Made by a program: the position numbers and the translations under genes. 64,000 nt of DNA from assembly GCA_014654775.1 (NCBI GenBank), contig JACVZW010000030.1, forward strand, positions 310,001-374,000, read 5' to 3'. The notes under the pieces are model-generated. The model did not search any database. It saw nothing but the letters and a program-made list of their open reading frames with translations, and was not told where the DNA came from. Below, piece after piece: positions 1 through 64,000 of the stretch. The DNA comes from Paracoccaceae bacterium (GTDB taxonomy: Bacteria; Pseudomonadota; Alphaproteobacteria; Rhodobacterales; Rhodobacteraceae). Position 1 is the first letter of the stretch, and every line of letters starts with the position of its first letter.

Positions 1-1
1 G

Positions 2-685
2 CCCGAGATTGACGCGCTGGAAGAAGAATTTCGCGCCCTGAAGTCCGGCAAGACGGGGCGGCTGCACATCGCCATCGAATGTCATGCCTGTTTCGACTGG
101 CTTTTTCCCGTGCTGGAACAGTTCCGCCACGCCTGGCCCGAGGTGGACGTGGACATCCGCGCGGGCCTCGCCTTCGACGCCATCCCCGCCCTGTTGCGCG
201 AGGAAGTGGACCTCGTCATCTCCTCCGATCCCGTCCGCCTCGATGGCGTGGTCTATAACCCGCTCTTCGACTACCACCCCACCTTCGTGGCCTCCAAGGA
301 CCACCCGCTCGCCCAAAAAGACTGGATCGGGGCCGAAGATTTCCGTGATGAAATCCTCATCACCTACCCCGTCGCCCGCGACAAGCTCGACATCTTCACC
401 GAACTCCTGACCCCGGCCCGGATCGAACCGCGCGGGCAACGCCCGGTCGAACTGACCGCCGTCATCCTGATGCTGGTCGGGTCCAATCGCGGTGTGGCGG
501 TCCTGCCCGACTGGGTGCTCCGCGACGTGCGCAGCCATGCCGATTACATCACCCGACCGCTGGGACCTAAGACGATCACCCGCCGCCTCTATGCCGCCAC
601 GCGGGAAGAAGACGCCGCCAAACCCTTCATGGCGCATTTCCTGCGCTTGGGCCGGACCGAACCGGTCAAGCTGCAGCGCCAGTAG
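2..685 (+). CDS. metR: MetR-like LysR-family regulator, C-terminal part (5' end outside window)
   Basis: The reading frame is open from the first bases of the window to a TAG at 683-685, so only the effector-binding region is present and the helix-turn-helix lies upstream. The visible part closely follows the MetR pattern: an early ECHACFDWL segment (compare ECHSCIQWL in E. coli MetR), then SDPV, LFDYHPTFVASKDHPLA and ITYPVARDKLDIF. MetR proteins are homocysteine-responsive activators of methionine synthesis genes such as metE. The target gene is not in the window. The gene is followed directly by a hairpin terminator and a palindromic repeat. Confidence 0.85.
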   Translation, partial: PEIDALEEEFRALKSGKTGRLHIAIECHACFDWLFPVLEQFRHAWPEVDVDIRAGLAFDAIPALLREEVDLVISSDPVRLDGVVYNPLFDYHPTFVASKDHPLAQKDWIGAEDFRDEILITYPVARDKLDIFTELLTPARIEPRGQRPVELTAVILMLVGSNRGVAVLPDWVLRDVRSHADYITRPLGPKTITRRLYAATREEDAAKPFMAHFLRLGRTEPVKLQRQ

Positions 686-703
686 GGCCGGGTTTACCCG
701 GCC
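686..703 (+). terminator. Hairpin terminator after metR
   Basis: A perfect 7-bp stem, GGCCGGG and CCCGGCC, with a TTTA loop begins at the base after the metR stop codon and is followed by TTCGTG. The T-tract is poor, so termination strength is uncertain. Confidence 0.5.
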
Positions 704-720
704 TTCGTGACGCGCTTTCC

Positions 721-750
721 CGTAGGATGGGCAATACTGCCCATCCTACG
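721..750. repeat. Palindromic intergenic repeat, copy 1
   Basis: Two perfect 13-base arms (CGTAGGATGGGCA and its complement) flank a 4-base loop. A second, slightly decayed copy lies at 62920-62948, also in a gap between genes. This is a REP-like element that may also act as a bidirectional terminator between metR and the convergent gene that stops at 762. Confidence 0.7.
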
Positions 751-761
751 CGACAAGCCGC

Positions 762-1010
762 TTATCCAGACCACGCCGCCACCCGTTCCCGCGCCAGCGT
801 CGCTGCCTCCACTTCTGCCAACCTCCGCAGCGCGCCCGCCACGCCTGACCGCTTCACCTCCCGCTCCCAAACCCGCAGCGCGCTTTCCGCCGACCACGGC
901 AGCGCGGCCTCCTTCAGCCACAGCCGCAGCGGCGCGGGCAGTGCGTCATGCGCCCGCATCGGGCAGCCCTGCCGCCAGCGCGCCCGAGGCGACCGCAGGT
1001 TCCCGTTCAT
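762..1010 (-). CDS. Small conserved protein, DUF6525-like
   Basis: An 82-residue basic protein rich in Arg, Leu and Ala. It contains a DPMR-like segment ([14 protein letters not shown]) and an [15 protein letters not shown] segment, the pattern I associate with the DUF6525 family of Rhodobacteraceae. The function of that family is unknown to me. Its ATG overlaps the TGA of the upstream COG0523 gene (ATGA, 1007-1010), which implies translational coupling and shared control with that metal chaperone. A longer reading starting near 1304 would overlap the neighbour extensively and was rejected. Confidence 0.65.
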
Positions 1011-2215
1011 GCCGCGCGCCACAGCGGAAATGGGTCCGCCATCCCTTCCCACGCCTCGGGTACAAAGTCGGACGCCTTCACCAAGGCCCCCTCCAGAGCG
1101 GCAAGGATCGCCGCGCGGTCCATCCCATGCCCGATGAAGACGATCTCCTGCCGTCGGTCCCCCCAAGGCTCCGACCATTGCGCCCTGACCGCGGCCAGCC
1201 CATCGCCCCCCTGCGGCCAACGCGACGGTGGCACCGCCGCCCACCAGCGGCCCAGCGGCGACACTGACGACACCGCCCCCGCCAGCGAAAACTCCGCCGC
1301 CCAATCGGGCCGCGTGGCCAGCCAGAAATGCCCCTTCGCCCTTATCACCCCCGGCAGTTCACCATTCAGCACCGCATGGATGCGCGCCGGGTCAAAGGGC
1401 CGCCGTGCCCGGAAGACAAAGCTTTCGATCCCATATTCCTCGCTTTCCGGCACATGGCTGGCGAAGCCGTACAATTCCTTCGCCCAAAGCGGATGCTCGG
1501 CCGCCCTGTCGAAATCGAACAGCCCCGTGCCCATCACGCTGCCCAGATCGACAAGCCCATGGTCCACCTCGATCACCCGCGCATCGGGGTTCAACGCCGC
1601 GATGATCTTGCGCGCCGCATCCACCCTATCGGGCCCCGCATCCGACACCTTGTTCAGCACCACGACATTCGAGAATTCGATCTGCTCGGTCAGCAGATTG
1701 ACCAGTGCGCGCCCGTCGCCCTCAGGCGTTTCCACCCGCGCAGCCAGAAAGTCGTGGCTGGAGAAATCCTTCAGCAGATTGATCGCGTCGACCACCGTCA
1801 CCATCGTATCCAGCCGCGCCACATCCGACAGGCTGTCCCCCTCCGAGTCGCGGAAGTCGAAGGTCGCAGCCACGGGCAGCGGTTCGGAGATACCGCTTGA
1901 TTCGATCAGCAGATGGTCGAAACGCCCCGCCTCGGCGAGCTTTCGCACCTCGCTCAGCAGGTCATCCCGCAGGGTGCAGCAGATGCAGCCATTGGTCATT
2001 TCGACCAGTTTTTCCTCGGCCTGATGCAGTTCGGCCCCGGCACGGATCAGATCAGCGTCGATGTTCACCTCGGCCATATCATTGACGATCACCGCCACCC
2101 GCAGCCCCTGGCGGTTGTTCAGCACATGCGACAGAAGCGTGGTCTTTCCGGCCCCCAGAAAGCCGGACAGAACGGTAACGGGAAGGCGGTTGTCTATTGG
2201 CTGTGGGCTGGGCAT
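1007..2215 (-). CDS. COG0523 (CobW-like) GTP-dependent metal chaperone, probably for zinc
   Basis: A 402-residue P-loop GTPase. The Walker A sequence GFLGAGKTT is at residues 18-26, the family-defining metal site CICC at 77-80 (Cys77, Cys79, Cys80), an ESSGISEP switch region at about 105-112 and the NKV guanine-recognition motif near 188. A CobW C-terminal domain follows. COG0523 proteins deliver metals (Zn, Co or others) to client enzymes. A near-perfect Zur-type operator at 2232-2244, about 17 bases upstream of the ATG at 2215, argues that this member is a zinc-starvation zinc chaperone. The ATG at 2215 was chosen because it places the P-loop near the N-terminus as usual and keeps the operator outside the gene. 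Its stop overlaps the start of the DUF6525-like gene. Confidence 0.9.
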
Positions 2216-2231
2216 GGGGCGACTCCGCAAT

Positions 2232-2244
2232 GTTATAATATAAC
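2232..2244. promoter_or_regulatory. Zur-type operator
   Basis: GTTATA-A-TATAAC is a perfect odd palindrome embedded in TGTTATAATATAACG. It matches the known alphaproteobacterial zinc-uptake regulator box (GTTATAATATAAC). It sits just upstream of the COG0523 gene, where bound Zur would block transcription when zinc is sufficient. Confidence 0.8.
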
Positions 2245-2293
2245 GTATATGTCGCAGCTCCTCGCGCCTGTCCAGCCCCCGGCGCAGCACAAA

Positions 2294-2316
2294 GGGGCGG
2301 CGCCGTGCACCGCCCC
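2294..2316 (-). terminator. Terminator downstream of the first RTX gene
   Basis: A 7-bp GC stem (GGGGCGG and CCGCCCC) with a 9-base loop lies 25 bases beyond the stop codon of the gene ending at 2341. Read on the minus strand it is followed by TTTGTG. Confidence 0.55.
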
Positions 2317-2340
2317 CGTGATCCACACCGAGATCCAAGG

Positions 2341-3924
2341 TCAGGGCGAAAGCTCGAAATCCGTTTCGGCGAGGCGGGTGACACCCGTCAATGTGGCAAC
2401 AAGGAAGGCCGCGTCGCCCCCGAGCCCATCTGCATCCCAAAACAATCGATTGGTCGCTCCGTCGAAGTAAAACCATGCCTCCCCTGCCGTCCCAGCACTG
2501 GTTCCGTTCTGGAAGCGCAATTCCGAATCCATGGCCCAATCCAACTCCAACTTGTCGGTGCCTGAACGGAAGTCTGTGATGCGGTCGCCCCAAACCGCGC
2601 CTGAGCTGACACCATCGAAGGTGACAAAACCGTCAAAGACAAAGACATCGGCCCCTGCCCCGCCGGTCATGAGGTCAAACCCGAGGCCGCCGATCAACCT
2701 GTCGTTTCCGCCCCCGCCAGACAGGGTGTCATTGCCATCATTGCCGACCAGCACATTGCTCCGCCGGTCACCGGTGAAACTGTCCGCCAGCGCGCTGCCC
2801 CAAAGGTTCTCGATGCTGGCCAGCGTCTCGGTATTGCCATAGCCGTCATTGATGACCTGACCTGTCCTTCGCCCAAGGTTCACGACGGCGCCCGTCTCGA
2901 TGAACTCCCAGTCGAAATCGACCCAGTCCTGACCGGCACCCCCCGTGAAACTGTCCGTTCCGTCCCCCCCGATAAACGCATTGTCCTGACCGTCGCCGAT
3001 GAAGCGGTCATCCCTTACGGTTCCGATGGCACCTTCGATCCCAGCCAGCCTGTCGGTATTCCCCCAGCCATCCGTTGCGGTTCGACGCGCAAGGTTGACC
3101 GTCACGCCGAATTCTCCGCCCAAGAACACATCCCCATCATGGGCGACCATGTCGAACCCGTCACCACCACTGATGGTGTCATCGCCCCGAAGTCCGGCAA
3201 GGGTCTCGTCCGCCGCCGATCCGGTGAATCGGTCGGCCATGCGCGACCCAAGAACAACTTCAATCCCCTCAAGCAGGTCCGTCCCGCCCCAACTGTCGGT
3301 CGCGACACCCGTGGCAAGATTGACCACCGCCCCCCGATAGGCCATCCCATCATAGAAGCTGTCGACCAAAGTATAGCGATCCCGGCCTTCCCCGCCGAAG
3401 ATCGAGTCATTGCCGTGACCGGCCCAGATCAGGTCATCCCCGTCGCCGCCATAGACGGCGTCATTCCCGCCGTTCATGCCGTTGATCAGCCGGTCATCAC
3501 CCGCAGATCCCCAGATCGTATCGTCACCCGCCAACAGTGTCGAAAGAAGCGCAAAGCCGTTCGGCGCCTGATAGCGATCGAAACTGAACCAGCCGAACAT
3601 GAAGGTGGCAAGATCGGTCAACTCGGTCGCCAGACCGGTGATCGTCATCCAGGCCTCGCCATTCACGCGCAGCGTCACGCTTTCGACCGTGCCAGTCAGA
3701 GGCCAGAGCACACGCCCGTTCTCGGGGTTCTGAAAGAAGGTGAAGTCGCTGCCTGTGACAGAGACTTCCACTTCATCGGGCCCAAGCATCCGCGTGACGG
3801 TGGACGAGGTCGCCGTGAAATCCGTCTGCAGATCGAGATTGGGGTCGCGCTGGTCGATTTCGAAAAAGCCAGACAGGCGATAGCCGATCGTGTCGGACAG
3901 GTTGGTAAGGGTGAGTGTTGTCAT
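2341..3924 (-). CDS. RTX-type calcium-binding protein (hemolysin-type repeats)
   Basis: A 527-residue acidic protein with no N-terminal signal. Glycine- and aspartate-rich nonapeptide repeats (GGxGxDxxx), for example [18 protein letters not shown], occupy about residues 130-185. Further blocks continue to a [10 protein letters not shown] segment near residue 440, followed by [15 protein letters not shown], the usual start of the C-terminal secretion module of type I secreted proteins. Such proteins bind calcium outside the cell and are exported by an ABC/MFP/TolC channel, but no such exporter is adjacent. It is a paralogue of the next gene. Both share [16 protein letters not shown] and FQNGTSAG motifs. 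The N-terminal 120 residues contain no catalytic domain I recognise. A GGGAG ribosome-binding site lies 7 bases before the ATG. Confidence 0.85.
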
Positions 3925-3962
3925 CCAGAAACTCCCGGCAAATCGTTACGACAAAAAGTGAC

Positions 3963-4003
3963 CCCTAAGGTTCAACCCGCAGAGAAAGGGTTGATTCTTA
4001 AGG
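3963..4003 (-). promoter_or_regulatory. Leader hairpin with T-run upstream of the first RTX gene
   Basis: Arms at 3963-3978 and 3988-4003 pair at 13 of 16 positions around a 9-base loop. On the minus strand the hairpin is followed by GTCAC and then TTTTT. The T-run ends only about 27 bases before the RTX start codon. It may therefore be an attenuator-like element in the RTX1 leader, or a second terminator for the upstream RTX2 gene. The 9-mer ACCCCTAAG in its left flank (3961-3969) recurs upstream of the response regulator at 48937-48945. Confidence 0.45.
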
Positions 4004-4057
4004 CAGTCGAAGACATCCGGCCGCGACGCCTTCTGCGCCTGCCAGACTTTCCAAGAA

Positions 4058-4082
4058 GGGCGGCGCGCAGCCCGCGCCGCCC
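4058..4082 (-). terminator. Terminator downstream of the second RTX gene
   Basis: A 10-bp GC-rich stem (GGGCGGCGCG and its complement) with a 5-base loop. On the minus strand it is followed by TTCTTGG. It lies 16 bases past the RTX2 stop codon. Confidence 0.6.
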
Positions 4083-4098
4083 TCCGATCATGCCGTTT

Positions 4099-5667
4099 TC
4101 AGGTCCAAAGATCGAAATCCGCCGCCGTCAGTGCGTTTACCCCGTTCAGCGTGGCCACACGGATAGCCTCCGCGCCTCCGGTCCCGTCTGCATCCCAGAA
4201 CAACTGTCGCGTGCTGGTGTTGAAGTAGAACCACGACTCCCCGCCCCCCCCGGCCGAGGTGCCGTTCTGGAAGCGCAGCGTGGCGTCCATCCCGGCGAAG
4301 TCCGCGACCTCAAAGGCAAGCCGGTCGGTTCCGCTGACAAAATCGGTGATCATGTCGCCAAAGGGCGGGCCCGATCCGTTGTCCTCAAAAACAAAGACAT
4401 CACGGCCCGCCCCGCCGATCAGACGATCCGATCCACCGCCGCCGGCCAGCGTGTCATTCCCCGCCCCACCGTTCAGCGTGTCGTTGCCATCGTCCCCGCC
4501 GATCCAGTTCGCCCCCCGGCTTCCGGTCAGACTGTCGGCGCGGAACGTGCCATAGAGATCTTCGATGCTGACCAGCGTTTCGCCATTGCCAAAGCCATCA
4601 TCCTGCACCTGCCCCGTGCGTCGCGACAGATTCACAACGGCACCCGCCGTCACGTCATCGGCCCAGAAATCAACCCCGTCAGTGCCACGTCCACCATTGA
4701 TGGAATCAACGCCGGCCATTCCCTGAAACCAGTTGTTGCCCGAATTCCCGGTCAACGAATCCCCGGCATTGGTGCCCTGCACGTCCTCAATGCCGATCAG
4801 GGTATCGCGCTGCCCCCAACCGTCGCGCGCCACGCCGGTTTCAAGGTTCACCGTCACGCCCAAAAGACCGCCGAAATCGGCATCCCTGTCATAGCGCACT
4901 TGGTCCCTCCCGGCACCGCCATCGATTGTGTCGCGGCCCTTCATGCCCCAAAAACGCTCGTCGGCATCAGACCCGGTGATGCTGTCGCCGAACCGGGACC
5001 CTTGCACCCTCTCGATCGAGGTCAGGCTGTCCGTTCCCCCCCAACTGTCCGTGGCCGTGCCTGTGGCAAGGTTTACCACCGCCCCACGGAAGGCATTCTC
5101 GTCCCAAAAACTTTCCATCAACGAATAGGTATCGCGGTCCGCACCCCCGTCGATCACGTCATTTCCGGCATCGGCCTTGATGAAATCAAAGCCCGCACCC
5201 CCGATGATCGTGTCGTTTCCGTTGTTTCTTCCACCCACCAAGTCGTCATTGGCGTCACTGCCGACGATCCGGTCATTGCCGCGCAGAAGTGTAGAGAAAA
5301 GGTCAAAAGAATTGCCTTCGCGATAGTCGTCGCCGCGGAACCAGCCCATCCAGATGTGGTCAAGCGTCTCGGCCGGGAAATCCAAATCCGTGCCGGTCAG
5401 CCAAATCTGCCCGTCCACCCGCAGCGTCATGGACGAAAGCATCCCCTCGATCAGCCGCTGCCCTTGCGGAAATGTGCCGCCCGTATAGGTCAACCCTGTG
5501 CCCGTAAAGGCAACCTCAACCGCGCCCCACTCGGGCGATGTCCAAGCGACGGAGAAACTTGTCGAAGACCGCGTAATGGTCGGCGCGCCGTTCAGAAAAT
5601 CCACTTCGAACACGTCGGGCCAGAACGGATTCCTGCCCCCAGTCGATTGAATAGTGATCACCGCCAT
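4099..5667 (-). CDS. RTX-type calcium-binding protein, paralogue
   Basis: A 522-residue protein with many GGxGxDxxx calcium-binding nonapeptides, for example GGAGFDFIKADAGNDVIDGG near residues 140-160 and GGDDGNDTLNGGAGNDTLAGG near 410-430. The C-terminal GRDVFVFEDN and DMITDFVSGTDRLAFEV segments are typical of type I secretion substrates. There is no cleavable signal peptide. The ATG at 5667 was chosen over an in-frame start at 5853 because GGGAGG lies 5 bases upstream and the longer version would overlap suhB. The two RTX proteins align over most of their length and look like a tandem duplication. The divergent N-termini may carry the distinct functions. A dedicated exporter is not in the window. 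Confidence 0.85.
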   Translation of the reverse strand: MAVITIQSTGGRNPFWPDVFEVDFLNGAPTITRSSTSFSVAWTSPEWGAVEVAFTGTGLTYTGGTFPQGQRLIEGMLSSMTLRVDGQIWLTGTDLDFPAETLDHIWMGWFRGDDYREGNSFDLFSTLLRGNDRIVGSDANDDLVGGRNNGNDTIIGGAGFDFIKADAGNDVIDGGADRDTYSLMESFWDENAFRGAVVNLATGTATDSWGGTDSLTSIERVQGSRFGDSITGSDADERFWGMKGRDTIDGGAGRDQVRYDRDADFGGLLGVTVNLETGVARDGWGQRDTLIGIEDVQGTNAGDSLTGNSGNNWFQGMAGVDSINGGRGTDGVDFWADDVTAGAVVNLSRRTGQVQDDGFGNGETLVSIEDLYGTFRADSLTGSRGANWIGGDDGNDTLNGGAGNDTLAGGGGSDRLIGGAGRDVFVFEDNGSGPPFGDMITDFVSGTDRLAFEVADFAGMDATLRFQNGTSAGGGGESWFYFNTSTRQLFWDADGTGGAEAIRVATLNGVNALTAADFDLWT

Positions 5668-5852
5668 CGTTACCTCCCTGAACTCATGAAATGGCGCCAC
5701 AACCCTCACGGGTCCGTGATGGTCGCCCGAATCGCCCCTGACTGGCAATCCCGGCTGATTCGACCCCGGCCCTTGGCCAATCCCCCCTTCCCTTCCCGCC
5801 CGCCCCCGTGTAATCCCCCGGCCCTGACCCACCACGCCCCGGAGCCCCTGCA

Positions 5853-6641
5853 ATGCAAGGCAGCGCGAACCTCAACCTGATGATCAAGGCCGCGCGCAAG
5901 GCGGGCCGCTCGCTCGTCAAGGACTTCCGCGAGGTGGAGAACCTTCAGGTCTCCGCCAAAGGCCCTGGCGACTTCGTCTCCCGCGCCGACCGCGAGGCGG
6001 AACGGCTGATCAAGGAAGACCTCATGGGCGGCCGCCCCACCTATGGCTGGCTGGGCGAAGAGACGGGCGGGCAGGATGGGCAGGATCCGACACGGCGCTG
6101 GATCGTCGATCCGCTGGATGGGACCACCAATTTCCTGCACGGCATGCCGCATTGGGCCGTCTCCATCGCACTGGAACATAAGGGCGAGATTATCTCCGCC
6201 GTCGTCTACGACGCCGCGAAGGACGAGCTGTTCTGGGCCGAAAAGGGCGCGGGCGCTTGGATGAACGACCGCCGCATCCGCGTCTCGGGCCGCCGCCACA
6301 TGCATGAGGCGGTCTTCGCCACCGGCATCCCCTTCGGTGCCAAGACCACGCTGCCCGCGATGATGAAGGATCTCGCCCGCCTGATGCCCGCCTGCGCGGG
6401 CGTGCGCCGCTGGGGTTCCGCTGCGCTCGACCTCGCCTATGTCGCTGCCGGACGCTATGACGGCTATTGGGAACGCGAATTGCAGGCTTGGGACATCGCC
6501 GCCGGCATTCTGCTGGTCAAGGAGGCGGGCGGTTTCGTCACCGGTCTTCGCGAAGGGGACGACCCGCTCGAAAAGGGCGCGCTCATCGCCGCCAATGACG
6601 CGCTCTGCGGTCCCTTCACCGCGATCCTGCGCGACGCCTGA
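5853..6641 (+). CDS. suhB: Inositol monophosphatase family protein (SuhB-like)
   Basis: A 262-residue Mg-dependent phosphatase of the inositol monophosphatase superfamily. The metal-binding signatures are GEE at 68-70, DPLDGTTNF at 86-94 and AWDIAAG near 213-219, all in canonical spacing. In bacteria these enzymes dephosphorylate myo-inositol 1-phosphate and related substrates. In E. coli SuhB also takes part in rRNA transcription antitermination. A GGAG ribosome-binding site lies 8 bases before the ATG. The stop codon abuts the stop codon of the convergent rhomboid gene with no spacer. Confidence 0.93.
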   Translation: MQGSANLNLMIKAARKAGRSLVKDFREVENLQVSAKGPGDFVSRADREAERLIKEDLMGGRPTYGWLGEETGGQDGQDPTRRWIVDPLDGTTNFLHGMPHWAVSIALEHKGEIISAVVYDAAKDELFWAEKGAGAWMNDRRIRVSGRRHMHEAVFATGIPFGAKTTLPAMMKDLARLMPACAGVRRWGSAALDLAYVAAGRYDGYWERELQAWDIAAGILLVKEAGGFVTGLREGDDPLEKGALIAANDALCGPFTAILRDA

Positions 6642-7412
6642 TCAGCGCGGGTCCCACGGACCTATCTTGCCACCCCGCCGCACGCGCGGGATCCGGCTTT
6701 GAACCGCTGCGTAACTTGCCACCGGATGCGGCGGCACGCCATGCGTCCGCCCCCAGCACCTCGGCCCACCAAGTCGCAGCCAAAGCGGCACAGTCACCGC
6801 CAGCCCCGCCACGAACCCGCCCGCATGCGCCCAATAGGCGACCCCGCCCTGATCGGCGGGTGTGGCCCAGCCGCTGCCCAGTTGGATTGCGAACCATATC
6901 CCCAGCACGATGAAGGCCGGGATCGGGATCACCCGGAAGAACACCACAAAGAAGAAGAACACATCCACCCGCGCCTTGGGGAACATCAAGAGATACCCCC
7001 CCATCACCCCGGCAATGGCCCCCGAAGCCCCCACCATCGGGATCACAGACGCAGGCTCCGCCAGATACTGCGCGCCCGCTGCCGCCACGCCAGAAGCAAG
7101 GTAGAAGAGGAGAAAGCCCAAATGCCCCATCTCCTCTTCCATGTTGTCGCCAAAGATCCACAGGAACACCATGTTGCCCGCCAGATGCATCCAGCCGCCA
7201 TGCAGGAACATCGAGGTGAGGAAGGTCCCAAACCCCTCGCCATAGCTGATGCGCGCGGGCACCAGCCCCCAAGTCATGAAGAATCGCCCCAGTGCCAACT
7301 CGGAGTCGATGGAAAGCCAATAAAGGCAGAAAATCCCGACATTCGCCCCGATCAGGGCAAAGGTCACGAAGGGCACCCGCCCAGACGGATTGTGATCGCG
7401 GATCGGCAACAT
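6642..7412 (-). CDS. Rhomboid family intramembrane serine protease
   Basis: A 256-residue integral membrane protein with about six hydrophobic segments. The rhomboid signatures are HGGWMHLAGNM at 71-81 (oxyanion Asn80), the catalytic serine motif GASGA at 128-132 (Ser130) and the catalytic His196 in AHAGG. Rhomboids cleave substrates within the membrane. The substrate is not predictable here. The C-terminal tail after about residue 215 is basic and proline/arginine-rich. The gene lies downstream of putA on the same strand, but a terminator-like hairpin separates them. The annotated ATG at 7412 gives the usual short cytoplasmic N-terminus (MLPIRDHNP), typical of this clade. Confidence 0.93.
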   Translation of the reverse strand: MLPIRDHNPSGRVPFVTFALIGANVGIFCLYWLSIDSELALGRFFMTWGLVPARISYGEGFGTFLTSMFLHGGWMHLAGNMVFLWIFGDNMEEEMGHLGFLLFYLASGVAAAGAQYLAEPASVIPMVGASGAIAGVMGGYLLMFPKARVDVFFFFVVFFRVIPIPAFIVLGIWFAIQLGSGWATPADQGGVAYWAHAGGFVAGLAVTVPLWLRLGGPRCWGRTHGVPPHPVASYAAVQSRIPRVRRGGKIGPWDPR

Positions 7413-7601
7413 GGCGAAAGGCTTGCCGAAGCCCAGCCCACGGTCAAGACCCTGCTTGTTCTTCGGGCCAGACCGTCACGCTCCCATTTTCTGGCCCCAG
7501 TTATCCTTGGGAGTGAATGGGCCGCATGGCCCAGAGGGGGCGCAACGCCCCCTGAACCGCCCCGGACCGCGCGCTTGGCGCGGGCCGGGGAAAAAGGGCG
7601 T

Positions 7602-7627
7602 GCCTGCGGGGGCCTGCCCCTGCAGGC
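7602..7627 (-). terminator. putA terminator
   Basis: A 10-11-bp stem of GCCTGCGGGG type, with one G-T wobble, lies just past the putA stop. On the minus strand it is followed by ACGCCC and then TTTTT. Confidence 0.6.
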
Positions 7628-7632
7628 TCCGC

Positions 7633-10600
7633 TCAATTCGCCTCCACCAACAGTTGGGCATTCCCGCCGGACGCGGTCGTGTCGATACAGACATGCCGCT
7701 CCAGCCGCGCATGGCCCCGGTCCGGCTGCCCTCCTATTAGCGGCAGGATCGGCCCCGCCCGCCCGGCCAGCGCCTGCGCATAAGCGCGGCCGGCCTCCAC
7801 TCCGCCCCACCAGACGGCCCCGGCAAACCCCCCAAGCCGCCCCAGCGCGGCAGGCTCCAGCGACGGCGCTTCCACCGCCACCCCGCCAAGGGCCCGGATC
7901 GCCGCCGCCTGCGCCGCCGCCGCCTCGGCCCCCGGCCCGAGGCAAAGCACCGGCTCCCGCGCCACCGATGTCAGGCGGTTCGATTCCCCCGTCGGCCCCG
8001 GCAGATCATGGCTCTCCGGCCCGGGCACGGCCCCCGGCGCGCGCAACGCAGCCGCCACCTCGGCCTCCGTCGCCACCCGGTCGCCCCCGCCAACCTCCGC
8101 CACTTCGGCTCGCGTGAAGCGCATCAGGTAATCAGGACCGCCCGCCTTTGGCCCCGTGCCCGACAGCCCTTCGCCGCCGAAGGGTTGGCTGCCCACCACC
8201 GCGCCGATCTGGTTGCGGTTCACATAGGTGTTGCCCACCCGCAGCCGCTCCACGATCCTCTGGACACGGTCATCGATCCGCGTGTGCAGCCCGAAGGTCA
8301 GGCCATAGCCTGTCGCATTCACCGCCTCCACCACCGCGTCGATCTGATCGGCACGGAACGTCGCCACATGCAGCACCGGCCCAAAGATCTCACGCCCCAG
8401 CGCGGCGATCCCGTCCACCCGGATCACCGCGGGCCCTACGAAAGTGCCGCCTGCAGGTGCCGCCATCTCCTTGACCACGCGCCCCGCCGCACGCGCCGCC
8501 GCCACATGGTCGCGGATCACACCCGCCGCCTCGGCATCGATCACCGGCCCCACATCCGTCGCCAGATGCCACGGATCGCCCAGCACCAACTCATCCATCG
8601 CGCCCGACAGCATCTCCAGCACCGTCTCGGCCACATCCTCTTGCACGTAAAGGCAGCGCAGCGCCGAACAGCGCTGCCCCGCCGACTGGAACGAGGACGC
8701 GAGAATGTCCCGCACCGCCTGCTCGGGCAGCGCGGTCGAATCCACCAGCATCGCGTTCAATCCGCCGGTTTCCGCGATCAGCGGCGCAGTCGGGTCCAGA
8801 TTGTCGGCCATCGCGCGGCGGATCGCCTGCGCAGTCTCGGTCGACCCGGTAAAGCACACGCCCCCCACCCGCGGATCGGAGGTCAGCATCCGACCCACTA
8901 CAGGCCCCTCGCCGGGCAAAAGCTGCAGCGCCGTCGCCGGCACCCCAGCCCGATGCATCAATCCCACCGCGAAGGCAGCGATCAGTGGCGTTTGCTCGGC
9001 GGGTTTGGCCAGAACCGCATTCCCCGCAGCCAAAGCCGCCGCGATCTGCCCGGTGAAGATCGCCAGCGGGAAGTTCCAAGGCGAGATGCAAGTGAACACC
9101 CCCCGCGCGGGTGCCGTCAGACCTGCCGCACCATCGGCATAAAAGCGCAGGAAATCCACCGCTTCGCGTAACTCCGCCACCGCATCGGCCTGCGTCTTGC
9201 CCGCCTCCCGAGCCAGCAGGGCAAAGATCGACCCGAACTCCGCCTCGTACAGGTCCGCGACCCGGCGCAGAACTTCGGCCCGCTCAGGGGCCGCCGCGGC
9301 CCAAGGTTCGGCCAGCCGCAGCGCCGTCTCCACATCAGGGCCAGCCGCCTGCACCACATGCCCGACCAGATCGCCGGTCGCGGGGTTCCGCACCTCTACC
9401 CGCAAGCCGCCCGCAGGCCGCCCTGCGATCATCGGCCCCGCCTCAAAGCGATGGGTGGCCCAAGGCGCGCGCGCCGCCTCGATCGCCGCCAGATGCCCCG
9501 CATCCGTGAGATCGAACCCCTTGGAATTCACCCGGCCACCAAACAGCGCAGGCCCCGTCCGCAGCGCTGGATTGGCCGCCGCCACCCCCTCCATCGCCAT
9601 CAAAGGGCAGGCCGCCACCACCTCCGGCGCGACCTCGTCATTCACGATCTGATTGACGAAGGACGAATTCGCCCCGTTCTCCAACAACCGCCGCACCAGA
9701 TAGGCCAGCAGGTCCCGATGCGCCCCCACCGGCGCATAGATCCGGCAGCGGGTCCCGTCATCGGTCAGCACCAGATCATGCAGCCGCTCGCCCATCCCGT
9801 GCAGCCGCTGAAACTCGAAGGCCCGCTTGTCGGACGCCATCTCAAGGATCGCCGCAACCGTATGGGCATTGTGCGTGGCAAACTGCGGATAAATCCGATC
9901 CGTCATGCCCAGCAGTTTGCGCGCGTTGGAGATATAGCTCACATCCGTCGCCTGCTTGCGCGTGAACACCGGGAAAGATGTCAGCCCCAGCACCTGCGCC
10001 CGCTTCACCTCGGCGTCCCAATAGGCGCCCTTCACCAGCCGGACCATGATCTTCCGATCCAGCCGCTCGGCCAGCCTGTAAAGCCAGTCGATCACCGCCC
10101 CCGCGCGCCGCCCATAGGCCTGTACCACGACCCCGAACCCATCCCACCCAGCCAGCGAGGCATCCGACAGCACCGCTTCGATAACCTCGAGTGACAGGGC
10201 CAGACGATCCGCCTCCTCGGCATCGATGTTGAACCCCAACCCCGCCGCCTTGGCCAGCCCCGCCAAGGCCCGCACCCGCGGCACCAGTTCGGCCATGACC
10301 CGTTCGCGCTTGGCCACCTCGTATCGCGGATGCAAGGCAGACAGCTTGACCGAAATTCCCGGATTAGCCCGGATGTCATCCCCCTTCGCCGCCGCGGCGA
10401 TGGCCGTGATCGCCTTGGAATAGGCCAGATGATAGCGCCGCGCATCGCCTTCGGTCCGCGCCGCCTCGCCCAGCATGTCATAGCTGTAGGTATAGCCCTT
10501 CGCCTCCAACTCGCTCGCCCGCTTCATCGCGGCTTCGATCGTCTCGCCCAGAACGAATTGACGTCCCATCTCCTTCATCGCCTGCGCCACCGCGCGCCGG

Positions 10601-11070
10601 ATCACCGGCTCGCCCAGCCGCTTCACCGCTGTCCGCAGATGGCCCACCACGCCCGGCTCGCGATCCTCCAGCACCTTCCCGGTCAGCATCAGCGCCCAGG
10701 TCGAGGCATTCACAAGAGACGAGGCCGATTTTCCCAAATGCCGCCCCCAGTCGCTGGGCGCGATCTTGTCTTCGATCAGCGCATCCATCGTCTCGGCATC
10801 CGGCACGCGCAGCAGCGCCTCGGCCAGACACATCAGCGCCACGCCCTCTTCTGTTGACAGCCCGTATTCGGCGAGGAAAACCTCCATCAACCCCGGCTTC
10901 ACGCTGTTGCGGATGCGCCGCACGAGGTCTGCCCCCGCAGCCGAGATGCGCGCCCGCGCCGCCGCATCAAGCCCGGCCTCCGCGATCAACCGCGCCACCA
11001 GCGCCGCCTCATCGCCAAGGCTTTCCCGTTCGATGACGGCCCAAGGATCGACGGCATGGTCACGCGGCAT
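7633..11070 (-). CDS. putA: Bifunctional proline dehydrogenase / L-glutamate gamma-semialdehyde dehydrogenase
   Basis: A 1145-residue PutA that oxidises proline to glutamate in two steps. The FAD-dependent proline dehydrogenase domain occupies about residues 50-430 and includes KLSALHPRYE, VQAYGRR and LVKGAYWDAEVKRAQ. The NAD-dependent aldehyde dehydrogenase domain follows, at about 520-970, with CISPWNFPLAIFTGQ, AKPAEQTPLIA, the ETGGLN catalytic Glu and the SAGQRCSALRCLYVQ catalytic Cys. The N-terminus lacks the ribbon-helix-helix DNA-binding domain of trifunctional enteric PutA, as is usual where a separate PutR exists. AGGAG lies 8 bases upstream of the ATG at 11070, which decides this start over longer in-frame ones. 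It is divergent from the Lrp-family putR gene, which probably activates it when proline is present. Confidence 0.96.
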   Translation of the reverse strand: MPRDHAVDPWAVIERESLGDEAALVARLIAEAGLDAAARARISAAGADLVRRIRNSVKPGLMEVFLAEYGLSTEEGVALMCLAEALLRVPDAETMDALIEDKIAPSDWGRHLGKSASSLVNASTWALMLTGKVLEDREPGVVGHLRTAVKRLGEPVIRRAVAQAMKEMGRQFVLGETIEAAMKRASELEAKGYTYSYDMLGEAARTEGDARRYHLAYSKAITAIAAAAKGDDIRANPGISVKLSALHPRYEVAKRERVMAELVPRVRALAGLAKAAGLGFNIDAEEADRLALSLEVIEAVLSDASLAGWDGFGVVVQAYGRRAGAVIDWLYRLAERLDRKIMVRLVKGAYWDAEVKRAQVLGLTSFPVFTRKQATDVSYISNARKLLGMTDRIYPQFATHNAHTVAAILEMASDKRAFEFQRLHGMGERLHDLVLTDDGTRCRIYAPVGAHRDLLAYLVRRLLENGANSSFVNQIVNDEVAPEVVAACPLMAMEGVAAANPALRTGPALFGGRVNSKGFDLTDAGHLAAIEAARAPWATHRFEAGPMIAGRPAGGLRVEVRNPATGDLVGHVVQAAGPDVETALRLAEPWAAAAPERAEVLRRVADLYEAEFGSIFALLAREAGKTQADAVAELREAVDFLRFYADGAAGLTAPARGVFTCISPWNFPLAIFTGQIAAALAAGNAVLAKPAEQTPLIAAFAVGLMHRAGVPATALQLLPGEGPVVGRMLTSDPRVGGVCFTGSTETAQAIRRAMADNLDPTAPLIAETGGLNAMLVDSTALPEQAVRDILASSFQSAGQRCSALRCLYVQEDVAETVLEMLSGAMDELVLGDPWHLATDVGPVIDAEAAGVIRDHVAAARAAGRVVKEMAAPAGGTFVGPAVIRVDGIAALGREIFGPVLHVATFRADQIDAVVEAVNATGYGLTFGLHTRIDDRVQRIVERLRVGNTYVNRNQIGAVVGSQPFGGEGLSGTGPKAGGPDYLMRFTRAEVAEVGGGDRVATEAEVAAALRAPGAVPGPESHDLPGPTGESNRLTSVAREPVLCLGPGAEAAAAQAAAIRALGGVAVEAPSLEPAALGRLGGFAGAVWWGGVEAGRAYAQALAGRAGPILPLIGGQPDRGHARLERHVCIDTTASGGNAQLLVEAN

Positions 11071-11173
11071 GGCTTTATCTCCTGTTTGACCCATGATACA
11101 CCTGTCGCAGCGGTCTTTTCTCCTGAAGATGATCAAAACACCTCCCGTTCCGCCTGCAATTCTGGGGCCTGCC

Positions 11174-11635
11174 ATGCCGATTGAACGCATCCCCCTCGAC
11201 CGCTTCGACGAAGCGATCCTGCGCATTCTCGCCACCGATGGCCGGATCAGCGCGACCGAACTCGCCCGCCGCATCGGCCTGTCGAAGTCGCCAACGCAGG
11301 CCCGGCTGAAACGGCTGGAAGAAATCGGCGTCATCACCGGCTACCGTGCGCTTCTGGATCCGATCCGCATGGGTCAGGCCCATGTCGCCTTTGTCGAGGT
11401 GCGCCTGTCAGACACGCGCGAAGCCGCGCTTCAGGCCTTCAACAAGGCCGTGCTGGCGGTGCCCGAGGTGGAGCAATGCCACATGATCGCCTCGCGCTTC
11501 GACTATCTGTTGAAGGTGCGCACGGCCGACATCCTCGACTACCGCCGCGTGCTGGCCGAACGCATCAGCGCCCTGCCCCATGTCGCCTCCACCTCCACCT
11601 ATGTCGCGATGGAGGCGGTGAAGGAAAGCTTCTGA
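11174..11635 (+). CDS. putR: Lrp/AsnC-family regulator, probable PutR
   Basis: A 153-residue Lrp/AsnC regulator. The N-terminal helix-turn-helix covers about residues 5-60 (LDRFDEAILRILATDGRIS, then LARRIGLSKSPTQARLKRLE) and a C-terminal RAM ligand-sensing domain follows. It is transcribed divergently from putA across a gap of about 100 bp, the arrangement known for PutR in Rhodobacter, where it activates putA in response to proline. The ATG at 11174 was chosen because the domain begins immediately after it. An earlier in-frame start at 11093 would add 27 non-conserved residues and run into the intergenic region. A strong hairpin terminator follows. Confidence 0.88.
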   Translation: MPIERIPLDRFDEAILRILATDGRISATELARRIGLSKSPTQARLKRLEEIGVITGYRALLDPIRMGQAHVAFVEVRLSDTREAALQAFNKAVLAVPEVEQCHMIASRFDYLLKVRTADILDYRRVLAERISALPHVASTSTYVAMEAVKESF

Positions 11636-11639
11636 AGAA

Positions 11640-11665
11640 CGGCGGGGCGCCCCTTCGCCCCGCCG
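11640..11665. terminator. Bidirectional terminator between putR and the formamidase gene
   Basis: A 10-bp GC stem (GGCGGGGCG core) with a CCCCTT loop sits in the 39-bp gap between two convergent stop codons. Confidence 0.7.
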
Positions 11666-11674
11666 CCCATCGGG

Positions 11675-12991
11675 TCACAACCCGTACTGTTCCCGCGCGT
11701 AATCGCCCAGACCCACGGCATCCAGCCGCGCGAGCGGCGCAAGGAACGTCACCTGAATGACCCCCGGCGCGCGCCCGATCTCGATCGCGCCGTTGATTGT
11801 CGCGCGGTTCCTGACCTCGGCCACCGTCATCCCCAGCAGGGTCGCCGCCCGTGCCAGCCCGTTCTCAATCGCCGCATTCAGGTTCGACGCCGTCCCGATG
11901 ACCGAAATAGGCGCCAGCGGCTCCAGCTCCGTCACGCCCCAGCGCGCAGCAAGCCGCAGCCCCTTGGCCTTCTCCGCCGCGCTGAAGGGCCGTGCCATCG
12001 GCGGCAGGTCCTCTTCCAGCGGGAAAAGCACCGGCCCATCAATGGGGTAGTTCTTCACCACCTCCACCTGCAACGTCACGCTGCCCGCCACGTCCATCGT
12101 ATGGCCCGCGATCTCGCCATCGCCCTGACCGGCATGCATGTCGCCCAAGTACACCCCGGCCCCCCGCACCTTGACGGGCGCCACCACGATGGCCCCGGCA
12201 CGCACGGCATCGATATCCATGTGGCCATCCGTCTTGTGCTGGGCCAACTGCTCGGGCGTGATCGCATATTGATGCGGCGCGCCAACAAGGAAGGACCCGA
12301 AGTCCCCCGCATTGTGACTGTCCGGCATGGCCATCGACGGGCAGGTGCCCAACTGCCCCATGAAGGGCCGCATCCGCACCAGCGTGCCGGGCATGTCCGA
12401 CGGCGCAAAGGTCAGGATGGAATGCTGGCGGCTCTGATCCGGCAGCGCCGCGTAATGCGGGGCGTCATGGGCGATCTCTTCCGCCGCGGCCCGGGGCAGC
12501 GTCACGCCCACCGACCGCGTCTCGTCGAAAGTCACCGTATAGCCGTGGACGATCTCGAAGGGCTTCACCGCATTGCCGCAGGTGTTGCACTTCACCGCAT
12601 CCTGTCCGATCCCCTCTACATGCGTCTCCGGCCAGACCGTATCGCAGACCGGGCAGCGGGCCGCCACATAGGGATCGCCCAGACAGAACCCGGCGGGCGA
12701 ACTGTCATGCCCCGACGCCGTGGCAATGGACGTCACCGTGATGTCGCGGATGCGGATCGCTACCGCATCGCCCACCTCAGCCCCTTCGACGAAGACGGGC
12801 TTCGTGACCTCATGCCCGCCTCGCAGGCTTGGCGTTATCATCGGCCCCCAGCATCCCGGCGCGGTATTGGCGATGATCGTACCGCCATTCTCCACCGGCC
12901 CCAGCATCGGCGCATCCGGGTCCAGAACGCTGTTGGTGAATTCTGACACGACCACGCTGCGGCGTGAGGGCGTATTGCTCCCATCGGGCAT
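11675..12991 (-). CDS. Acetamidase/formamidase family protein
   Basis: A 438-residue member of the FmdA/AmdA family, which hydrolyses formamide or short amides to the acid and ammonia. Family hallmarks are GDAVAIRIRDI near residue 75, MRPFMGQLGTCP, HNAGDFGS, YLGDMHAGQGDGE and PIDGPVLFP. An internal segment at about residues 114-140 carries two cysteine pairs (CPVC and CNTC), suggesting a zinc knuckle. The gene stands alone between the putR terminator and an OmpA-type gene. The substrate range (formamide, acetamide or a larger amide) cannot be set from sequence. GGGAGAA lies upstream of the ATG. Confidence 0.88.
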   Translation of the reverse strand: MPDGSNTPSRRSVVVSEFTNSVLDPDAPMLGPVENGGTIIANTAPGCWGPMITPSLRGGHEVTKPVFVEGAEVGDAVAIRIRDITVTSIATASGHDSSPAGFCLGDPYVAARCPVCDTVWPETHVEGIGQDAVKCNTCGNAVKPFEIVHGYTVTFDETRSVGVTLPRAAAEEIAHDAPHYAALPDQSRQHSILTFAPSDMPGTLVRMRPFMGQLGTCPSMAMPDSHNAGDFGSFLVGAPHQYAITPEQLAQHKTDGHMDIDAVRAGAIVVAPVKVRGAGVYLGDMHAGQGDGEIAGHTMDVAGSVTLQVEVVKNYPIDGPVLFPLEEDLPPMARPFSAAEKAKGLRLAARWGVTELEPLAPISVIGTASNLNAAIENGLARAATLLGMTVAEVRNRATINGAIEIGRAPGVIQVTFLAPLARLDAVGLGDYAREQYGL

Positions 12992-13228
12992 GACGGCTTC
13001 TCCCTGTTATAATCACTTCTACACGCAGCAGGAAGGGGCCACAGCGGCCTGAACAAGCCCGCAAAAGGATGAAGGCCAGACAGGGGGTTCATCCTGCCGC
13101 TGGTCCGCCAGGCCGTTGCATGGCGACACGCAACGAGGTGATCGGGACGTGCGCCCCGCAATCATGTGCTGCGCCTTTCGGCGCGAATGGATTAGGGGCA
13201 GGGCGTGGACCCCGCCCCCTGACACAGG

Positions 13229-13864
13229 TCAATTGGTCGGCGTGATGATCACTTCGACGCGCCGGTTCATCGCCCGTCCCGAGGCGGTGGAATTCGACGT
13301 GATCGGCTCGCTGAAGCCACGCCCGGAATAAGTGATCCGGGTCGACGACACGCCATAGCGGATCAGGATGCGTGCGACCGAAAGCGCGCGATCCACGCTA
13401 AGCTGGCGGTTATAGGCCTCCGATCCGACATTGTCGGTATGGCCCACCACCCGAACGGTGGAGTCGGGATGCACGTTCAGCGACCGCGCCACCTCGCGCA
13501 GGGCTGGGTAGAAGTTCGGATCGACCTGATCCGATCCGGTCGGGAAGGTCACGTCCTCGGGCAGGATGACGCGCAGCTGGCTGCCCGTATTGGTGATGCG
13601 CGCCCCGCTCCCAGCAAGCTGCTGGTTCAGTTCACGTTCCTGCCGTGCCATATTCTCGCCGATGATGCCGCCGATCGTCGCTCCGGCGATGCCGCCGATG
13701 ATCGTCGATTGCCGGTCATCCCCGATGGCGTTGCCGATGGCAGCGCCGGTCAGCCCCCCAATCAGAACCCCGTTCGCAGGGCGGTTGGGAAGCCCGTTGA
13801 TGTAGGTGCAGGCCGAAAGGGCCAGTGCGACCGTCAGACTGAGGACAAGTCGTATCGCTGTCAC
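13229..13864 (-). CDS. OmpA-family lipoprotein with glycine-zipper region
   Basis: A 211-residue predicted outer-membrane lipoprotein starting at GTG. AAGGA lies 7 bases upstream, and this start gives a signal peptide ending in the lipobox LSAC (Cys19). Residues 30-75 form a glycine-zipper segment (GVLIGGLTGAAIGNAIGDD, then GGIAGATIGGIIGE). A C-terminal OmpA/MotB peptidoglycan-binding domain follows (about 100-205), with VVGHTDNVGSEAYN and LSVDRALSVARIL. It is similar to the YiaD/Pal-like proteins that tether the outer membrane to the wall. An in-frame extension to 13978 has no signal peptide and was rejected. Confidence 0.88.
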   Translation of the reverse strand: MTAIRLVLSLTVALALSACTYINGLPNRPANGVLIGGLTGAAIGNAIGDDRQSTIIGGIAGATIGGIIGENMARQERELNQQLAGSGARITNTGSQLRVILPEDVTFPTGSDQVDPNFYPALREVARSLNVHPDSTVRVVGHTDNVGSEAYNRQLSVDRALSVARILIRYGVSSTRITYSGRGFSEPITSNSTASGRAMNRRVEVIITPTN

Positions 13865-14074
13865 GGGATGGTCCTTTTCGCAACCGTCGGGAAGGAGCGT
13901 CTCGCCCCTTCCATCCGAACACGGTCTTTCGCCACTGTGATCCGGACTGCCGTCATCTGCTCTGCTCTGGATCAGCATTTCCTTGCAAAGGAAGGCCGCG
14001 ACGCGGCTAACACGCGGCAGGATGCGCCCATGCCATGCCTGCTAAGCTCCAATCTGGGAACAAGGAGAGGTCGC

Positions 14075-14326
14075 ATGGCACGCATTTCAGGAACGCTCTG
14101 CTTCGCATCCCGCCCGAACGCTGCGGCGGCGGGTGAGGATCGGGACCGCCACCCTGCGGGACGCTCCCTGCCCGCCGCGACGCCGCAGAGCGACGCTCTA
14201 GACCGGAACGCGGCGCGCCGCAAAACCGCGGCTTTGGCCGAGACGGAACGGGCGCGTCAGGACATGCTGTCCGAAGGCGCGCCCGCCCATGGCAGGGCCG
14301 ATGGTGCTCGGCGACCGCCGTCGTAA
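14075..14326 (+). CDS. Hypothetical small protein, uncertain
   Basis: An 83-residue reading frame rich in Ala and Arg, preceded by a good AGGAGAGG ribosome-binding site 4 bases before the ATG. No domain, signal peptide or membrane segment is recognisable. It fills most of an otherwise empty 740-bp stretch between the OmpA-type gene and the DUF883 gene. Sequence character is close to what random GC-rich DNA gives, so only the ribosome-binding site supports it. Confidence 0.3.
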   Translation: MARISGTLCFASRPNAAAAGEDRDRHPAGRSLPAATPQSDALDRNAARRKTAALAETERARQDMLSEGAPAHGRADGARRPPS

Positions 14327-14606
14327 CCGTTTCGCCCCAAGGCTTCGGCGCGGGCCGTGTCCCCCGGCTCGGCGCTGGACAGCCCTGCCCCTTCCGCACC
14401 CGGTGGAAGGGGCGGTGTGCATATACAAGACCCACTGCTGCCCCGCGCTCGCGCCATCGCGATGTTAATGCCTCCCCGCTTTAGGTCGTCGACAGTGATC
14501 CAACCCGGCAGCGCGACCCGCGCCGGGGCACCGCATTCCGGCACGAGGCCACCGTTCCGGTTGCCCTTGATGCCGGGGGAACCCAAGCACTCAAGGAGAA
14601 CTCGAC

Positions 14607-14912
14607 ATGGCCCAAGAAACCCTTACGACCCGCGGCAACGGCGGCGAACAGGATGCCATCGCCGCCCAGATCGCAGCGCTGCGGGCCGATTTCATCAAAC
14701 TCGCCGGCTCGGTTCAGGCCAGCGCCAGCAGCAATGGCACCGCCTTCGCAAAGGATGTGACAGACGGTCTATCCGAAGCGGCAGACTATATCGGGCGCAA
14801 GGGGCATTCGGCTGATCTCCGGGTCGAGGCGGCTGTCGCGGCAAACCCCTATCTCGCGCTTGGTCTGGCGGCCGGGATTGGCCTGCTCGTCGGGGCCATG
14901 ACGCGGCGGTGA
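14607..14912 (+). CDS. DUF883 (YqjD/ElaB-like) membrane-anchored protein
   Basis: A 101-residue protein. The N-terminal half is a hydrophilic helix (IAAQIAALRADFIKLAGSVQ). A single C-terminal transmembrane helix follows, with the family pattern NPYLALGLAAGIGLLVGAM, ending in RR. YqjD and ElaB of E. coli are inner-membrane tail-anchored proteins that bind ribosomes in stationary phase. AAGGAGAA lies upstream of the ATG. The stop overlaps the start of the next gene (GTGA). A similar DUF883-plus-small-membrane-protein pair is found at 47392-46650. Confidence 0.85.
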   Translation: MAQETLTTRGNGGEQDAIAAQIAALRADFIKLAGSVQASASSNGTAFAKDVTDGLSEAADYIGRKGHSADLRVEAAVAANPYLALGLAAGIGLLVGAMTRR

Positions 14913-15301
14913 GGGTCTTGCCCCGCCCCTTCGGCCGCGCGGTCCGCTCCGCCTTCCGGCGCGAAGCCGCCGACCTGATCCTGCGGCTTGCAGCCGTTCT
15001 CGTCGGCGTGGCGGGGACGGGTCTGCTTGCGGCGGCTGCCCTGATCGGGCTGGCGCGGCTGGTGGGTCCGATTCTCGCCCCGGCGCTGATCGGTGCTGCC
15101 CTGCTGCTGCTGGCCATCCTCCTGTGGGTCGCCAGTCGCCGAAAGGGGCCGCAGCCCCAGCCGGCGGCCATGGCGGACACAGGAACGATCACAAGGGACG
15201 AAGCCGCCTTCACGGTGGGCTTCGTGCTCGGTCGGGTGCTACTCAGGCAACTGACCCGCCATCGCGCGGGCCAAGAGGGGGCGTCAGGACGCGGGCAATG
15301 A
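14909..15301 (+). CDS. Small two-helix membrane protein, holin/YqjE-like
   Basis: A 130-residue protein starting at GTG that overlaps the DUF883 stop by 4 bases. A basic N-terminus is followed by two long hydrophobic helices (LILRLAAVLVGVAGTGLLAA and LIGAALLLLAILLWVAS) joined by a short turn, and then a hydrophilic tail. This is the layout of YqjE and phage-holin superfamily proteins that accompany YqjD-like genes. Its function is unknown. The operon context suggests an envelope or stationary-phase stress role. Confidence 0.7.
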   Translation: MRVLPRPFGRAVRSAFRREAADLILRLAAVLVGVAGTGLLAAAALIGLARLVGPILAPALIGAALLLLAILLWVASRRKGPQPQPAAMADTGTITRDEAAFTVGFVLGRVLLRQLTRHRAGQEGASGRGQ

Positions 15302-15420
15302 CCAAGGCCGCCCACACCCGCCCCCGACGGCCCCCTGCAGCCCGCCAAAAGGGCAGGTTCCGCAAGGATTCAGCCTCGCTCTTTCCTCATCATCCTTCTA
15401 CCTTCCCGTGGGGGCCCTAC

Positions 15421-15699
15421 CTAGACCGCCCCATGCGAAGATCCGGCCTGATCGGCACGCAATGCCGCGTCTAGGTCCCCCTGCGACACCGGCTGAAGTT
15501 CCGTACGACCTGCCGCCGCGCCCTTCCCCGTGATGCGCAGAAAGGTCGCCACCCTGCGATAGGCTTCGAAGGTCAGCCCTTCAAGACGCTCATCCTCGCT
15601 CAGCACCTCATAAGTGCCGGCGGGAAAGGGTGCCTCATGTCCGGGCAGGTGAAAGCCCTGACGGAACGTCACCGTCACGGTGGTCGAACGCATCTCCAA
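15421..15699 (-). CDS. Conserved hypothetical small protein
   Basis: A 92-residue soluble protein with alternating beta-strand-like hydrophobics (TTVTVTFRQGFHLPG, then PAGTYEVLSEDERLEGLTF). No catalytic motif is visible. The start is ambiguous. The TTG at 15699 has GGGAGG 5 bases upstream, while the ATG at 15693 has it 11 bases away. A Crp/Fnr-like dyad lies at 15796-15811, about 104 bp upstream. The gene follows the 15807-16130 gene on the same strand with a gap of about 107 bp. Confidence 0.6.
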   Translation of the reverse strand: MEMRSTTVTVTFRQGFHLPGHEAPFPAGTYEVLSEDERLEGLTFEAYRRVATFLRITGKGAAAGRTELQPVSQGDLDAALRADQAGSSHGAV

Positions 15700-15795
15700 G
15701 GGAACCTCCCGACTCTGTGGCGCGCAGGCGAAACCTCCGTCTCATCCGACAGCGGCGCCTGCAGGCCCATGCTGGCATCGGTCACCGTCGCCTGC

Positions 15796-15811
15796 ACTGA
15801 CCCAAGTCAGT
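15796..15811. promoter_or_regulatory. Crp/Fnr-type dyad, CTGAC-N4-GTCAG variant
   Basis: ACTGAC-CCAA-GTCAGT has perfect 6-base arms with the FNR-family 4-base spacer. It is centred about 104 bp upstream of the gene starting at 15699 and overlaps the last codons of the upstream gene. Confidence 0.45.
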
Positions 15812-16130
15812 CGCAGGGCTGTCTCGCACCCTTCCGCACCAATCGCACCATGTCCTGCAATACGCGTCGCAGCAGCGTCTGGATATCGGCACCCGACCGA
15901 TCAGTGCCCACCGCCAATTGCCCAAGCAGAAAGTCAGCCTGCCGTGCCACATCGTCCCAGCTCTCTGCCGGACATGCAGGCACTTGCGCATGCAGCACGC
16001 GATCTCGGGGAACGACCGGACCGCTCAGCTCCGCCCTTCGGCAATCACGGATCATTTCCCGCCGGATCATCACTGCCAGCCGGTCCTCCGCGCTGCGGTG
16101 GCGATCAAGGATCACAATCGTCGCGGCCAT
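15807..16130 (-). CDS. Conserved hypothetical protein
   Basis: A 107-residue protein beginning MAATIVILDRHRSAEDRLAV. It has an N-terminal beta strand then helices with many Arg residues (MIRREMIRDCRR). I do not recognise the family. AAAGGGGGG lies upstream of the ATG, and it begins 12 bases after the transglutaminase-like gene. It is therefore probably the last gene of the operon 18161-15807. Confidence 0.55.
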   Translation of the reverse strand: MAATIVILDRHRSAEDRLAVMIRREMIRDCRRAELSGPVVPRDRVLHAQVPACPAESWDDVARQADFLLGQLAVGTDRSGADIQTLLRRVLQDMVRLVRKGARQPCD

Positions 16131-16142
16131 GTCGCCCCCCCT

Positions 16143-17015
16143 TTACGATCGTTCGAAGGGCAAGGTCGCACCTGCCCGTTCCCGGCCCTGCCACATCGAC
16201 ACATCCTCCTCCGGCACCTCATGGGTCCAGACCTCGAACCCGGTCAGGAGATGCGCACCGAACGTCTGGGTCAGCGGAACATCTGTTGCGTCTCGTCCAC
16301 GCGCGACCAGCACCCGCCCCTTCCGGGGGGCGTTGTTGCGCGGATCAAAAACCCACCAGCGGGACTCGAGATAGACTTCCATCCAGGCGGCGAAATCCCC
16401 CGGCGGATAGGGCTCGGCCTCGCCGATATCGCTCAGATATCCGGTGCAATAGCGCGCCGGAATGTTCATGCAGCGGCAGAAGGCGATGGCGAGATGGGCA
16501 AAATCCCGACAGACGCCCTTCCCATCGACCAAAGCTTGGGATGCGCTGCGCGTGGAACTGGCCTGATCATAGCCAAAGCTCAGGCTGCGCCAGACGTGAT
16601 CGCAGATATCCTGCACGCGCGACCAGTCTGCAGGCCCCGCCCCGAACAGCCGCCACGCCGTTTCCGACAGGACATCCGTGTCGCAGTACCGGCTGCCCAG
16701 CAGGTAGACCAGCGTGTCCGGGGGAAGATCCGACACATCCATCTGACGCGCGGTGGGCGCGACCGGATCATCCCTGCCGTCATCACGAAAGACCCCGTCC
16801 GTGGACAGGGTGAAGGTCCCCGCAGGCGCAACCATGCGTGTGCACCAATTGCCGAAACCGTCACGATATCCCGTCATCTCGACTGCAGGGCTCGCGACCA
16901 GATCATCGGCGACGACAAGCCCGCCATAGCGGCTGTGATGGACGTTCAGCATCGCGATCAGCGGGGTCGGCTGCGCGGTCAGGATTTCCAGTCGGCATCC
17001 AACACGGATCAGCAT
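16143..17015 (-). CDS. Transglutaminase-like protein (possibly catalytically altered)
   Basis: A 290-residue protein. The N-terminal region (about 1-100) resembles the bacterial transglutaminase N-domain, and the cysteine-protease-like core covers about 130-235. The nucleophile region GKGVCRDFAHL (Cys169) and the acidic residue in WWVFDPRNN (Asp224) are present. The position that usually carries the catalytic His (DFHAW in relatives I know) reads DFAAW here (Ala209). It may therefore be a non-enzymatic or altered member. These proteins hydrolyse or crosslink peptides. The gene lies between the Cys-rich repeat protein gene (gap 40 bp) and a small hypothetical (gap 12 bp) on the same strand. 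Confidence 0.8.
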   Translation of the reverse strand: MLIRVGCRLEILTAQPTPLIAMLNVHHSRYGGLVVADDLVASPAVEMTGYRDGFGNWCTRMVAPAGTFTLSTDGVFRDDGRDDPVAPTARQMDVSDLPPDTLVYLLGSRYCDTDVLSETAWRLFGAGPADWSRVQDICDHVWRSLSFGYDQASSTRSASQALVDGKGVCRDFAHLAIAFCRCMNIPARYCTGYLSDIGEAEPYPPGDFAAWMEVYLESRWWVFDPRNNAPRKGRVLVARGRDATDVPLTQTFGAHLLTGFEVWTHEVPEEDVSMWQGRERAGATLPFERS

Positions 17016-17055
17016 CGCGTGGCCCCCCTCTTACCCAGCGGTTTGCCCTCGGCGT

Positions 17056-17742
17056 TCAACGACTCAGGGCGCATGTGCCATTCCCCGTCAGCCGGAAGCC
17101 AGGATCGCAACGCCACCCGTTCCCCGACCGGTCAAGATGAGCGTGATCCGGCACGTCAATCGCTGCGCAGGCACCGTCCACCGCTGCAAAACCACGCTCG
17201 CACCGCCACCCGGTGAGCGACGATGCATCATCCAGAAAGGCCCGCGCGGGCAGGATGATCGGTGCGCAGGCGTTGCCGCTCGCGATGAAGCCACGGTCAC
17301 AGAGCCACGCCGGACCGAACTCCCTGTTCGAGGCATAGGCATGTTCGGGGATCGGGACACCCCTGCAGGAGGTCCGGTCAACCTCGCGAAAGCCATAGCC
17401 GCATCGCCAGCCGCTGCCCGTCCTGCGCCCGGTCGGAAAGGCGTTCTCGGGCAGACCGATCGGATGGCAGAGGCCGTCCCTTTCGCGATACCCGATCTCG
17501 CAATCCCAGCCGGGGCCATAGTCCCGATTGCTTGCATGATCAGGCGGCGCGCCGAGACCGTCCTGCCCGACCACCGGCCCGGCGATCAGAAGCAGCAGCA
17601 GCGACATCCCCCAGACCCGCGTCCGCAGGTGGGCCGCGCCCGTCGCGGCTCCGGGGCGCAGGCGCGGACCGCTCCGCACCCCTGGGCCTGCCAGGGGGGC
17701 ACCTGTCACCACCGTGGGGCAGGGGGCGATCACCCGTCTCAT
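17056..17742 (-). CDS. Secreted or membrane-anchored Cys-rich repeat protein
   Basis: A 228-residue protein with about five tandem repeats of roughly 31-34 residues from about residue 75 onward. Each follows GWxCxxGFxxxxxxCxxIxLPxxA, so every unit has two cysteines that could pair. A hydrophobic segment, MSLLLLLIAGPVVG, begins at residue 46 and looks like a signal or anchor. The true start may be that Met (17607) rather than the ATG at 17742. The upstream ATG overlaps the previous stop (ATGA) and has an AGGTG Shine-Dalgarno, which favours coupling. Repeat modules of this kind occur in exported bacterial proteins. Their ligand is unknown to me. Confidence 0.7.
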   Translation of the reverse strand: MRRVIAPCPTVVTGAPLAGPGVRSGPRLRPGAATGAAHLRTRVWGMSLLLLLIAGPVVGQDGLGAPPDHASNRDYGPGWDCEIGYRERDGLCHPIGLPENAFPTGRRTGSGWRCGYGFREVDRTSCRGVPIPEHAYASNREFGPAWLCDRGFIASGNACAPIILPARAFLDDASSLTGWRCERGFAAVDGACAAIDVPDHAHLDRSGNGWRCDPGFRLTGNGTCALSR

Positions 17743-18161
17743 CGCGGCACCTGCCGTTCCAGCGACGCTGCCGCCTCGGCGAACTCCCGTTCCGTGTAAT
17801 CCCCAGCAAAGACACCGTCGACGACGACGGTCCAGATGCCGTTGCGAAAGGTCGTCCGGACGCGACCCTCCGGCAAAAGCGGGACGGCCCCCTCCCCTGC
17901 CGCACGCAGCGGCGGCGCAACCTGCCCCCGTACCTCCTCGACAGAGGACGACGCGGCCAAGACCGCAGGGGCGGCTTCCGTGTCGTCAGGCCTGCGGCGT
18001 TCCATGTCCAGCGGCGCAGCGACGGCCTTTGCAAGATGCTCCAGAAGCCGGGGTTCCGTGCGGGACATGTAGGCGATCAGGGATTGCAGGATGCGTTCCT
18101 GCGCCAGAACACGCCGCTCAAGATCGGTGCCGTCCGCTTCGGTGCTGATCCCGGCTGTCAT
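17739..18161 (-). CDS. Conserved hypothetical protein
   Basis: A 140-residue soluble protein. The N-terminal helical region (DLERRVLAQERILQSLIAYM) could form a coiled coil. The C-terminal half contains a compact strand-rich segment, RTTFRNGIWTVVVDGVFAGDYTER. I do not recognise the family. It is the first gene of a minus-strand run (this gene, the Cys-rich repeat protein, the transglutaminase-like protein and a small hypothetical) with overlapping or close junctions. A perfect CTGAC-N4-GTCAG dyad lies about 141 bp upstream. Confidence 0.6.
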   Translation of the reverse strand: MTAGISTEADGTDLERRVLAQERILQSLIAYMSRTEPRLLEHLAKAVAAPLDMERRRPDDTEAAPAVLAASSSVEEVRGQVAPPLRAAGEGAVPLLPEGRVRTTFRNGIWTVVVDGVFAGDYTEREFAEAAASLERQVPR

Positions 18162-18294
18162 GGCATTCCCCTTGGTCCCGTCGGCGCTCCCCAGCGAAGC
18201 CCATCACGACCGCAGCCTGCCACGCGCGGGTGGTTGAGGATCGAGTCATTCTCTGCCGGACGACCTGCATGCTACCGGTCCCTACGCGGGCCGC

Positions 18295-18310
18295 GCTGAC
18301 CGGTGTCAGC
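18295..18310. promoter_or_regulatory. Crp/Fnr-type dyad, GCTGAC-N4-GTCAGC
   Basis: GCTGAC-CGGT-GTCAGC is a perfect palindrome, including the spacer (which is nearly self-complementary). It lies in the 315-bp gap between the operon starting at 18161 and the DUF481 remnant at 18477. Either direction could be served. Confidence 0.45.
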
Positions 18311-18476
18311 TTTTCGCTGGTTTTTCGCCGTCAGCCCGGTTGGGCACGGCACACCGGGACAGTCCCGTTCACCATCAACCCCAAAGCTGATCCACGGCAG
18401 GGCGGCGCCCCCCGCATCCGGTATGGTGACAGCGCGCGTCCATGAGGGGCGTTCAAGCGGATTGAAAGGCATTCCC

Positions 18477-18796
18477 ATGACACGCAATTTCCTGCTGGCA
18501 GCCACGGCTACGGCAACTTTGGCACTCGGTGCAGGGGCAAGCCATTCCCAGACAGCGAGATGGGCTAAATCGCGTCATCCCAGTTTTGCTGCCGGCTCAG
18601 CGACACGGTCTTCGTGACGAATGATACCGACCCGCTCGACTCCCATACCGCAACCCGGGTCAACAACGACCTCGGGCTCAACGTGAAAATGTCGGAAATC
18701 TTCGCCACCCGGATCAGCTATCTGACCGAATACAACGACTCCCGCGCGGTCAGGACGGAGAACAAACTGGGTGTCTCGCTCGTCTATTCCTTCTGA
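18477..18796 (+). pseudogene. DUF481 (YdiY-like) outer-membrane protein, internally deleted and frameshifted
   Basis: The ATG at 18477 encodes a complete signal peptide (MTRNFLLAATATATLALGAG) that soon runs into unrelated sequence. In another frame, from about 18569 to 18796, the sequence gives SDTVFVTNDTDPLDSHTATR, then ATRISYLTEYNDS and a C-terminal GVSLVYSF. This is the last strands and terminal Phe of a DUF481 beta-barrel. Most of the barrel, roughly 200 residues in intact relatives, is missing. The two ends have been joined out of frame by a deletion. Confidence 0.75.
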
Positions 18797-18887
18797 CGCG
18801 CAACGCCCGGGGCGTGGACGGGACGGGGGAAATCCATCCCGTCCTTCTTCTGTCACCCCCTGCCCTTCTGCCACAGATCAAGACAGA

Positions 18888-18926
18888 CAGAAGGCCCGTC
18901 CCCGGAATGGGTGGACGGGCCTTCTG
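18888..18926. terminator. Strong hairpin, probable terminator
   Basis: A perfect 14-bp stem (CAGAAGGCCCGTCC and its complement) with an 11-base loop lies between the DUF481 remnant and the convergent DUF3309 gene. There is no clear T-run on either side. Confidence 0.55.
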
Positions 18927-19000
18927 CATGACCGGCAGGGTGACGCGCGGATCATCGGCAGGGCCGCACCCGACCCGAGGGCCGGGGCAGGCCCCACTCG

Positions 19001-19165
19001 CTACAGCCGCCCTGTGATCACAAGGACCAGAAGGATCACGATAAGCACCCCGATCACCCCGATCCCGCCATGGCCATAACCATAACCATAGCCGCCGAAG
19101 CGGCCGCTGAACCCGCCAAGCAGGAAGATGATGAGGAGGATGAGAAGGATGGTGCCAAGCGACAT
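19001..19165 (-). CDS. DUF3309 small membrane protein
   Basis: A 54-residue protein beginning MSLGTILLILLIIFLLGGFS, with a Gly/Tyr-rich hinge (GGYGYGYGHGG) and a second hydrophobic helix. This is the DUF3309 pattern. Its function is unknown. GGAGAAAA lies upstream of the ATG. It belongs to a run of three tiny stress-type genes with the 48-residue membrane protein and CsbD. Confidence 0.8.
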   Translation of the reverse strand: MSLGTILLILLIIFLLGGFSGRFGGYGYGYGHGGIGVIGVLIVILLVLVITGRL

Positions 19166-19275
19166 GGTGTTTTCTCCGAAAGCTGTGCGGTTGGGGGCCT
19201 TGGGTCACCGGCGGCGGGGACGACCCAGCGCGCCACCGTCTGAAGGGTCCGTTGCGGGCAATGTGTCTGGTGCGG

Positions 19276-19422
19276 TTATTTCTCTTCCATCGTGATGCCA
19301 TCCTCATCGATCTGGATCTCGATCCCGCTGCGCGCGCGGGTCTCCTCGTAGTAGAGATAGCCGAGGACAGCGATCCCGACGAAAAGCACGGCAACCAACA
19401 GGGCAAGCGCGTTGCGGGTCAT
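19276..19422 (-). CDS. Small single-pass membrane protein
   Basis: A 48-residue protein. One N-terminal transmembrane helix (ALALLVAVLFVGIAVLGYLYY) is followed by a charged tail ending IQIDEDGITMEEK. I do not recognise a named family, although similar short proteins occur in relatives. It sits between DUF3309 and CsbD on the same strand. Confidence 0.6.
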   Translation of the reverse strand: MTRNALALLVAVLFVGIAVLGYLYYEETRARSGIEIQIDEDGITMEEK

Positions 19423-19488
19423 GACGGCCACCGCATCGCCCTGATCGCATCGACAGGGTGCAGGGCCCCTGTCCGGCCTCGCCGCAGG

Positions 19489-19662
19489 TCAGTCACGGCG
19501 CAGGGCGTCCTTGACGCCGCCGATGGCGTTCTGGACCTTGCCCTCGATCCGGTCGGCCTTGCCCTTCGCCTGCAGCTTTGCGTCGCCCAAGACCTTGCCT
19601 GCGGCTTCCTTGACCTTGCCCTTTGCCACCTTGGCAGAGCCGATCACCCGATCCTTGTCCAT
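19489..19662 (-). CDS. CsbD family stress protein
   Basis: A 57-residue highly charged helical protein with the CsbD repeats: GSAKVAKGKVKEAAGKVLGD, then QAKGKADRIEGKVQNAIGG. CsbD-like proteins are induced by general stress in many bacteria. Their molecular role is unclear. The ATG at 19662 was chosen because GGGAGG lies 9 bases upstream. An in-frame ATG at 19671 touches the Shine-Dalgarno directly. Confidence 0.88.
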   Translation of the reverse strand: MDKDRVIGSAKVAKGKVKEAAGKVLGDAKLQAKGKADRIEGKVQNAIGGVKDALRRD

Positions 19663-19769
19663 TCGAAGCATCCTCCCGGGGATGACTTATCCCTCTGCCA
19701 TCATAGGCTTGGCGCCCCAAGCCGCGCTGCTGTGGATCAGTGGCCCGGGCAGGGGCGGCCATCAGGCCA

Positions 19770-20753
19770 TCAGGCCATCTGCCCAGCCGTCACCCCGGCC
19801 GACCGTGTCGCGCTGGCATCTGCATCCGCCGACGGGACCGTCACCCTGTCCTCGACCCGCGTTCCCGCCCGGCCCTCCACGATCGCGCGCGCGTCCTGCA
19901 ACAGCCCGATCCCCGCCATCCTGCCGCCGCCCCCCACGAAACCGCAGGCGGCGGCCACCTTCGGCCCCATTGACCCGGCCGCAAACTCCATCCCGGCCAG
20001 CGCGGCGGGCGCGATGCTGCCGATCGCCGCCTCATCCGCGCCGCCCCAATCCCGGAACACCGCCGCCACATCCGTCAGCATCAGCAGCACATCCGCCTCC
20101 AGCCACTTGGCCAGCAGGGCAGCCGTGCGGTCCTTGTCGATCACCGCCTCCACCCCTTCCATACGGCCATCCTGCCGCCGCAGCACCGGGATGCCCCCGC
20201 CGCCCGCGCAGATCACGCAGACCCCGGCCTCCACCAGCAACCGAATGGAGGACAACCCGAGGATCGCCTTCGGCACGGGCGACGGCACGACCCGCCGCAA
20301 TCCCCCCGTCCCCTCATCCACCATCGACCACAGATGCGCGGCCCGGATCAGCGCCGCCTCTTCGGCCGAATAGACCGGGCCGATGGGCTTCGTCGGCTGA
20401 TCGAAGGCCGGGTCCAGCGGATCGACCTCCACCCGTGTCAGAAGGGTGGCGCAGTCGCTGCCCGGCGGTAGCGCATTCATCAGCTCTTGCTCGATCAGAT
20501 AGCCGATCATCCCCTCCGTCTCGGCCCCCAGCACATCCAGCGGCCACGGAGTCTCCGGCGCGAAACTCGCCGCCTGCAGCGCCATCAGCCCCACCTGCGG
20601 GCCATTGCCATGCGCCACGATGATCTGGTGATCGCGCGCAAGATCGGCCAACGCCGCCGCCGCGATCCGCAAATTGGTGTGCTGCGCTTCCGCCGACAGC
20701 GGCTCGCCACGTTTCAGCAGCGCATTCCCGCCAAGGGCCACCACGATCCGCAC
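19770..20753 (-). CDS. arcC: Carbamate kinase
   Basis: A 327-residue carbamate kinase that makes ATP from carbamoyl phosphate, the last step of the arginine deiminase pathway. Family motifs are VVALGGNALLKRGEP near the N-terminus, VAHGNGPQVGLMALQ, ICAGGGGIPV and VIDKDRTAALLA. The GTG start at 20753 lies one base after the arcB stop codon (TGA-G-GTG), so the genes are tightly coupled. Length is typical (about 310-320), with a small C-terminal extension. Confidence 0.93.
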   Translation of the reverse strand: MRIVVALGGNALLKRGEPLSAEAQHTNLRIAAAALADLARDHQIIVAHGNGPQVGLMALQAASFAPETPWPLDVLGAETEGMIGYLIEQELMNALPPGSDCATLLTRVEVDPLDPAFDQPTKPIGPVYSAEEAALIRAAHLWSMVDEGTGGLRRVVPSPVPKAILGLSSIRLLVEAGVCVICAGGGGIPVLRRQDGRMEGVEAVIDKDRTAALLAKWLEADVLLMLTDVAAVFRDWGGADEAAIGSIAPAALAGMEFAAGSMGPKVAAACGFVGGGGRMAGIGLLQDARAIVEGRAGTRVEDRVTVPSADADASATRSAGVTAGQMA

Positions 20754-20754
20754 C

Positions 20755-21756
20755 TCAAGGCCCCATCGTTGCGACAAGGATCGCCTTGATCGCATGCAGC
20801 CGGTTCTCGGCCTGATCAAACACGCGCGAGGCGGGGGATTCGAACACCTCCTCCGTCACCTCCATGCAGGGCAGCCCATAGGTTTGGAACACCGCCTCGC
20901 CCGTCTTGGTGTCGCGGTTGTGGAAGGCGGGCAGGCAATGCAGGAATTTCGTATGCGGATTGCCCGTCAGATCCATCACCTCCTGCGTGACGGTATAAGG
21001 CGCAAGCTGCGCGATCCGCTCGGCCCAGATCTCTTCGGGTTCGCCCATGGAAACCCAGACATCGGTATAGACGAAGTCACAGCCATCCAACGCCTCGGCC
21101 AGCTTTTCCGTCCGCGTGATCCGCGCGCCGCTGATCTCTGCCAGCCCATGACAGCGCGCCACCAGCGCCTCATCGGGCCAAAGCGCCTGTGGCCCACACA
21201 GCCGGATATCCATTCCCATCAGCGCCGCCCCCACCAGCAGCGACGATCCCATGTTCCCCCCGGTATCGCCCAAGAAGCAGAACACCGTGTCCGACAGATG
21301 CTTGTGCGTGAATTCCCGCATCGTCATCAGATCGGCCAGAACCTGCGTCGGGTGAAACTCCGCCGTCAGTCCGTTATAGACGGGCACCCCGGAATGGCGG
21401 GCCAGCAGCTCCGCCTCGGCCTGCCCCGCGCCGCGATACTCGATCGCATCATAGAACCGGCCCAGAACGCGGGCCGTGTCCTTCATCGACTCCTTGGTGC
21501 CGATATGGCTGCCGGTCGGACCGAGATAGGTGACATGCACCCCTTGATCGAAGGCCGCCACCTCAAAGGCGCTGCGGGTGCGGGTGCTGTCCTTCTCGAA
21601 GATCAGGGCGATCACCTTGCCGCGCAGCATCTGCTGTTCAGTCCCGGCGGCCTTCGCCTCTTTCAGGCTGGCCGCCAACCGAAGAAGGAACCGCAAATCC
21701 TCCCCGGTGAAATCAAGCAGCGTCAGGAAACTGCGCCCGGTCAGGTTCTGCGGCAT
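20755..21756 (-). CDS. arcB: Ornithine carbamoyltransferase, catabolic
   Basis: A 333-residue enzyme that converts citrulline and phosphate to ornithine and carbamoyl phosphate in the arginine deiminase pathway. Signatures are the carbamoyl-phosphate loop [17 protein letters not shown], and the ornithine-binding [10 protein letters not shown] near residue 270. Location between arcA and arcC, and a length at the upper end of the family, indicate the catabolic ArcB rather than the biosynthetic ArgF. Confidence 0.93.
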
Positions 21757-21769
21757 CGCTTACGTCCTT

Positions 21770-22993
21770 TCAAAGGGGATCGCGGATCAGCGGGCAGGTC
21801 ATGCAATGCGATCCGCCCCGCCCCCGCCCCAGCTCAGCGCCGGAGATGGTGATCACCTCCACCCCGGCCTTGCGCAGCAGCGTGTTGGAATGGGTGTTGC
21901 GGGCGTAGCCCACCACCACGCCGGGACTGATGCACAGCAGGTTGTTCGCGTCATCCCATTGCTCGCGCTGGCTTTCATAGGCATCCCCGCCCGTCGGCAC
22001 CGTCCGCAGCGCCGCCAGCCCCACCGCCCGCGCCACCACATCAAGGAAGGGCATTTCTTCCGGCGTGACGGTCAGACTGCCCCGGTCATCAGGGCGGATG
22101 GAATAGGCCCTTATCGCATCCGTCACCTCGGCGAAGACCGTCACCAGATCGCGGTCGCAAAAGGTAAAGACCGTATCCAGATGCATCGACGCCCGTGCCC
22201 GTAGAAACTGGCAGGCGATCACCCGCTCTGCCGCCCCCGCCGCAAAGAGCGCCCGCGCCACCTGCCCCACCGCCTGCGGTGTCGTCCGCTCGCCCATCCC
22301 GATCAGCACCACACCATGCCCGATGGGCATCACATCGCCCCCTTCCAGAGTGGCCAGCCCATGGTCCCGCAACGGATCACCGAACCAGATCGGAAAACCC
22401 GCCCCGACGAAATCGGGATGAAAGCGGTAGATCGCCGCGACATTCAGCGTCTCCAGCCGCCGCGCGGGCCAGAACATCGGGTTCAGCGTCACCCCGCCAT
22501 AGATCCAGCATGAGGAGTCCCGCGTGAAGATCGTGTTGGGCATTGGCGGCAGCAGGAAGTCCTCGTCTCGCAGCATGGGCACGACAACCCCGCCTTCCGG
22601 GATCGGCAGTTCCGCCCGGCTCATTCCGCCGATAAGGATATGCGACAACGCTTTCGCCGCCATCTCCATCAGGCAGGCGTGCAGATCCTTCGACAGACCG
22701 ACGCCAACGCTGTCATCCGTGATCCGCTGGTCAAGCAGCCATTGCCGCGCCTCTGGAATGGCCAGCACCTCTTCCAGCATCTCGCGCAGCAGAACGACCT
22801 CCACCCCCCGCTCGCGCAGGATGTCGACAAAGGCCATGTGATCCACCCGCGCCTGCTTCACCCACAGCACATCGTCAAACAGCAGGCTCGCCGCATTGGC
22901 GGGCGTCAGCCGCGCCATCTCGGACCCCGGGCGATGCACCATCACCCGGCGCAGGACGCCCGCCTCGGAATGCACGCCATAGGCCGGGGTCAT
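21770..22993 (-). CDS. arcA: Arginine deiminase
   Basis: A 407-residue enzyme that hydrolyses arginine to citrulline and ammonia. Catalytic landmarks are [12 protein letters not shown] (about 174-185), [10 protein letters not shown], the active-site His in [10 protein letters not shown] and the nucleophilic Cys in the C-terminal [12 protein letters not shown]. The ATG overlaps the stop codon of the upstream YfcC-type transporter (ATGA, 22990-22993). The four-gene cluster therefore imports or exchanges a substrate and carries out the complete ATP-yielding pathway, which is useful under oxygen limitation. Confidence 0.95.
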
Positions 22994-24417
22994 GTTGCCC
23001 CCCCGAACCGCACGGCCAGCGCCAGCAGCGCCATCAGGATCACGGTCAGCGCCAGCAGAAGCGGCCAGACAAAGCGCAGCCAGCGGTCATAGGGCACCCG
23101 CCCGATGGCCAGCCCTCCCATCACCACGGCCGATGTCGGGGTGATCAGGTTCACCACCCCGCTCGCCGTGGCAAAGGCCGTCACCACCAACTCGCGCTTG
23201 ACCCCCGCGAAATCGGCCACCGGCGCAAGGATCGGCATCGACAGCACCGCAAGGCCGGACGTAGAGGGGACGAGGAACGACAGCCCGACATCGATCCACC
23301 AGACCACAAGGATGAAGGCCGTCTGCAGCAGCCCCGTCACGCCAAGCTCCGCGCTGTGCAGGACGGTGTCCGTGATCCGGCCCGCATCCATCACCACCAC
23401 GATCCCGCGCGCCAGCCCGATGATCAGCGCCACGCCCAGCAGGTCTCGGGCACCCGCGACAAAGCTTTCCACCAGCCTCGCCTCGCCCAGCCGGGCCACC
23501 AGACCGATCACGATGGCGGCGGCAAGAAACAGCGCGCTCATCTCGGCCATCCACCAGCCGCCCGTCGACACCCCCCAGATCATCACTGCGAAGGTCAGCG
23601 CGAACAGCACCAGCACACCCTTTTGCAATCCGCTGAACCCGCCCGCCACATCCCCGGCCTGCAGGAAATGTGCTTCGTTCGCAGCCTTGCGGTCAAAGAC
23701 CAGTGACCGCGACGGATCGGCCTTCACCCGCGCGGCATAGCGCATCACAAAGGCCACCGTCACAGACCAGCAAAGGGCAAGGATGATCAGCCGCAGGGGC
23801 ATGCCGTCCGCAAAGCTGATGCCTGCGGCATCCGACGCGATCACGGTGGAGAAGGCGTTGATGGTAGACCCAAGGACGCCCACCCCCGCCCCCAGCAGGA
23901 TGATCGCCACGCCCACCAGCGCGTCATAGCCCGCCGCAATCATCACCGGGATCAGGATCAGGTAAAAGGCCAGCGTCTCTTCCGCCATGCCATAGGTCGT
24001 CCCACCCAGCGCGAAAAGGGCCATCAGGAAGGGGATCATCCACCCCTCGCGCCCCTTGGCCCGGATCATCGCGCGCTTGATGCCCGCATCGATGGCCCCC
24101 GTCGCCGTCACCACCCCGATAAAGCCGCCGATCACCAGCACGAACAGCGCCACGTCGATGGCATTCGCGGCATAGGAGGCGGGATCGTAGAACCCCGCGA
24201 TTGGAGCCAACAGAATGTCGGCCAGCCCTTGCGGATTGGCCTCCGCCACCGCGTAGCTTCCCGCAACGGGCACATCCCGGCCCAGCGCCTCGGACGGCAC
24301 GCGGGCATATTGCCCCGCCGGAATGACCCAAGTCAGACCCGCAACGATCAGGATCAGCACGAAGAGGATGGTGAAGGCGGACGGAAAGCGGAAGCCCGCC
24401 TTTTCGGCATCTGGCAT
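22990..24417 (-). CDS. YfcC-family transporter, probable arginine/ornithine or amino-acid carrier
   Basis: A 475-residue polytopic membrane protein with about 11-12 hydrophobic segments. Family features are the N-terminal WVIPAGQY motif, [14 protein letters not shown], and the C-terminal [17 protein letters not shown] and [13 protein letters not shown]. It belongs to the YfcC/C4-dicarboxylate anaerobic carrier superfamily. Gene position at the head of the arginine deiminase operon suggests it supplies arginine or exchanges it for ornithine, in place of the usual ArcD. The ATG at 24417 was chosen over an upstream in-frame GTG (24432). Confidence 0.85.
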
Positions 24418-24674
24418 TGGGCAGCCTCGCACATCATGACCTTGGGCAGATGCTGGGTCCGTTGCGGATCACCCGGATTGATACAGGTTAGCCCGAGGCG
24501 TCCCCCTCCCCCCACGCGGGCCGCATCGCGCCGCGCAGGTCGCAAAAGCTGCGGGCACTGATCTGCGGCAGCACGATCCGGCCCCCGGGGATGCAGACTG
24601 GATGTGATCACGGGACCCCCGTCCGCCATCGCGACGGCCCCGCAGCAGCACGCCCTAGATGAATCGAGTCCGCA

Positions 24675-24884
24675 ATGCCCTTCAGACCCCTTCTTCTTTC
24701 CCTGGTCCTGACCGGCGGCCTGTCCGGCTGCCTCGCCAATGACACCGAACGTGGCCTCGCCGGGGCCGCAGGCGGTGCCGTGATCGCCGGGGCCACAGGC
24801 GGAAGCCCTGTCACCGGGGCCGTGGTCGGCGGCGCGGCGGGGTATTTCTGCCGCGACCTGAACGTTCCGGGCTGCCAGAACTGA
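24675..24884 (+). CDS. Small glycine-zipper lipoprotein
   Basis: A 69-residue protein. The signal peptide ends in the lipobox LSGC (Cys at about 19). A Gly/Ala-rich zipper follows (GLAGAAGGAVIAGATGGSP, then GAVVGGAAGYF), with two further cysteines near the C-terminus. It is probably an outer-membrane-associated lipoprotein of unknown role. Confidence 0.75.
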   Translation: MPFRPLLLSLVLTGGLSGCLANDTERGLAGAAGGAVIAGATGGSPVTGAVVGGAAGYFCRDLNVPGCQN

Positions 24885-24909
24885 TCCCCGCTGCAAGAAG
24901 GATGACATC

Positions 24910-25305
24910 ATGACCGGCTATCTTTCCGACATCGAAACCCTGACGCTGGAAAACAGCGACTTCCGCCACGTCCTCTATACCGGGGTGCATCTGCAACTTG
25001 TCCTGATGACCCTGAAGGTCGGGCAGGAGATCGGCAGCGAAACCCATGCCAAGCATGACCAGTTCTTCCGCATCGAGGAAGGCAATGGCGAGATCACGAT
25101 CAACGGCATCACCCGCAAGATCAAAAGCGGCGACGCCATCATCGTGCCGGCCGGGGCCCGTCACAACCTGATGAACAAGGGCAGGATGCCGCTGCGCCTC
25201 TATACCCTCTACAGCCCGCCCAATCACCGTGACCAACTGGTGGAAAAGCGCAAGGCCGATGCCTATGCCTCGACCGAGGTCTTCGACGGTGCGATGACGG
25301 ATTAG
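24910..25305 (+). CDS. Cupin domain protein
   Basis: A 131-residue single-domain cupin. Motif 1 is GSETHAKHDQFFRIEEGNGE (about 40-59) with candidate metal ligands His44, His47 and Glu55 or Glu56. Motif 2 is GARHNLMNKG with a histidine. Related proteins are small metal-binding enzymes or sugar-isomerase-like proteins. The substrate is unknown. AGAAGGATG precedes the start. Confidence 0.8.
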   Translation: MTGYLSDIETLTLENSDFRHVLYTGVHLQLVLMTLKVGQEIGSETHAKHDQFFRIEEGNGEITINGITRKIKSGDAIIVPAGARHNLMNKGRMPLRLYTLYSPPNHRDQLVEKRKADAYASTEVFDGAMTD

Positions 25306-25312
25306 CCCTCGC

Positions 25313-25993
25313 TCAGCCTGTCACCAGACCATCGCCCACCACGATCTGCCGTCGGCACAGCCCGGCGATCTTTTCGTCATGGGTCGAAATCAGGAAGGTC
25401 GTCCCTTCATCCCGGTTGATCTCGGCGATCAGGTCCATCACCTGCATTGCAGAGGCGCGGTCAAGATTGCCCGTCGGTTCATCCGCCAGCACCAGCTCGG
25501 GTCGGTTCATCAGCGCCCGCGCCACCGCCACCCGCTGCTTTTGTCCGCCCGAAAGGTTGGCCGTCGGGAAATGCACCCGATCGGCCAGCCCCATCCGCTC
25601 CAGCAATTCCCGCCCGCGCGCCCGCGCCGCCGCCGTTTCGCGCCCCGCCTGTACGGCGGTCGGAAAGACCACATTCTCCAGCGCGGTGAAGTCGGGCAGA
25701 AGATTGTGGAACTGGAAGACAAAGCCGATATGGCGGTTGCGAAACTCCGTCAGGGCTTGGTCGCTGGCCGTAACCAGATCGACCCCCAGCATCGCATGGC
25801 TGCCCGATGTCGGGTGCATCAGCGTTCCGAGGATCGTCAGCAGCGTGCTTTTCCCTGACCCCGACGGTCCCAGCAGCGCCGCCATCTCCCCCTGCGCCAT
25901 CCGCAACGACAGCCCACGCAGGACGCGCGTCTCTGCCTCGCCCGTCCCGAAGGTCTTGACCAAGTGATCCACCTGCAGCAGCGGCGCGCTCAT
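25313..25993 (-). CDS. ABC exporter ATP-binding protein (MacB/LolD type), system 1
   Basis: A 226-residue ATPase. The Walker A is GPSGSGKST, the Q-loop is FQFHNLLPDFTALENV (the LolD/MacB hallmark), the signature is LSGGQKQRVAVARAL, the Walker B is LVLADEPTGNLD and the switch His is in STHDEK. It overlaps the permease stop (ATGA). It works with the permease and the membrane-fusion protein encoded just upstream as a tripartite exporter of unknown substrate. Confidence 0.9.
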   Translation of the reverse strand: MSAPLLQVDHLVKTFGTGEAETRVLRGLSLRMAQGEMAALLGPSGSGKSTLLTILGTLMHPTSGSHAMLGVDLVTASDQALTEFRNRHIGFVFQFHNLLPDFTALENVVFPTAVQAGRETAAARARGRELLERMGLADRVHFPTANLSGGQKQRVAVARALMNRPELVLADEPTGNLDRASAMQVMDLIAEINRDEGTTFLISTHDEKIAGLCRRQIVVGDGLVTG

Positions 25994-27204
25994 TGCCCGA
26001 TCGCCGTGACAGGGTCCAGCCGCGCCGCCGCCCGCGCCGGCAGGATCGAGGCCGCGATGGCCCCCAGCGTCGTCAACAGGATCGCCATCCCATAGGCTCC
26101 TTGGGTGATGTCGATGGGCAGGCCACTCTGCCCCGGCGCAAAACTGTCGCGCCCCGGAAAGGCCAACAGCAGCCCGTACCCCGCCGCCGCCCCGAACAGA
26201 CCCCCCATCAGCCCGATCAACGCCCCCTGCGCGACGAAAACCACCATCACGAACCCGCGCCCCGCCCCCATCGCCCGCATGATCCCGATTTCCGGCCGCC
26301 GCTGATAGGTCGACAACAGCAGGGCCGACGCCACCCCGATGATGATCGTGACCATGGCGAAGGTCTTCAGCAAATAGCCCGTCTGCGCCTGCGCCTGCAG
26401 CGCGTCCAAAAGCTGCGCCGCCTGCTCCGTCCATGACCTTGCATCCAGCCCCGTCAGCGCGCGGATGCGCGGCGCAAAGGCATCCGCCGCGTAAAGATCG
26501 GCCAGCTTGATCTCCACCCGCGTCACGCCCTGCGGCATAGCAAACAGCGACCGCGCCGTGGCAAGCCCCACATAGGCCTGCCGCCGGTCCGGCCCGCCCG
26601 ATCCCATCTCGTAAATGCCCGTGATCGTCAGCAGCGCCTCGATCCCCGTCGTGCTCTGCAGGCGCACGGTCTGGCCCAGCCGCAGCCCCATATCCTCGGC
26701 CAGCGTCTTGCCCAGCAGAACGCCCCCCGCCGCCAGATTGGCCGTCCCTTCGACAACATACCCCGCCAGATCGGCAATGGCGGATTCCTTTCCCGGCTGC
26801 AGCCCGTTGATCGACACCTGCGTCACCTGCCCGCCCCGCGTCAGGAACCCGGATCCGTTGATCTGGGGCGACACCGCCGTGACCCCCGGCAGCGCCTCAA
26901 TCAGTGGCAGCAGCGCCGCCGTATCCTGCAGCACCGCCGCACCGCCACTGTCCTTCTGCTGAACCAAAAGCACCGTCCGCCCGGACAGGGGCAAAAGAAG
27001 ATCCGGTTCTACATCTTCGGCCTGAATGGAGAGATGGGCCATGTCCCCGGCTGTGCGGGCCATGATGAACTCGGCCAGACCGCCGATCAGCGCCGACATG
27101 AAGATAAAGATGAAGACCCCCGTCGCCACGCCGAAGACCAGAAGCGCCGTCTGCGCCTTGCTCGCCGTCAGATAGCGTGTCGCGATCTTCAGCGCATAGA
27201 TCAT
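25990..27204 (-). CDS. ABC exporter permease, FtsX/MacB type, system 1
   Basis: A 404-residue permease. One N-terminal transmembrane helix (TALLVFGVATGVFIFIFMSA), a periplasmic MacB-like domain of about 230 residues and three C-terminal helices (FAMVTIIIGVASALLLS, a central AQGALIGLMGG, and ILLTTLGAIAASILPARAA). This is the four-helix FtsX fold of MacB and LolC/E. The ATG overlaps the stop of the membrane-fusion gene (TGATG). Confidence 0.88.
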   Translation of the reverse strand: MIYALKIATRYLTASKAQTALLVFGVATGVFIFIFMSALIGGLAEFIMARTAGDMAHLSIQAEDVEPDLLLPLSGRTVLLVQQKDSGGAAVLQDTAALLPLIEALPGVTAVSPQINGSGFLTRGGQVTQVSINGLQPGKESAIADLAGYVVEGTANLAAGGVLLGKTLAEDMGLRLGQTVRLQSTTGIEALLTITGIYEMGSGGPDRRQAYVGLATARSLFAMPQGVTRVEIKLADLYAADAFAPRIRALTGLDARSWTEQAAQLLDALQAQAQTGYLLKTFAMVTIIIGVASALLLSTYQRRPEIGIMRAMGAGRGFVMVVFVAQGALIGLMGGLFGAAAGYGLLLAFPGRDSFAPGQSGLPIDITQGAYGMAILLTTLGAIAASILPARAAARLDPVTAIGQ

Positions 27205-28400
27205 CAGGGCACCGCCACCGCGACCGCCAGCCCGTCCGACAGGCCCGCCGCATCGGCGATCACGGGGTCTCCGGGCGCAAGCCCTTCCGTCACGATCAGC
27301 CGCGCCGCAGGCCATTCGATCACCGAAACCGCCCGCCGCATGGCCGCCTTCCCCTCCAGAACGAAGACCGCAGTCCCGGCGTCATCCGTCACAACCGCCG
27401 CGCGGGGCACGGTGATGGCCTGCGCCCGATCCTCGGTCGTGATGTTCGCCGTGACCGTCAGGCCGATCGGTGCCACCAGTGCCGCATCCGGCAGCAGCGT
27501 AACAAGCAGGCCGCCGGTCGCCGCATCCACCTCTTGCGCGACGCGGCTTACCCGCCCAGTCAGCACCGACGACGCCCCCGTCGCCCGCATCGTGGCCGCC
27601 AGCCCCGCCCGCAATTCCAGCGCATGGGTTTCATCCACCACCGCCTCCACCACCAGATGGTTCATGTCGGCAAGCGTCATCAGCACGCTGCTCGGATCGA
27701 CCGTCTGCCCCGGAACCACCGGCAGATCGGTCACCGTCCCCGCCATCGGTGCGGTCACTGTGAACAACGACAGCGCCACCCGGCCCTGCTCCAGCACCGC
27801 CGCCATGCGGCGGACCTCCTGCCCGGCGGTCAACTCCGCCCGCAGCGCCGCCTCCAGCGCGACGCGGCTTGTCGCCCCGCCCAGCGCCCGCGCCCGTACC
27901 AGCGCCTCTTGCGCCGCGCCCTGCGCCACCAACGCTGCATCCAGCCCCGCCACCGCCTGCCGGACAATGGCCGCCTGCGCACTGCCGTCGATCCGCGCCA
28001 GCACCGCCCCGACCTCCACCAAATCGCCCTCGGCCAATGGCAGCGCGGTGATCCTGCCGCTCACAAGCGGGCGGATATCGACCGCGCCCTCGCCCGCGAC
28101 CCGCCCGTTGACGGCCAACACCCGGGCCACCGGGGCGAAAGCGGCGCGTTCGATCACCACTTCCGGCAGCGCAGCCACCCATGGCTGCCACAGGATCAGG
28201 CCCAACCCGAGCAGAAGCATCCCCACGATCCCGATCACAACACCCAGACCGGGGCGCCACCCCTTGGCGACCTCGGGCATCGCCGCCGTCTCCCGCACGG
28301 CCAGCGCGGGCAGATTGGCGTCACCGCGCGCAGGATCGCCGGGCCGGGATGCCGCGATCCCAGCCACCGTGCCGATGTCGCCCTCAGTCGAAGATGGCAT
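27204..28400 (-). CDS. Periplasmic adaptor (membrane-fusion protein), system 1
   Basis: A 398-residue HlyD/MacA-type adaptor. A cytoplasmic N-terminus of about 50 residues and one transmembrane helix (about 51-70, VIGIVGMLLLGLGLILW) are followed by a lipoyl/barrel-sandwich domain (GRITALPLAEGDLVEVGAVL, then MAGTVTDLPVVPGQTV) flanking a helical hairpin, with C-terminal beta-barrel domains. It leads the three-gene operon. An FNR-type dyad is centred about 92 bp upstream of its ATG. Confidence 0.88.
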   Translation of the reverse strand: MPSSTEGDIGTVAGIAASRPGDPARGDANLPALAVRETAAMPEVAKGWRPGLGVVIGIVGMLLLGLGLILWQPWVAALPEVVIERAAFAPVARVLAVNGRVAGEGAVDIRPLVSGRITALPLAEGDLVEVGAVLARIDGSAQAAIVRQAVAGLDAALVAQGAAQEALVRARALGGATSRVALEAALRAELTAGQEVRRMAAVLEQGRVALSLFTVTAPMAGTVTDLPVVPGQTVDPSSVLMTLADMNHLVVEAVVDETHALELRAGLAATMRATGASSVLTGRVSRVAQEVDAATGGLLVTLLPDAALVAPIGLTVTANITTEDRAQAITVPRAAVVTDDAGTAVFVLEGKAAMRRAVSVIEWPAARLIVTEGLAPGDPVIADAAGLSDGLAVAVAVP

Positions 28401-28485
28401 GAAAGGTCTTCCCTAAGCCGCATCTGCCGGACGCACCGGCCGTTTGCAGCAAAGGCGCATGCTAGCACGCCGCCCGGGGCACCTC

Positions 28486-28499
28486 CTGATCTCGATCAG
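28486..28499. promoter_or_regulatory. FNR-type dyad CTGAT-N4-ATCAG
   Basis: CTGAT-CTCG-ATCAG is a perfect palindrome with the FNR-family spacing (FNR consensus TTGAT-N4-ATCAA). It lies upstream of exporter system 1 in the 205-bp gap to cysA. Confidence 0.55.
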
Positions 28500-28605
28500 C
28501 ACTCCTTGCAGAAGGACGGATCGGCCACCTCCAGCAGACAAAGGCCGGGACGCGGCCCCGACCTCGATCGACCACCGCCAAGGCCGCGCCGTCCCGCACC
28601 GGTCC

Positions 28606-29325
28606 TCACGCCGTGATGAACTCCTTCACGAAGGGCGTGGCGGGGCGGGCGCGGATGTCGGCGGGTTTGCCGATCTGTTCGATCCGGCCCATCGACATGA
28701 CGACGACAAGGTCGGCCAGTTCCATCGCCTCTTCCTGATCATGGGTCACGAAGACCGTGGTCAGGCCGGTCGTGTCGTGGATGTCGCGCAGACCCTGCCG
28801 CAATTCCTTGCGCACCTTGGCATCGAGCGCGCCAAAGGGTTCGTCCAGCAGCAGCATGCGCGGTTCGATGGCCAGCGCGCGGGCCAGCGCCACGCGCTGC
28901 CGCTGGCCGCCGGAAAGCTGCGACGGATAGCGCGCGCCGATGTCGGGCAGTTGGATCAGTTCCAGAAGCTTCGTCACCCGCCGCGCGATCTCGGCCTTTG
29001 TGGGCCGGGTCGCGCGGGGGCGGGCGTTCAGGCCATAGGCGATGTTTTCGAACACCGTCATGTGGCGGAACAGGGCATAGCTCTGGAACACAAAACCCGC
29101 GCGGCGTTCCTGCACGGTCAGACCCGTCGCATCCTGCCCGTCGAACAGGACACGGCCGGAGGTGGGAAACTCCAGCCCGCCAAGGATGCGCAAAAGCGTG
29201 GTCTTGCCCGATCCCGACGGACCCAGCAGCGCCACCAGCGCACCGGAGGGGATGGAGAGCGACACCGGATGCAGCGCGGCGGTGGTCCCGAAGGCCTTGG
29301 AGATTTCGTCGATCTCGATATGCAT
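28606..29325 (-). CDS. cysA: Sulfate/thiosulfate ABC transporter ATP-binding protein, short form
   Basis: A 239-residue ATPase. Walker [10 protein letters not shown], signature [15 protein letters not shown], Walker [13 protein letters not shown] and switch FVTHDQEEA. Context with cysU, cysW and a sulfate-binding protein gene makes it CysA. It ends just after the ATPase core ([12 protein letters not shown]), whereas CysA proteins usually continue for about 100 residues with a regulatory TOBE-like domain. No remnant of that domain is obvious downstream, so this is a naturally short or truncated form. AGGAGA precedes the ATG. Confidence 0.9.
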
Positions 29326-29335
29326 GGCAGGTCTC

Positions 29336-30199
29336 CTAATGGCGGTGGTTCGCGGCGAGCTGATCGGCATGGCGCAATTCCAGCAATGTCTTGAGAAGCA
29401 GGGTAAGAAGGGCGAGCAACGTCAGGACGGCGGCAAGGCTGAAGGCCGCGACCGAGAGGTATTCCTGATAAAGCATCTCGATCGTGGTGGGGATCGTGGC
29501 GGTTTCGCCCCGGATCTTGCCCGAGACGACGGCGACGGCCCCGAACTCTCCCATCGCGCGGGCATTGCAGAGCAGGACGCCGTAGAGGAGCGCCCAGCGG
29601 ATGTTGGGCAGCGTCACCGTCCAGAACACCCGCCAGCCCGAGGCGCCGAGCGTCAGCGCCGCCTCTTCCTCGGCCCGGCCCTGTTCGATCATCACCGGGA
29701 TCAGTTCGCGCGCCACGAAAGGAAAGGTCACGAACATCGTGGCAAGGATGATCCCCGGCATGGCGAAGACGATGGGGTAGCCTTGGGCCACCAGCCAGCC
29801 GCCGATGGCCGAGTTCGCGCCGAACATCAGCACGATGCACAGCCCCGCCACGACCGGCGAGACGGAGAAGGGCAGGTCGATCAGGGTGATCAGGAAGGCC
29901 TTGCCGCGGAAGTCGAATTTGGTGATGAACCAGGCCGCCGCGACGCCGAAGAGGGCATTGAGCGGCACCGAGATGGCGGCGATGGTCAGCGTCAGGCGGA
30001 TCGCGTCGCGCGCATCCGGCGAGGCGAGGCTTCTCACCGCTTCGATCGCGCCTTCCGCCAGCGCCTCGACGAAGACGGCGATCAAGGGCGCGAAGACGAG
30101 GATGGCGAGGCCCGCGAAGGCCAGCCCGATCAACGTCCATCGCGTGGCGGGGGGTTCCTCGGTCGCGGCGCGGAACCGGATTTGGCCAGTGTCAGACAT
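29336..30199 (-). CDS. cysW: Sulfate ABC transporter permease CysW
   Basis: A 287-residue permease with six predicted transmembrane helices and the EAA-type loop ([22 protein letters not shown]). [22 protein letters not shown] is characteristic of CysW. The ATG at 30199 was chosen because GGAGG lies 7 bases upstream. It overlaps the cysU stop by 8 bases. Confidence 0.93.
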
Positions 30200-31028
30200 A
30201 TCCAATCCTCCGGCGGCTCCAAACCTGAATGAGGTTGATCACCAGCAGCATCGCGAAGCTGATCAGCAGCATGGCAATGCCAATGGCCGCCGCCGCGTCA
30301 TAGTTGAACTCTTCCAGCTGAATGATGATCAGCAAAGGCGCGATCTCGGTCACCAGCGGGATGTTCCCGGCGATGAAGATGACCGATCCGTACTCCCCCA
30401 CTGCCCGCGCCAAGGCGAGCGCGAAGCCCGTCAGCGCGGCAGGCATCAGCATCGGCAGGATGACATGCCGGATTGTGTGCATCCGCGACGCGCCAAGGGT
30501 GGCAGAGGCTTCCTCAACCTCGCGCTCAATCTCTTCCACCACGGGCTGCACAGTGCGGGTGACGAAGGGCAGGCCCACGAAGACCAGCGCGATGAAGATG
30601 CCCCATTGGGTATAGGCGATCTTCCACCCGATCTCGGCCGCCAGCGACCCGAAGGCCCCGTTAGGCGCATAAAGCGCGGTCAACGAGATGCCCGCCACAG
30701 CCGTGGGCAGGGCAAAGGGCAGGTCCACGGCGGCATCAAGGATGCGGCGGCCCGGGAAACGGTAGCGCACCAGCACCCATGCCAGCATCACCCCGAAGAT
30801 CAGGTTGAAAAGCGCGGCAAACAACGACAGGCGGAACGACAGAAACAGCGCCGACCAAACACGCTCGCGGTTCACGGTCTCCCAGATGCCCGCCAAACCG
30901 TAGTTGGCGCCCTTCAGAAGAAGGGCGCCGATGGGCAGAAGGACGACAAGCGACAGCATCGTCAGGGTGATCCCCATGCTCAGGCCCAACCCGGGCATGG
31001 GGGATCGGTGGATGAGAGGTTTGCTCAT
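30192..31028 (-). CDS. cysU: Sulfate ABC transporter permease CysU (CysT)
   Basis: A 278-residue permease with six hydrophobic helices. The CysT-like segments are AVDLPFALPTAVAGISLTAL, the EAA loop VEEASATLGASRMHTIRHVI, and VGEYGSVIFIAGN. With CysW it forms the membrane channel. It starts 9 bases after the binding-protein gene. Confidence 0.93.
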   Translation of the reverse strand: MSKPLIHRSPMPGLGLSMGITLTMLSLVVLLPIGALLLKGANYGLAGIWETVNRERVWSALFLSFRLSLFAALFNLIFGVMLAWVLVRYRFPGRRILDAAVDLPFALPTAVAGISLTALYAPNGAFGSLAAEIGWKIAYTQWGIFIALVFVGLPFVTRTVQPVVEEIEREVEEASATLGASRMHTIRHVILPMLMPAALTGFALALARAVGEYGSVIFIAGNIPLVTEIAPLLIIIQLEEFNYDAAAAIGIAMLLISFAMLLVINLIQVWSRRRIGYV

Positions 31029-31037
31029 CACGGTTCC

Positions 31038-32156
31038 TTATTTCGGGACGTAAATCTGATCGAAGATGCCGCCGTCGCCGAAATGTTCGGGCTGCACCTT
31101 GGCCCAGCCACCGAAACTGGCGATGTCCACAAGCTCCAGTTTCGGGAAGCGGGCGACGTCTTCGGGGTTGGCCTTGGACGCATCCCACGCGCGGTAGAAA
31201 TGCTTGAAGGCCAGCGCCTGCCCTTCGGGCGAGTAGAGGTAATTCAGATAGGCCTCGGCCAGCGCCCGCTGGGCATCGGATTTGATGTTGCCATCGACCA
31301 GCGCGACCGGCGGTTCGGCAAGGACCGAAACGGAGGGCACGACGATGTCGAACTGATCCTCGCCGATCTCCTTCAGGGCGAGGTAGGCCTCGTTCTCCCA
31401 CGCCAGCAGCACGTCACCGATGCCGCGCTGTGCGAAGGTGGTGGTCGATCCACGTGCGCCGTTGTCCAGAACAGGTACGTTCTTATAGAGCGCACCGACG
31501 AACTCTCGCGGGTCCTGCCCGTTCTTCTCGGCCCAGGCCCAGGCGGCAAGGTAGTTCCACCGCGCCCCGCCGCTGGTCTTCGGGTTCGGCGTGATGACCT
31601 GAACGCCCTCCTTCACCAGATCGCCCCAGTCAGCGATGCCCTTCGGGTTCCCCTCGCGGACAAGAAAGACGATGGTGGAGGTGTAGGGCGACGAGTTGTT
31701 CGGCAGCCTCGTCTGCCAATCGGCAGGCAGTTTTCCCGCCTCGGCGATCCTGTCGATGTCCGAAGCCAGCGCCAGCGTCACCACCTGCGCCTCCAGCCCG
31801 TCGATCACCGCGCGGGCTTGGCTGCCAGACCCGCCATGGCTGACCTCAATCTGCGGGGCCTCGTTCCCTTGCGCCACCCAGTAGGCGCTGAAGGCTTCGT
31901 TCAACTCGCGGTACAACTCCCGCGTCGGGTCGTAGCTGACGTTCAGCAGGCTTTCTGCCTGCACCGGGGCCGGGGCAGAGCCCAGCGCAAGCAGCGCCAC
32001 GGCAAAAGCCGAAAACGTGCCGCGCAGGCTGCGGGCCACGGGCCAGCCGGTCAGGCGGCGCAGGCCGTCGGCGATGGTGACGCGCCCATCCGGATGGGTC
32101 TTTGCGACAAGGCCCTGGGCCGTGATCGTGCCGGCAAGGGTGATGGTGGCAAGCAT
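31038..32156 (-). CDS. cysP: Sulfate-binding periplasmic protein with N-terminal extension
   Basis: A 372-residue protein. From about residue 68 it is a standard sulfate-binding protein: [58 protein letters not shown] and [13 protein letters not shown]. The signal peptide ([20 protein letters not shown], ending VQA) begins at residue 40 rather than at residue 1. The preceding 39 residues ([19 protein letters not shown] and following) start with a strong AGGAGAAGACC Shine-Dalgarno. An internal GTG at 32039 would give a normal precursor but has no good ribosome-binding site. Either the protein has an unusual leader or translation re-initiates. Confidence 0.88.
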
Positions 32157-32248
32157 GGTCTTCTCCTGTTGCGGGCGCGCCTTGGGCGCTGCGGAAGGGG
32201 GGAAGGGCACAAGGCCCAGGACAGTGAGCGGGTGGGGCGCAAAGGTCA

Positions 32249-32500
32249 TCACGACGCCCCCCCGAGCGGTTCGATGCGGGCCTCCCACAGGGCGCGGTCA
32301 CGCCCGGCGAGAAGTTCGTCGGCGGCCTCGGCCGGCAGTTTGGTGAAGATCACCAGCGGGCTGCCGTTGACGCGGTGCGTCTGGCCCGTGCGGCGGTCGA
32401 TGAGGCGGACGGCACAGGTCTGCGGCCGTGGCGTGCCGCGTGCGGCGGTCGCCCGTTCGGCCGGTCCAGTCAGGGCGGGCGAGAGTTTGGCGGCGAACAT
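32249..32500 (-). CDS. Small conserved protein at the head of the sulfate operon
   Basis: An 83-residue protein with AGGAGAA 6 bases before the ATG. The C-terminal half ([20 protein letters not shown], then [17 protein letters not shown]) looks like a small folded domain. I do not recognise the family. It is 92 bp upstream of cysP on the same strand and probably co-transcribed, so it may serve sulfate uptake or its regulation. Confidence 0.65.
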
Positions 32501-32724
32501 CGTGCTTCTCCTGCATGATCGGCGGGGCGCAATGTCCTGCATCCCGTCATGCCCTAAATAACGACATGATTGGTCGAGTATGGCAAAGGAAAATTCACGC
32601 TAAAGATGGTCGTCTTTATAGAATTTCCTTCTACGGCAAGTGCCTCGCACCCCGCTCCGATGGGCTGGAAAAGGATCGGTTTCGGCCCTACCCCGCGACC
32701 TGCCGTTGCCCGTGAAGGACCGGA

Positions 32725-33183
32725 TCAGCCTTTTTCGCCAAGGACCTGCTGCTGCGCCTCACCCGAACGCAGCATGTCTTCAAGCGTCAGCGAGTCGATG
32801 ATCAGAAGGTAGGACCAGAACACCTCGGCAAAGACTTTGCGGATACGGCAAGTCGCTTCGTCGGTGCAGTCTTCGCAGCGCTGATAGGCGCGACGCGACA
32901 GACAAGGAAGCGGCGCGATGGGTCCGTCGATCGCCCGCAGCAGTTCAGAGATCGAGATGTCGGTGGGCTTCTTGATCAGGCTATAGCCACCCGCCCTGCC
33001 CCGCGTCGATGCGATGACCCCCGCATTGCGCACCTCCAGCAGGATATGTTCCAAAAAGCGCTTCGGCGTCCCCGACCGCTTTGCGATCTCTTCGATCGTC
33101 AGCGGTTCGGGACGGCCATTGGCCGCCTCGTCGGCCAGCGTCAAAAGCGCCTTCAACGCGTATTTCATCTTCTGCGTGATCAT
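32725..33183 (-). CDS. Rrf2-family regulator, probable sulfur-assimilation regulator
   Basis: A 152-residue Rrf2 winged-helix protein. Its N-terminal DNA-binding domain reads MKYALKALLTLADEAA, then IAKRSGTPKRFLEHILLEVR, then GRAGGYSLIK. Four cysteines cluster at about 94-112 (CLSRRAYQRCEDCTDEATC), which could hold an iron-sulfur cluster. Rrf2 members include IscR, CymR and NsrR. Position directly upstream of the sulfate operon on the same strand suggests control of that operon, like CymR. The 224-bp gap below it (32501-32724) probably holds the sulfate operon promoter. Confidence 0.85.
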   Translation of the reverse strand: MITQKMKYALKALLTLADEAANGRPEPLTIEEIAKRSGTPKRFLEHILLEVRNAGVIASTRGRAGGYSLIKKPTDISISELLRAIDGPIAPLPCLSRRAYQRCEDCTDEATCRIRKVFAEVFWSYLLIIDSLTLEDMLRSGEAQQQVLGEKG

Positions 33184-33390
33184 GCTCCAGCGTTACGCCG
33201 CACAAAGTCGAGAATCAATGTCGACATTTATCCTTCCGGCCGGGCCACGGGCGCAGCGGGGCGCGGGACCTTTGATTAAGGCCACACAGGAAGGCCCGCC
33301 AGATACACGATCAAAACTATAGACAAATGATGTTTTTGATGCATGCTTCCGGGCATCGATCGCATGCAGCACGGCAGAAAGGGCGCTTTC

Positions 33391-33864
33391 ATGGGTGAAC
33401 TCGATCTCATCGACCGGAAGATCATCGCCGAATTGATGCGTGATGCGACGATGCCCATCGCTCAGATCGCGGAAAAGGCCGGTCTGTCGCAAACCCCATG
33501 CTGGAAGCGCATCCAGAAACTAGAGGCGACAGGAGTGCTCACCGCGCGCGTTGCGCTTGCCGACCCCGGGCGCCTCGGCTTCGGCCTCACCGTCTTTGTG
33601 GGGATCGAAGCACCCGACCACTCGCCCGACTGGCGTGCAGCCTTCGCCACAGCCGTCGATGCGATTCCCGAGATCATGGAAGTCTATCGCATGGCGGGCG
33701 AGTTGGACTACTTGCTGCGCGTCTCCGTCAGCGACATGTCCTCGTTTGATACGCTCTACAAACGGCTGACCGATTCCGTCCCAATCAAGAACGTCACCAG
33801 CCATTTCGCGATGGAACGGATGAAGTTCACAACCGCCTATCCGGTCGACACCCGCAACCGTTGA
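33391..33864 (+). CDS. Lrp/AsnC-family regulator
   Basis: A 157-residue Lrp/AsnC protein. The N-terminal helix-turn-helix (LDLIDRKIIAELMRDATMP, then IAEKAGLSQTPCWKRIQKLE) is followed by a RAM domain (VFVGIEAP to AMERMKFTT). It is not next to an obvious amino-acid pathway gene, so the effector is unknown. The ATG at 33391 gives the normal N-terminus. It is divergent from the Rrf2 gene across about 200 bp. Confidence 0.9.
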   Translation: MGELDLIDRKIIAELMRDATMPIAQIAEKAGLSQTPCWKRIQKLEATGVLTARVALADPGRLGFGLTVFVGIEAPDHSPDWRAAFATAVDAIPEIMEVYRMAGELDYLLRVSVSDMSSFDTLYKRLTDSVPIKNVTSHFAMERMKFTTAYPVDTRNR

Positions 33865-34147
33865 CGCGGCCTCCGCCCCGGACAGGAAAACCCGGTCGGG
33901 CGCAGTCAAGGTGCCGGGCATCCGGTAAGGCCCGCCCTGTGCCCCGCGGAAGACTACCCGCGCGCAAGGAAGACCGCGCCGCAAGCAAACCTGAGTCAGT
34001 GCGGGGCCGGAGATGTGCGACTACCCTCTTTGCAGCCGCCAGTACGGCCCCGTCAGTCCTCTCATCCAATAACCGCAAGGTGCCCGTCAACGTCGCAAGG
34101 CACAGCTATTGGCAAGCCCAGTCGATGCACTTGCCTTGGAAAGGAAG

Positions 34148-34270
34148 ATGCACATGGCATCAGGCACCCCCAAAACGCACGCCGCCGACAATAGGAAGGC
34201 AGTCAACAACGCTTGGCACAAGGCCCCTACCGACCCCAAGACGGACCCCGCCCTCAAGGTGCGCACATGA
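34148..34270 (+). CDS. Possible small protein, 40 residues
   Basis: GGAAAGGAAG precedes ATG. The frame encodes a hydrophilic peptide rich in Lys, Thr, Asp and Pro (ASGTPKTHAADNRKAVNNAW, then KAPTDPKTDPALK). It lies in the 450-bp gap between the Lrp gene and a Crp/Fnr gene. The residue composition is unlike the Arg/Pro/Ala-rich noise of random frames here. No family was recognised. The rest of the gap shows nothing identifiable. Confidence 0.4.
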   Translation: MHMASGTPKTHAADNRKAVNNAWHKAPTDPKTDPALKVRT

Positions 34271-34314
34271 CGGCCCAGCCTCTTGTCCCGTCTTATTCAG
34301 CACTAGGGGCGGCG

Positions 34315-35046
34315 TCAGCGAAGTGGCGGCCTGTCTTGCGCAAGGTAGGCGCTGTCGAACGAGGCCACGTCCTCCAGCCGGTCGCGATCCTCAAAGATCA
34401 CCTGACCCTTGTGAAAGGTGACAAGGCCCTCTTCGCGGAGGTGGCGAAGAACCCGATTGACGTGAATCGCGCTCAGTCCAAGGGCGTCGGCCAGATGATA
34501 CTGCGTCAGGGGGCAGGGATATCCCGACGTGTCGCCGATCCCCACAAGCTCAAGCCTCGCCCCAAGCTCCAGCAGCATATGGGCCACCCGCTGTTCGGCA
34601 GTCCGGCGACCGATATTGACAAGATGCTCCGCGACCATCGCCTCATCCCGCGCCGAGGCCCACAGAACGGCAGCAGCCATGCGCGGCACCCGTGTGAATG
34701 CATCCAGAATGTCGGTCGTAAGGACTTCGAACGCCTCGATCTGCGTCAGCGCCTCGACGCCATGATCAGAGGTCTGAAGAAGGATGCTGCGCAGGCCCAG
34801 AAAATCGCCCGGAACCTGAAAATCCACGATCTGCCGATCCCCTTCCGGCAGCATCTTGTAAGAACAGGCCCAACCATCGGTCAGAAGAAAGGCCGAGCCG
34901 GTTCTCTGACCCTCATGGATCATCTCATGCCCCCTCTGAAAGCGGCGGGACCGGCGATTGAACATCGCCAGATTGGTCAGGTCGGACTCCGACAGGACGG
35001 CATAGGTGGAAAGCTTCTGCGTGAACGCGTTTTGCGACTTCAGCAT
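34315..35046 (-). CDS. Crp/Fnr-family regulator without Fe-S cysteines
   Basis: A 243-residue protein with a cyclic-nucleotide-binding-like sensor domain (about 20-140: HEMIHEGQRTGSAFLLTDGW, then GDFLGLRS) and a C-terminal winged helix (PLTQYHLADALGLSAIHVNR, then VLRHLREEGLV). The N-terminal FNR cysteines are absent, and the recognition helix reads A-I-H-V-N-R rather than the FNR E-xx-S-R. It may respond to another signal and bind a different site. It is divergent from the small gene at 35219. Confidence 0.88.
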   Translation of the reverse strand: MLKSQNAFTQKLSTYAVLSESDLTNLAMFNRRSRRFQRGHEMIHEGQRTGSAFLLTDGWACSYKMLPEGDRQIVDFQVPGDFLGLRSILLQTSDHGVEALTQIEAFEVLTTDILDAFTRVPRMAAAVLWASARDEAMVAEHLVNIGRRTAEQRVAHMLLELGARLELVGIGDTSGYPCPLTQYHLADALGLSAIHVNRVLRHLREEGLVTFHKGQVIFEDRDRLEDVASFDSAYLAQDRPPLR

Positions 35047-35218
35047 GGTATCTCTCCTGAATTGAAGAAAAGGGATCTCTGGCGCGACGGTGGGCCGAAG
35101 GGCGCACCGCCTTGCGAATGGCTATCGATTTGACAAAGCTGACTGCGCCCATGATCGTGCGATCCATAGGCGTCACCTCGCCTTGTACTGCATAACGCGA
35201 TGGGGGGCTGATCCCACA

Positions 35219-35449
35219 ATGACCGTTTATAATGACATCTCCGGCACCGCAGCGCTTGCCATCATCGAATCGCTTCTGCTGGCGCTGAATGATCACAAGG
35301 TCCTGCCGCAGAAAGAGATCATCGGCGTCCTGCAAGATGCCGTCGCAGCGCATGAGAACGCACCGCAGGTGCAAGAGGCGCTGAACAGGGTCGTCGCCGA
35401 CCTGATCCACAGCATTCTGGCTGGCGGCAGCACGCTTCGGCCACAGTGA
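35219..35449 (+). CDS. Small conserved hypothetical protein
   Basis: A 76-residue soluble helical protein (TAALAIIESLLLALNDHKV, then EIIGVLQDAVAAHENAPQVQ). No catalytic motif is visible. It is divergent from the Crp/Fnr gene at 35046. The family is unknown to me. The 258 bases that follow, up to the cytochrome gene end at 35708, show nothing identifiable. Confidence 0.6.
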   Translation: MTVYNDISGTAALAIIESLLLALNDHKVLPQKEIIGVLQDAVAAHENAPQVQEALNRVVADLIHSILAGGSTLRPQ

Positions 35450-35707
35450 CGTCCTCCGCCACCCGGCTCGGCATACAACGGGCAATGGCGGCGCACCCTG
35501 CATCAGGGCACCGCAATGGCCATCCATCGCTGTTGCAGAAGGCCCCAACCGGGATCGCCGCGCCGGTGGCGCAAGACATCGCCAAGAACCGGCCGCCCCA
35601 GACCTTGGCGCAGGCCGTCGCCCCGACGCACTTCTCGCGTCCCAGCAGCGCCACACCCGCCTGATGGCAAGACCCGCGGAACCAGCCGCTCCGCGCACCC
35701 CGCAGCC

Positions 35708-36145
35708 TCAGTCCTGAATGGACTCAAGGTAGAGAACCATCTCCAGAACGCGCGCCCGTGCGATGGCTTCTGATCCATAGAGCGCGCCACGGTCCTCGGC
35801 TTCGGCCCGGAAACGCCCGCCGAAAACCGGCATGGGATCGCCATGCGCGCGCACCACACTGCGCCCGTCGATGATTTGCACGACAGTCAGAAACGGAAAC
35901 CGGCCCTCGTTGCGCACCGCCAATCCCGTCAGATCGGGGACAGGCGTGCGGAACATCCCGGCAATCGGCCCCTTCCCATCGGCGGCGTCGCCATGACAGG
36001 CCGCGCAGGCCGTCAGGTATTCCGCCTTGCCTACCGCGAATTCGTCCGCAGCGTTTTCCGCCGAGGCCGTCGAAACAAGGGCGGCAAGGGCAAGGGCTCC
36101 AAGACCGGGCGCGGAAAGCACCCGCAGACGACGAAAGCGCGACAT
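35708..36145 (-). CDS. c-type cytochrome, periplasmic
   Basis: A 145-residue cytochrome c. The signal peptide (VLSAPGLGALALAALVSTAS) is followed by a single haem-binding CAACH motif at about residue 49. A GKGPIAGMFRTPVPDLTGL segment and a candidate axial Met (PMPVFGGRF) follow. It is a small electron carrier. An FNR-type dyad (36207-36220) is centred 68 bp upstream of the ATG. The ATG at 36145 was chosen because it directly precedes the signal peptide. Confidence 0.85.
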   Translation of the reverse strand: MSRFRRLRVLSAPGLGALALAALVSTASAENAADEFAVGKAEYLTACAACHGDAADGKGPIAGMFRTPVPDLTGLAVRNEGRFPFLTVVQIIDGRSVVRAHGDPMPVFGGRFRAEAEDRGALYGSEAIARARVLEMVLYLESIQD

Positions 36146-36206
36146 GGAAGGACTCCGTTTCAGGATTGCGAGAGATGCAGGATGTGGCCTGCGCCCAGAA
36201 CGCTCA

Positions 36207-36220
36207 TTGACCGCAGGCAA
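36207..36220 (-). promoter_or_regulatory. Crp/Fnr-type dyad TTGAC-CGCA-GGCAA
   Basis: It keeps the TTG-N8-CAA frame of the FNR family. It is centred 68 bp from the start codon of the cytochrome gene at 36145. Confidence 0.55.
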
Positions 36221-36284
36221 TGACACCGAGCCGCAGTAGAGGCAGTTCCCTGTCCCCCTGCCCGTGACCGCCGGGCGAAGGGCG

Positions 36285-36298
36285 TTGTCCGCAATCAT
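36285..36298 (+). promoter_or_regulatory. Crp/Fnr-type dyad TTGTC-CGCA-ATCAT
   Basis: One mismatch in the outer right position. It is centred about 123 bp upstream of the DUF2267 start codon at 36415. Confidence 0.45.
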
Positions 36299-36414
36299 TG
36301 ATGACAGGTCACAACCCGCCGCACAGTTCAGCCTTCGCCGTCGCGGCCCCGGAAAGGCGCGGCCCCAACGGACCGCGTCTCGCCCTTAGCCATGCATCGA
36401 ATGGAGCGATGAAG

Positions 36415-36840
36415 ATGAAACAGACAGGCCCCGCCTCCATCGATCACGCGCCGCAGGTCATGGCCGAATGGTTGAACCTGCTCGAAGCCGATCTCGGCTG
36501 GCACGATCGCAGCCGGTCCTACCGTCTCCTGCGCGAGACGCTGCACGGCCTGCGCGATTTCTTGACCGTGCAGGAAGCGGCGGCACTGTCGGCACAACTG
36601 CCCCTGCTCCTGCGCGGGATCTTCTTCGAAGGCTGGATGCCCGCACGGACGCCCGCCCATCCGCGCACCGCGGACGCCCTCCTCGCCCGGGTCAACGGGG
36701 CCTTTGCGGATGATCCTCTCCTCGAACCCGACGTGGCGATCGGGGCGGTCTTCTCGGTCTTGCGCCGCAGGATCGATCCGGGGGAATACGATCAGGTCGC
36801 GCGGTCGCTGCGCCGTCCAATCCGCGAGCTTTGGCTATGA
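36415..36840 (+). CDS. DUF2267 protein
   Basis: A 141-residue protein of the DUF2267 type: a helical segment, SYRLLRETLHGLRDFLTVQE, LSAQLPLLLRGIFFEGW, and a second domain ending VARSLRRPIRELW. The family is often encoded among hypoxia or stress genes. Its function is unknown. GGAG lies 8 bases before the ATG at 36415. Its stop overlaps the next start (ATGA). Confidence 0.8.
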   Translation: MKQTGPASIDHAPQVMAEWLNLLEADLGWHDRSRSYRLLRETLHGLRDFLTVQEAAALSAQLPLLLRGIFFEGWMPARTPAHPRTADALLARVNGAFADDPLLEPDVAIGAVFSVLRRRIDPGEYDQVARSLRRPIRELWL

Positions 36841-37934
36841 CCATGCCGCAAGACCCCGCGCCCCAGAGTGCAACGCTTGCGGAAAAGGTTGCCTTCCTCT
36901 CTGCCCTGCCGGGGGTGGAGGAGGTCATCGAAACCCACATGGCCTTCGTCTTCCTGACCCACGACCAAGCGCTGAAACTGAAAAAGCCGCTGATGGTCGG
37001 CCATTCCGACTGCCGGACCTTCGCAAGCCGGGAAAGAGCCGTCGCCAAAGAGATCTGGCTCAACAAGGTCCTCGCACCGGGTGTCTATCTGGGCCGTCTG
37101 CCCCTGTGTCAGGGCGAGAAAGGGCTGTCGATCCGGGGCGACGGAACCGTGATCGACTGGCTGGTGCAAATGAAACGCCTGCCGCGCAGGCGGATGCTGG
37201 ATGACATGATCCGCCACCGGCGCCTTCCCGATCCGGCGCAGATCGATGCGCTGACGACCGTCCTTGTGGCCTTCTACCGGCGGCAGACGGACAGACGACC
37301 GCCGCGACATCTCTACGCCCTGCACCTCGAACGCGAGGCCGCGGTCAACGACGCCCATCTAAGGGACCTTGCGGCGCATCTGCCCAACCCGGAAAATCTC
37401 CGCGTTCTGGATGTGGTCAACCGCAGCCTTCGCGCGCTTCACCCAGAAATCCTTGCCCGCGACCGGTCCGGGATGGTGGTGGAAGGACATGGAGATCTCA
37501 GGCCGGAACATGTCTGCTTCACCGATCCGCCTGTGATCTTCGACAGGGCAGAGGCCGCGCTTGAACTCCGCGCCGTGGATGTCTGGGACGAATGCATGTC
37601 CCTCGCCGCCGAAAGCGCCATGCTGGGCTATTCGGCGCTTGGCGGCAAACTTGCCGACGCCCTGCTTGCAGCAGGATTTCAACCGCCATCCCCGCGCCTG
37701 CTGATTGCCTATATCCAACTTCGGCTGGTGACGCGCGCCAGACTGGCGCTGGATCACCTGCGCGACACGCCCCCGCCCAAGCGGGAAAACTGGCCAAGAA
37801 AGGCGCAGCGCTATCTCGATGCCGCCGCCGCGCTCTGCGATGTTGACGGTGTCCCTGCCCTGCGCGACCTCTCCAACCCCTATCGTCCAGACGCCCGGCG
37901 GCTTGCGGAAGGTGCCGCCGAATACAGGGGGTGA
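36837..37934 (+). CDS. COG2187-type aminoglycoside phosphotransferase-like protein
   Basis: A 365-residue protein of the kinase-like COG2187 family. The N-terminal ETHMAFVFLTHDQALKLKKP carries a candidate ATP-site lysine, VIDWLVQMKRLP forms the hinge, and the catalytic loop reads VVEGHGDLRPEHVCF near 218-232. The Brenner-like motif is HGDLRPEH rather than the common HGDxHxxN. The DFG-equivalent is IFDRAEA, with an arginine in place of the usual second motif. The family is found next to stress proteins. Its substrate is unknown. It is translationally coupled to DUF2267. Confidence 0.82.
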   Translation: MTMPQDPAPQSATLAEKVAFLSALPGVEEVIETHMAFVFLTHDQALKLKKPLMVGHSDCRTFASRERAVAKEIWLNKVLAPGVYLGRLPLCQGEKGLSIRGDGTVIDWLVQMKRLPRRRMLDDMIRHRRLPDPAQIDALTTVLVAFYRRQTDRRPPRHLYALHLEREAAVNDAHLRDLAAHLPNPENLRVLDVVNRSLRALHPEILARDRSGMVVEGHGDLRPEHVCFTDPPVIFDRAEAALELRAVDVWDECMSLAAESAMLGYSALGGKLADALLAAGFQPPSPRLLIAYIQLRLVTRARLALDHLRDTPPPKRENWPRKAQRYLDAAAALCDVDGVPALRDLSNPYRPDARRLAEGAAEYRG

Positions 37935-38206
37935 GGGTGCGGTGATTGTCGGCTGTCCTTCGGAAAGCCGGGTACCGATCCCGACGGTCACGACAGGATC
38001 GATCCGCCCTTCAAACCCCGCGACGTGCCGCAGATGCACCAACCGCGCCGCAGTCGGCGGGATAGGACGCGGCACACCCGCAGGCTATGCCAACAGAACT
38101 GCCGGAAACCGCGCGTCCGCCGCAGCCCACACCGGAACTGTCCGACCACCGGACGCGACGACAGGCCGGGATCGGCACTCCACCGCTTCACCGCTCCAGC
38201 AGGCCC

Positions 38207-39139
38207 TCAGGCTTTCCCGGCTTCGGCGTAATGTCTGGCGCAGTCCTCTTCCCGACCCCGCACGACACGCCGCCCGGCAAGCGGACCGCGCGTCTCGGTG
38301 ACAAGCGTGGCTTGCGCTTCGGGGCCAAGTCCCTTGTGGAAAAAGATCACCACCCAATCGCCCACACGCCCGAGGTCATGCGCAAGTGCCGTGTTCGAAA
38401 AGAGAAGCGTAAGGTGCCAGTCTCCGCGCCGCAGATGCAGCACGGGCAGCCAAGCCGCCCCTTCGGGGTTGGATCGGCGCGGCGCAATCAGCCGCAACTC
38501 GCCCGCCTGCGCCATCCGCCGATAGACCGCATCCGCCTCCAGCAAAAGCGAGACCGGCGGATGGGCCTCGGGATGCGCCGGACGGCGGGCAGACCGGATC
38601 GACCCAAGTCGCTGGGCCAGAGCGGCCAGAATGGCCTCCCTACGACGCTGCCCCAGCCCGGGCACCGTCATCGCCGGGCCCCGCAGGGCCGCCTCCAGTT
38701 CGTCCAACGTCTGGGCATCGAACAGCGACGCAAAACGATCGGCAAGGATCGGCCCCACACCGGGCAGGCTGCGGAACAGCCGTTCCGGCGCGGCCTCTCC
38801 CCTCAGCCGGTCCAACTGGTGCCACTGCCCAAAGGTCAGCATCTCGACAATCGCGGCGGCGATCCCTTCGCCGATGGTGGGCAAGGCGATCAGCCCGTCC
38901 CTGCCCCCCGCCTCATGGATCTCGCGCAGGGGGCGGTCCATCGCCTCGATCCTGTCCGCAGCCATACGATAGGCGCGGATGCGGAACCCGTCCTCTCCCT
39001 GCGCGGCCAGAAGATCAGCAAAGGATCGCAGATTGCCCGCGATCCTGACGTGCTCCAGAAGGGCGCGTCTCGCGCCGCCGCGCCGCCCGGTCGACGGCCC
39101 CGCCGCCTTGGTTGGATCGCTGTCCAAACCCTCGGCCAT
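38207..39139 (-). CDS. Helix-hairpin-helix protein, PolX N-terminus-like
   Basis: A 310-residue protein. The first half resembles the N-terminal 8-kDa and fingers parts of family X polymerases: ADLLAAQGEDGFRIRAYRMA, then the helix-hairpin-helix motifs ALPTIGEGIAAAIVEML and SLPGVGPILADRFASLF. The C-terminal half lacks the polymerase DxD site and ends in HLTLLFSNTALAHDLGRVG. It may be a DNA-binding or repair accessory protein. It begins 12 bases after the universal stress gene and probably shares its promoter. Confidence 0.8.
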   Translation of the reverse strand: MAEGLDSDPTKAAGPSTGRRGGARRALLEHVRIAGNLRSFADLLAAQGEDGFRIRAYRMAADRIEAMDRPLREIHEAGGRDGLIALPTIGEGIAAAIVEMLTFGQWHQLDRLRGEAAPERLFRSLPGVGPILADRFASLFDAQTLDELEAALRGPAMTVPGLGQRRREAILAALAQRLGSIRSARRPAHPEAHPPVSLLLEADAVYRRMAQAGELRLIAPRRSNPEGAAWLPVLHLRRGDWHLTLLFSNTALAHDLGRVGDWVVIFFHKGLGPEAQATLVTETRGPLAGRRVVRGREEDCARHYAEAGKA

Positions 39140-39151
39140 GCCCCGACCGAC

Positions 39152-39979
39152 CTAGCGGGACAAAAGGATGGGCAAGTCGGCGTGATCCATCAGGTCGCGC
39201 GTCACCGCCCCGACCAGCAGATCGTAGATCTGCGAATGACCGAAGGCCCCGGTGACCAGAAGCTCTGCCTCCCGTTCGCGGGCAAAGCGCACAAGGGCGT
39301 CAGGCAACCCGTCACTGCTGGACAGCTGATCCGCAGCCTCCACCTTGAAACCTGCGCGATCAAGCGCCGCCGCCAGATCGTCCCGCCCGCTTAGCCCGCG
39401 CGCGACCTCGCTCGCCCGCCCATGAAACGACACCAGCGCGATCTCGGCACCGGGTGCCGCAAGCCTAAGCGCGTCATGCGCCGCCCGGGTCGCCTCGCGC
39501 GTATCGGTCCAGCCGATCACGATCCGCCGCGCCGGGGCCCGCAGCTGCGCCTCCTTGCCCATGATCAGCGCCGGGCGGCCCGACTCGCGCACCACGCGCT
39601 GCGCCAAAAGCCTGCCATCCGGCGAACGATCCGCCGTTGCCCCCAGAATGACCACATCCGCGCCCCGTACACCGCCCACCACAAAGGGCTCCGCCCCGTA
39701 AAGATCCCCCTGCGCGCGAAACTCGCCCTGCAGGCCGTTCCGGCGAAGGGCCTCGTTGAAAACCGTGCGGATCTTGCCCGCCTCCTTTTCCTCCCACTCC
39801 AGCATGGAGGCGAAATAGACCGCCTCTCCACCCAGACCGTTCGCCCAGATCACCGGGCTGAAGGGATGCAGCGCGATGAGATGGGCGTCGAAGGCCAGCG
39901 CGACATCCGCCGCCCGGTCGACAAGCCAAGCCGCCTCTGCCGCGTCGAACAGAACGACCCCCAAGGTGCGAACCGACAT
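39152..39979 (-). CDS. Universal stress protein
   Basis: A 275-residue UspA-superfamily protein. It contains two Usp-like halves. The C-terminal half has the nucleotide-binding pattern VTGAFGHSQIYDLLVGAVTR, then LPILLS. The N-terminal half is more degenerate (ADVVILGATADRSPDGRL). These proteins accumulate in starvation, hypoxia and redox stress. The ATG at 39979 was chosen because an earlier in-frame start adds a non-homologous basic segment. An FNR-type dyad is centred 122 bp upstream. Confidence 0.88.
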   Translation of the reverse strand: MSVRTLGVVLFDAAEAAWLVDRAADVALAFDAHLIALHPFSPVIWANGLGGEAVYFASMLEWEEKEAGKIRTVFNEALRRNGLQGEFRAQGDLYGAEPFVVGGVRGADVVILGATADRSPDGRLLAQRVVRESGRPALIMGKEAQLRAPARRIVIGWTDTREATRAAHDALRLAAPGAEIALVSFHGRASEVARGLSGRDDLAAALDRAGFKVEAADQLSSSDGLPDALVRFAREREAELLVTGAFGHSQIYDLLVGAVTRDLMDHADLPILLSR

Positions 39980-40094
39980 GATGCTCCCATTCCTTTCCTG
40001 ATGACGCCCCGGCACCCCGATCCTTACGGAACCGCCGCGTCCGGCGGATGCGTTCCGCCCGCGCCGAGGATGAGCGTTCCCCCCCCGGGCCGCA

Positions 40095-40108
40095 TTGACC
40101 GCCGTCAT
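40095..40108 (-). promoter_or_regulatory. Crp/Fnr-type dyad TTGAC-CGCC-GTCAT
   Basis: Centred 122 bp upstream of the universal stress protein start. One outer mismatch. Confidence 0.55.
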
Positions 40109-40114
40109 TTCACG

Positions 40115-40765
40115 TCAGGCCGGCCAGCCTATCGGTTGCACGAAGGTTGCGAATTCATGCCGGGCCAATCCAAGGGCGCCCGCGATCGCCTCGCGGCTGA
40201 TCCCTCCGACAAGGCAGGTGCCCAGTCCGCGCGCCGCAGCAAAAAGATAAGCGTTCTGCGATGCCATCGCGGCATCGACCATCGCGTATAGCTGCTGCTG
40301 GTCCGCCGGACCCGCCGCCTTCAGGCGGCGCAGATCAGACACGAAGATCAAGCAGACCGGCGCCGTCGCGACAAAGGGCTGCGGTGAAAGCTGCGCGCGA
40401 ATGTCTTCGGCCTTCCAGACCCGCGCCGCTGCGGCATCCGGTTCGAAAACGACGACCCCGTCCTCGGTCGCAGCATGGACGATCAGGTCGGCAGCGCCGC
40501 GCCAGGACGGTACCGTGTGCAACCCTTCCTTCGGCCGGTTGATCCCGAAGACAGCCCAGAGCAGTTCGGCCAAAAGCGCGGGATCGATCTTCCGGTCGCT
40601 GAAGGCCCGCACCGACCGGCGCTGCCGCAAGGCTTCCGTCACCGTCAGCTCGGGCGGCGTGGCGGCCGGAATGCCCTTGGCCGACAGCGCAAAGATCGGA
40701 CCCGCCGTCAGCAGAAGGCTGCGACGCGACAGCGGCAGGTTGTTTGCGGGCGGGATCTGCAGCAT
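40115..40765 (-). CDS. Nitroreductase-family protein (SagB/ThcOx-like) with Tat-like leader
   Basis: A 216-residue FMN-dependent nitroreductase-like protein: TVTEALRQRRSVRAFSDRKI (the FMN-binding RRSxRxF signature), LAELLWAVFGINRP, and NAYLFAAARGLGTCLVGGIS. The N-terminus carries a twin-arginine-like segment, LSRRSLLLTAGPIFALSA. A GAGGAGGGGG Shine-Dalgarno precedes the ATG at 40765, deciding the start over 40834. An FNR-type dyad is centred 75 bp upstream. Confidence 0.82.
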   Translation of the reverse strand: MLQIPPANNLPLSRRSLLLTAGPIFALSAKGIPAATPPELTVTEALRQRRSVRAFSDRKIDPALLAELLWAVFGINRPKEGLHTVPSWRGAADLIVHAATEDGVVVFEPDAAAARVWKAEDIRAQLSPQPFVATAPVCLIFVSDLRRLKAAGPADQQQLYAMVDAAMASQNAYLFAAARGLGTCLVGGISREAIAGALGLARHEFATFVQPIGWPA

Positions 40766-40830
40766 GGGCGCCCCCTCCTCGTCCGAGGCTCTGTATTCCC
40801 CCACAATCTGGCGTGGCGAAGGCCGCTCTG

Positions 40831-41787
40831 TCATTGACCGCCATCATTCCCCGCAAGCAGCCTGCCAAGGCCAAGGTCAAGCCAAAGCAGCACACCGCTC
40901 CGGTTCAGATGGTCGGTGTCGAAGTAGTGGCGCGGGTCGGGTATCGCGCCGGAATGATCGATGATCGGCACGTCCAGACGGTGGGACAGCGCCGCCAGAC
41001 CGGGCGCAAGCCCCGGCAATTCGGGCAAGGCCGCCCGAAACCCCTCCGGCAGCGGCGGGCGCAGCAGCACCACGCGCGCGCCCTGTCCACGCGCCAGCAG
41101 GACCATCGCCTCCAGATCCTGCAACCCCCGATCAATCCCCCGATCCGCGCCGCCCGCAGGATAGAGAAAGGCCACCCGCGACCGGATCGCGGTGGCCGAA
41201 GGCCGGGGCGCGCTGTTGAACCGGTCGGCCACCGTCCATGTCGGGGCGGCAAAACGGCGACGGTCGTTGATCCGGGCGAACCCTGTGACCTGCGCCAGCC
41301 ATGTCTGCCACGGCAGGCCGCGCGCAACGGCCCGGGCCAGAACCCGCGCCGTCCGCGCATCCGCCGGAATCTTCGGCAACAGATCATCATCCGCCAGCCG
41401 ATCCTCGTTCCAGCGGCGGTCGGCAAAACCGAACTCGTCCAGCACGATCAGAACGGTCCCGCTCCGATGGTCGATGAACCAGCGCTCCGCGATCAACCGC
41501 AGGACAAACGGCCCCACACCGGGCGCAGCAAGCACTTCGGTCGTTTTCCCCGTGCGCGCCGCAATCAGGTCCGGAACATCGGCCGTGCCCAGCGGGATCG
41601 CATGCGACGCCCCAAGGATCAGCCAATCCACCTCTTCCGGTGCGGTCGTCATCGCCAAAAAGGGGGTCTGCACCGCCCCGGCCCGCAGCATTCGATCCGA
41701 CCAGACGAACAGGCCGCAGTAAAGTCCCCCGCCCAGCAGAAGGAACAGCACGATCCGCCAAGGATGCCATGTCTCAGAACCCGGCAT
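40831..41787 (-). CDS. SGNH/AlgX-like acetyl-handling protein
   Basis: A 318-residue protein with an N-terminal membrane helix (IVLFLLLGGGLYCGLFVW) and a periplasmic SGNH-hydrolase-like domain. The nucleophile region WLILGASHAIPLG carries the Ser-x-His arrangement, and the C-terminal DTDHLNRSGV supplies the second catalytic His/Asp. With the MBOAT protein encoded upstream it resembles AlgI-AlgJ/X pairs that O-acetylate extracellular polysaccharides. The ATG overlaps the MBOAT stop by 14 bases. Confidence 0.78.
   Translation of the reverse strand: MPGSETWHPWRIVLFLLLGGGLYCGLFVWSDRMLRAGAVQTPFLAMTTAPEEVDWLILGASHAIPLGTADVPDLIAARTGKTTEVLAAPGVGPFVLRLIAERWFIDHRSGTVLIVLDEFGFADRRWNEDRLADDDLLPKIPADARTARVLARAVARGLPWQTWLAQVTGFARINDRRRFAAPTWTVADRFNSAPRPSATAIRSRVAFLYPAGGADRGIDRGLQDLEAMVLLARGQGARVVLLRPPLPEGFRAALPELPGLAPGLAALSHRLDVPIIDHSGAIPDPRHYFDTDHLNRSGVLLWLDLGLGRLLAGNDGGQ
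40834..40847 (-). promoter_or_regulatory. Crp/Fnr-type dyad TTGAC-CGCC-ATCAT
   Basis: Lies over the final codons of the SGNH gene and is centred 75 bp upstream of the nitroreductase start. Confidence 0.55.
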
Positions 41788-43108
41788 AGATGAACTCCGC
41801 CCCCTGCCAGCGCCCCGCCAGCAGCAAAAGCGCAAGCGCCGCGTAAAACCCGGCCCAGCGCAAGGGCAGCGGCCAACCTGCAAGCCGTTCCGCTATGCCG
41901 CGCGGTCCCGCCGCCGCCTCGCCCAGAAACAGCAGCCCGACCAGACCGGCGCAGAGCAGATGGTCCGACGTATAGGGATGCGACAGGATCAGGGTCGGCA
42001 GCTCCCGCAGGCTCTGCCCGATGCGCCGCAGCAGCGTCACGCCCGCCTCTACACTGTCGGCGCGGAAAAAGACCCAAGCCGACAGGATCAGATGGAAGGT
42101 GACAATCCCCCGAAGGATGCGCGTCACAGTGCGTTCCGGGGCGGGAACCACCGTCTCCACCACCACGAAAACGCCATTCAGCGCCCCCCAAAGGACGAAC
42201 CCCCAGCCGACGCCATAGCCCAGCCCCGCGTGCCACATCCCCGACAGCAGGAAGACGAACATCACGTTCAGGATCTGCCGCGCCCGCCCCTTCCGGCTGC
42301 CGCCAAGGGGGATGAAAACGTAGTCCCGGAACCAGTTGCCAAGGGTGATGTGCCAGCGCCGCGCCCAGAACTCGGTCACGGTCGATGCCAGATAGGGCCG
42401 GTCGAAATTGCGCGACAGGCGCAGCCCGACAAAGGCCGACAGGGCGATTGCAATGTCGCTATAGCCCGAGAAGTCGCAATAAATCTGGAACGCGAAGGCA
42501 TAGACGGCCAGCAGCAGATCGACCGGCGCCGCGAATGCGGGCTGTGCGAAACCGGCAGCGACGATCGGAGCAAGGCTGTCGGCAATCACCACCTTCTTGA
42601 CCAGTCCTGTCATCAGATAGGCCAGACCCAGCGTTGCAAGTCCCGGTCTAAGGGCGATGTCGCGGAACTGCGGGATCAGGGTCCCCGCCCGCTCTATCGG
42701 ACCGGCCAGCAGCTTCGGAAACCAGACAAGATGCAGCAGGACATCGGACCATCCGCCCCTCCCCTGCCTGCGCCCCCCGTCCACGATCACGGCGATGGCC
42801 GTGAACACAAGGAAGGAAAGCCCCGGCGGCGCCCCCGGGTCCGGAAGGCGCGCAAGCTCGAAGAACCGTGCCCAGGCCAGAAGGGTCACAAGCGCGACGA
42901 TGCCCATACCCCTGCGCCCCGGGGCGGCGGTGGCAAGGGTGACGGCACCGACACCGCCCAGCCAGACCAGCCGCATCACGTCCGACGCGCCATAGAACCA
43001 CAGGCTGACCAGACCCAGCCACAGCCGCCTCGCCCGGACCGGCAGCAGACGCACTCCCGCAAGGACAAGGGCAAGGAACAGCCAGAATGTGAGGTCCGTG
43101 TAGGACAT
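41774..43108 (-). CDS. MBOAT O-acyltransferase (AlgI-like)
   Basis: A 444-residue polytopic membrane protein of the MBOAT superfamily. The core segment FWARRWHITLGNWFRDYVFI, then PLGGSRKG, and the catalytic His in FLLSGMWHAGLGYGVGWGF are typical of AlgI/PatA-type proteins that pass acyl groups across the membrane. It is paired with the SGNH gene downstream and starts 3 bases after a cytochrome gene, within the operon that begins at 47392. Confidence 0.9.
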   Translation of the reverse strand: MSYTDLTFWLFLALVLAGVRLLPVRARRLWLGLVSLWFYGASDVMRLVWLGGVGAVTLATAAPGRRGMGIVALVTLLAWARFFELARLPDPGAPPGLSFLVFTAIAVIVDGGRRQGRGGWSDVLLHLVWFPKLLAGPIERAGTLIPQFRDIALRPGLATLGLAYLMTGLVKKVVIADSLAPIVAAGFAQPAFAAPVDLLLAVYAFAFQIYCDFSGYSDIAIALSAFVGLRLSRNFDRPYLASTVTEFWARRWHITLGNWFRDYVFIPLGGSRKGRARQILNVMFVFLLSGMWHAGLGYGVGWGFVLWGALNGVFVVVETVVPAPERTVTRILRGIVTFHLILSAWVFFRADSVEAGVTLLRRIGQSLRELPTLILSHPYTSDHLLCAGLVGLLFLGEAAAGPRGIAERLAGWPLPLRWAGFYAALALLLLAGRWQGAEFIYAGF

Positions 43109-43111
43109 GGC

Positions 43112-43645
43112 CTAGTAAGAGGCACCTCCCGCCCGCAATTCCGGGGGGATGGCGTCTATCGGAATGCCCGCATTCACGACAAGGTAGTCAGCCAGTTGGT
43201 CCCGCTCGGCCTCCGTGAGGGGAATCTCCACATGGCTGGGCTTGCTCATCGTGCCCAGCCATGCCTCCTTCTCCCGTGCCTGCGTCACGACCACCGTGAC
43301 GATATGGCAGGACTGACAGCGCTCCAGCGTCATGTCGCGCCCGTCCGGCGGCAGTGCGGCGGGATCATCGATCGGTCCGGCATAGGCCAGATAATCCGCC
43401 AAGGTGCGGGCCTGCCAGTCATCCAGCCCAGTAAGCCCCGGAAGACCCTCGCCCGTGATCCGCGTCAGCCAATCCTCGGCAGTCTGTGAGGTGGCAAGCA
43501 TTTCGGCCAGCGACGGCTCCGCCGCCAATGCGGCGGCCAGCATCGTCCGCCCGCCTTCGGGCATGAAGGCGAAGTAATCCTCCTGCGCAGGGGCCGCGCC
43601 CGCAAGCAGCAGAAGCGGCGGCAGGACAAGCAACCCTGTCCTCAT
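43112..43645 (-). CDS. c-type cytochrome, exported, paralogue B
   Basis: A 177-residue protein. The signal peptide (LLVLPPLLLLAGAAPAQ) is followed by an N-terminal FAFMPEGGRTMLAAAL region and a single haem motif, RCQSCH, in LPPDGRDMTLERCQSCHIV (about 107-111). A candidate Met ligand is in TMSKPSH. It is a paralogue of the preceding cytochrome and 14 bases apart from it. Confidence 0.87.
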   Translation of the reverse strand: MRTGLLVLPPLLLLAGAAPAQEDYFAFMPEGGRTMLAAALAAEPSLAEMLATSQTAEDWLTRITGEGLPGLTGLDDWQARTLADYLAYAGPIDDPAALPPDGRDMTLERCQSCHIVTVVVTQAREKEAWLGTMSKPSHVEIPLTEAERDQLADYLVVNAGIPIDAIPPELRAGGASY

Positions 43646-43659
43646 TCTTCATCCTCCGG

Positions 43660-44172
43660 TCAGAACCGCAGCTCCGGCGGCACCTCATCCAGACGCATCG
43701 GCAGATTGATGGCCGAGTAATCGGCGAAGATCGCCCGCTCGCCCTCGGTCATCGGGATCGCGGCATGAAAGGGCGAGGCAAAGACCGACAGCCAGCCCTG
43801 CCGATCGCGCCGCTGCATCAGGTATCCCGAAAACAGCGAATGGCAGGACTGGCACTGCGCAAGGGCCATGTCGCGCCCGTCGCGCGGCAGGTCGGCTACC
43901 GGGTCCAGCCCGGCCTGCACCGGGGCGATGTGCGCCAGATAGGCGGCAAGGGTCGCCGCCTCGCGTTCCGTCAACCCCGATCCGGCCAGCGCAGCGCTCC
44001 ATTCCGCCGCGCTGCGCGTCTCGGCCAAGGCGGCCTGTTGTGCCCGGCTGTCCGGAAAGGCGCGGGCAAAGATCCCGCGCCCGCCATCGGGCAGGAACCC
44101 AAAGGGATCCCCATTCCCGACCGCCGCCGAGGCCAGCGGCACAAGCATCAAGGCCATCATGAATCGCCGCAT
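43660..44172 (-). CDS. c-type cytochrome, exported, paralogue A
   Basis: A 170-residue protein with a signal peptide (RRFMMALMLVPLASAAVG) and a haem motif in LPRDGRDMALAQCQSCHSLF (about 104-108). It shares the FLPDGGRGIFA and GRDMxLxxCQSCH blocks with the next gene. It overlaps the zinc-ribbon gene by 16 bases. Placement after a Tat-exported E1 pair makes it a plausible electron acceptor in the periplasm. Confidence 0.87.
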   Translation of the reverse strand: MRRFMMALMLVPLASAAVGNGDPFGFLPDGGRGIFARAFPDSRAQQAALAETRSAAEWSAALAGSGLTEREAATLAAYLAHIAPVQAGLDPVADLPRDGRDMALAQCQSCHSLFSGYLMQRRDRQGWLSVFASPFHAAIPMTEGERAIFADYSAINLPMRLDEVPPELRF

Positions 44173-44480
44173 CGTTCCATCCCCGCAAAGTCGAAAACCG
44201 GAACCGGCAGGGGATCGGCCGCCACGCATCCCGCAAAGCCATTGCCGCGCATCCTGTCCAACGCGACGACCGTCGCGTCATCGACATATTCCTCGCCACA
44301 GACGGGGCAGATCATTGCGGGAATGTTGCGCAGCACGACAAGCCCGTCGCCCTGCCAGAAGGCAGTGCTGATCCGCGCCTCCCGCAGCGGGCTGTCCGTG
44401 CAACGGTCGCAGACGATCCGCTGTGCCATCGCGCCGGACTGGATCGGCGCGGCATCCATGTTGCTGCAAGCGTGCTTCAT
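44157..44480 (-). CDS. YgiT-type zinc-ribbon protein
   Basis: A 107-residue protein with two CxxC knuckles, CDRC (about 24-27) and CPVC (about 57-60) followed by GEEYVDD. This is the pattern of the YgiT/MqsA N-terminal zinc-binding domain (VxRNIPAMICPVCGExY). The MqsA helix-turn-helix domain is not present. The start at 44480 lies 4 bases after the E1 beta stop. A later Met near residue 8 or 18 is possible. No export signal is seen, so it should be cytoplasmic. Confidence 0.75.
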   Translation of the reverse strand: MKHACSNMDAAPIQSGAMAQRIVCDRCTDSPLREARISTAFWQGDGLVVLRNIPAMICPVCGEEYVDDATVVALDRMRGNGFAGCVAADPLPVPVFDFAGMERCGDS

Positions 44481-44484
44481 GACC

Positions 44485-45453
44485 CTAGACCATCGTCTTC
44501 GCGGCGGCCACGATCCGCGCCGCATCCGGCCGCATCCACTTGAACATCTCGGGCGAGGCAGGCGGCGGCGCATCGGGAAAGGCGATCCGGCGGAACCGCG
44601 CGCCCTCCACGTTCTCGGCGCAGCGGGCCACGACCTCGGCCGCAGGGCCCAGCGTGTAATAGGTCTGGTCCACCGCCAGCAGGCGCTTGGTCTTCGCAAC
44701 CGACGCGACCAGCGTTTCGGTATCCATCTGCTTCAGGACGCGCAGATCGATCACCTCCACCGACATGCCCTCGGCACCCAACTGCGCCGCCGCCTCCAGC
44801 ACATCGGGCATTCCCCCGCCCGATCCGACAAGAGTGATGTCCGTCCCCTCCTGCCGCACCGCCGCCTTGTCGAGCGGCACCTCATAGGGCTCGTCCGGCA
44901 CCTCTTCGGACAGCATCCTCAGACCTGCGGGATAAAGATAGACCACCGGATCGGGACTGCGCAGCGCGGCATGCATCATCCCCTTCGCGTCATACGGGGT
45001 CGAGGGGATCACCGTCCGCACGCCCGGAATGTGCATATAGGTGGAATCGATCTCGTAATCCGAATGCTGCCCGGCAAAGCCCGGTGTCTGGCCCGTCATC
45101 TCCATCACAAAGACGATCGGCAAGGACGCCTTGCCCCCGGTCATGTGGCGCAGCTTGCCCGCATGGTTCTGGATCAGTTGGAACGGCATCCCTGCCCCTT
45201 GGTAGGGGATGTAGGTCGCCGCCCGGGACCCCGCGAGACCCGCCCCCAGCACAGCCGACGCCATCCAATTCTCGTCGATGCCCGTGTTGACCACGCGCTT
45301 GCGCCCGAACTCCGTTTCCAGATTTATCACCGGCATCCCGGCATTCGACGCCACCGGCGGCGTCAGTTCAAAGATCCAGACCATGGCCGGATCGGCCCGC
45401 ATCTCGGCCTGCACAGCCTCCAGAACGGAATACATCCATGTCTTGACGGTCAT
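44485..45453 (-). CDS. TPP-dependent 2-oxoacid dehydrogenase E1 beta subunit
   Basis: A 322-residue E1 beta subunit. The family run is VVNTGIDENWMASAVLGAGL, GFAGQHSDYEIDSTYMHIPG, VRTVIPSTPYDAKGMMHAAL, and a C-terminal ITLVGSGGGMPDVLEAAAQ domain. These are typical of pyruvate, acetoin and branched-chain E1 beta chains. No signal peptide is seen. AGGAGG precedes the ATG. It follows E1 alpha by 16 bases. No E2 or E3 gene follows. Confidence 0.9.
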   Translation of the reverse strand: MTVKTWMYSVLEAVQAEMRADPAMVWIFELTPPVASNAGMPVINLETEFGRKRVVNTGIDENWMASAVLGAGLAGSRAATYIPYQGAGMPFQLIQNHAGKLRHMTGGKASLPIVFVMEMTGQTPGFAGQHSDYEIDSTYMHIPGVRTVIPSTPYDAKGMMHAALRSPDPVVYLYPAGLRMLSEEVPDEPYEVPLDKAAVRQEGTDITLVGSGGGMPDVLEAAAQLGAEGMSVEVIDLRVLKQMDTETLVASVAKTKRLLAVDQTYYTLGPAAEVVARCAENVEGARFRRIAFPDAPPPASPEMFKWMRPDAARIVAAAKTMV

Positions 45454-45469
45454 CCTGTCCTCCTGACGT

Positions 45470-46666
45470 TCACGCGATCTGGCGGGGAAGGACCGCGCCT
45501 TCCGCAAAGACATGCAGCAGCCCGTCCTCGGGCTTGCAAAGCGGCTGTTCGGCCGCCCAAGCAAAGGCTTCGGCCACCTCGGCCTTCACCTCCGCCTCCA
45601 AGGCATCGGCCCCAGGCGCATCCAGCACGCCCCAATCGATCAGCGTCTTGCGGGCGATGTCGACCGGATCACGCTGCATCCATGCCCGCACCTCGCGCTC
45701 GGGCCGGAACGAGGTGATGGCCAGCGGATCATATCCGAAGGCACCCAGCTTCCCGACCTCGGCCCCCGGCGCACCCCAGTGGTTGTAGTAGCGATAGGTC
45801 TTGGCTTCGATGAAACTGGGGCCACCGCCCGCACGGGCGCGATCCACGGCCTCCTTCGCTGCATTGTAGACGGCAAAGACATCCTGCCCGTCCACGACCC
45901 GCGCGGGTATCCCATAGGCGCGGGCGGCATCGGCGATATCGGTATGCGGGCTGGAATAGCTGTAATGGGCGTATTGGTGATAGAGGTTGTTCTCCAGCAC
46001 ATAGATGAACGGCAATTGCAGCATCCGCGCGTTGTTCAACGCGGAATGGAAATGCGGCGTCGCGTAGGTGCCATCCCCGCCAAAGACCACCGCCACCTGA
46101 TCGGACCCCCGCGCGCGAAAGGCAAAGGCGGATCCCGTGGCGATCACATGGCCCGGCCCGATCATCCCATCCGCCCCCATGAAGCCGACGGCAGGGTCCG
46201 AGATATGCATCTCGGCCGCGTACCCACCGTTCAGCCCGGTCGAACGGAAATCCATCTCCGCCTGCATCCGCTTCATGTCCACGCCCTTGGCCAGCGCGTG
46301 CCCCGAAGGCCGATGCGTCGAATAGACAAGGTCGATCTGATCGAAGGGGCCGTCGTTGCGCAGCGCGGCACAGACGCCCGTCGCCACCGCCTCCTGCCCG
46401 GCATAGAAATGGTTGTAGGCGCGGTATTGCGGATCGCTCAGCATCCGGTCGGCCATCGTCCGTTCGTGCCAGCGGATGCGCAGGATCGTGCGCAGCATGT
46501 CCCTTAGGCGATCATCGGACAGATCCGTCGCGAAATAGCCGATCTGCCCGTCCGCCCGTGCCGCCGTCGCGGAAAACCCCGCGACCGCACCGGCAAGACC
46601 CGCCACCCGAAGAAAGCCGCGCCGCGTAAGCCCCTCTCCACTCCCATCCTCATGCGTTGCCGACAT
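45470..46666 (-). CDS. Tat-exported TPP-dependent 2-oxoacid dehydrogenase E1 alpha subunit
   Basis: A 398-residue E1 alpha subunit. The TPP/Mg motif GDG (197-199) in VVFGGDGTYATPHFHSALNN is followed by the paired Asn (226-227) in VLENN, and the substrate/TPP region STHRPSGHALAKG is near 116-128. Unlike ordinary cytoplasmic E1, the protein begins with a canonical twin-arginine signal: TRRGFLR at 14-20, a hydrophobic stretch VAGLAGAVAGFSATAA, and an AxA site ending at Ala38. The ATG at 46666 has GGGAGG 8 bases upstream. It overlaps the previous gene stop by 17 bases. The inferred function is oxidation of a 2-oxoacid in the periplasm, with electrons passed to the cytochromes encoded downstream. 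The E1 beta partner has no signal and would need to be co-exported. Confidence 0.9.
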   Translation of the reverse strand: MSATHEDGSGEGLTRRGFLRVAGLAGAVAGFSATAARADGQIGYFATDLSDDRLRDMLRTILRIRWHERTMADRMLSDPQYRAYNHFYAGQEAVATGVCAALRNDGPFDQIDLVYSTHRPSGHALAKGVDMKRMQAEMDFRSTGLNGGYAAEMHISDPAVGFMGADGMIGPGHVIATGSAFAFRARGSDQVAVVFGGDGTYATPHFHSALNNARMLQLPFIYVLENNLYHQYAHYSYSSPHTDIADAARAYGIPARVVDGQDVFAVYNAAKEAVDRARAGGGPSFIEAKTYRYYNHWGAPGAEVGKLGAFGYDPLAITSFRPEREVRAWMQRDPVDIARKTLIDWGVLDAPGADALEAEVKAEVAEAFAWAAEQPLCKPEDGLLHVFAEGAVLPRQIA

Positions 46667-47045
46667 GGCCAATCCTCCCATGGGTTCGTGTTCCCGTCAT
46701 TCTCCACCAGTCCGGCCCTTCTGCATTGTCGGCGATCAACGCAGCCCTCCGCCGTCCAAGAAAGAGGCGCCCGACCACCGTCATCACGCCGCGCAGCACC
46801 CCCGCCAAAGCCTTGGCCGACGGACGGGTCCAGTCCGGGGCGCGCGCCATCGCGGCCACCGACAGGGGCGGCACGATCAGCGCGATCACCCCGCCGCCAA
46901 CCGAAAGCAGGGCCGGGCCCGCGCCGACCGGTCCCGCCAGCATCCGGACCAGCCCCGCGATCACGCAGGCCCAAGCCGTGACAAGGACAAACACCAGCAC
47001 AAGGGTCAGCAGCGCCGACTGCATGACCCGCTGCAGCCCGGGCAT
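46650..47045 (-). CDS. Small membrane protein, holin-like
   Basis: A 131-residue protein with two hydrophobic segments (LLTLVLVFVLVTAWACVIAG and LLSVGGGVIALIVPPLSV) followed by a basic cytoplasmic tail. AAGGAG lies 8 bases before the ATG at 47045, which decides against the GTG at 47054. It pairs with the DUF883-like gene upstream (5-base gap), as at 14607-15301. Confidence 0.65.
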   Translation of the reverse strand: MPGLQRVMQSALLTLVLVFVLVTAWACVIAGLVRMLAGPVGAGPALLSVGGGVIALIVPPLSVAAMARAPDWTRPSAKALAGVLRGVMTVVGRLFLGRRRAALIADNAEGPDWWRMTGTRTHGRIGHVGNA

Positions 47046-47050
47046 TGGAC

Positions 47051-47392
47051 TCACTCCTTGCGGCGCAGGATCAGACCAAGGATCAGCCCGAAACCGACAA
47101 TCCCCAGCAGGCCGGCAAGGGCCTGTCCGGGGTGGTCGCGCACGGCGTGTTCGACGCGCGCCTCGACCTTCGCGACCCTTTCTCGCAGCTCATGCAGCAG
47201 ACGGCGCCCGTCGCGGATCAGGTCCTCAGACCCTGCCTCCAGCTCCGCGCCGATCTCATCGGCCCGGCCAACGCCATAGCTGCCGAGTCTGCGGGCCAAC
47301 TGCAGGGCCGCACGGCGCAGCTCTGCCAGTTCGGGATCGCCGGACAGCCGCCCGGCACGGGCATGATCGGGTTTGACAGCATCGTCCGGCAT
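47051..47392 (-). CDS. DUF883/YqjD-like membrane-anchored protein
   Basis: A 113-residue protein. A long hydrophilic helix (ELRRAALQLARRLGSYGVG, then RRLLHELRERVAKVEARVEH) is followed by a C-terminal membrane helix ALAGLLGIVGFGLILGLIL and the basic end RRKE. This is the tail-anchored YqjD/ElaB layout. GGAGGG precedes the ATG. It is the first gene of the nine-gene operon that runs to 40831. An FNR-type dyad is centred 74 bp upstream. Confidence 0.75.
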   Translation of the reverse strand: MPDDAVKPDHARAGRLSGDPELAELRRAALQLARRLGSYGVGRADEIGAELEAGSEDLIRDGRRLLHELRERVAKVEARVEHAVRDHPGQALAGLLGIVGFGLILGLILRRKE

Positions 47393-47459
47393 CTTGCCAC
47401 CCTCCATCTTCGTCTTCGGTGATTGCCCATCCAGCCTGCCACGCCATAGGCGCGGGGCA

Positions 47460-47473
47460 TTGACGGCGGACAA
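47460..47473 (-). promoter_or_regulatory. Crp/Fnr-type dyad TTGAC-GGCG-GACAA
   Basis: All six outer TTG/CAA bases are present. Centred 74 bp upstream of the DUF883-like start of the nine-gene operon. Confidence 0.6.
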
Positions 47474-47513
47474 TCCCGCAGCCTGCGGATGGAACAGACC
47501 GCGCCCCGCAGCA

Positions 47514-47527
47514 TTGTCCCCCGTCAA
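47514..47527 (+). promoter_or_regulatory. Crp/Fnr-type dyad TTGTC-CCCC-GTCAA
   Basis: All outer bases match. It lies in the 306-bp divergent region, centred 178 bp upstream of the Hsp20 start and 128 bp upstream of the DUF883-like gene. The rest of this region shows no other recognised element. Confidence 0.6.
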
Positions 47528-47698
47528 TGAGACAGGCCGCAGCGCGCTGCAGAATAGGAAACTGCAAGGCGGTCAGGATCGCGTTCGAGGTCGAAGGTTT
47601 CAGCCCCCCTTCCTCCGATGGCCCCTTGCACGCCGCCGTCTGCCGGGCGCGATTGCCCCTCTTCCCCCTGCTGACGGCATCCCCAAAAGGAGACAGCG

Positions 47699-48211
47699 AT
47701 GCCCGAATCCACCCCGACCCCGACCAAGCGCGACGTCCTTCCGGCGTTCCGCAACACCTCCCGCCCCGATACCCCCCGGCTCGGCATCCTCAGGGACGAA
47801 ATCGACCGCCTTTTCGATCTGTTCAGCCCCTTCCCTTCCGAAGGGACGGCGCTTGCAGGCCCGCGCGGCTGGACCACCGCCTTTCCGGCGATGGATATGG
47901 CCGAAAGCGCCGATGCCTACGACCTGTCCATCGAACTGCCCGGTCTGGGCGCCGAGGATGTGGAGGTCAGGCTCAAGGACGGGACGCTGGTCGTAAGCGG
48001 CGAGAAATCCGACGAACACAAGGAAAACCGTGCAGACCGCCATCTGAGCGAGCGGCGCTGGAGCAGCTTCCGCCGCAGCCTCGCCCTGCCGACGGATGCC
48101 GATCCGGCCCGGATCGAGGCGACCTTCGCCCGCGGGGTGTTGAAACTGCACCTGCCGAAATCGCCCGCGGCACTGGCCTCGGAAAAGACCATCCCGGTGA
48201 AGGAGTCCTAG
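47699..48211 (+). CDS. Small heat-shock protein Hsp20
   Basis: A 170-residue alpha-crystallin-domain chaperone. The N-terminus contains LRDEIDRLFDLFSPF. The conserved core runs from about residue 60 to 155 with AFPAMDMAESADAYDLSIEL, PGLGAEDVEVRLKDGTLVV, SGEK and ATFARGVLKLHLPKS (the GVL motif). It holds unfolded proteins during stress. AAAAGGAGA precedes the ATG. It is co-transcribed with the phosphoribosyltransferase gene 7 bases downstream. Confidence 0.93.
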   Translation: MPESTPTPTKRDVLPAFRNTSRPDTPRLGILRDEIDRLFDLFSPFPSEGTALAGPRGWTTAFPAMDMAESADAYDLSIELPGLGAEDVEVRLKDGTLVVSGEKSDEHKENRADRHLSERRWSSFRRSLALPTDADPARIEATFARGVLKLHLPKSPAALASEKTIPVKES

Positions 48212-48218
48212 GGACGAG

Positions 48219-48875
48219 ATGGCCATCTATCGCGACCGTGCCGATGCGGCAGAGCGTCTGATCCCGCTTCTGCCTGCGACCGTCGATCGGAACTGGATCA
48301 TCCTCGGGCTGGCCCGTGGCGGCATCCCGATCGCGGCACGGATCGCCAAGGCTCTCGGCGCGCGGCTTGATGTGCTGATCCTGCGCAAGGTCGGCGCGCC
48401 GGGCAATCCGGAACTCGCGCTCGCCGCCGTCACCGGTCCGGGTCCGGAACGGATGGTCGTGAACGACGCGGTGCGGACCTTCCACCGCCTCTCCCTCGAC
48501 GATGTCGCCCGCCTCAGCGCCCCGGCTGTGGCAGAGGTCGCGCGCCGCCGAAAACTCTGGCTGGACGACGCCCCCCAACCAAGCCTGCAAGGACGACATG
48601 TCCTCCTCGTGGATGACGGGATAGCGACCGGAACCACCATGCGTGCCGCCATCCGCATGGTCCGGTATCTTGGCGCGGCGCAGATCGGCATCGCGGTGCC
48701 TGTCGCTTTGGGAACCTCGCTGCGCGACCTGCCCGCCGACATCGCGCCCGTCCTCTGTCCGCACCCATCCGATCCCGCTCCCGGCGTCGGCGCGGCCTAT
48801 GCCGACTTCCCTCAGGTCACCGATCAAGAAGTTCGCGATCTGATAACAAAGGCACCTGACCGCCCCGCGCAATGA
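48219..48875 (+). CDS. Phosphoribosyltransferase-domain protein (COG1926-like)
   Basis: A 218-residue protein with a type I phosphoribosyltransferase fold. The PRPP loop is VLLVDDGIATGTTMRAAI (about 128-145). An upstream ILGLARGGIPIAARIAKALG segment matches the first family motif and LRKVGAPGNPELALAAV the second. COG1926 members occur in stress operons with Hsp20 or universal stress proteins. The substrate is unknown. Confidence 0.85.
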   Translation: MAIYRDRADAAERLIPLLPATVDRNWIILGLARGGIPIAARIAKALGARLDVLILRKVGAPGNPELALAAVTGPGPERMVVNDAVRTFHRLSLDDVARLSAPAVAEVARRRKLWLDDAPQPSLQGRHVLLVDDGIATGTTMRAAIRMVRYLGAAQIGIAVPVALGTSLRDLPADIAPVLCPHPSDPAPGVGAAYADFPQVTDQEVRDLITKAPDRPAQ

Positions 48876-48910
48876 TCGGCGCCAAAGCGACATTTCAAAC
48901 ACAAGTTATC

Positions 48911-48945
48911 CTTAGGGTTTCCGGGTGCTAAGGTTTACCCCTAAG
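48911..48945. promoter_or_regulatory. Inverted repeat upstream of the response-regulator gene
   Basis: CTTAGGG at 48911-48917 and CCCTAAG at 48939-48945 are perfect inverted arms with 21 bases between. The sequence also reads as two loose direct repeats, TTAGGGTTTCC and CTAAGGTTTACC. It lies 28 bases before the start codon at 48973 and could be an autoregulatory site. ACCCCTAAG here matches the RTX1 leader at 3961-3969. Confidence 0.35.
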
Positions 48946-48972
48946 CTTCCTGCCAAACCTGTAAGGATGCAG

Positions 48973-49677
<705 letters not shown>

Positions 49678-49841
49678 CCGCAGAACAGCGCTTCGCGCGG
49701 GCCGTCAGGCATGCTCCTTCCTGTCATGGACGGCCCACCGGTTCATCAAGGCTCCGCAGGGCCTCGGATCGTGTGATCATCGCCTACCTGCGGAATCATC
49801 GCGGCCCGGGCCGCTCTCCCCGTCACAAGGGACAGCGGGCA

Positions 49842-51791
49842 TCAGCCCCGCCCAGACCCGCGCTGCGCGGCGGAAAGGCAGCGCCGCACGGCGAAGGCAA
49901 GGTCCTTCAAGCTATAGGGCTTGGCAAGAATCTCCGGGATATCCGCCGGTTCGTCATCGCTGCGATAGGCCGCCGAGGCGTGACCCGATGTCAACAGCAC
50001 GGCGATGCGCGGGTTTTCTCGGCGCAGCGCCGTCGTCAGCTCTATCCCCGACGGGCCGCCCGCAAGGATGATGTCCGAGAACACAAGGTCGACGCCCGCA
50101 CCGCTCGCGATATGCGTTAGCGCCGCCTGCGCGTTGGATGCCTCGGCCACCACATAGCCCAAGGCCTCTAGGCGCTGCAGCGCCGTTTCGCGGACCAGCG
50201 GGTCGTCCTCAACGACCAGAACCGTCTCGCCATCCCCCAAAGGCACCTCGCTGTTCTGCGCAACGACCGGCGCGTCCTCGCCCTCGCACAAGGGAAGAAC
50301 CATGATGGCCTTCGTCCCAGCGGGCCCCGTTTCGATGCGGAAGGTCCCCCCCGCCCGCCCCGCCGTCGCGATGACGCTGGCAAGGCCAAGACCGGATCCC
50401 ATCCCGCGCGGTTTCGTCGTGAAGAAGGGTTCGCCCGCCCGGGCGGCGATGCTGGGCGGAATGCCCGGGCCGTCATCGGCGACCGTGATCCTGACAAAGC
50501 CACCATCGGGATCGCCGCCTTCCTTTGTCACAAGCGTCTCCAGTCGTCCGACCTGCCGCGTCGAAATGACGATCCGCCCCCCATCAGGCTGGGCGTCGCG
50601 GGCATTGACCACAAGGTTCAGGATCGCCGCGTCGATCTCTGCCGGATCGGCATGGATATGCGCCCCCTCGCTGCCCGGCTGGAACTGCAGCAGGATCTCG
50701 TCCCGCAGGACCCTCCGGTAGACATCCCATGTCTGGCCCAGATGCGCGTCCAGATGAAAACGGACCGGCAGCCCGCCATGCCCGCCCGCCAAGTTCAGCA
50801 ACCGCTTGTTGAACCCCGCTCCCATCAGCGTGGCCTCCATCGCATTGGCCAGCAAGTTGCGCGCGCCGTCATCCGCCACCTTCGGCAGCGCAAGCTCCAG
50901 ATTGCCCAAGATCACGCTGAGGATATTGTTGAAATCATGGGCAACCATGCCGGCCAGACGTCCAACCGCCTCAAGCCGCTGCGACCGCGCCAAGGCCTCC
51001 ACCATCTGGCGCTCCTCCGTGCGGTCCACAAGCAGGCCGATCGCATGACGCGGCTGCCGATCCGCGCCCGTCCCCGCGAACAGCACGCGGGACTGAACCC
51101 GCATGCAGCGTTCAACGCCGTCCACGACGGGCCATACCTCCAGATCAAAGATCCCGTCCCCTTTAGGATCAAGCGCGCGCGCCCGGGCCACCCGACAGGC
51201 CTCCACATCCCGGACCCGCAACAGGTCCAACCATGCCGCATCCGTCTTGGGGATCCCCTCGCGCGAGATCCCAAGCAGCTTGAGATAGGTGTCCGACAGC
51301 ACGGTCGCGCCCGTGACAAAATCGTGTTCCAGCAGCCCGACCCCAAGCGCCGAAGCGATGTCCTGAATGCTTTCGCTGCCGTAGCGATGGTAGATGCCTT
51401 GGTCATCTTCCGTTTCCGCGCTGTCTGACAGCGAGACGGCGACCAGTCCGCGGCCCGCCTCTACCGGCCAGACCTTCCAGAACACAAGGCGATCCGGTCC
51501 ACCCGGCGCTGATTGCACGCGATCCGATCCGGAGGCGGCCTTACCCAGCGCCGCCGCCGCCACCGCCGCAACCCACCCCGCCGGCCGATCCCCAAGCCCC
51601 GTCCCGGCCGCCTGACCGATCAGGGCCACCCCATCAAGACCAAGCCGCCTTTGCCAGCCCATCGACGCCGAAACATAGCGCGCGTCGCCGTCGAAAACGG
51701 CCAGCGCGACGGGCGCCTCTGCGATCAGGCTGTTGATCCAATCGGGCGGCAGTCGCGCCTCCGCACCGCCCATGTCACGTCCAGTCGGCAT
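49842..51791 (-). CDS. PAS-domain hybrid histidine kinase with receiver domain
   Basis: A 649-residue protein. Two PAS-like regions (about 15-115 and 140-255) precede a HisKA-type dimerisation helix with phosphoacceptor His285 in GMVAHDFNNILSV. An HATPase domain follows (N-box Asn396; G-box DDGPGI at 439-444; a GSGLGLASV motif), then a C-terminal receiver (phosphoacceptor Asp573, Lys624). The VAHDFNNIL signature is typical of soluble hybrid kinases. There are no transmembrane segments, so it senses an internal signal. GGGAGG lies 8 bases before the ATG. The output partner is not adjacent. Confidence 0.9.
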   Translation of the reverse strand: MPTGRDMGGAEARLPPDWINSLIAEAPVALAVFDGDARYVSASMGWQRRLGLDGVALIGQAAGTGLGDRPAGWVAAVAAAALGKAASGSDRVQSAPGGPDRLVFWKVWPVEAGRGLVAVSLSDSAETEDDQGIYHRYGSESIQDIASALGVGLLEHDFVTGATVLSDTYLKLLGISREGIPKTDAAWLDLLRVRDVEACRVARARALDPKGDGIFDLEVWPVVDGVERCMRVQSRVLFAGTGADRQPRHAIGLLVDRTEERQMVEALARSQRLEAVGRLAGMVAHDFNNILSVILGNLELALPKVADDGARNLLANAMEATLMGAGFNKRLLNLAGGHGGLPVRFHLDAHLGQTWDVYRRVLRDEILLQFQPGSEGAHIHADPAEIDAAILNLVVNARDAQPDGGRIVISTRQVGRLETLVTKEGGDPDGGFVRITVADDGPGIPPSIAARAGEPFFTTKPRGMGSGLGLASVIATAGRAGGTFRIETGPAGTKAIMVLPLCEGEDAPVVAQNSEVPLGDGETVLVVEDDPLVRETALQRLEALGYVVAEASNAQAALTHIASGAGVDLVFSDIILAGGPSGIELTTALRRENPRIAVLLTSGHASAAYRSDDEPADIPEILAKPYSLKDLAFAVRRCLSAAQRGSGRG

Positions 51792-51962
51792 GCCATCCGC
51801 CTCCCAAGACTTGGAACAGTCAGGTTCATGGGGGAGGATACATTAACAAATATAAACAATTCTAGACGTGATTTTGTTCTCCCCGCGCTGGCAAACTTAA
51901 CCCGTGATCGCTTGTTCCACCACGTTTTTCACCGCCTTCGTCACCAGCAGCAGGAGCCCTTG

Positions 51963-52793
51963 ATGTGCCCGTCTCAACCGGTCGACACGCATGAAAACTC
52001 TGCCTGCCCGGATTGCCCGGCAGCAAGATCCGGCCCGTGCCAGTGGCTGGAGTCAGACCTCCGCGACAGCATGGCGGCAGTCAGCAGCTACCGCTTCTTC
52101 AATCAGGGCGAAGCAATCCTTCCCGGCGGTCAGGTTCCGGCATGGGTCGGCACCGTCCTGTCCGGTCTGGTCAAGATCACGACGATCGACGAACAGGGCA
52201 ACGAACATGTCCTCCAACTCCTGCATCCCGGAGCGATGATCGGTGATCCCTTCGGCTCCGCAGCCCCGTTCTCCTATGACGCCGCCACCGATGCCCGGCT
52301 CTGCCTGACCCCGCGCAATGCGATGAAAGAGGCCTTCGACCGCAACCGTGATGCCTATGCCGCCCATCTGCGGATCGCCATGCGGCAGCAGTTAGAGCAG
52401 CACTTCGCCCAACTCGCCCTTCGCGGCCGCAACTCGCTGCAGCGCGTGGCCTATTGGATTTCCACCCAGACCCCGGACTCCGGCAGCGACCGCGTGCTCT
52501 CCGTGCGCATCCTCCTGTCGCGCCGGGATCTGGCCTCCCTTCTGGAAATGACGGTGGAAACCCTCTCCCGCAACCTGCACCAACTTGCGGACCGGGGGCT
52601 GATCCGCATCGTGACACCGCACCGGCTGGAAATCGTGGATGCCGCCCGTCTGCGCCTGCTGGCCCGGGATCAGGATGCGCGGCTGAAGAACACCCTGCTC
52701 CGGCATGGCTGGGAATGGGGCGCGCGCGCGGTCAACCTGCCGCGCTACATCCCCAGACTCGCCGGTCGCACAGGACCGCCGATCGGGACCTGA
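51963..52793 (+). CDS. FNR-like Crp/Fnr-family regulator with N-terminal cysteines
   Basis: A 276-residue protein. The sensor domain covers about residues 40-140. The C-terminal winged helix has LSRRDLASLLEMTVETLSRN, with the recognition-helix residues Glu199-xx-Ser202-Arg203, exactly the FNR E-xx-S-R signature that reads TTGA half-sites. Cys2, Cys15, Cys18 and Cys26 near the N-terminus plus Cys114 could bind a [4Fe-4S] cluster. The spacing (Cx2Cx7C) differs from E. coli FNR (Cx2Cx5C). It is the best local candidate reader of the TTGWC-N4-GWCAA dyads. AGGAG lies 6 bases before the ATG. Confidence 0.9.
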   Translation: MCPSQPVDTHENSACPDCPAARSGPCQWLESDLRDSMAAVSSYRFFNQGEAILPGGQVPAWVGTVLSGLVKITTIDEQGNEHVLQLLHPGAMIGDPFGSAAPFSYDAATDARLCLTPRNAMKEAFDRNRDAYAAHLRIAMRQQLEQHFAQLALRGRNSLQRVAYWISTQTPDSGSDRVLSVRILLSRRDLASLLEMTVETLSRNLHQLADRGLIRIVTPHRLEIVDAARLRLLARDQDARLKNTLLRHGWEWGARAVNLPRYIPRLAGRTGPPIGT

Positions 52794-52810
52794 CTGCGAC
52801 CCGCCGCGCC

Positions 52811-52824
52811 ATGATGGCCGACAA
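52811..52824 (+). promoter_or_regulatory. Crp/Fnr-type dyad ATGAT-GGCC-GACAA
   Basis: One outer mismatch. Centred 68 bp upstream of the lipoprotein start at 52886. Confidence 0.4.
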
Positions 52825-52885
52825 TGCCGATCCCATCGCCATCAGCCATGGTCGGATCGACCGATCCGAAGCCACAGGGTTCATC

Positions 52886-53095
52886 ATGCGCCTTCCCACC
52901 CGCGTCCTCTGCCTCGCTGCCCTTTCCCTGTCCGCCTGCGCCGCGCCCGGGCATTACCCGCTCAGCGGCGAAACCTGCAGCCCGGACGACCCGGTGCAGG
53001 AGTTGAACGAATGCGACTTCAGGATGATCAACTTCCTCCCCGCTCCGGCCACGCATCCGGCGGCACCATCCGACACCATGCCGCCGCGCCTCTGA
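52886..53095 (+). CDS. Small lipoprotein
   Basis: A 69-residue protein with a signal peptide ending in the lipobox LSAC (RVLCLAALSLSAC). It has a short mature part with two more cysteines (ETCSPDDPVQELNECDF) that could pair, and a Pro-rich tail. Function is unknown. The ATG at 52886 places the signal peptide at the N-terminus. Confidence 0.65.
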   Translation: MRLPTRVLCLAALSLSACAAPGHYPLSGETCSPDDPVQELNECDFRMINFLPAPATHPAAPSDTMPPRL

Positions 53096-53144
53096 CACCC
53101 CCCGCGCCCCGGCAAGGTGAGGACGTGGCCCCTCCCCCTTGCGT

Positions 53145-53158
53145 TTGCGCTTGATCAA
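53145..53158 (+). promoter_or_regulatory. Crp/Fnr-type dyad TTGCG-CTTG-ATCAA
   Basis: Keeps TTG-N8-CAA with a full ATCAA half-site. Centred 55 bp upstream of exporter system 2. Confidence 0.5.
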
Positions 53159-53206
53159 GGCGGGGCCGCGACGACCGGCTATCCTGCCCGCTCAAAGGAA
53201 CGGGAC

Positions 53207-53920
53207 ATGTCGCACGCCACCACCGTCATCGAGGCGCGGGGTCTGACCAAGACCTACCGGAACGGTGCCGCCGAGGTGCGCGCCCTGCAGGACGTCGATT
53301 TCGCGGCGCAACAGGGGGAATTCGTCGTCGTGCTCGGTCCCTCGGGCTCGGGGAAATCCACCTTCCTCAACATCCTCGGCGGGATCGACCGCGCGACATC
53401 CGGTGCTGTCCTCTTCGCGGGGCAGGACATCACGACCTTCAACGAACAGGCCCTGACGCGATATCGGCGCGATCACGTGGGCTTCGTCTTCCAGTTCTAC
53501 AATCTCGTCCCCAGCCTCACCGCTCTCGAGAACGTGGCACTGGTGACCGAAATCGCCGCAAACCCGATGCGGCCCGAAGAGGCGCTCGACATCGTCGGCC
53601 TCTCCGCGCGGCACGGGCATTTCCCGGCGCAACTGTCGGGCGGCGAACAGCAGCGCGTCGCCATCGCCCGCGCCATCGCCAAACGTCCGGACCTTCTTTT
53701 CTGCGATGAACCGACCGGGGCGCTGGACAGCGCGACGGGCGTTCTTGTCCTCGAGGCGCTGGTGGAGGCGAACAGGTCCACCGGGGCGACGACGCTGATC
53801 ATCACCCACAATGCCGGCATCCAGCAGATCGCCGACCGCACCCTGCGCTTTGCGGACGGTCGTATCGTGGACGAGTTGCGCAACGCCACCCGCAAACGCC
53901 CGGATCAGGTGTCATGGTGA
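53207..53920 (+). CDS. ABC exporter ATP-binding protein (MacB/LolD type), system 2
   Basis: A 237-residue ATPase. Walker [11 protein letters not shown]-loop [16 protein letters not shown], signature [15 protein letters not shown], Walker [13 protein letters not shown], switch His in ITHNAG. The ATG at 53207 was chosen since the upstream in-frame extension is non-homologous. It overlaps the permease start by 7 bases. Confidence 0.9.
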
Positions 53921-56274
53921 TCCCGCCCCTCCGCCGCAAGGCGCTGCGCGACCTGCGCAGGCTCTGGGCGCAGGCATTGGCCATTGGCCTCGTGCTGGCG
54001 GCGGGCGTGGCGACGCTGATCCTCGGCAATGGGGCCCACCGGGCCCTGTCCGACACGCGCGACCGCTATTACGCCGACTACCGCTTTGCCGATCTGTTCA
54101 GCGACGTGGTGCGCGCGCCCCTCGCGCTGGTGGACGACATCCGCGCCATCGACGGCGTGATCCAGGTGGAGCCGCGCATCGTGAAACTCGCCCGGCCTGA
54201 GATCGCGGGACTGGCCGAACCGGCCTCGGTTCTTCTGGTTTCCCTTCCTGCACAGCTTGGGCTGAACCAGTTGCATCTGCGCAAAGGACGCCTGCCACAG
54301 CCCGGCACAGCGAACGAGGCCGTGGTGTCGCAGGATTTCGCCACAGCGCACGGCCTGCAAACCGGCACGCGCCTCACGGTGGTGATGAACGGCAAGCGCC
54401 GCGCGCTCTCGATCACCGGGATCGCCCTCTCGCCCGAATTCATCTATGCCCTCGGCCCGGGCGAGATGATGCCCGATGCGCGCCGCTTCGGCGTCGTCTG
54501 GCTGCCGCGCCCGGCCCTTGAACAGGCCTTCGACTTGAAGGGAACCTTCTCGAACCTCGTGCTGCGGCTGGCACCCGGCATGCCCGAACAGCGGGTCATA
54601 GCCGCGCTTGACCGCATCACCGCCCCTTTCGGCGGCGGGGGGGCTACCGGACGCGGCGATCAGCTGTCGCACGCCTTTCTGGATGCGGAACTCAAACAGC
54701 TCGGGGCCATGGTCAAGGTGCTGCCGCCCATCTTCCTGCTGGTTGCCGCCATGCTCGTCCATATGACCCTGTCGCGCCTCATCACCTTGGAACGCGAACA
54801 GATCGGCCTGCTCAAGGCGATCGGCTATACCCCGCGCCAGATCGCGGGGCATTATCTGGAATTCGTCCTGCTCATCGCTGCCGGGGGGATCCTCGTCGGT
54901 TTCGCGGCGGGCGCCTGGCTTGGCGCGGGCCTTGCCCAGCTCTATGCCCGCTTCTTCTCTTTTCCCTTCCTCGTCTTCGGCACCGATCCGCGCGTCTACG
55001 GGCTGGCCGCGCTTGTCACGGCGCTTGCCGCGACGGCCGGCGCGCTGCAATCGCTGCGTTCGGTGCTTGCCCTGCCCCCCGCCGTCGCCATGGCCCCGCC
55101 CGCCCCGGCCGATTACCGTGGCCGCCGACCGGGGGTGTTCCGGGCGATCCCGATGCGCCAGACCGGGCGCATGGTGGCGCGCCACCTCTGGCATTGGCCG
55201 ATCCGCACGGCCTCCAGCGTGCTGGGCATGGCCATGGCGGTGGCGATCCTCGTCGCCTCGCTCTGGTCCTTCGGATCAATCGACCACATGATCCACGTCA
55301 CCTTCGGGCTGGCCGAACGGCAAGACGCCAAGATGGTCTTCACCACCCCCGAACCGATGCGGGCCGTGGCGGACCTCCGCCACATGCCCGGCGTGATGGT
55401 GGCGGAACCCTTCCGCATCATTCCGGCAAAGCTGGTCAACGGCCCCCGGTCAAAACGGGTGGCCGTGGAAGGCCGCCCCGCCGACGCCCGCCTGTCGCGC
55501 GTCCTGTCACCCGACCTCCGCCCCATGCCAATGCCCGACACCGGCCTGATCCTAAGCGAGGCGCTGGCCGAGGCCCTCGCCCTGCGCAGCGGCGACCGGG
55601 TGGAAGTCCGGTTCCTCGACGGCAGGCGGTCCGTGGTGAACCTGCCCGTCAGCGGCATCTCGGTGGGCTTCATGGGCCTTGGCGCGACGATGGAACTTTC
55701 GGCACTCTCCCGCGCGGCGGGGGAAGGCGCCCTCATATCCGGCGCAAACCTGATGCTCGACGCGACGGCGGCCCCGGATTTCTTCGCGGCGGCGGCGGCC
55801 GCGCCCAAGACGGGCTTCCTCAACGTCACCGACCTGACCGTGTCGCGCTTCCGCGCCACGCTGGCCGAGAACATCACCCTGATGATCACCGTCTACGTCA
55901 CGCTCGCCGCGATCATCGCCATGGGTGTCGTCTACAATTTCTCGCGCATCGCGCTCTCTGAACAGGGCCGCGAACTGGCCAGCCTGCGCGTCCTCGGCTT
56001 CACCCGCACCGAGGTCGCGTCGGTCATCCTTCTCGAATTGGCCGTCGTCGTGCTTCTTGCCCAGCCGCTCGGCTGGCTGATCGGCCACGGCATCGGACTG
56101 GCCATGGTCGCGGCCTTTTCCTCCGACCTGTACCGCGTGCCCTTCGTCATGGGGCGCGAGGTCTATGCCACCGCAAGCCTGATCGTCCTTGGCGCCGCCG
56201 TGCTCTCGGCACTGGCCATCCGGGGCCGCATCGACCGGCTCGACTTGATCGCCGTCCTGAAGACAAGGGAATGA
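53914..56274 (+). CDS. ABC exporter permease with duplicated FtsX domains, system 2
   Basis: A 786-residue permease. The N-terminal helix ([20 protein letters not shown]) is followed by a periplasmic domain, then three helices around residues 265-380 ([20 protein letters not shown]), a further helix near 430, a second periplasmic domain, and three C-terminal helices ([19 protein letters not shown], then [19 protein letters not shown]). This is the eight-helix, two-FtsX layout of the DevC/YbbP type. It should pair with the ATPase upstream and the adaptor downstream. Confidence 0.88.
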
Positions 56275-57467
56275 CCATGCGCCGCTTCCTGCCCGCTGCC
56301 GCCGCTCTCGCCGTCATTGCGCTTCTGGTCTGGGCCTTCCTGCCCGACCTGCCCACCGTCGAAACGGCCTCGGTCACCCGCACCGACCTGACCGTCCGCA
56401 TCGAGGCCGAAGGCGAAGCGCGCATCCGCGAGGTCGTCATCGTCTCGGCCCCGATTTCCGGTGTGCTGCAGCGCATCACCCTGCATCCGGGCGACGCGGT
56501 GCAGGCACAGCAGACCGTTGCCCGGATCGGACCCGTCGCCCCCGCCCTGCTGGACGCCCGGGCGCGGGCCGTGGCAGAAGCCACGACCGCCGCCGCCGCC
56601 GCCGCCGTCGATCTGGCCCGCAGCCAGCTTGAGCAGGCCGAGGCCGCGCAGCACTACGCCAAGACCGAGGCCGACCGAACCCGCGCCCTTTTCGCGCGTG
56701 CGGCCCTGTCGCAGCGGGTCTTGGACGATGCGCTCCTTGCCGAACGCACGGCCCGCGCCGCCACCGCCAGCGCCCGCGCCAACCTTGCCGTGCGCGAAGC
56801 TGAATTGGGCAGCGCACAGGCAGTTGTCGATGGCGGGACAACAGGCGCGGTCCCGCCCTGCTGCGTCGATGTGAAACCCGCAACGGGGGGCCGCATCTTG
56901 CGCGTGCTGACCGAGGATGAGCAGGTCCTGCAGGCCGGAACGCCGATCCTCGAAATCGGCAACCTCGCCGATCTCGAAATCGTCGCGGACGTGCTGTCGC
57001 GGGATGCAGTTCACATCACCGAAGGGGCCGAGGCACTGGTCACCGGCTGGGGCGGACCGGATGTCGCCGCTCGGGTCGACCGGATCGAACCCAGCGCGAG
57101 GACACAGGTCTCGGCCCTCGGGATCGAGGAGCAAAGGGTCGAAGTGCGGCTCTCGCTGCTGGAGGCGCCACCCGCCGGACTCGGCCACGGCTTCCGGGTC
57201 GTGGCGCTGATCACGGTCTGGCAGGGCCACAACGTGCTTACTGTCCCTGTCCCGGCCCTCTTCCGCGACGGCGGCGACTGGGCCGTGTTTCAGGTCGTCG
57301 AAGGCCGCGCCATCCTGCGCAAGGTCGATCTCGGACAGCGCACCGATGCGCTGGCTCAGGTGATCGGCGGCCTCGCGCAAAACGATGTGGTGATCCTGCA
57401 TCCCGACGACGCCATCGCAGACGGCAGCAGGATCGAGACGGCTGCCGGAACCGACGGGTCCATGTAA
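56271..57467 (+). CDS. Periplasmic adaptor (membrane-fusion protein), system 2
   Basis: A 398-residue HlyD/AcrA-type adaptor. The membrane anchor is at 4-22 (RFLPAAAALAVIALLVWAF). A lipoyl half-motif (SGVLQRITLHPGDAVQAQ), a long helical hairpin rich in Ala and Glu (AAAAAVDLARSQLEQAEAAQ) and a C-terminal beta-barrel (ADVLSRDAVHITEGAEALV) follow. The ATG overlaps the permease stop (ATGA). The 3-gene order ATPase-permease-adaptor is the reverse of system 1. Confidence 0.88.
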   Translation: MTMRRFLPAAAALAVIALLVWAFLPDLPTVETASVTRTDLTVRIEAEGEARIREVVIVSAPISGVLQRITLHPGDAVQAQQTVARIGPVAPALLDARARAVAEATTAAAAAAVDLARSQLEQAEAAQHYAKTEADRTRALFARAALSQRVLDDALLAERTARAATASARANLAVREAELGSAQAVVDGGTTGAVPPCCVDVKPATGGRILRVLTEDEQVLQAGTPILEIGNLADLEIVADVLSRDAVHITEGAEALVTGWGGPDVAARVDRIEPSARTQVSALGIEEQRVEVRLSLLEAPPAGLGHGFRVVALITVWQGHNVLTVPVPALFRDGGDWAVFQVVEGRAILRKVDLGQRTDALAQVIGGLAQNDVVILHPDDAIADGSRIETAAGTDGSM

Positions 57468-57529
57468 CTCCCCGCCGCCCCCCGGCACCGGATCGGACCC
57501 GCCGTCCTCCCCTGGCCCCCTGCCCTGCC

Positions 57530-57543
57530 TTGTCCGCCATCAA
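57530..57543. promoter_or_regulatory. Crp/Fnr-type dyad TTGTC-CGCC-ATCAA (no clear target)
   Basis: All outer bases match the consensus. It lies 63 bp after the end of exporter system 2, in a stretch with no well-supported gene beside it. Confidence 0.5.
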
Positions 57544-57739
57544 TGCGTCACGCAGGCGAATCCGTCAGTCTGATTTCATCGACAGGCGGAGCGCAGTCGG
57601 AAGAAACCGGAAGAACCATCGCAAGATCGGAACCGAAGGGATGGCCCGCTGATCGCGTAGAAACCTGTCGATCGGGGTCGCTGCACAGACCGAACGGAAA
57701 GGCGCAAGCCCGCCCGGACGGGACATGCGGCGACCCTCG

Positions 57740-58204
57740 TCATATCCGCAGGCGGATTTCCTCCGGTCGCCGCCGCACCGCCCGCTGCGCAGGATCGGGT
57801 GCAGGCAGTTCGGGTTCATCCGGCATCCATGATGGCGGCTCCTCCTCCTGTGGCGGGTCAATCGGTTGCGGCGCCTCCGGCTCGGGCGGCTCGGGCATCG
57901 GATCGGCCTCCGGTGGCACTTCGGGTTCGGGCGGCACGTCAGGTTCCGGTCGCCTTGGGGAGGGGTCGCCATCCCGCCGCCCGCCGCGCACCTCCCTGCG
58001 GCAGCCGGGGCCCGCGGGAAACCGCGCGCGCGGCCACAGGGCGCAAGTCCCCGCCGCCCAGAGCGGACGCCGACCCTTCCGCCGGGCCGCACCGCCCCCC
58101 CCAGTCGTTAGGCCAACGCCAAGGGCCGCCCGCCATCCGGCACCCGCGCGCAGCGGCCCACCGGACCCCGGGCTGATGGCGGCCTGTGTCCCTCTGCTGT
58201 CCAT
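57740..58204 (-). CDS. Possible Pro/Glu-rich hypothetical protein
   Basis: A 154-residue frame. The C-terminal 60 residues are a striking PPEPE-type low-complexity stretch (PDVPPEPEVPPEADPMPEPP, then PEAPQPIDPPQEEEPP) ending in a basic tail RRRPEEIRLRI. The N-terminal half is Gly/Arg-rich and unconvincing. The stretch 57468-58375 otherwise contains no convincing gene. It may be a disordered secreted or periplasmic protein, or a decayed locus. Confidence 0.35.
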   Translation of the reverse strand: MDSRGTQAAISPGSGGPLRAGAGWRAALGVGLTTGGGGAARRKGRRPLWAAGTCALWPRARFPAGPGCRREVRGGRRDGDPSPRRPEPDVPPEPEVPPEADPMPEPPEPEAPQPIDPPQEEEPPSWMPDEPELPAPDPAQRAVRRRPEEIRLRI

Positions 58205-58375
58205 GACACGGTCCCTCCCCAAATCGCCGATCCCTCGCCCTGTGACGCGCCGCCCCTCCAAGGCGCGCCGCGCGAAAGGCCGCGTCCGCCTGTTCGACCG
58301 CGAACCGCGTCCCGTCCCGATCCGGCGCCGCACGGGGTTCCAGCGGAACCCTTCCACGGCCCGCCGCGACCTGCG

Positions 58376-58389
58376 TTGACCACCGTCAA
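58376..58389 (+). promoter_or_regulatory. Crp/Fnr-type dyad TTGAC-CACC-GTCAA
   Basis: A perfect inverted pair, TTGAC and GTCAA. Centred 119 bp upstream of the SHOCT gene start. Confidence 0.6.
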
Positions 58390-58427
58390 TGACCGCCCAC
58401 CGCACCACCCTTTTCCGGCATCACGCA

Positions 58428-58441
58428 TTGCCCGGCGTCAA
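58428..58441 (+). promoter_or_regulatory. Crp/Fnr-type dyad TTGCC-CGGC-GTCAA
   Basis: All outer bases match. Centred 67 bp upstream of the SHOCT gene start, 52 bp from the previous dyad centre. Confidence 0.55.
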
Positions 58442-58501
58442 TGCGCCCCGCGGAAAGGCGGTCGATGCTCCGACCATCCATCTCAACTGACGGAGGTCAC
58501 G

Positions 58502-58804
58502 ATGCCATCGCGCAGTTTCGCAATCCCCCTCGCGATCATGGCCAGCCCCGCCTGCGCAGACTCTTCCCCTCACATGGGCGACTGGGGCTCTGGCTACGGC
58601 CCCGGCATGATGCTCGTCCCGGTGCTCTGGCTTGCGGTTCTGGGGGTGGTGATCGTCGGGGTGACATGGGGCATCCTCCGGCTTTTGGCACAGACGCCGC
58701 ACCCGAAGGCCTCGGATGCCCTGCGGGAACTCGACCTGCGGCTCGCCCGGGGCGACATCACGGTCGAAGAGCATGCGGCGCGGCGCAAGGCCCTGCTCGG
58801 CTGA
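58502..58804 (+). CDS. SHOCT-domain membrane protein
   Basis: A 100-residue protein. A signal-like N-terminus and one transmembrane helix (MLVPVLWLAVLGVVIVGVTW, about 36-55) are followed by a C-terminal SHOCT domain (ALRELDLRLARGDITVEEHA, then RRKALL). SHOCT domains are short oligomerisation modules. GGAGGT lies 6 bases before the ATG. Two FNR-type dyads lie upstream. Confidence 0.82.
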   Translation: MPSRSFAIPLAIMASPACADSSPHMGDWGSGYGPGMMLVPVLWLAVLGVVIVGVTWGILRLLAQTPHPKASDALRELDLRLARGDITVEEHAARRKALLG

Positions 58805-59154
58805 CGCCCCCCGACCGTTGCGCGCCACTTGGCAGCGCTGTTCCGCCGGAAACGGCGCAGCACAAAAGACCCAGGCCGCCAGTGCCGCAGATCGCACCTG
58901 CGGCCCGCCGCCTCTGCCGATCTGGCCGCTCGTGGCATCATCGGCATCAGACCGTCCCCAACCCTTTCTCTCCACGGCCCCGACGGCGCGATGACGGCGG
59001 CGCTCGGGCGAAAGAAACCTCGCCCCCCGCAACCGTCGGGCGGCCCGGCAGACTGGCCCTCTGGCTCCGCCCCTCAGGAAAAGTGCCACTACGCGAAACT
59101 TGACGCTTGAAATGGCCTCCGCCTCACTTAACCTGTCCGGGGGGGACGCCGCAT
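58805..59154. other. Non-coding or undefined stretch
   Basis: About 350 bases between the SHOCT gene and the YeeE/YedE pair. No gene, RNA or repeat could be recognised. The start of the next gene is preceded by a run of G (CCGGGGGGGA). Confidence 0.4.
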
Positions 59155-59592
59155 ATGACCATGGATTTCCTGCAAGGGGCATATGGCCCTGTTCTTCTTG
59201 GCGGGGCGATCATCGGGCTTGCGCTTGGGCTGTTGTGGGTGCTGACCCGCCGGGTCATGTCCGCCTCCGGGATGATCGGCAGTTTGCTTGGCGGTCGGGA
59301 AGGGCTGGCTGCCAGCAGCATTGCGTTCATCGGCGGGCTTTTCATCGCGCCCTCCCTTCTCATGGCTGTCGGGATCGCCAAGCAGATGTCAGACGAGGCG
59401 GCTTGGCCATTGCTTGTCGTCGGGGGCCTCTTGGTGGGCGTTGCGGGACGTCTTGGCAGCAGCCTGATGGGGGCGATGCATGGCGTGACCTTGCGGTCCA
59501 AACCTGCCGCCGTCACGCTTTTGGGGATTATGGCAGGCGTGGGCATAGCCGTGCTCATGCGCCAGATTCTGGGCAATGGTGGTATGGCATGA
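59155..59592 (+). CDS. YeeE/YedE-family (PmpA-like) membrane protein
   Basis: A 145-residue membrane protein with about four hydrophobic helices: GPVLLGGAIIGLALGLLWVL, a short GSLLGG loop, IAFIGGLFIAPSLLMAV, and LLVVGGLLVGVAGRLGSSLM. It has the half-size YeeE/YedE (DUF6691-type) layout found in split sulfur transporters. Its stop overlaps the start of the second half-gene (ATGA). Confidence 0.8.
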   Translation: MTMDFLQGAYGPVLLGGAIIGLALGLLWVLTRRVMSASGMIGSLLGGREGLAASSIAFIGGLFIAPSLLMAVGIAKQMSDEAAWPLLVVGGLLVGVAGRLGSSLMGAMHGVTLRSKPAAVTLLGIMAGVGIAVLMRQILGNGGMA

Positions 59593-60032
59593 TCCGGCTC
59601 GCAGCACTGTTTTGCGGTTTGCTTTGCGGCACAGGCCTGATGCTTTCGGGGCTCTTTCAACCAACGCTTTTGCAGGATTTCCTGACTCCTGACGGGGCGC
59701 GGGACCTGACCCTCGGCATTGGCCTGCTTTCGGTCTTGGGCGTAGGCCTCTTGGTCCTTGCTCTGACCCGTCGACTGTCTCGGCCCCTTCTCGGTGGGCA
59801 GGGTGAGACGCTGGTCGAGGCGCCAACCCGCAAAGCCTTGCTTGGTGGCGTTCTCTTCGGGTTTGGTTGGGGGCTTTCCGGGTTTTTCCCCTTGGCCGCC
59901 CTTGCTGCAATTGGCCTCTTTGCACCGGGTGCTGCGATCTTTCTGGCCTCGATGCTGGTCGGGATGATTCTGCACGACATCGGCGCCAACCGTGGCCGGT
60001 TCCGGCTCGTTAGGCTGCGGTCAAGCGGCTAG
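59589..60032 (+). CDS. YeeE/YedE-family (PmpB-like) membrane protein
   Basis: A 147-residue membrane protein: LAALFCGLLCGTGLMLSGLF, DLTLGIGLLSVLGVGLLVLA, RKALLGGVLFGFGWGLSGFF and AAIFLASMLVGMILHD. With its partner it makes the two halves of a YeeE/YedE-type transporter, probably for a sulfur compound. The GFGWGLSGxxP motif is typical. No rhodanese or BigR partner is adjacent. Confidence 0.8.
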   Translation: MIRLAALFCGLLCGTGLMLSGLFQPTLLQDFLTPDGARDLTLGIGLLSVLGVGLLVLALTRRLSRPLLGGQGETLVEAPTRKALLGGVLFGFGWGLSGFFPLAALAAIGLFAPGAAIFLASMLVGMILHDIGANRGRFRLVRLRSSG

Positions 60033-60578
60033 GGCAAAAGCGTCGGCATCCTCGCCCTATGAGGATCGCGCGGCCCGGCAAAGGCCGGATCTTCAGCCAT
60101 GTCCTGGCGCCGCGCACGCTGGCTCACCGACACAGCGCGCCCACGGCTTCCCCGACCGACTCACCCCATTTCGTTAACCTTAATGCTCCGTGACCTCCCC
60201 GTGCGTGGCCACAGTTTGCTGCACAACATGCGGCACAACATCCGGCACAGCCAAAGCAGGTCAAATCCCCGGATTTAATCAGCGTTCGCAGGAACTTGGC
60301 GCGGCCCCTTCCGCGCCGTTGCGTGGGTGACCCGCCCCACACACCCAACCCGTCCCCAAGGTCTCGGTTTCTTCCGGCGTGACGCGCCCCGATCACACCT
60401 GATCCCCAATGCCCGCTGCAGGCGCCTTCTGCGCCGCACAGTCGGAACCACTTGCGCTCTTCGCTCCTGCCCGTCGCGCCCAATTCGCCCAATCGCAGAT
60501 CACTGCCCCCGCCGTCATCCTGGAAACCCTGAAGACACGAGTTGCCATGATGCCTGCATAGACACCGGACCAAGGCTG
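60033..60578. other. Intergenic stretch with no recognised gene
   Basis: About 545 bases before the tRNA gene. A weak TAGGGC/GCCCTA inverted pair at its start (60030-60060) could be a terminator for the YeeE/YedE pair. Frames present are short and unlike real proteins. A small RNA cannot be excluded. Confidence 0.4.
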
Positions 60579-60664
60579 TGGTGCCCGCGGCCGGACTCGA
60601 ACCGGCACGGCCTTCCGGCCTAGGGATTTTAAGTCCCCTGTGTCTACCATTCCACCACGCGGGC
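60579..60664 (-). tRNA. tRNA-Leu (anticodon UAA)
   Basis: An 86-base gene including an encoded CCA. The acceptor stem GCCCGCG pairs with CGCGGGC. The anticodon loop reads CTTAAAA, giving UAA. A class II long variable arm (GCCGGAAGGC) is present, and the T-arm has GGTTCGAGTCC. Together these identify leucine. Confidence 0.97.
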
Positions 60665-60788
60665 CGCGCGGGATGGCGGCATGCCTAGCAAGCCCGCAGG
60701 CAGAGGGAAAGCCCGTCCCTCCCCGTTTCCCCCTTTGCGCGCCCCGCCATTCCCCCTATCCTCCGCCCAGCTTAACCGAGGTTTCCAC

Positions 60789-61487
60789 ATGGTCGGCCGC
60801 TTCGCCCTCTTTCTCGGCGCTTCGCTCGCACTCACCACCCCGCTCCCTGCCCTTGCGCAGGAAACCGGGGCCACCTCCCCCACGCTTCCTCTCACCGCGC
60901 GCGGCAATGAACCCTTCTGGTCCATCGCGGCCGGACCCGAAGGCCTCCGCCTGACGGAACCCGAAGGCAAGGGCACCGTGCAGGCCCTGCCCTTCACCCA
61001 GACCACAGACGGCAACAGCCTGATCCTGACGACCACCGACTTCACCCTGCGCATCGACCCCACGCTCTGCCACGATGACATGTCGGGTATGCCCTTCCCC
61101 TACACCGCGACCCTCACCCGCGCCGCCACCAACCTGAACGGCTGTGCAGGCGACCCCGCCGCGCTGCTGGCGGGCGACTGGACCGTGACCAGCCTCGCCG
61201 CCGCACCCATTCCCGCCGGGACGGATGTCACCCTTTCATTCCGCGACGGGCGCGTTGCGGGCAATTCCGGCTGCAACCGTCTCTCGGGCAGCTACGACCT
61301 GACGGGCGAGGGTCTCACCCTCTCCCAGATTGCCACCACGCGCATGGCCTGCCCTGCCCCGCAGATGGAAACCGAACAGGCCGTCCTTGCCGCCCTCGCC
61401 AGCATCACCCGCTTCGACATCGCCGATGGCGGCACCCTCCTGCTGCAATCGCAAGAAGGGACGACAGCCCTCGCCGCCCGCCGCTGA
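60789..61487 (+). CDS. META-domain protein, exported
   Basis: A 232-residue protein. A signal peptide (FALFLGASLALTTPLPALAQ) is followed by a DUF3333-like or membrane-related N-terminal domain (ARGNEPFWSIAAGPEGLRL) and a C-terminal META domain (DWTVTSLAAAPIPAGTDVTL, then RVAGNSGCNRLSGSY). HslJ of E. coli has a META domain and affects novobiocin resistance. The mature protein is periplasmic. Confidence 0.82.
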   Translation: MVGRFALFLGASLALTTPLPALAQETGATSPTLPLTARGNEPFWSIAAGPEGLRLTEPEGKGTVQALPFTQTTDGNSLILTTTDFTLRIDPTLCHDDMSGMPFPYTATLTRAATNLNGCAGDPAALLAGDWTVTSLAAAPIPAGTDVTLSFRDGRVAGNSGCNRLSGSYDLTGEGLTLSQIATTRMACPAPQMETEQAVLAALASITRFDIADGGTLLLQSQEGTTALAARR

Positions 61488-61571
61488 AGCGCCCGCCGCA
61501 GCGCGGCAATTGACACCGCCCGCCCCCCGGTTCCATATGACGACCGAGAGTTTGCGGGGGAGAAAACACGC

Positions 61572-62275
61572 ATGAAAAAGGTCTATCCCAGCGCCGAAGC
61601 CGCGCTGGACGGCGTGCTGTTTGACGGCATGACCATCGCCTCCGGCGGCTTCGGCCTCTGCGGCATTCCCGAACTGCTGATCGCCGCGATCCGCAAGGCG
61701 GGGACCAAGGACCTGACCGTCGCCTCCAACAATGCGGGCGTCGATGGCTTCGGCCTTGGCGTGCTGCTTGAGTCGCGGCAGGTGAAGAAGATGATCTCCT
61801 CCTATGTGGGCGAGAATGCCGAGTTCATGCGCCAGTATCTGTCCGGCGAGCTGGAGCTGGAGTTCAACCCCCAAGGCACCTTGGCCGAACGCATGCGCGC
61901 GGGCGGCGCGGGCATCCCCGGCTTCTACACCCGCACGGGCGTGGGCACCGTCATCGCCGAGGGGAAAGAACACAAGGACTTCGACGGCAAGACCTACATC
62001 CTCGAACGCGCCATCGTCGCCGACCTGTCGATCGTGAAGGCCTGGAAGGCCGATCCGTCGGGCAACCTCGTCTTCCGCAAGACCGCCCGCAACTTCAACC
62101 CGCCCGCCGCCAGCTGCGGCAAGATCTGCGTGGTGGAGGTGGAGGAGATCGTGCCCTTGGGCGCGCTCGACCCCGACGCGATCCACCTGCCCGGCATCTA
62201 TGTCCACCGCATCGTGCAGGGACAGCATGAAAAGCGCATCGAACAGCGCACCACCCGCAAGAAGGAATCCGTGTA

Positions 62276-62276
<1 letters not shown>
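61572..62276 (+). CDS. 3-oxoacid CoA-transferase subunit A
   Basis: A 234-residue alpha subunit of a SCOT-type CoA-transferase, which moves CoA between succinyl-CoA and a 3-oxoacid. Landmarks are the [10 protein letters not shown] oxyanion-region motif near 27-36, [16 protein letters not shown], and [18 protein letters not shown]. The ATG is followed by the beta subunit, overlapping by one base (TAATG). Confidence 0.92.
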
Positions 62277-62902
<626 letters not shown>

Positions 62903-62919
62903 CGCCGTGCGCAGCACCC

Positions 62920-62948
62920 CGTAGGATGGGCAATCTTGCCCATCCTGC
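62920..62948. repeat. Palindromic intergenic repeat, copy 2
   Basis: The left arm is identical to copy 1 at 721-733. The right arm matches for 11 bases and then diverges. It lies between the CoA-transferase and the GNAT gene and may act as a terminator. Confidence 0.6.
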
Positions 62949-62963
62949 CTGAAAGGCACCGCC

Positions 62964-63251
62964 ATGACGGACGAGATCATCCGCGAACAGGGCCCGACCA
63001 AAGGCCGCTACCTGATCCGCCGGAACGGCGAGGAGGCGGAACTCACCTATTCCGTCACCTCCCCCACCCTGATCATCGCCGATCACACCGGCGTGCCCGA
63101 CAGTTTCCGCGGCACCGGCGCGGGCCTTGCCCTCGTCACCCGCATGGTCGCCGATGCGCGGGCGGAGGGCTTCCGGATCATGCCCCTCTGCCCCTTCGTG
63201 AACGCCCAGCGCAAAAAGCATCCCGAATGGGCCGACGCCTTCGCCGTTTGA
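62964..63251 (+). CDS. Short GNAT-family N-acetyltransferase (YjdJ-like)
   Basis: A 95-residue protein with the compact acetyl-CoA-binding fold: TLIIADHTGVPDSFRGTGAG, LALVTRMVADARAEG and the Cys-containing IMPLCPFVNAQRKKHPEW. This length is normal for the YjdJ-type branch. The acceptor is unknown. Confidence 0.85.
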   Translation: MTDEIIREQGPTKGRYLIRRNGEEAELTYSVTSPTLIIADHTGVPDSFRGTGAGLALVTRMVADARAEGFRIMPLCPFVNAQRKKHPEWADAFAV

Positions 63252-63264
63252 CAGTCTCAGCGGC

Positions 63265-64000
63265 TCAGTTCTGCGCCTGCAGGATGCGAAAGACGCAAGG
63301 GTCACTCACCACCACCGGCGGCGTCGCGCAAAGCCCCTGCGCCACCTGCCATGCGGCCAGCACTTTGGGCACGTAATCCCGCGTCTCGGCATAGGGCGGC
63401 ACGCCCCGGTTCGACTTCACCGCCCCCTCGCCCGCATTATAGGCGGCCAGCACGAGGATCGGGTCGCGGTCAAATTCCTTCATCAGCCAGTCCAGATAGG
63501 CGATCCCGCCCCGGATGTTCTGCTCCGGGTCCAGCGAATCCTCCACCCCGAACCGTTCCGCCGTGGCCGGGATCAACTGCATCAGGCCCTGCGCGCCCGC
63601 CGAACTCACCGCATCCGCGCGCCCCGCGCTTTCCACCGCCATCACCGCCAGCGCCAGCGCGGGCGACACTTCTGTCCCCACCGTGGCGCGCAGCAGCGCC
63701 GTGCCATGGGCGTCCGCCATCTGCTGCATCTGTTGCAGGCGCGGCGCGGCCACCGCCGCCCCGTCCGGCCCCTGCGCCAGCGCCGCCAGCGCCGTGTCGA
63801 AACGTCCGGCCGCCTGATCGATCGCCGCAGGCACCAGATCCCAGAACCAGCCATAGCGCGCGGCATCCCCCGGCACCGGGCCCTTCGGCCGGTCCGCCGC
63901 CGCCACGTCCACCGGGGGCAACGGATCGGGCACCCGCGCCTCGCCCGCCTTGGGCAGGATCTCCATCAGCCGCGCCTGTTCCACCGGATCGATCTGAACC
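63265..64000 (-). CDS. Lytic transglycosylase (SLT domain), 5' end outside window
   Basis: The frame is still open at the window edge, so the true start probably lies beyond 64000 (a GTG at 63984 is the only start inside). The C-terminal SLT domain covers the catalytic Glu in LAVMAVESAGRADAVSSAG, then AQGLMQLIPATAERFGV, NIRGGIAYLDWLM and VLAAYNAGEGAV. Such enzymes cleave the glycan strands of peptidoglycan. Confidence 0.88.
   Translation of the reverse strand, partial: VQIDPVEQARLMEILPKAGEARVPDPLPPVDVAAADRPKGPVPGDAARYGWFWDLVPAAIDQAAGRFDTALAALAQGPDGAAVAAPRLQQMQQMADAHGTALLRATVGTEVSPALALAVMAVESAGRADAVSSAGAQGLMQLIPATAERFGVEDSLDPEQNIRGGIAYLDWLMKEFDRDPILVLAAYNAGEGAVKSNRGVPPYAETRDYVPKVLAAWQVAQGLCATPPVVVSDPCVFRILQAQN

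Follow-up and report, generated by a model that had tools for sequence, protein, structure and literature searches.

E1 enzymes, central to metabolism in the cytoplasm or the mitochondrion, pass their acyl group to lipoyl arms. An E1 gene that opens with a twin-arginine signal and is followed by c-type cytochromes therefore raises the question of where such an enzyme acts, and what receives its electrons and its acyl group. One lies in the 64,000-nucleotide stretch of DNA analysed here (the window), and a first-pass annotation had read it as a periplasmic E1 that passes electrons to cytochrome c. Our comparative results agree with that reading on export, on dedicated cytochromes and on the lack of E2 and E3; it had missed an MBOAT/SGNH acyltransferase pair, FNR-type sites and an acetate--CoA ligase, three features that matter for the mechanism. 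Its span did cover MBOAT and SGNH, and its text was silent on both of these core genes.

With somewhat more confidence than doubt, we propose that a seven-gene cassette may encode a periplasmic 2-oxoacid:cytochrome c oxidoreductase that works when oxygen is low, an MBOAT/SGNH relay dealing with its acyl product. If true, E1 export, rebuilt lipoyl-receiving loops, fixed cytochromes and an acyl-Tyr relay would together form a new route of 2-oxoacid oxidation and, to our knowledge, the first metabolic use of MBOAT/SGNH chemistry. Because the cassette is small and present in named strains, each step can be tested. We found no description of an exported E1 or of this gene combination in accessible parts of the open literature, including a Tat survey (PMC3305326) that we queried with four terms.

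A seven-gene cassette across several bacterial orders

The cassette consists of E1alpha, E1beta, a zinc ribbon, cytA, cytB, MBOAT and SGNH, all on the reverse strand of the window, and the order is kept up to the contig end in every locus. We identified 31 named loci (counts over 32 are these plus the window), belonging to Rhodobacterales (25), Hyphomicrobiales (3), Rhodospirillales (1) and unplaced Alphaproteobacteria (2), which rules out a local oddity; bearers include Rhodobacter amnigenus, Sediminimonas qiaohouensis and Roseovarius marisflavi. Zinc ribbon, cytA and cytB each occur in 30 loci, MBOAT in 29 and SGNH in 28, the absences being contig ends. Coordinates, frames and motifs given earlier for E1alpha, E1beta, the zinc ribbon and the two CQSCH cytochromes, and their spacing of at most 16 bases, were all confirmed. 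Genes at 46650..47392 have a match beside few of the 31 clusters and were rejected as core members.

Because the loci were scanned for with two short peptide patterns, more divergent members may have escaped detection. Genome searches, in which the best few candidates per genome were scored, found the cytochrome profile at E<=1e-12 in two of 385 class genomes, the window's own and G795, whose E1-carrying contig is identical to that of locus L067. Phylum-wide, the cassette appeared in one of 398 genomes, again the window's own, and relatives found in a plasmid search were all below 60% identity.

Predicted export of E1

E1alpha (45470..46666, reverse strand; PF00676, 4.8e-53), with orthologues in the 31 named loci, is a TPP-dependent 2-oxoacid dehydrogenase alpha subunit predicted to leave by the Tat system. 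Direct reading of its start (46553..46666, reverse strand) upheld the twin-arginine signal noted earlier, with T14-RRGFLR, a hydrophobic core and the AxA site A36-R-A38. In all 31 related loci the E1alpha start has RRxF[LM] and 12-20 consecutive uncharged residues, and in 28 of them a loose A-x-A comes after the RR; the same neighbourhood without RR, looked for as a possible refutation, was seen at 0/31. The tested stretch has RR in 0/30 other E1alpha, which were called ordinary by that absence, their location being another matter. Signal prediction, suggested earlier, was mixed: at E<=1, generic Tat HMMs matched six of eight members tested and left the window E1alpha unmatched. The Tat assignment is therefore based on the conserved motif.

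TatC is encoded in all eight cassette genomes. E1beta (44485..45453, reverse strand; PF02779 Transket_pyr, PF02780 Transketolase_C) lies 16 bases from E1alpha; the E1beta starts inspected have no signal-like segment by reading, which lends comparative support to the earlier idea that E1beta travels with E1alpha. Conservation across loci supports both export and dedicated cytochromes, and the mature enzyme is presumably periplasmic.

Intact catalytic residues and a rebuilt entrance

The cassette E1 has the marks of its family (PF00676, the GDG...NN TPP motif and catalytic His and Glu). H86, R119 and H296 of E1alpha are found in 32/32, and E61 and H130 of E1beta in 30/30, the E1beta counts leaving out L058, where the contig ends, and L073, whose frame is broken. 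It thus shares fold family, TPP motif and catalytic acid/base residues with the alpha2beta2 E1 enzymes (pyruvate, branched-chain, acetoin), but differs in its Tat signal, in the lack of E2 and E3 in the cassette, in its entrance loops and in a Glu of 30/30 other E1alpha that is Ser in 31/32 Tat-E1alpha. It also stays below the NCBIfam PDH E1 equivalog cut-offs (214.4 against 393.85 bits for alpha, 181.7 against 454 for beta). In a tree of 11 of the 31 loci plus the window, Tat-E1alpha grouped as a single clade set off by a long stem, the split having support 100.

The earlier observation that no E2 or E3 follows E1 extends beyond the cassette, as PF00198 (E2) and PF02852 (E3) had no match within 10 kb of it in 8/8 genomes, the nearest match being an E2 at 11 kb (G183). 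An ordinary PDH or acetoin operon was rejected on the NCBIfam scores and the lack of nearby E2/E3. In L082 an additional, ordinary PDH E1 is encoded close to the cassette.

Both entrance loops are altered. The Y/H-rich inner loop (residues 228-242; 45941..45985, reverse strand) contains 5-7 Y/W/H in 32/32 compared with 0-4 in 30 other E1alpha, and Q231 is present in 32/32 compared with 0/30, which have M, V, E or A. The outer loop (residues 297-320; 45707..45778, reverse strand) is enlarged to 24 residues in 32/32, as against 8-11 in 30/30 other E1alpha. According to the available portion of a study of Geobacillus stearothermophilus E1, these loops engage the lipoyl domain, and the inner-loop variant I206A-alpha shows 1331% artificial-acceptor activity and 35% PDH activity (PMC2663715). 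I206 corresponds to Q231 here, provided that the primer N in that paper is the second of the two in NN. The rebuilt loops are more in keeping with direct oxidation than with transfer to a lipoyl arm. In the E1beta pocket, a G-E-D/E/G stretch has become T-P-P and a Phe has become Gly, in 30/30; because these residues differ, pyruvate may be the wrong substrate.

Zinc ribbon and dedicated cytochromes

The YgiT-type zinc ribbon (44157..44480, reverse strand; 4-base gap to E1beta) is presumably cytoplasmic. It matches YgiT_finger (NCBIfam TIGR03831) with 41.5 bits against a cut-off of 20.2, and its pattern of four Cys, the last of which may be His, is kept in 30/30. Exported single-haem c-type cytochromes follow, namely cytA (43660..44172, reverse strand; signal and CQSCH by reading), which overlaps the zinc ribbon by 16 bases, and its paralogue cytB (42%; 43112..43645, reverse strand; CQSCH), 14 bases from cytA. 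Both CxxCH and an invariant RAGGA[ST]Y tail occur in 30/30 cytB, whose AF2 model has a pLDDT of 86.9. The cytochromes resemble known families weakly (cytB against SorB, 25 bits, cut-off 93; 1jmx_A, E 0.015). They share these profile matches with SorB/quinohaemoprotein-type domains and differ from them in an extra haem-less N-terminal half, the invariant C-terminal tail (cytB) and a TPP-enzyme partner.

An acyl-transfer pair tied to E1

The DltB-like MBOAT acyltransferase (41774..43108, reverse strand; PF03062, 5.3e-23; solved DltB, 8.3e-35 by profile) retains the invariant His in 17/17. Near its C terminus is the acyl-shuttle motif FIYAGF (FXYXXF; 41777..41794, reverse strand), and this Tyr motif is found in 27/29 MBOATs, the exceptions being L067 (contig end) and L068 (broken frame). 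SGNH (40831..41787, reverse strand) is a DltD/PatB-like acyltransferase/esterase with an N-terminal membrane anchor, Ser and DxxH in an SGNH fold, and matches to DltD, PatB and TesA. In Foldseek, DltD tops the list with TM-scores of 0.38-0.46, and it is not among the best 50 VIA entries. These motifs, MBOAT His with FXYXXF and SGNH Ser with DxxH, are common to PatA/PatB, DltB/DltX/DltD and AlgI-type shuttles, from which the cassette pair differs in its association with an exported E1 and with cytochromes. The motifs fit the acyl-Tyr mechanism of PatA/PatB set out in the accessible part of PMC12148441, where MBOAT/SGNH pairs of known role acylate polymers and move acyl groups outward.

Regulation and neighbouring genes

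Palindromes of the form TTGWYN4RWCAA, which we take to be FNR/DNR-type sites, are predicted just upstream of E1alpha (46726..46739) and at 47460..47473 and 47514..47527 (none assigned a strand). Such sites precede 17/32 clusters; we counted 20 in 9.6 kb, whereas 300 random sets (first-order Markov) averaged 0.11 and the 170 kb inside clusters contained one. The cassette is probably under FNR-type control.

Several neighbours recur at some loci. An accessory gene of the nitroreductase family (40115..40834, reverse strand; PF00881), whose product also has an RR segment, is near 4/31 clusters. An acetate--CoA ligase gene is near 8/31; two of these eight were tested with NCBIfam, both over the cut-off, and one more with Pfam. 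At E<=1e-150 the ligase was not found in five of eight cassette genomes, the window's among them. Acyl carrier protein genes are near 5/31 clusters; the one in L064 shares the strand of SGNH and follows it at a distance of about 110 bases. The Dlt system likewise has a ligase (DltA) and a carrier (DltC); here their possible counterparts lie near a minority of clusters.

Proposed mechanism and alternatives

In the oxidoreductase that we propose, E1alpha and E1beta would fold with TPP in the cytoplasm, where the zinc ribbon may aid assembly, and leave jointly through Tat on the E1alpha signal. Once in the periplasm, the enzyme would decarboxylate a 2-oxoacid, pyruvate being the likeliest candidate. 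Electrons would then leave the TPP enamine one at a time, by way of the Tyr/His-rich mouth of the active site, for cytA/cytB and the cytochrome c pool. SGNH, which with MBOAT would make up an acyl-Tyr relay, would release the acyl group from TPP or hand it on. Against this proposal, 15/32 loci lack an FNR-type site and the ligase neighbour was not seen at 23/31. PoxB pyruvate oxidase, a single cytoplasmic chain that contains FAD and belongs to another TPP family, likewise yields acid and respiratory electrons; unlike it, the cassette enzyme has two subunits and no FAD domain that we could see.

A credible though doubtful alternative is a periplasmic acid-forming oxidase whose MBOAT/SGNH neighbours acylate the envelope independently, both belonging to one low-oxygen response. 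The pair could be unrelated to E1 because known pairs move acyl groups outward, onto polymers; the nearby ligase would recover acetate, and the E1 dye assay yields acetate, as reported in the available portion of PMC2663715. However, MBOAT and SGNH accompany E1 wherever the contig reaches them in the 31 loci. Of 17 further gene families in at least 6/31 flanks, a clustering cluttered by antisense frames, Pfam names 12, none of which makes a polymer, and the other five are unnamed or false frames.

The same inseparability, with seven of eight cassette genomes lacking another MBOAT and any MBOAT occurring in 41/198 family genomes (cassette bearers included), would suit a transmembrane pyruvate dehydrogenase, which we consider unlikely. 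The two cytochromes would replace E3 and the relay lipoyl-E2, with acetyl passing from periplasmic E1 to SGNH Ser, on to MBOAT Tyr and, inside the cell, to either CoA or an acyl carrier protein, as carrier genes near some clusters might suggest. Carbon and electrons of the 2-oxoacid would then enter the cell separately, the acid itself without uptake. If E1 and the relay are coupled, inward transfer alone would make chemical sense, because cytochrome c should be unable to reduce acyl-TPP. Yet known relays run outward, the ligase neighbour suggests free acetate, and the carrier proteins fall below NCBIfam cut-offs, though PP-binding is over Pfam's.

Improbable is a carboligase or non-oxidative decarboxylase whose cytochromes serve another step: E. 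coli PDH E1 can carboligate, by the accessible text of PMC7696235, and the E1beta pocket is changed, but two dedicated cytochromes and the Y/H-rich loop speak against it. A cytoplasmic E1 of the ordinary kind, its start wrongly read or serving as a membrane anchor, would agree with the silence of the Tat HMMs on the window protein, but this reading is scarcely tenable and was rejected, the RR being kept in 31/31.

Alignment sets and irregular frames

Alignment set A2 held cytB from 15/30 loci and cytA from 10/30 plus the window, A3 17/28 loci and A4 16/29. Counts of 29/30 for cytA and 26/28 for SGNH include wrong frame picks, the cytB frame having been taken for cytA in L057 and an incorrect short frame for SGNH in L055; L057 has a true cytA and the L055 SGNH is intact. 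Frames are broken in cytA of L055, E1beta of L073, and MBOAT and SGNH of L068. In L068, cytA is without one haem-motif Cys and the contig ends inside SGNH.

A conserved seven-gene cassette in Alphaproteobacteria

In the 4.5-Mb genome holding the window, seven consecutive minus-strand genes, overlapping or spaced by 16 bases or less, encode E1alpha (45470–46666), E1beta, a YgiT-type zinc ribbon, the cytochromes cytA and cytB, an MBOAT protein and an SGNH protein (40831–41787). Direct checking of the genes upheld the coordinates of the first-pass annotation; its span includes the MBOAT and SGNH genes, although its text leaves both undiscussed. Every part is a member of a known family, and we found no description in open papers of a system joining them. 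On the features tested, family cut-offs and neighbouring E2/E3, the cassette E1 does not qualify as part of a pyruvate dehydrogenase complex, though it may function as an E1 does. For the zinc ribbon, a role in assembly or export control is our guess.

Using an alignment of eight E1alpha, we scanned the genomes of 84,980 species and identified 31 loci at 72–92% identity; divergent kin may be missed because only two short peptide patterns were used. E1alpha of a same-genus relative (G006) is 92% identical to that of the window. All 31 loci are alphaproteobacterial, divided among Rhodobacterales (25), Hyphomicrobiales (3), Rhodospirillales (1) and unplaced genomes (2), and the gene order is intact in each as far as the contig reaches. 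Seven orthologous regions of cassette genomes also show this order, six apparently from genomes already represented. Counting the window's genome, the cassette is patchy within the order (7 of 292 genomes at >70% identity, with an eighth at 44%) and among relatives (2/61), and a phylum-level search found it in the window's own genome only (1/398). A cytochrome profile (E ≤ 1e-12) recovered 2 of 385 class genomes, the window's and one (G795) whose contig is identical to locus L067.

Mean pairwise identity is 0.82 for E1 (27 loci) versus 0.40–0.56 for the other parts, the cytA and SGNH values containing wrong gene picks. The cytB C-terminal tail RAGGA[ST]Y (43115–43135) occurs in 30/30 sequences, though cytB averages 56% identity, which suggests a site for recognition or modification. 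Frames are broken at three loci: cytA is divided between two frames in a Kandeliimicrobium roseum isolate assembly (L055, 12450–13010) and E1beta breaks early in a Devosia MAG, yet its match spans the whole gene (L073, 9972–10937), each through error or decay; a metagenome assembly (L068) has broken MBOAT and SGNH frames and a cytA minus one haem-motif Cys.

Predicted export signal and lack of adjacent E2/E3

The E1alpha N-terminus carries TRRGFLR from T14, then a hydrophobic core and A36-R-A38. The twin-arginine signal reported at first pass recurs as RRxF[LM] in 31/31 loci, with a loose A-x-A in 28, and the RR motif was found in none of 30 other E1alpha over the stretch tested. No signal was visible by eye at any of 31 E1beta starts, in keeping with the earlier reading of E1beta as signal-less. 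Likewise borne out was the lack of E2/E3 beside E1, with no PF00198 or PF02852 match within 10 kb of the cassette in eight of eight cassette genomes; the closest is an E2 match ~11 kb off (G183). Since all eight carry ordinary E2/E3 elsewhere, it is only gene location that rules out these as partners.

A distinct E1 lineage with a remodelled entrance

In a tree of 12 Tat-E1alpha (those with the signal) and 30 others, the Tat-E1alpha form one side of a branch with support of 100 and a stem of 2.24 changes per column; their nearest kin are unsure because long branches meet. H86, R119 and H296 of E1alpha (32/32, loci plus window) and E61 and H130 of E1beta (30/30) are invariant, and catalytic residues align with the His/Glu of solved E1 enzymes, named as E59-beta, H128-beta and H271-alpha in PMC2663715. 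In the Geobacillus stearothermophilus E1 described there, the active site is covered by an inner and an outer loop, both of which contact the lipoyl domain; with the I206A-alpha substitution, dye-coupled activity rose to 1331% and complex activity fell to 35%.

Both loops differ in the cassette enzymes. The inner loop (228–242) holds 5–7 Tyr/Trp/His in 32/32 Tat-E1alpha versus 0–4 in the others, and the outer loop has 24 residues (32/32) versus 8–11. If the primer in PMC2663715 begins at the second N of the NN motif, counting from that motif places the I206 equivalent at a position that is Gln in 32/32 versus M/V/E/A. A Glu common to 30/30 other E1alpha is Ser in 31/32 Tat-E1alpha; cassette E1beta has T-P-P where others have a G-E-D/E/G stretch, and Gly (30/30) at a position that is Phe in 27/27 others. 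These changes suggest that the cassette E1 no longer serves a lipoyl arm and has opened to a direct oxidant, possibly with a Tyr/His hopping path through the entrance. Pyruvate as substrate is a guess, since the substrate pocket differs too.

Proposed mechanism

The best-supported reading retains the proposal of the first-pass annotation, an exported E1 passing electrons to dedicated cytochromes. E1alpha-beta would take up TPP in the cytoplasm, be exported as a complex via Tat and decarboxylate a 2-oxoacid in the periplasm; cytA/cytB would accept the electrons, and the acyl group would finish as acid or on an SGNH/MBOAT relay. If E1 and relay are coupled, flow would have to run inward, because cytochrome c presumably cannot reduce acyl-TPP; this would be a novel case, a transmembrane dehydrogenase with cytochromes in place of E3 and an acyl-Tyr shuttle in place of E2. 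We consider it unlikely, because the acetate--CoA ligase neighbour favours free acetate and the MBOAT/SGNH relays described in PMC12148441 transfer outward.

Regulation and neighbouring genes

In 17/32 loci the 300 bases preceding E1alpha contain the palindrome TTG[AT][CT]N4[AG][AT]CAA, an FNR/DNR/FixK kind of site (20 sites in 9.6 kb, versus a mean of 0.11 and maximum of 2 in 300 random first-order Markov sets), with no site in that interval at the other 15. The interiors of 28 clusters, 170 kb in total, contain 1 site. The window holds five sites, where 0.23 would be expected; three lie upstream of E1alpha at a distance of no more than 900 bases, and the remaining two (57530–57543 and 58376–58389, FNR/DNR-type) lie away from the cluster.

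Crp/Fnr regulator genes neighbour the cluster in 13 loci, and phosphoribosyltransferase, Hsp20, universal stress and aminoglycoside-phosphotransferase-like genes also recur, all in varying positions. Acetate--CoA ligase is nearby in 8/31 loci, and a search at E ≤ 1e-150 found this ligase in three of eight cassette genomes, the window's own not among the three. Acyl carrier protein genes, over the Pfam PP-binding cut-off and under NCBIfam cut-offs, are near 5/31 clusters; the one in L064 lies ~110 bases past SGNH and the one in L083 between acetate--CoA ligase and E1alpha. In Defluviimonas salinarum (L082, 17567–21147), an acetate--CoA ligase starts ~1.5 kb beyond the cassette; next to it, ~3 kb beyond SGNH, comes an ordinary PDH E1 whose two subunits share a single frame. 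At 40115–40834 the window has a nitroreductase-family gene that bears a twin-arginine-like segment and shares 4 bases with SGNH; such a gene also lies near the cluster in four of 31 loci (L053, L054, L055 and, on the opposite strand, L070). A further exported c-type cytochrome (CAACH, 35708–36298) has matches near some cassettes.
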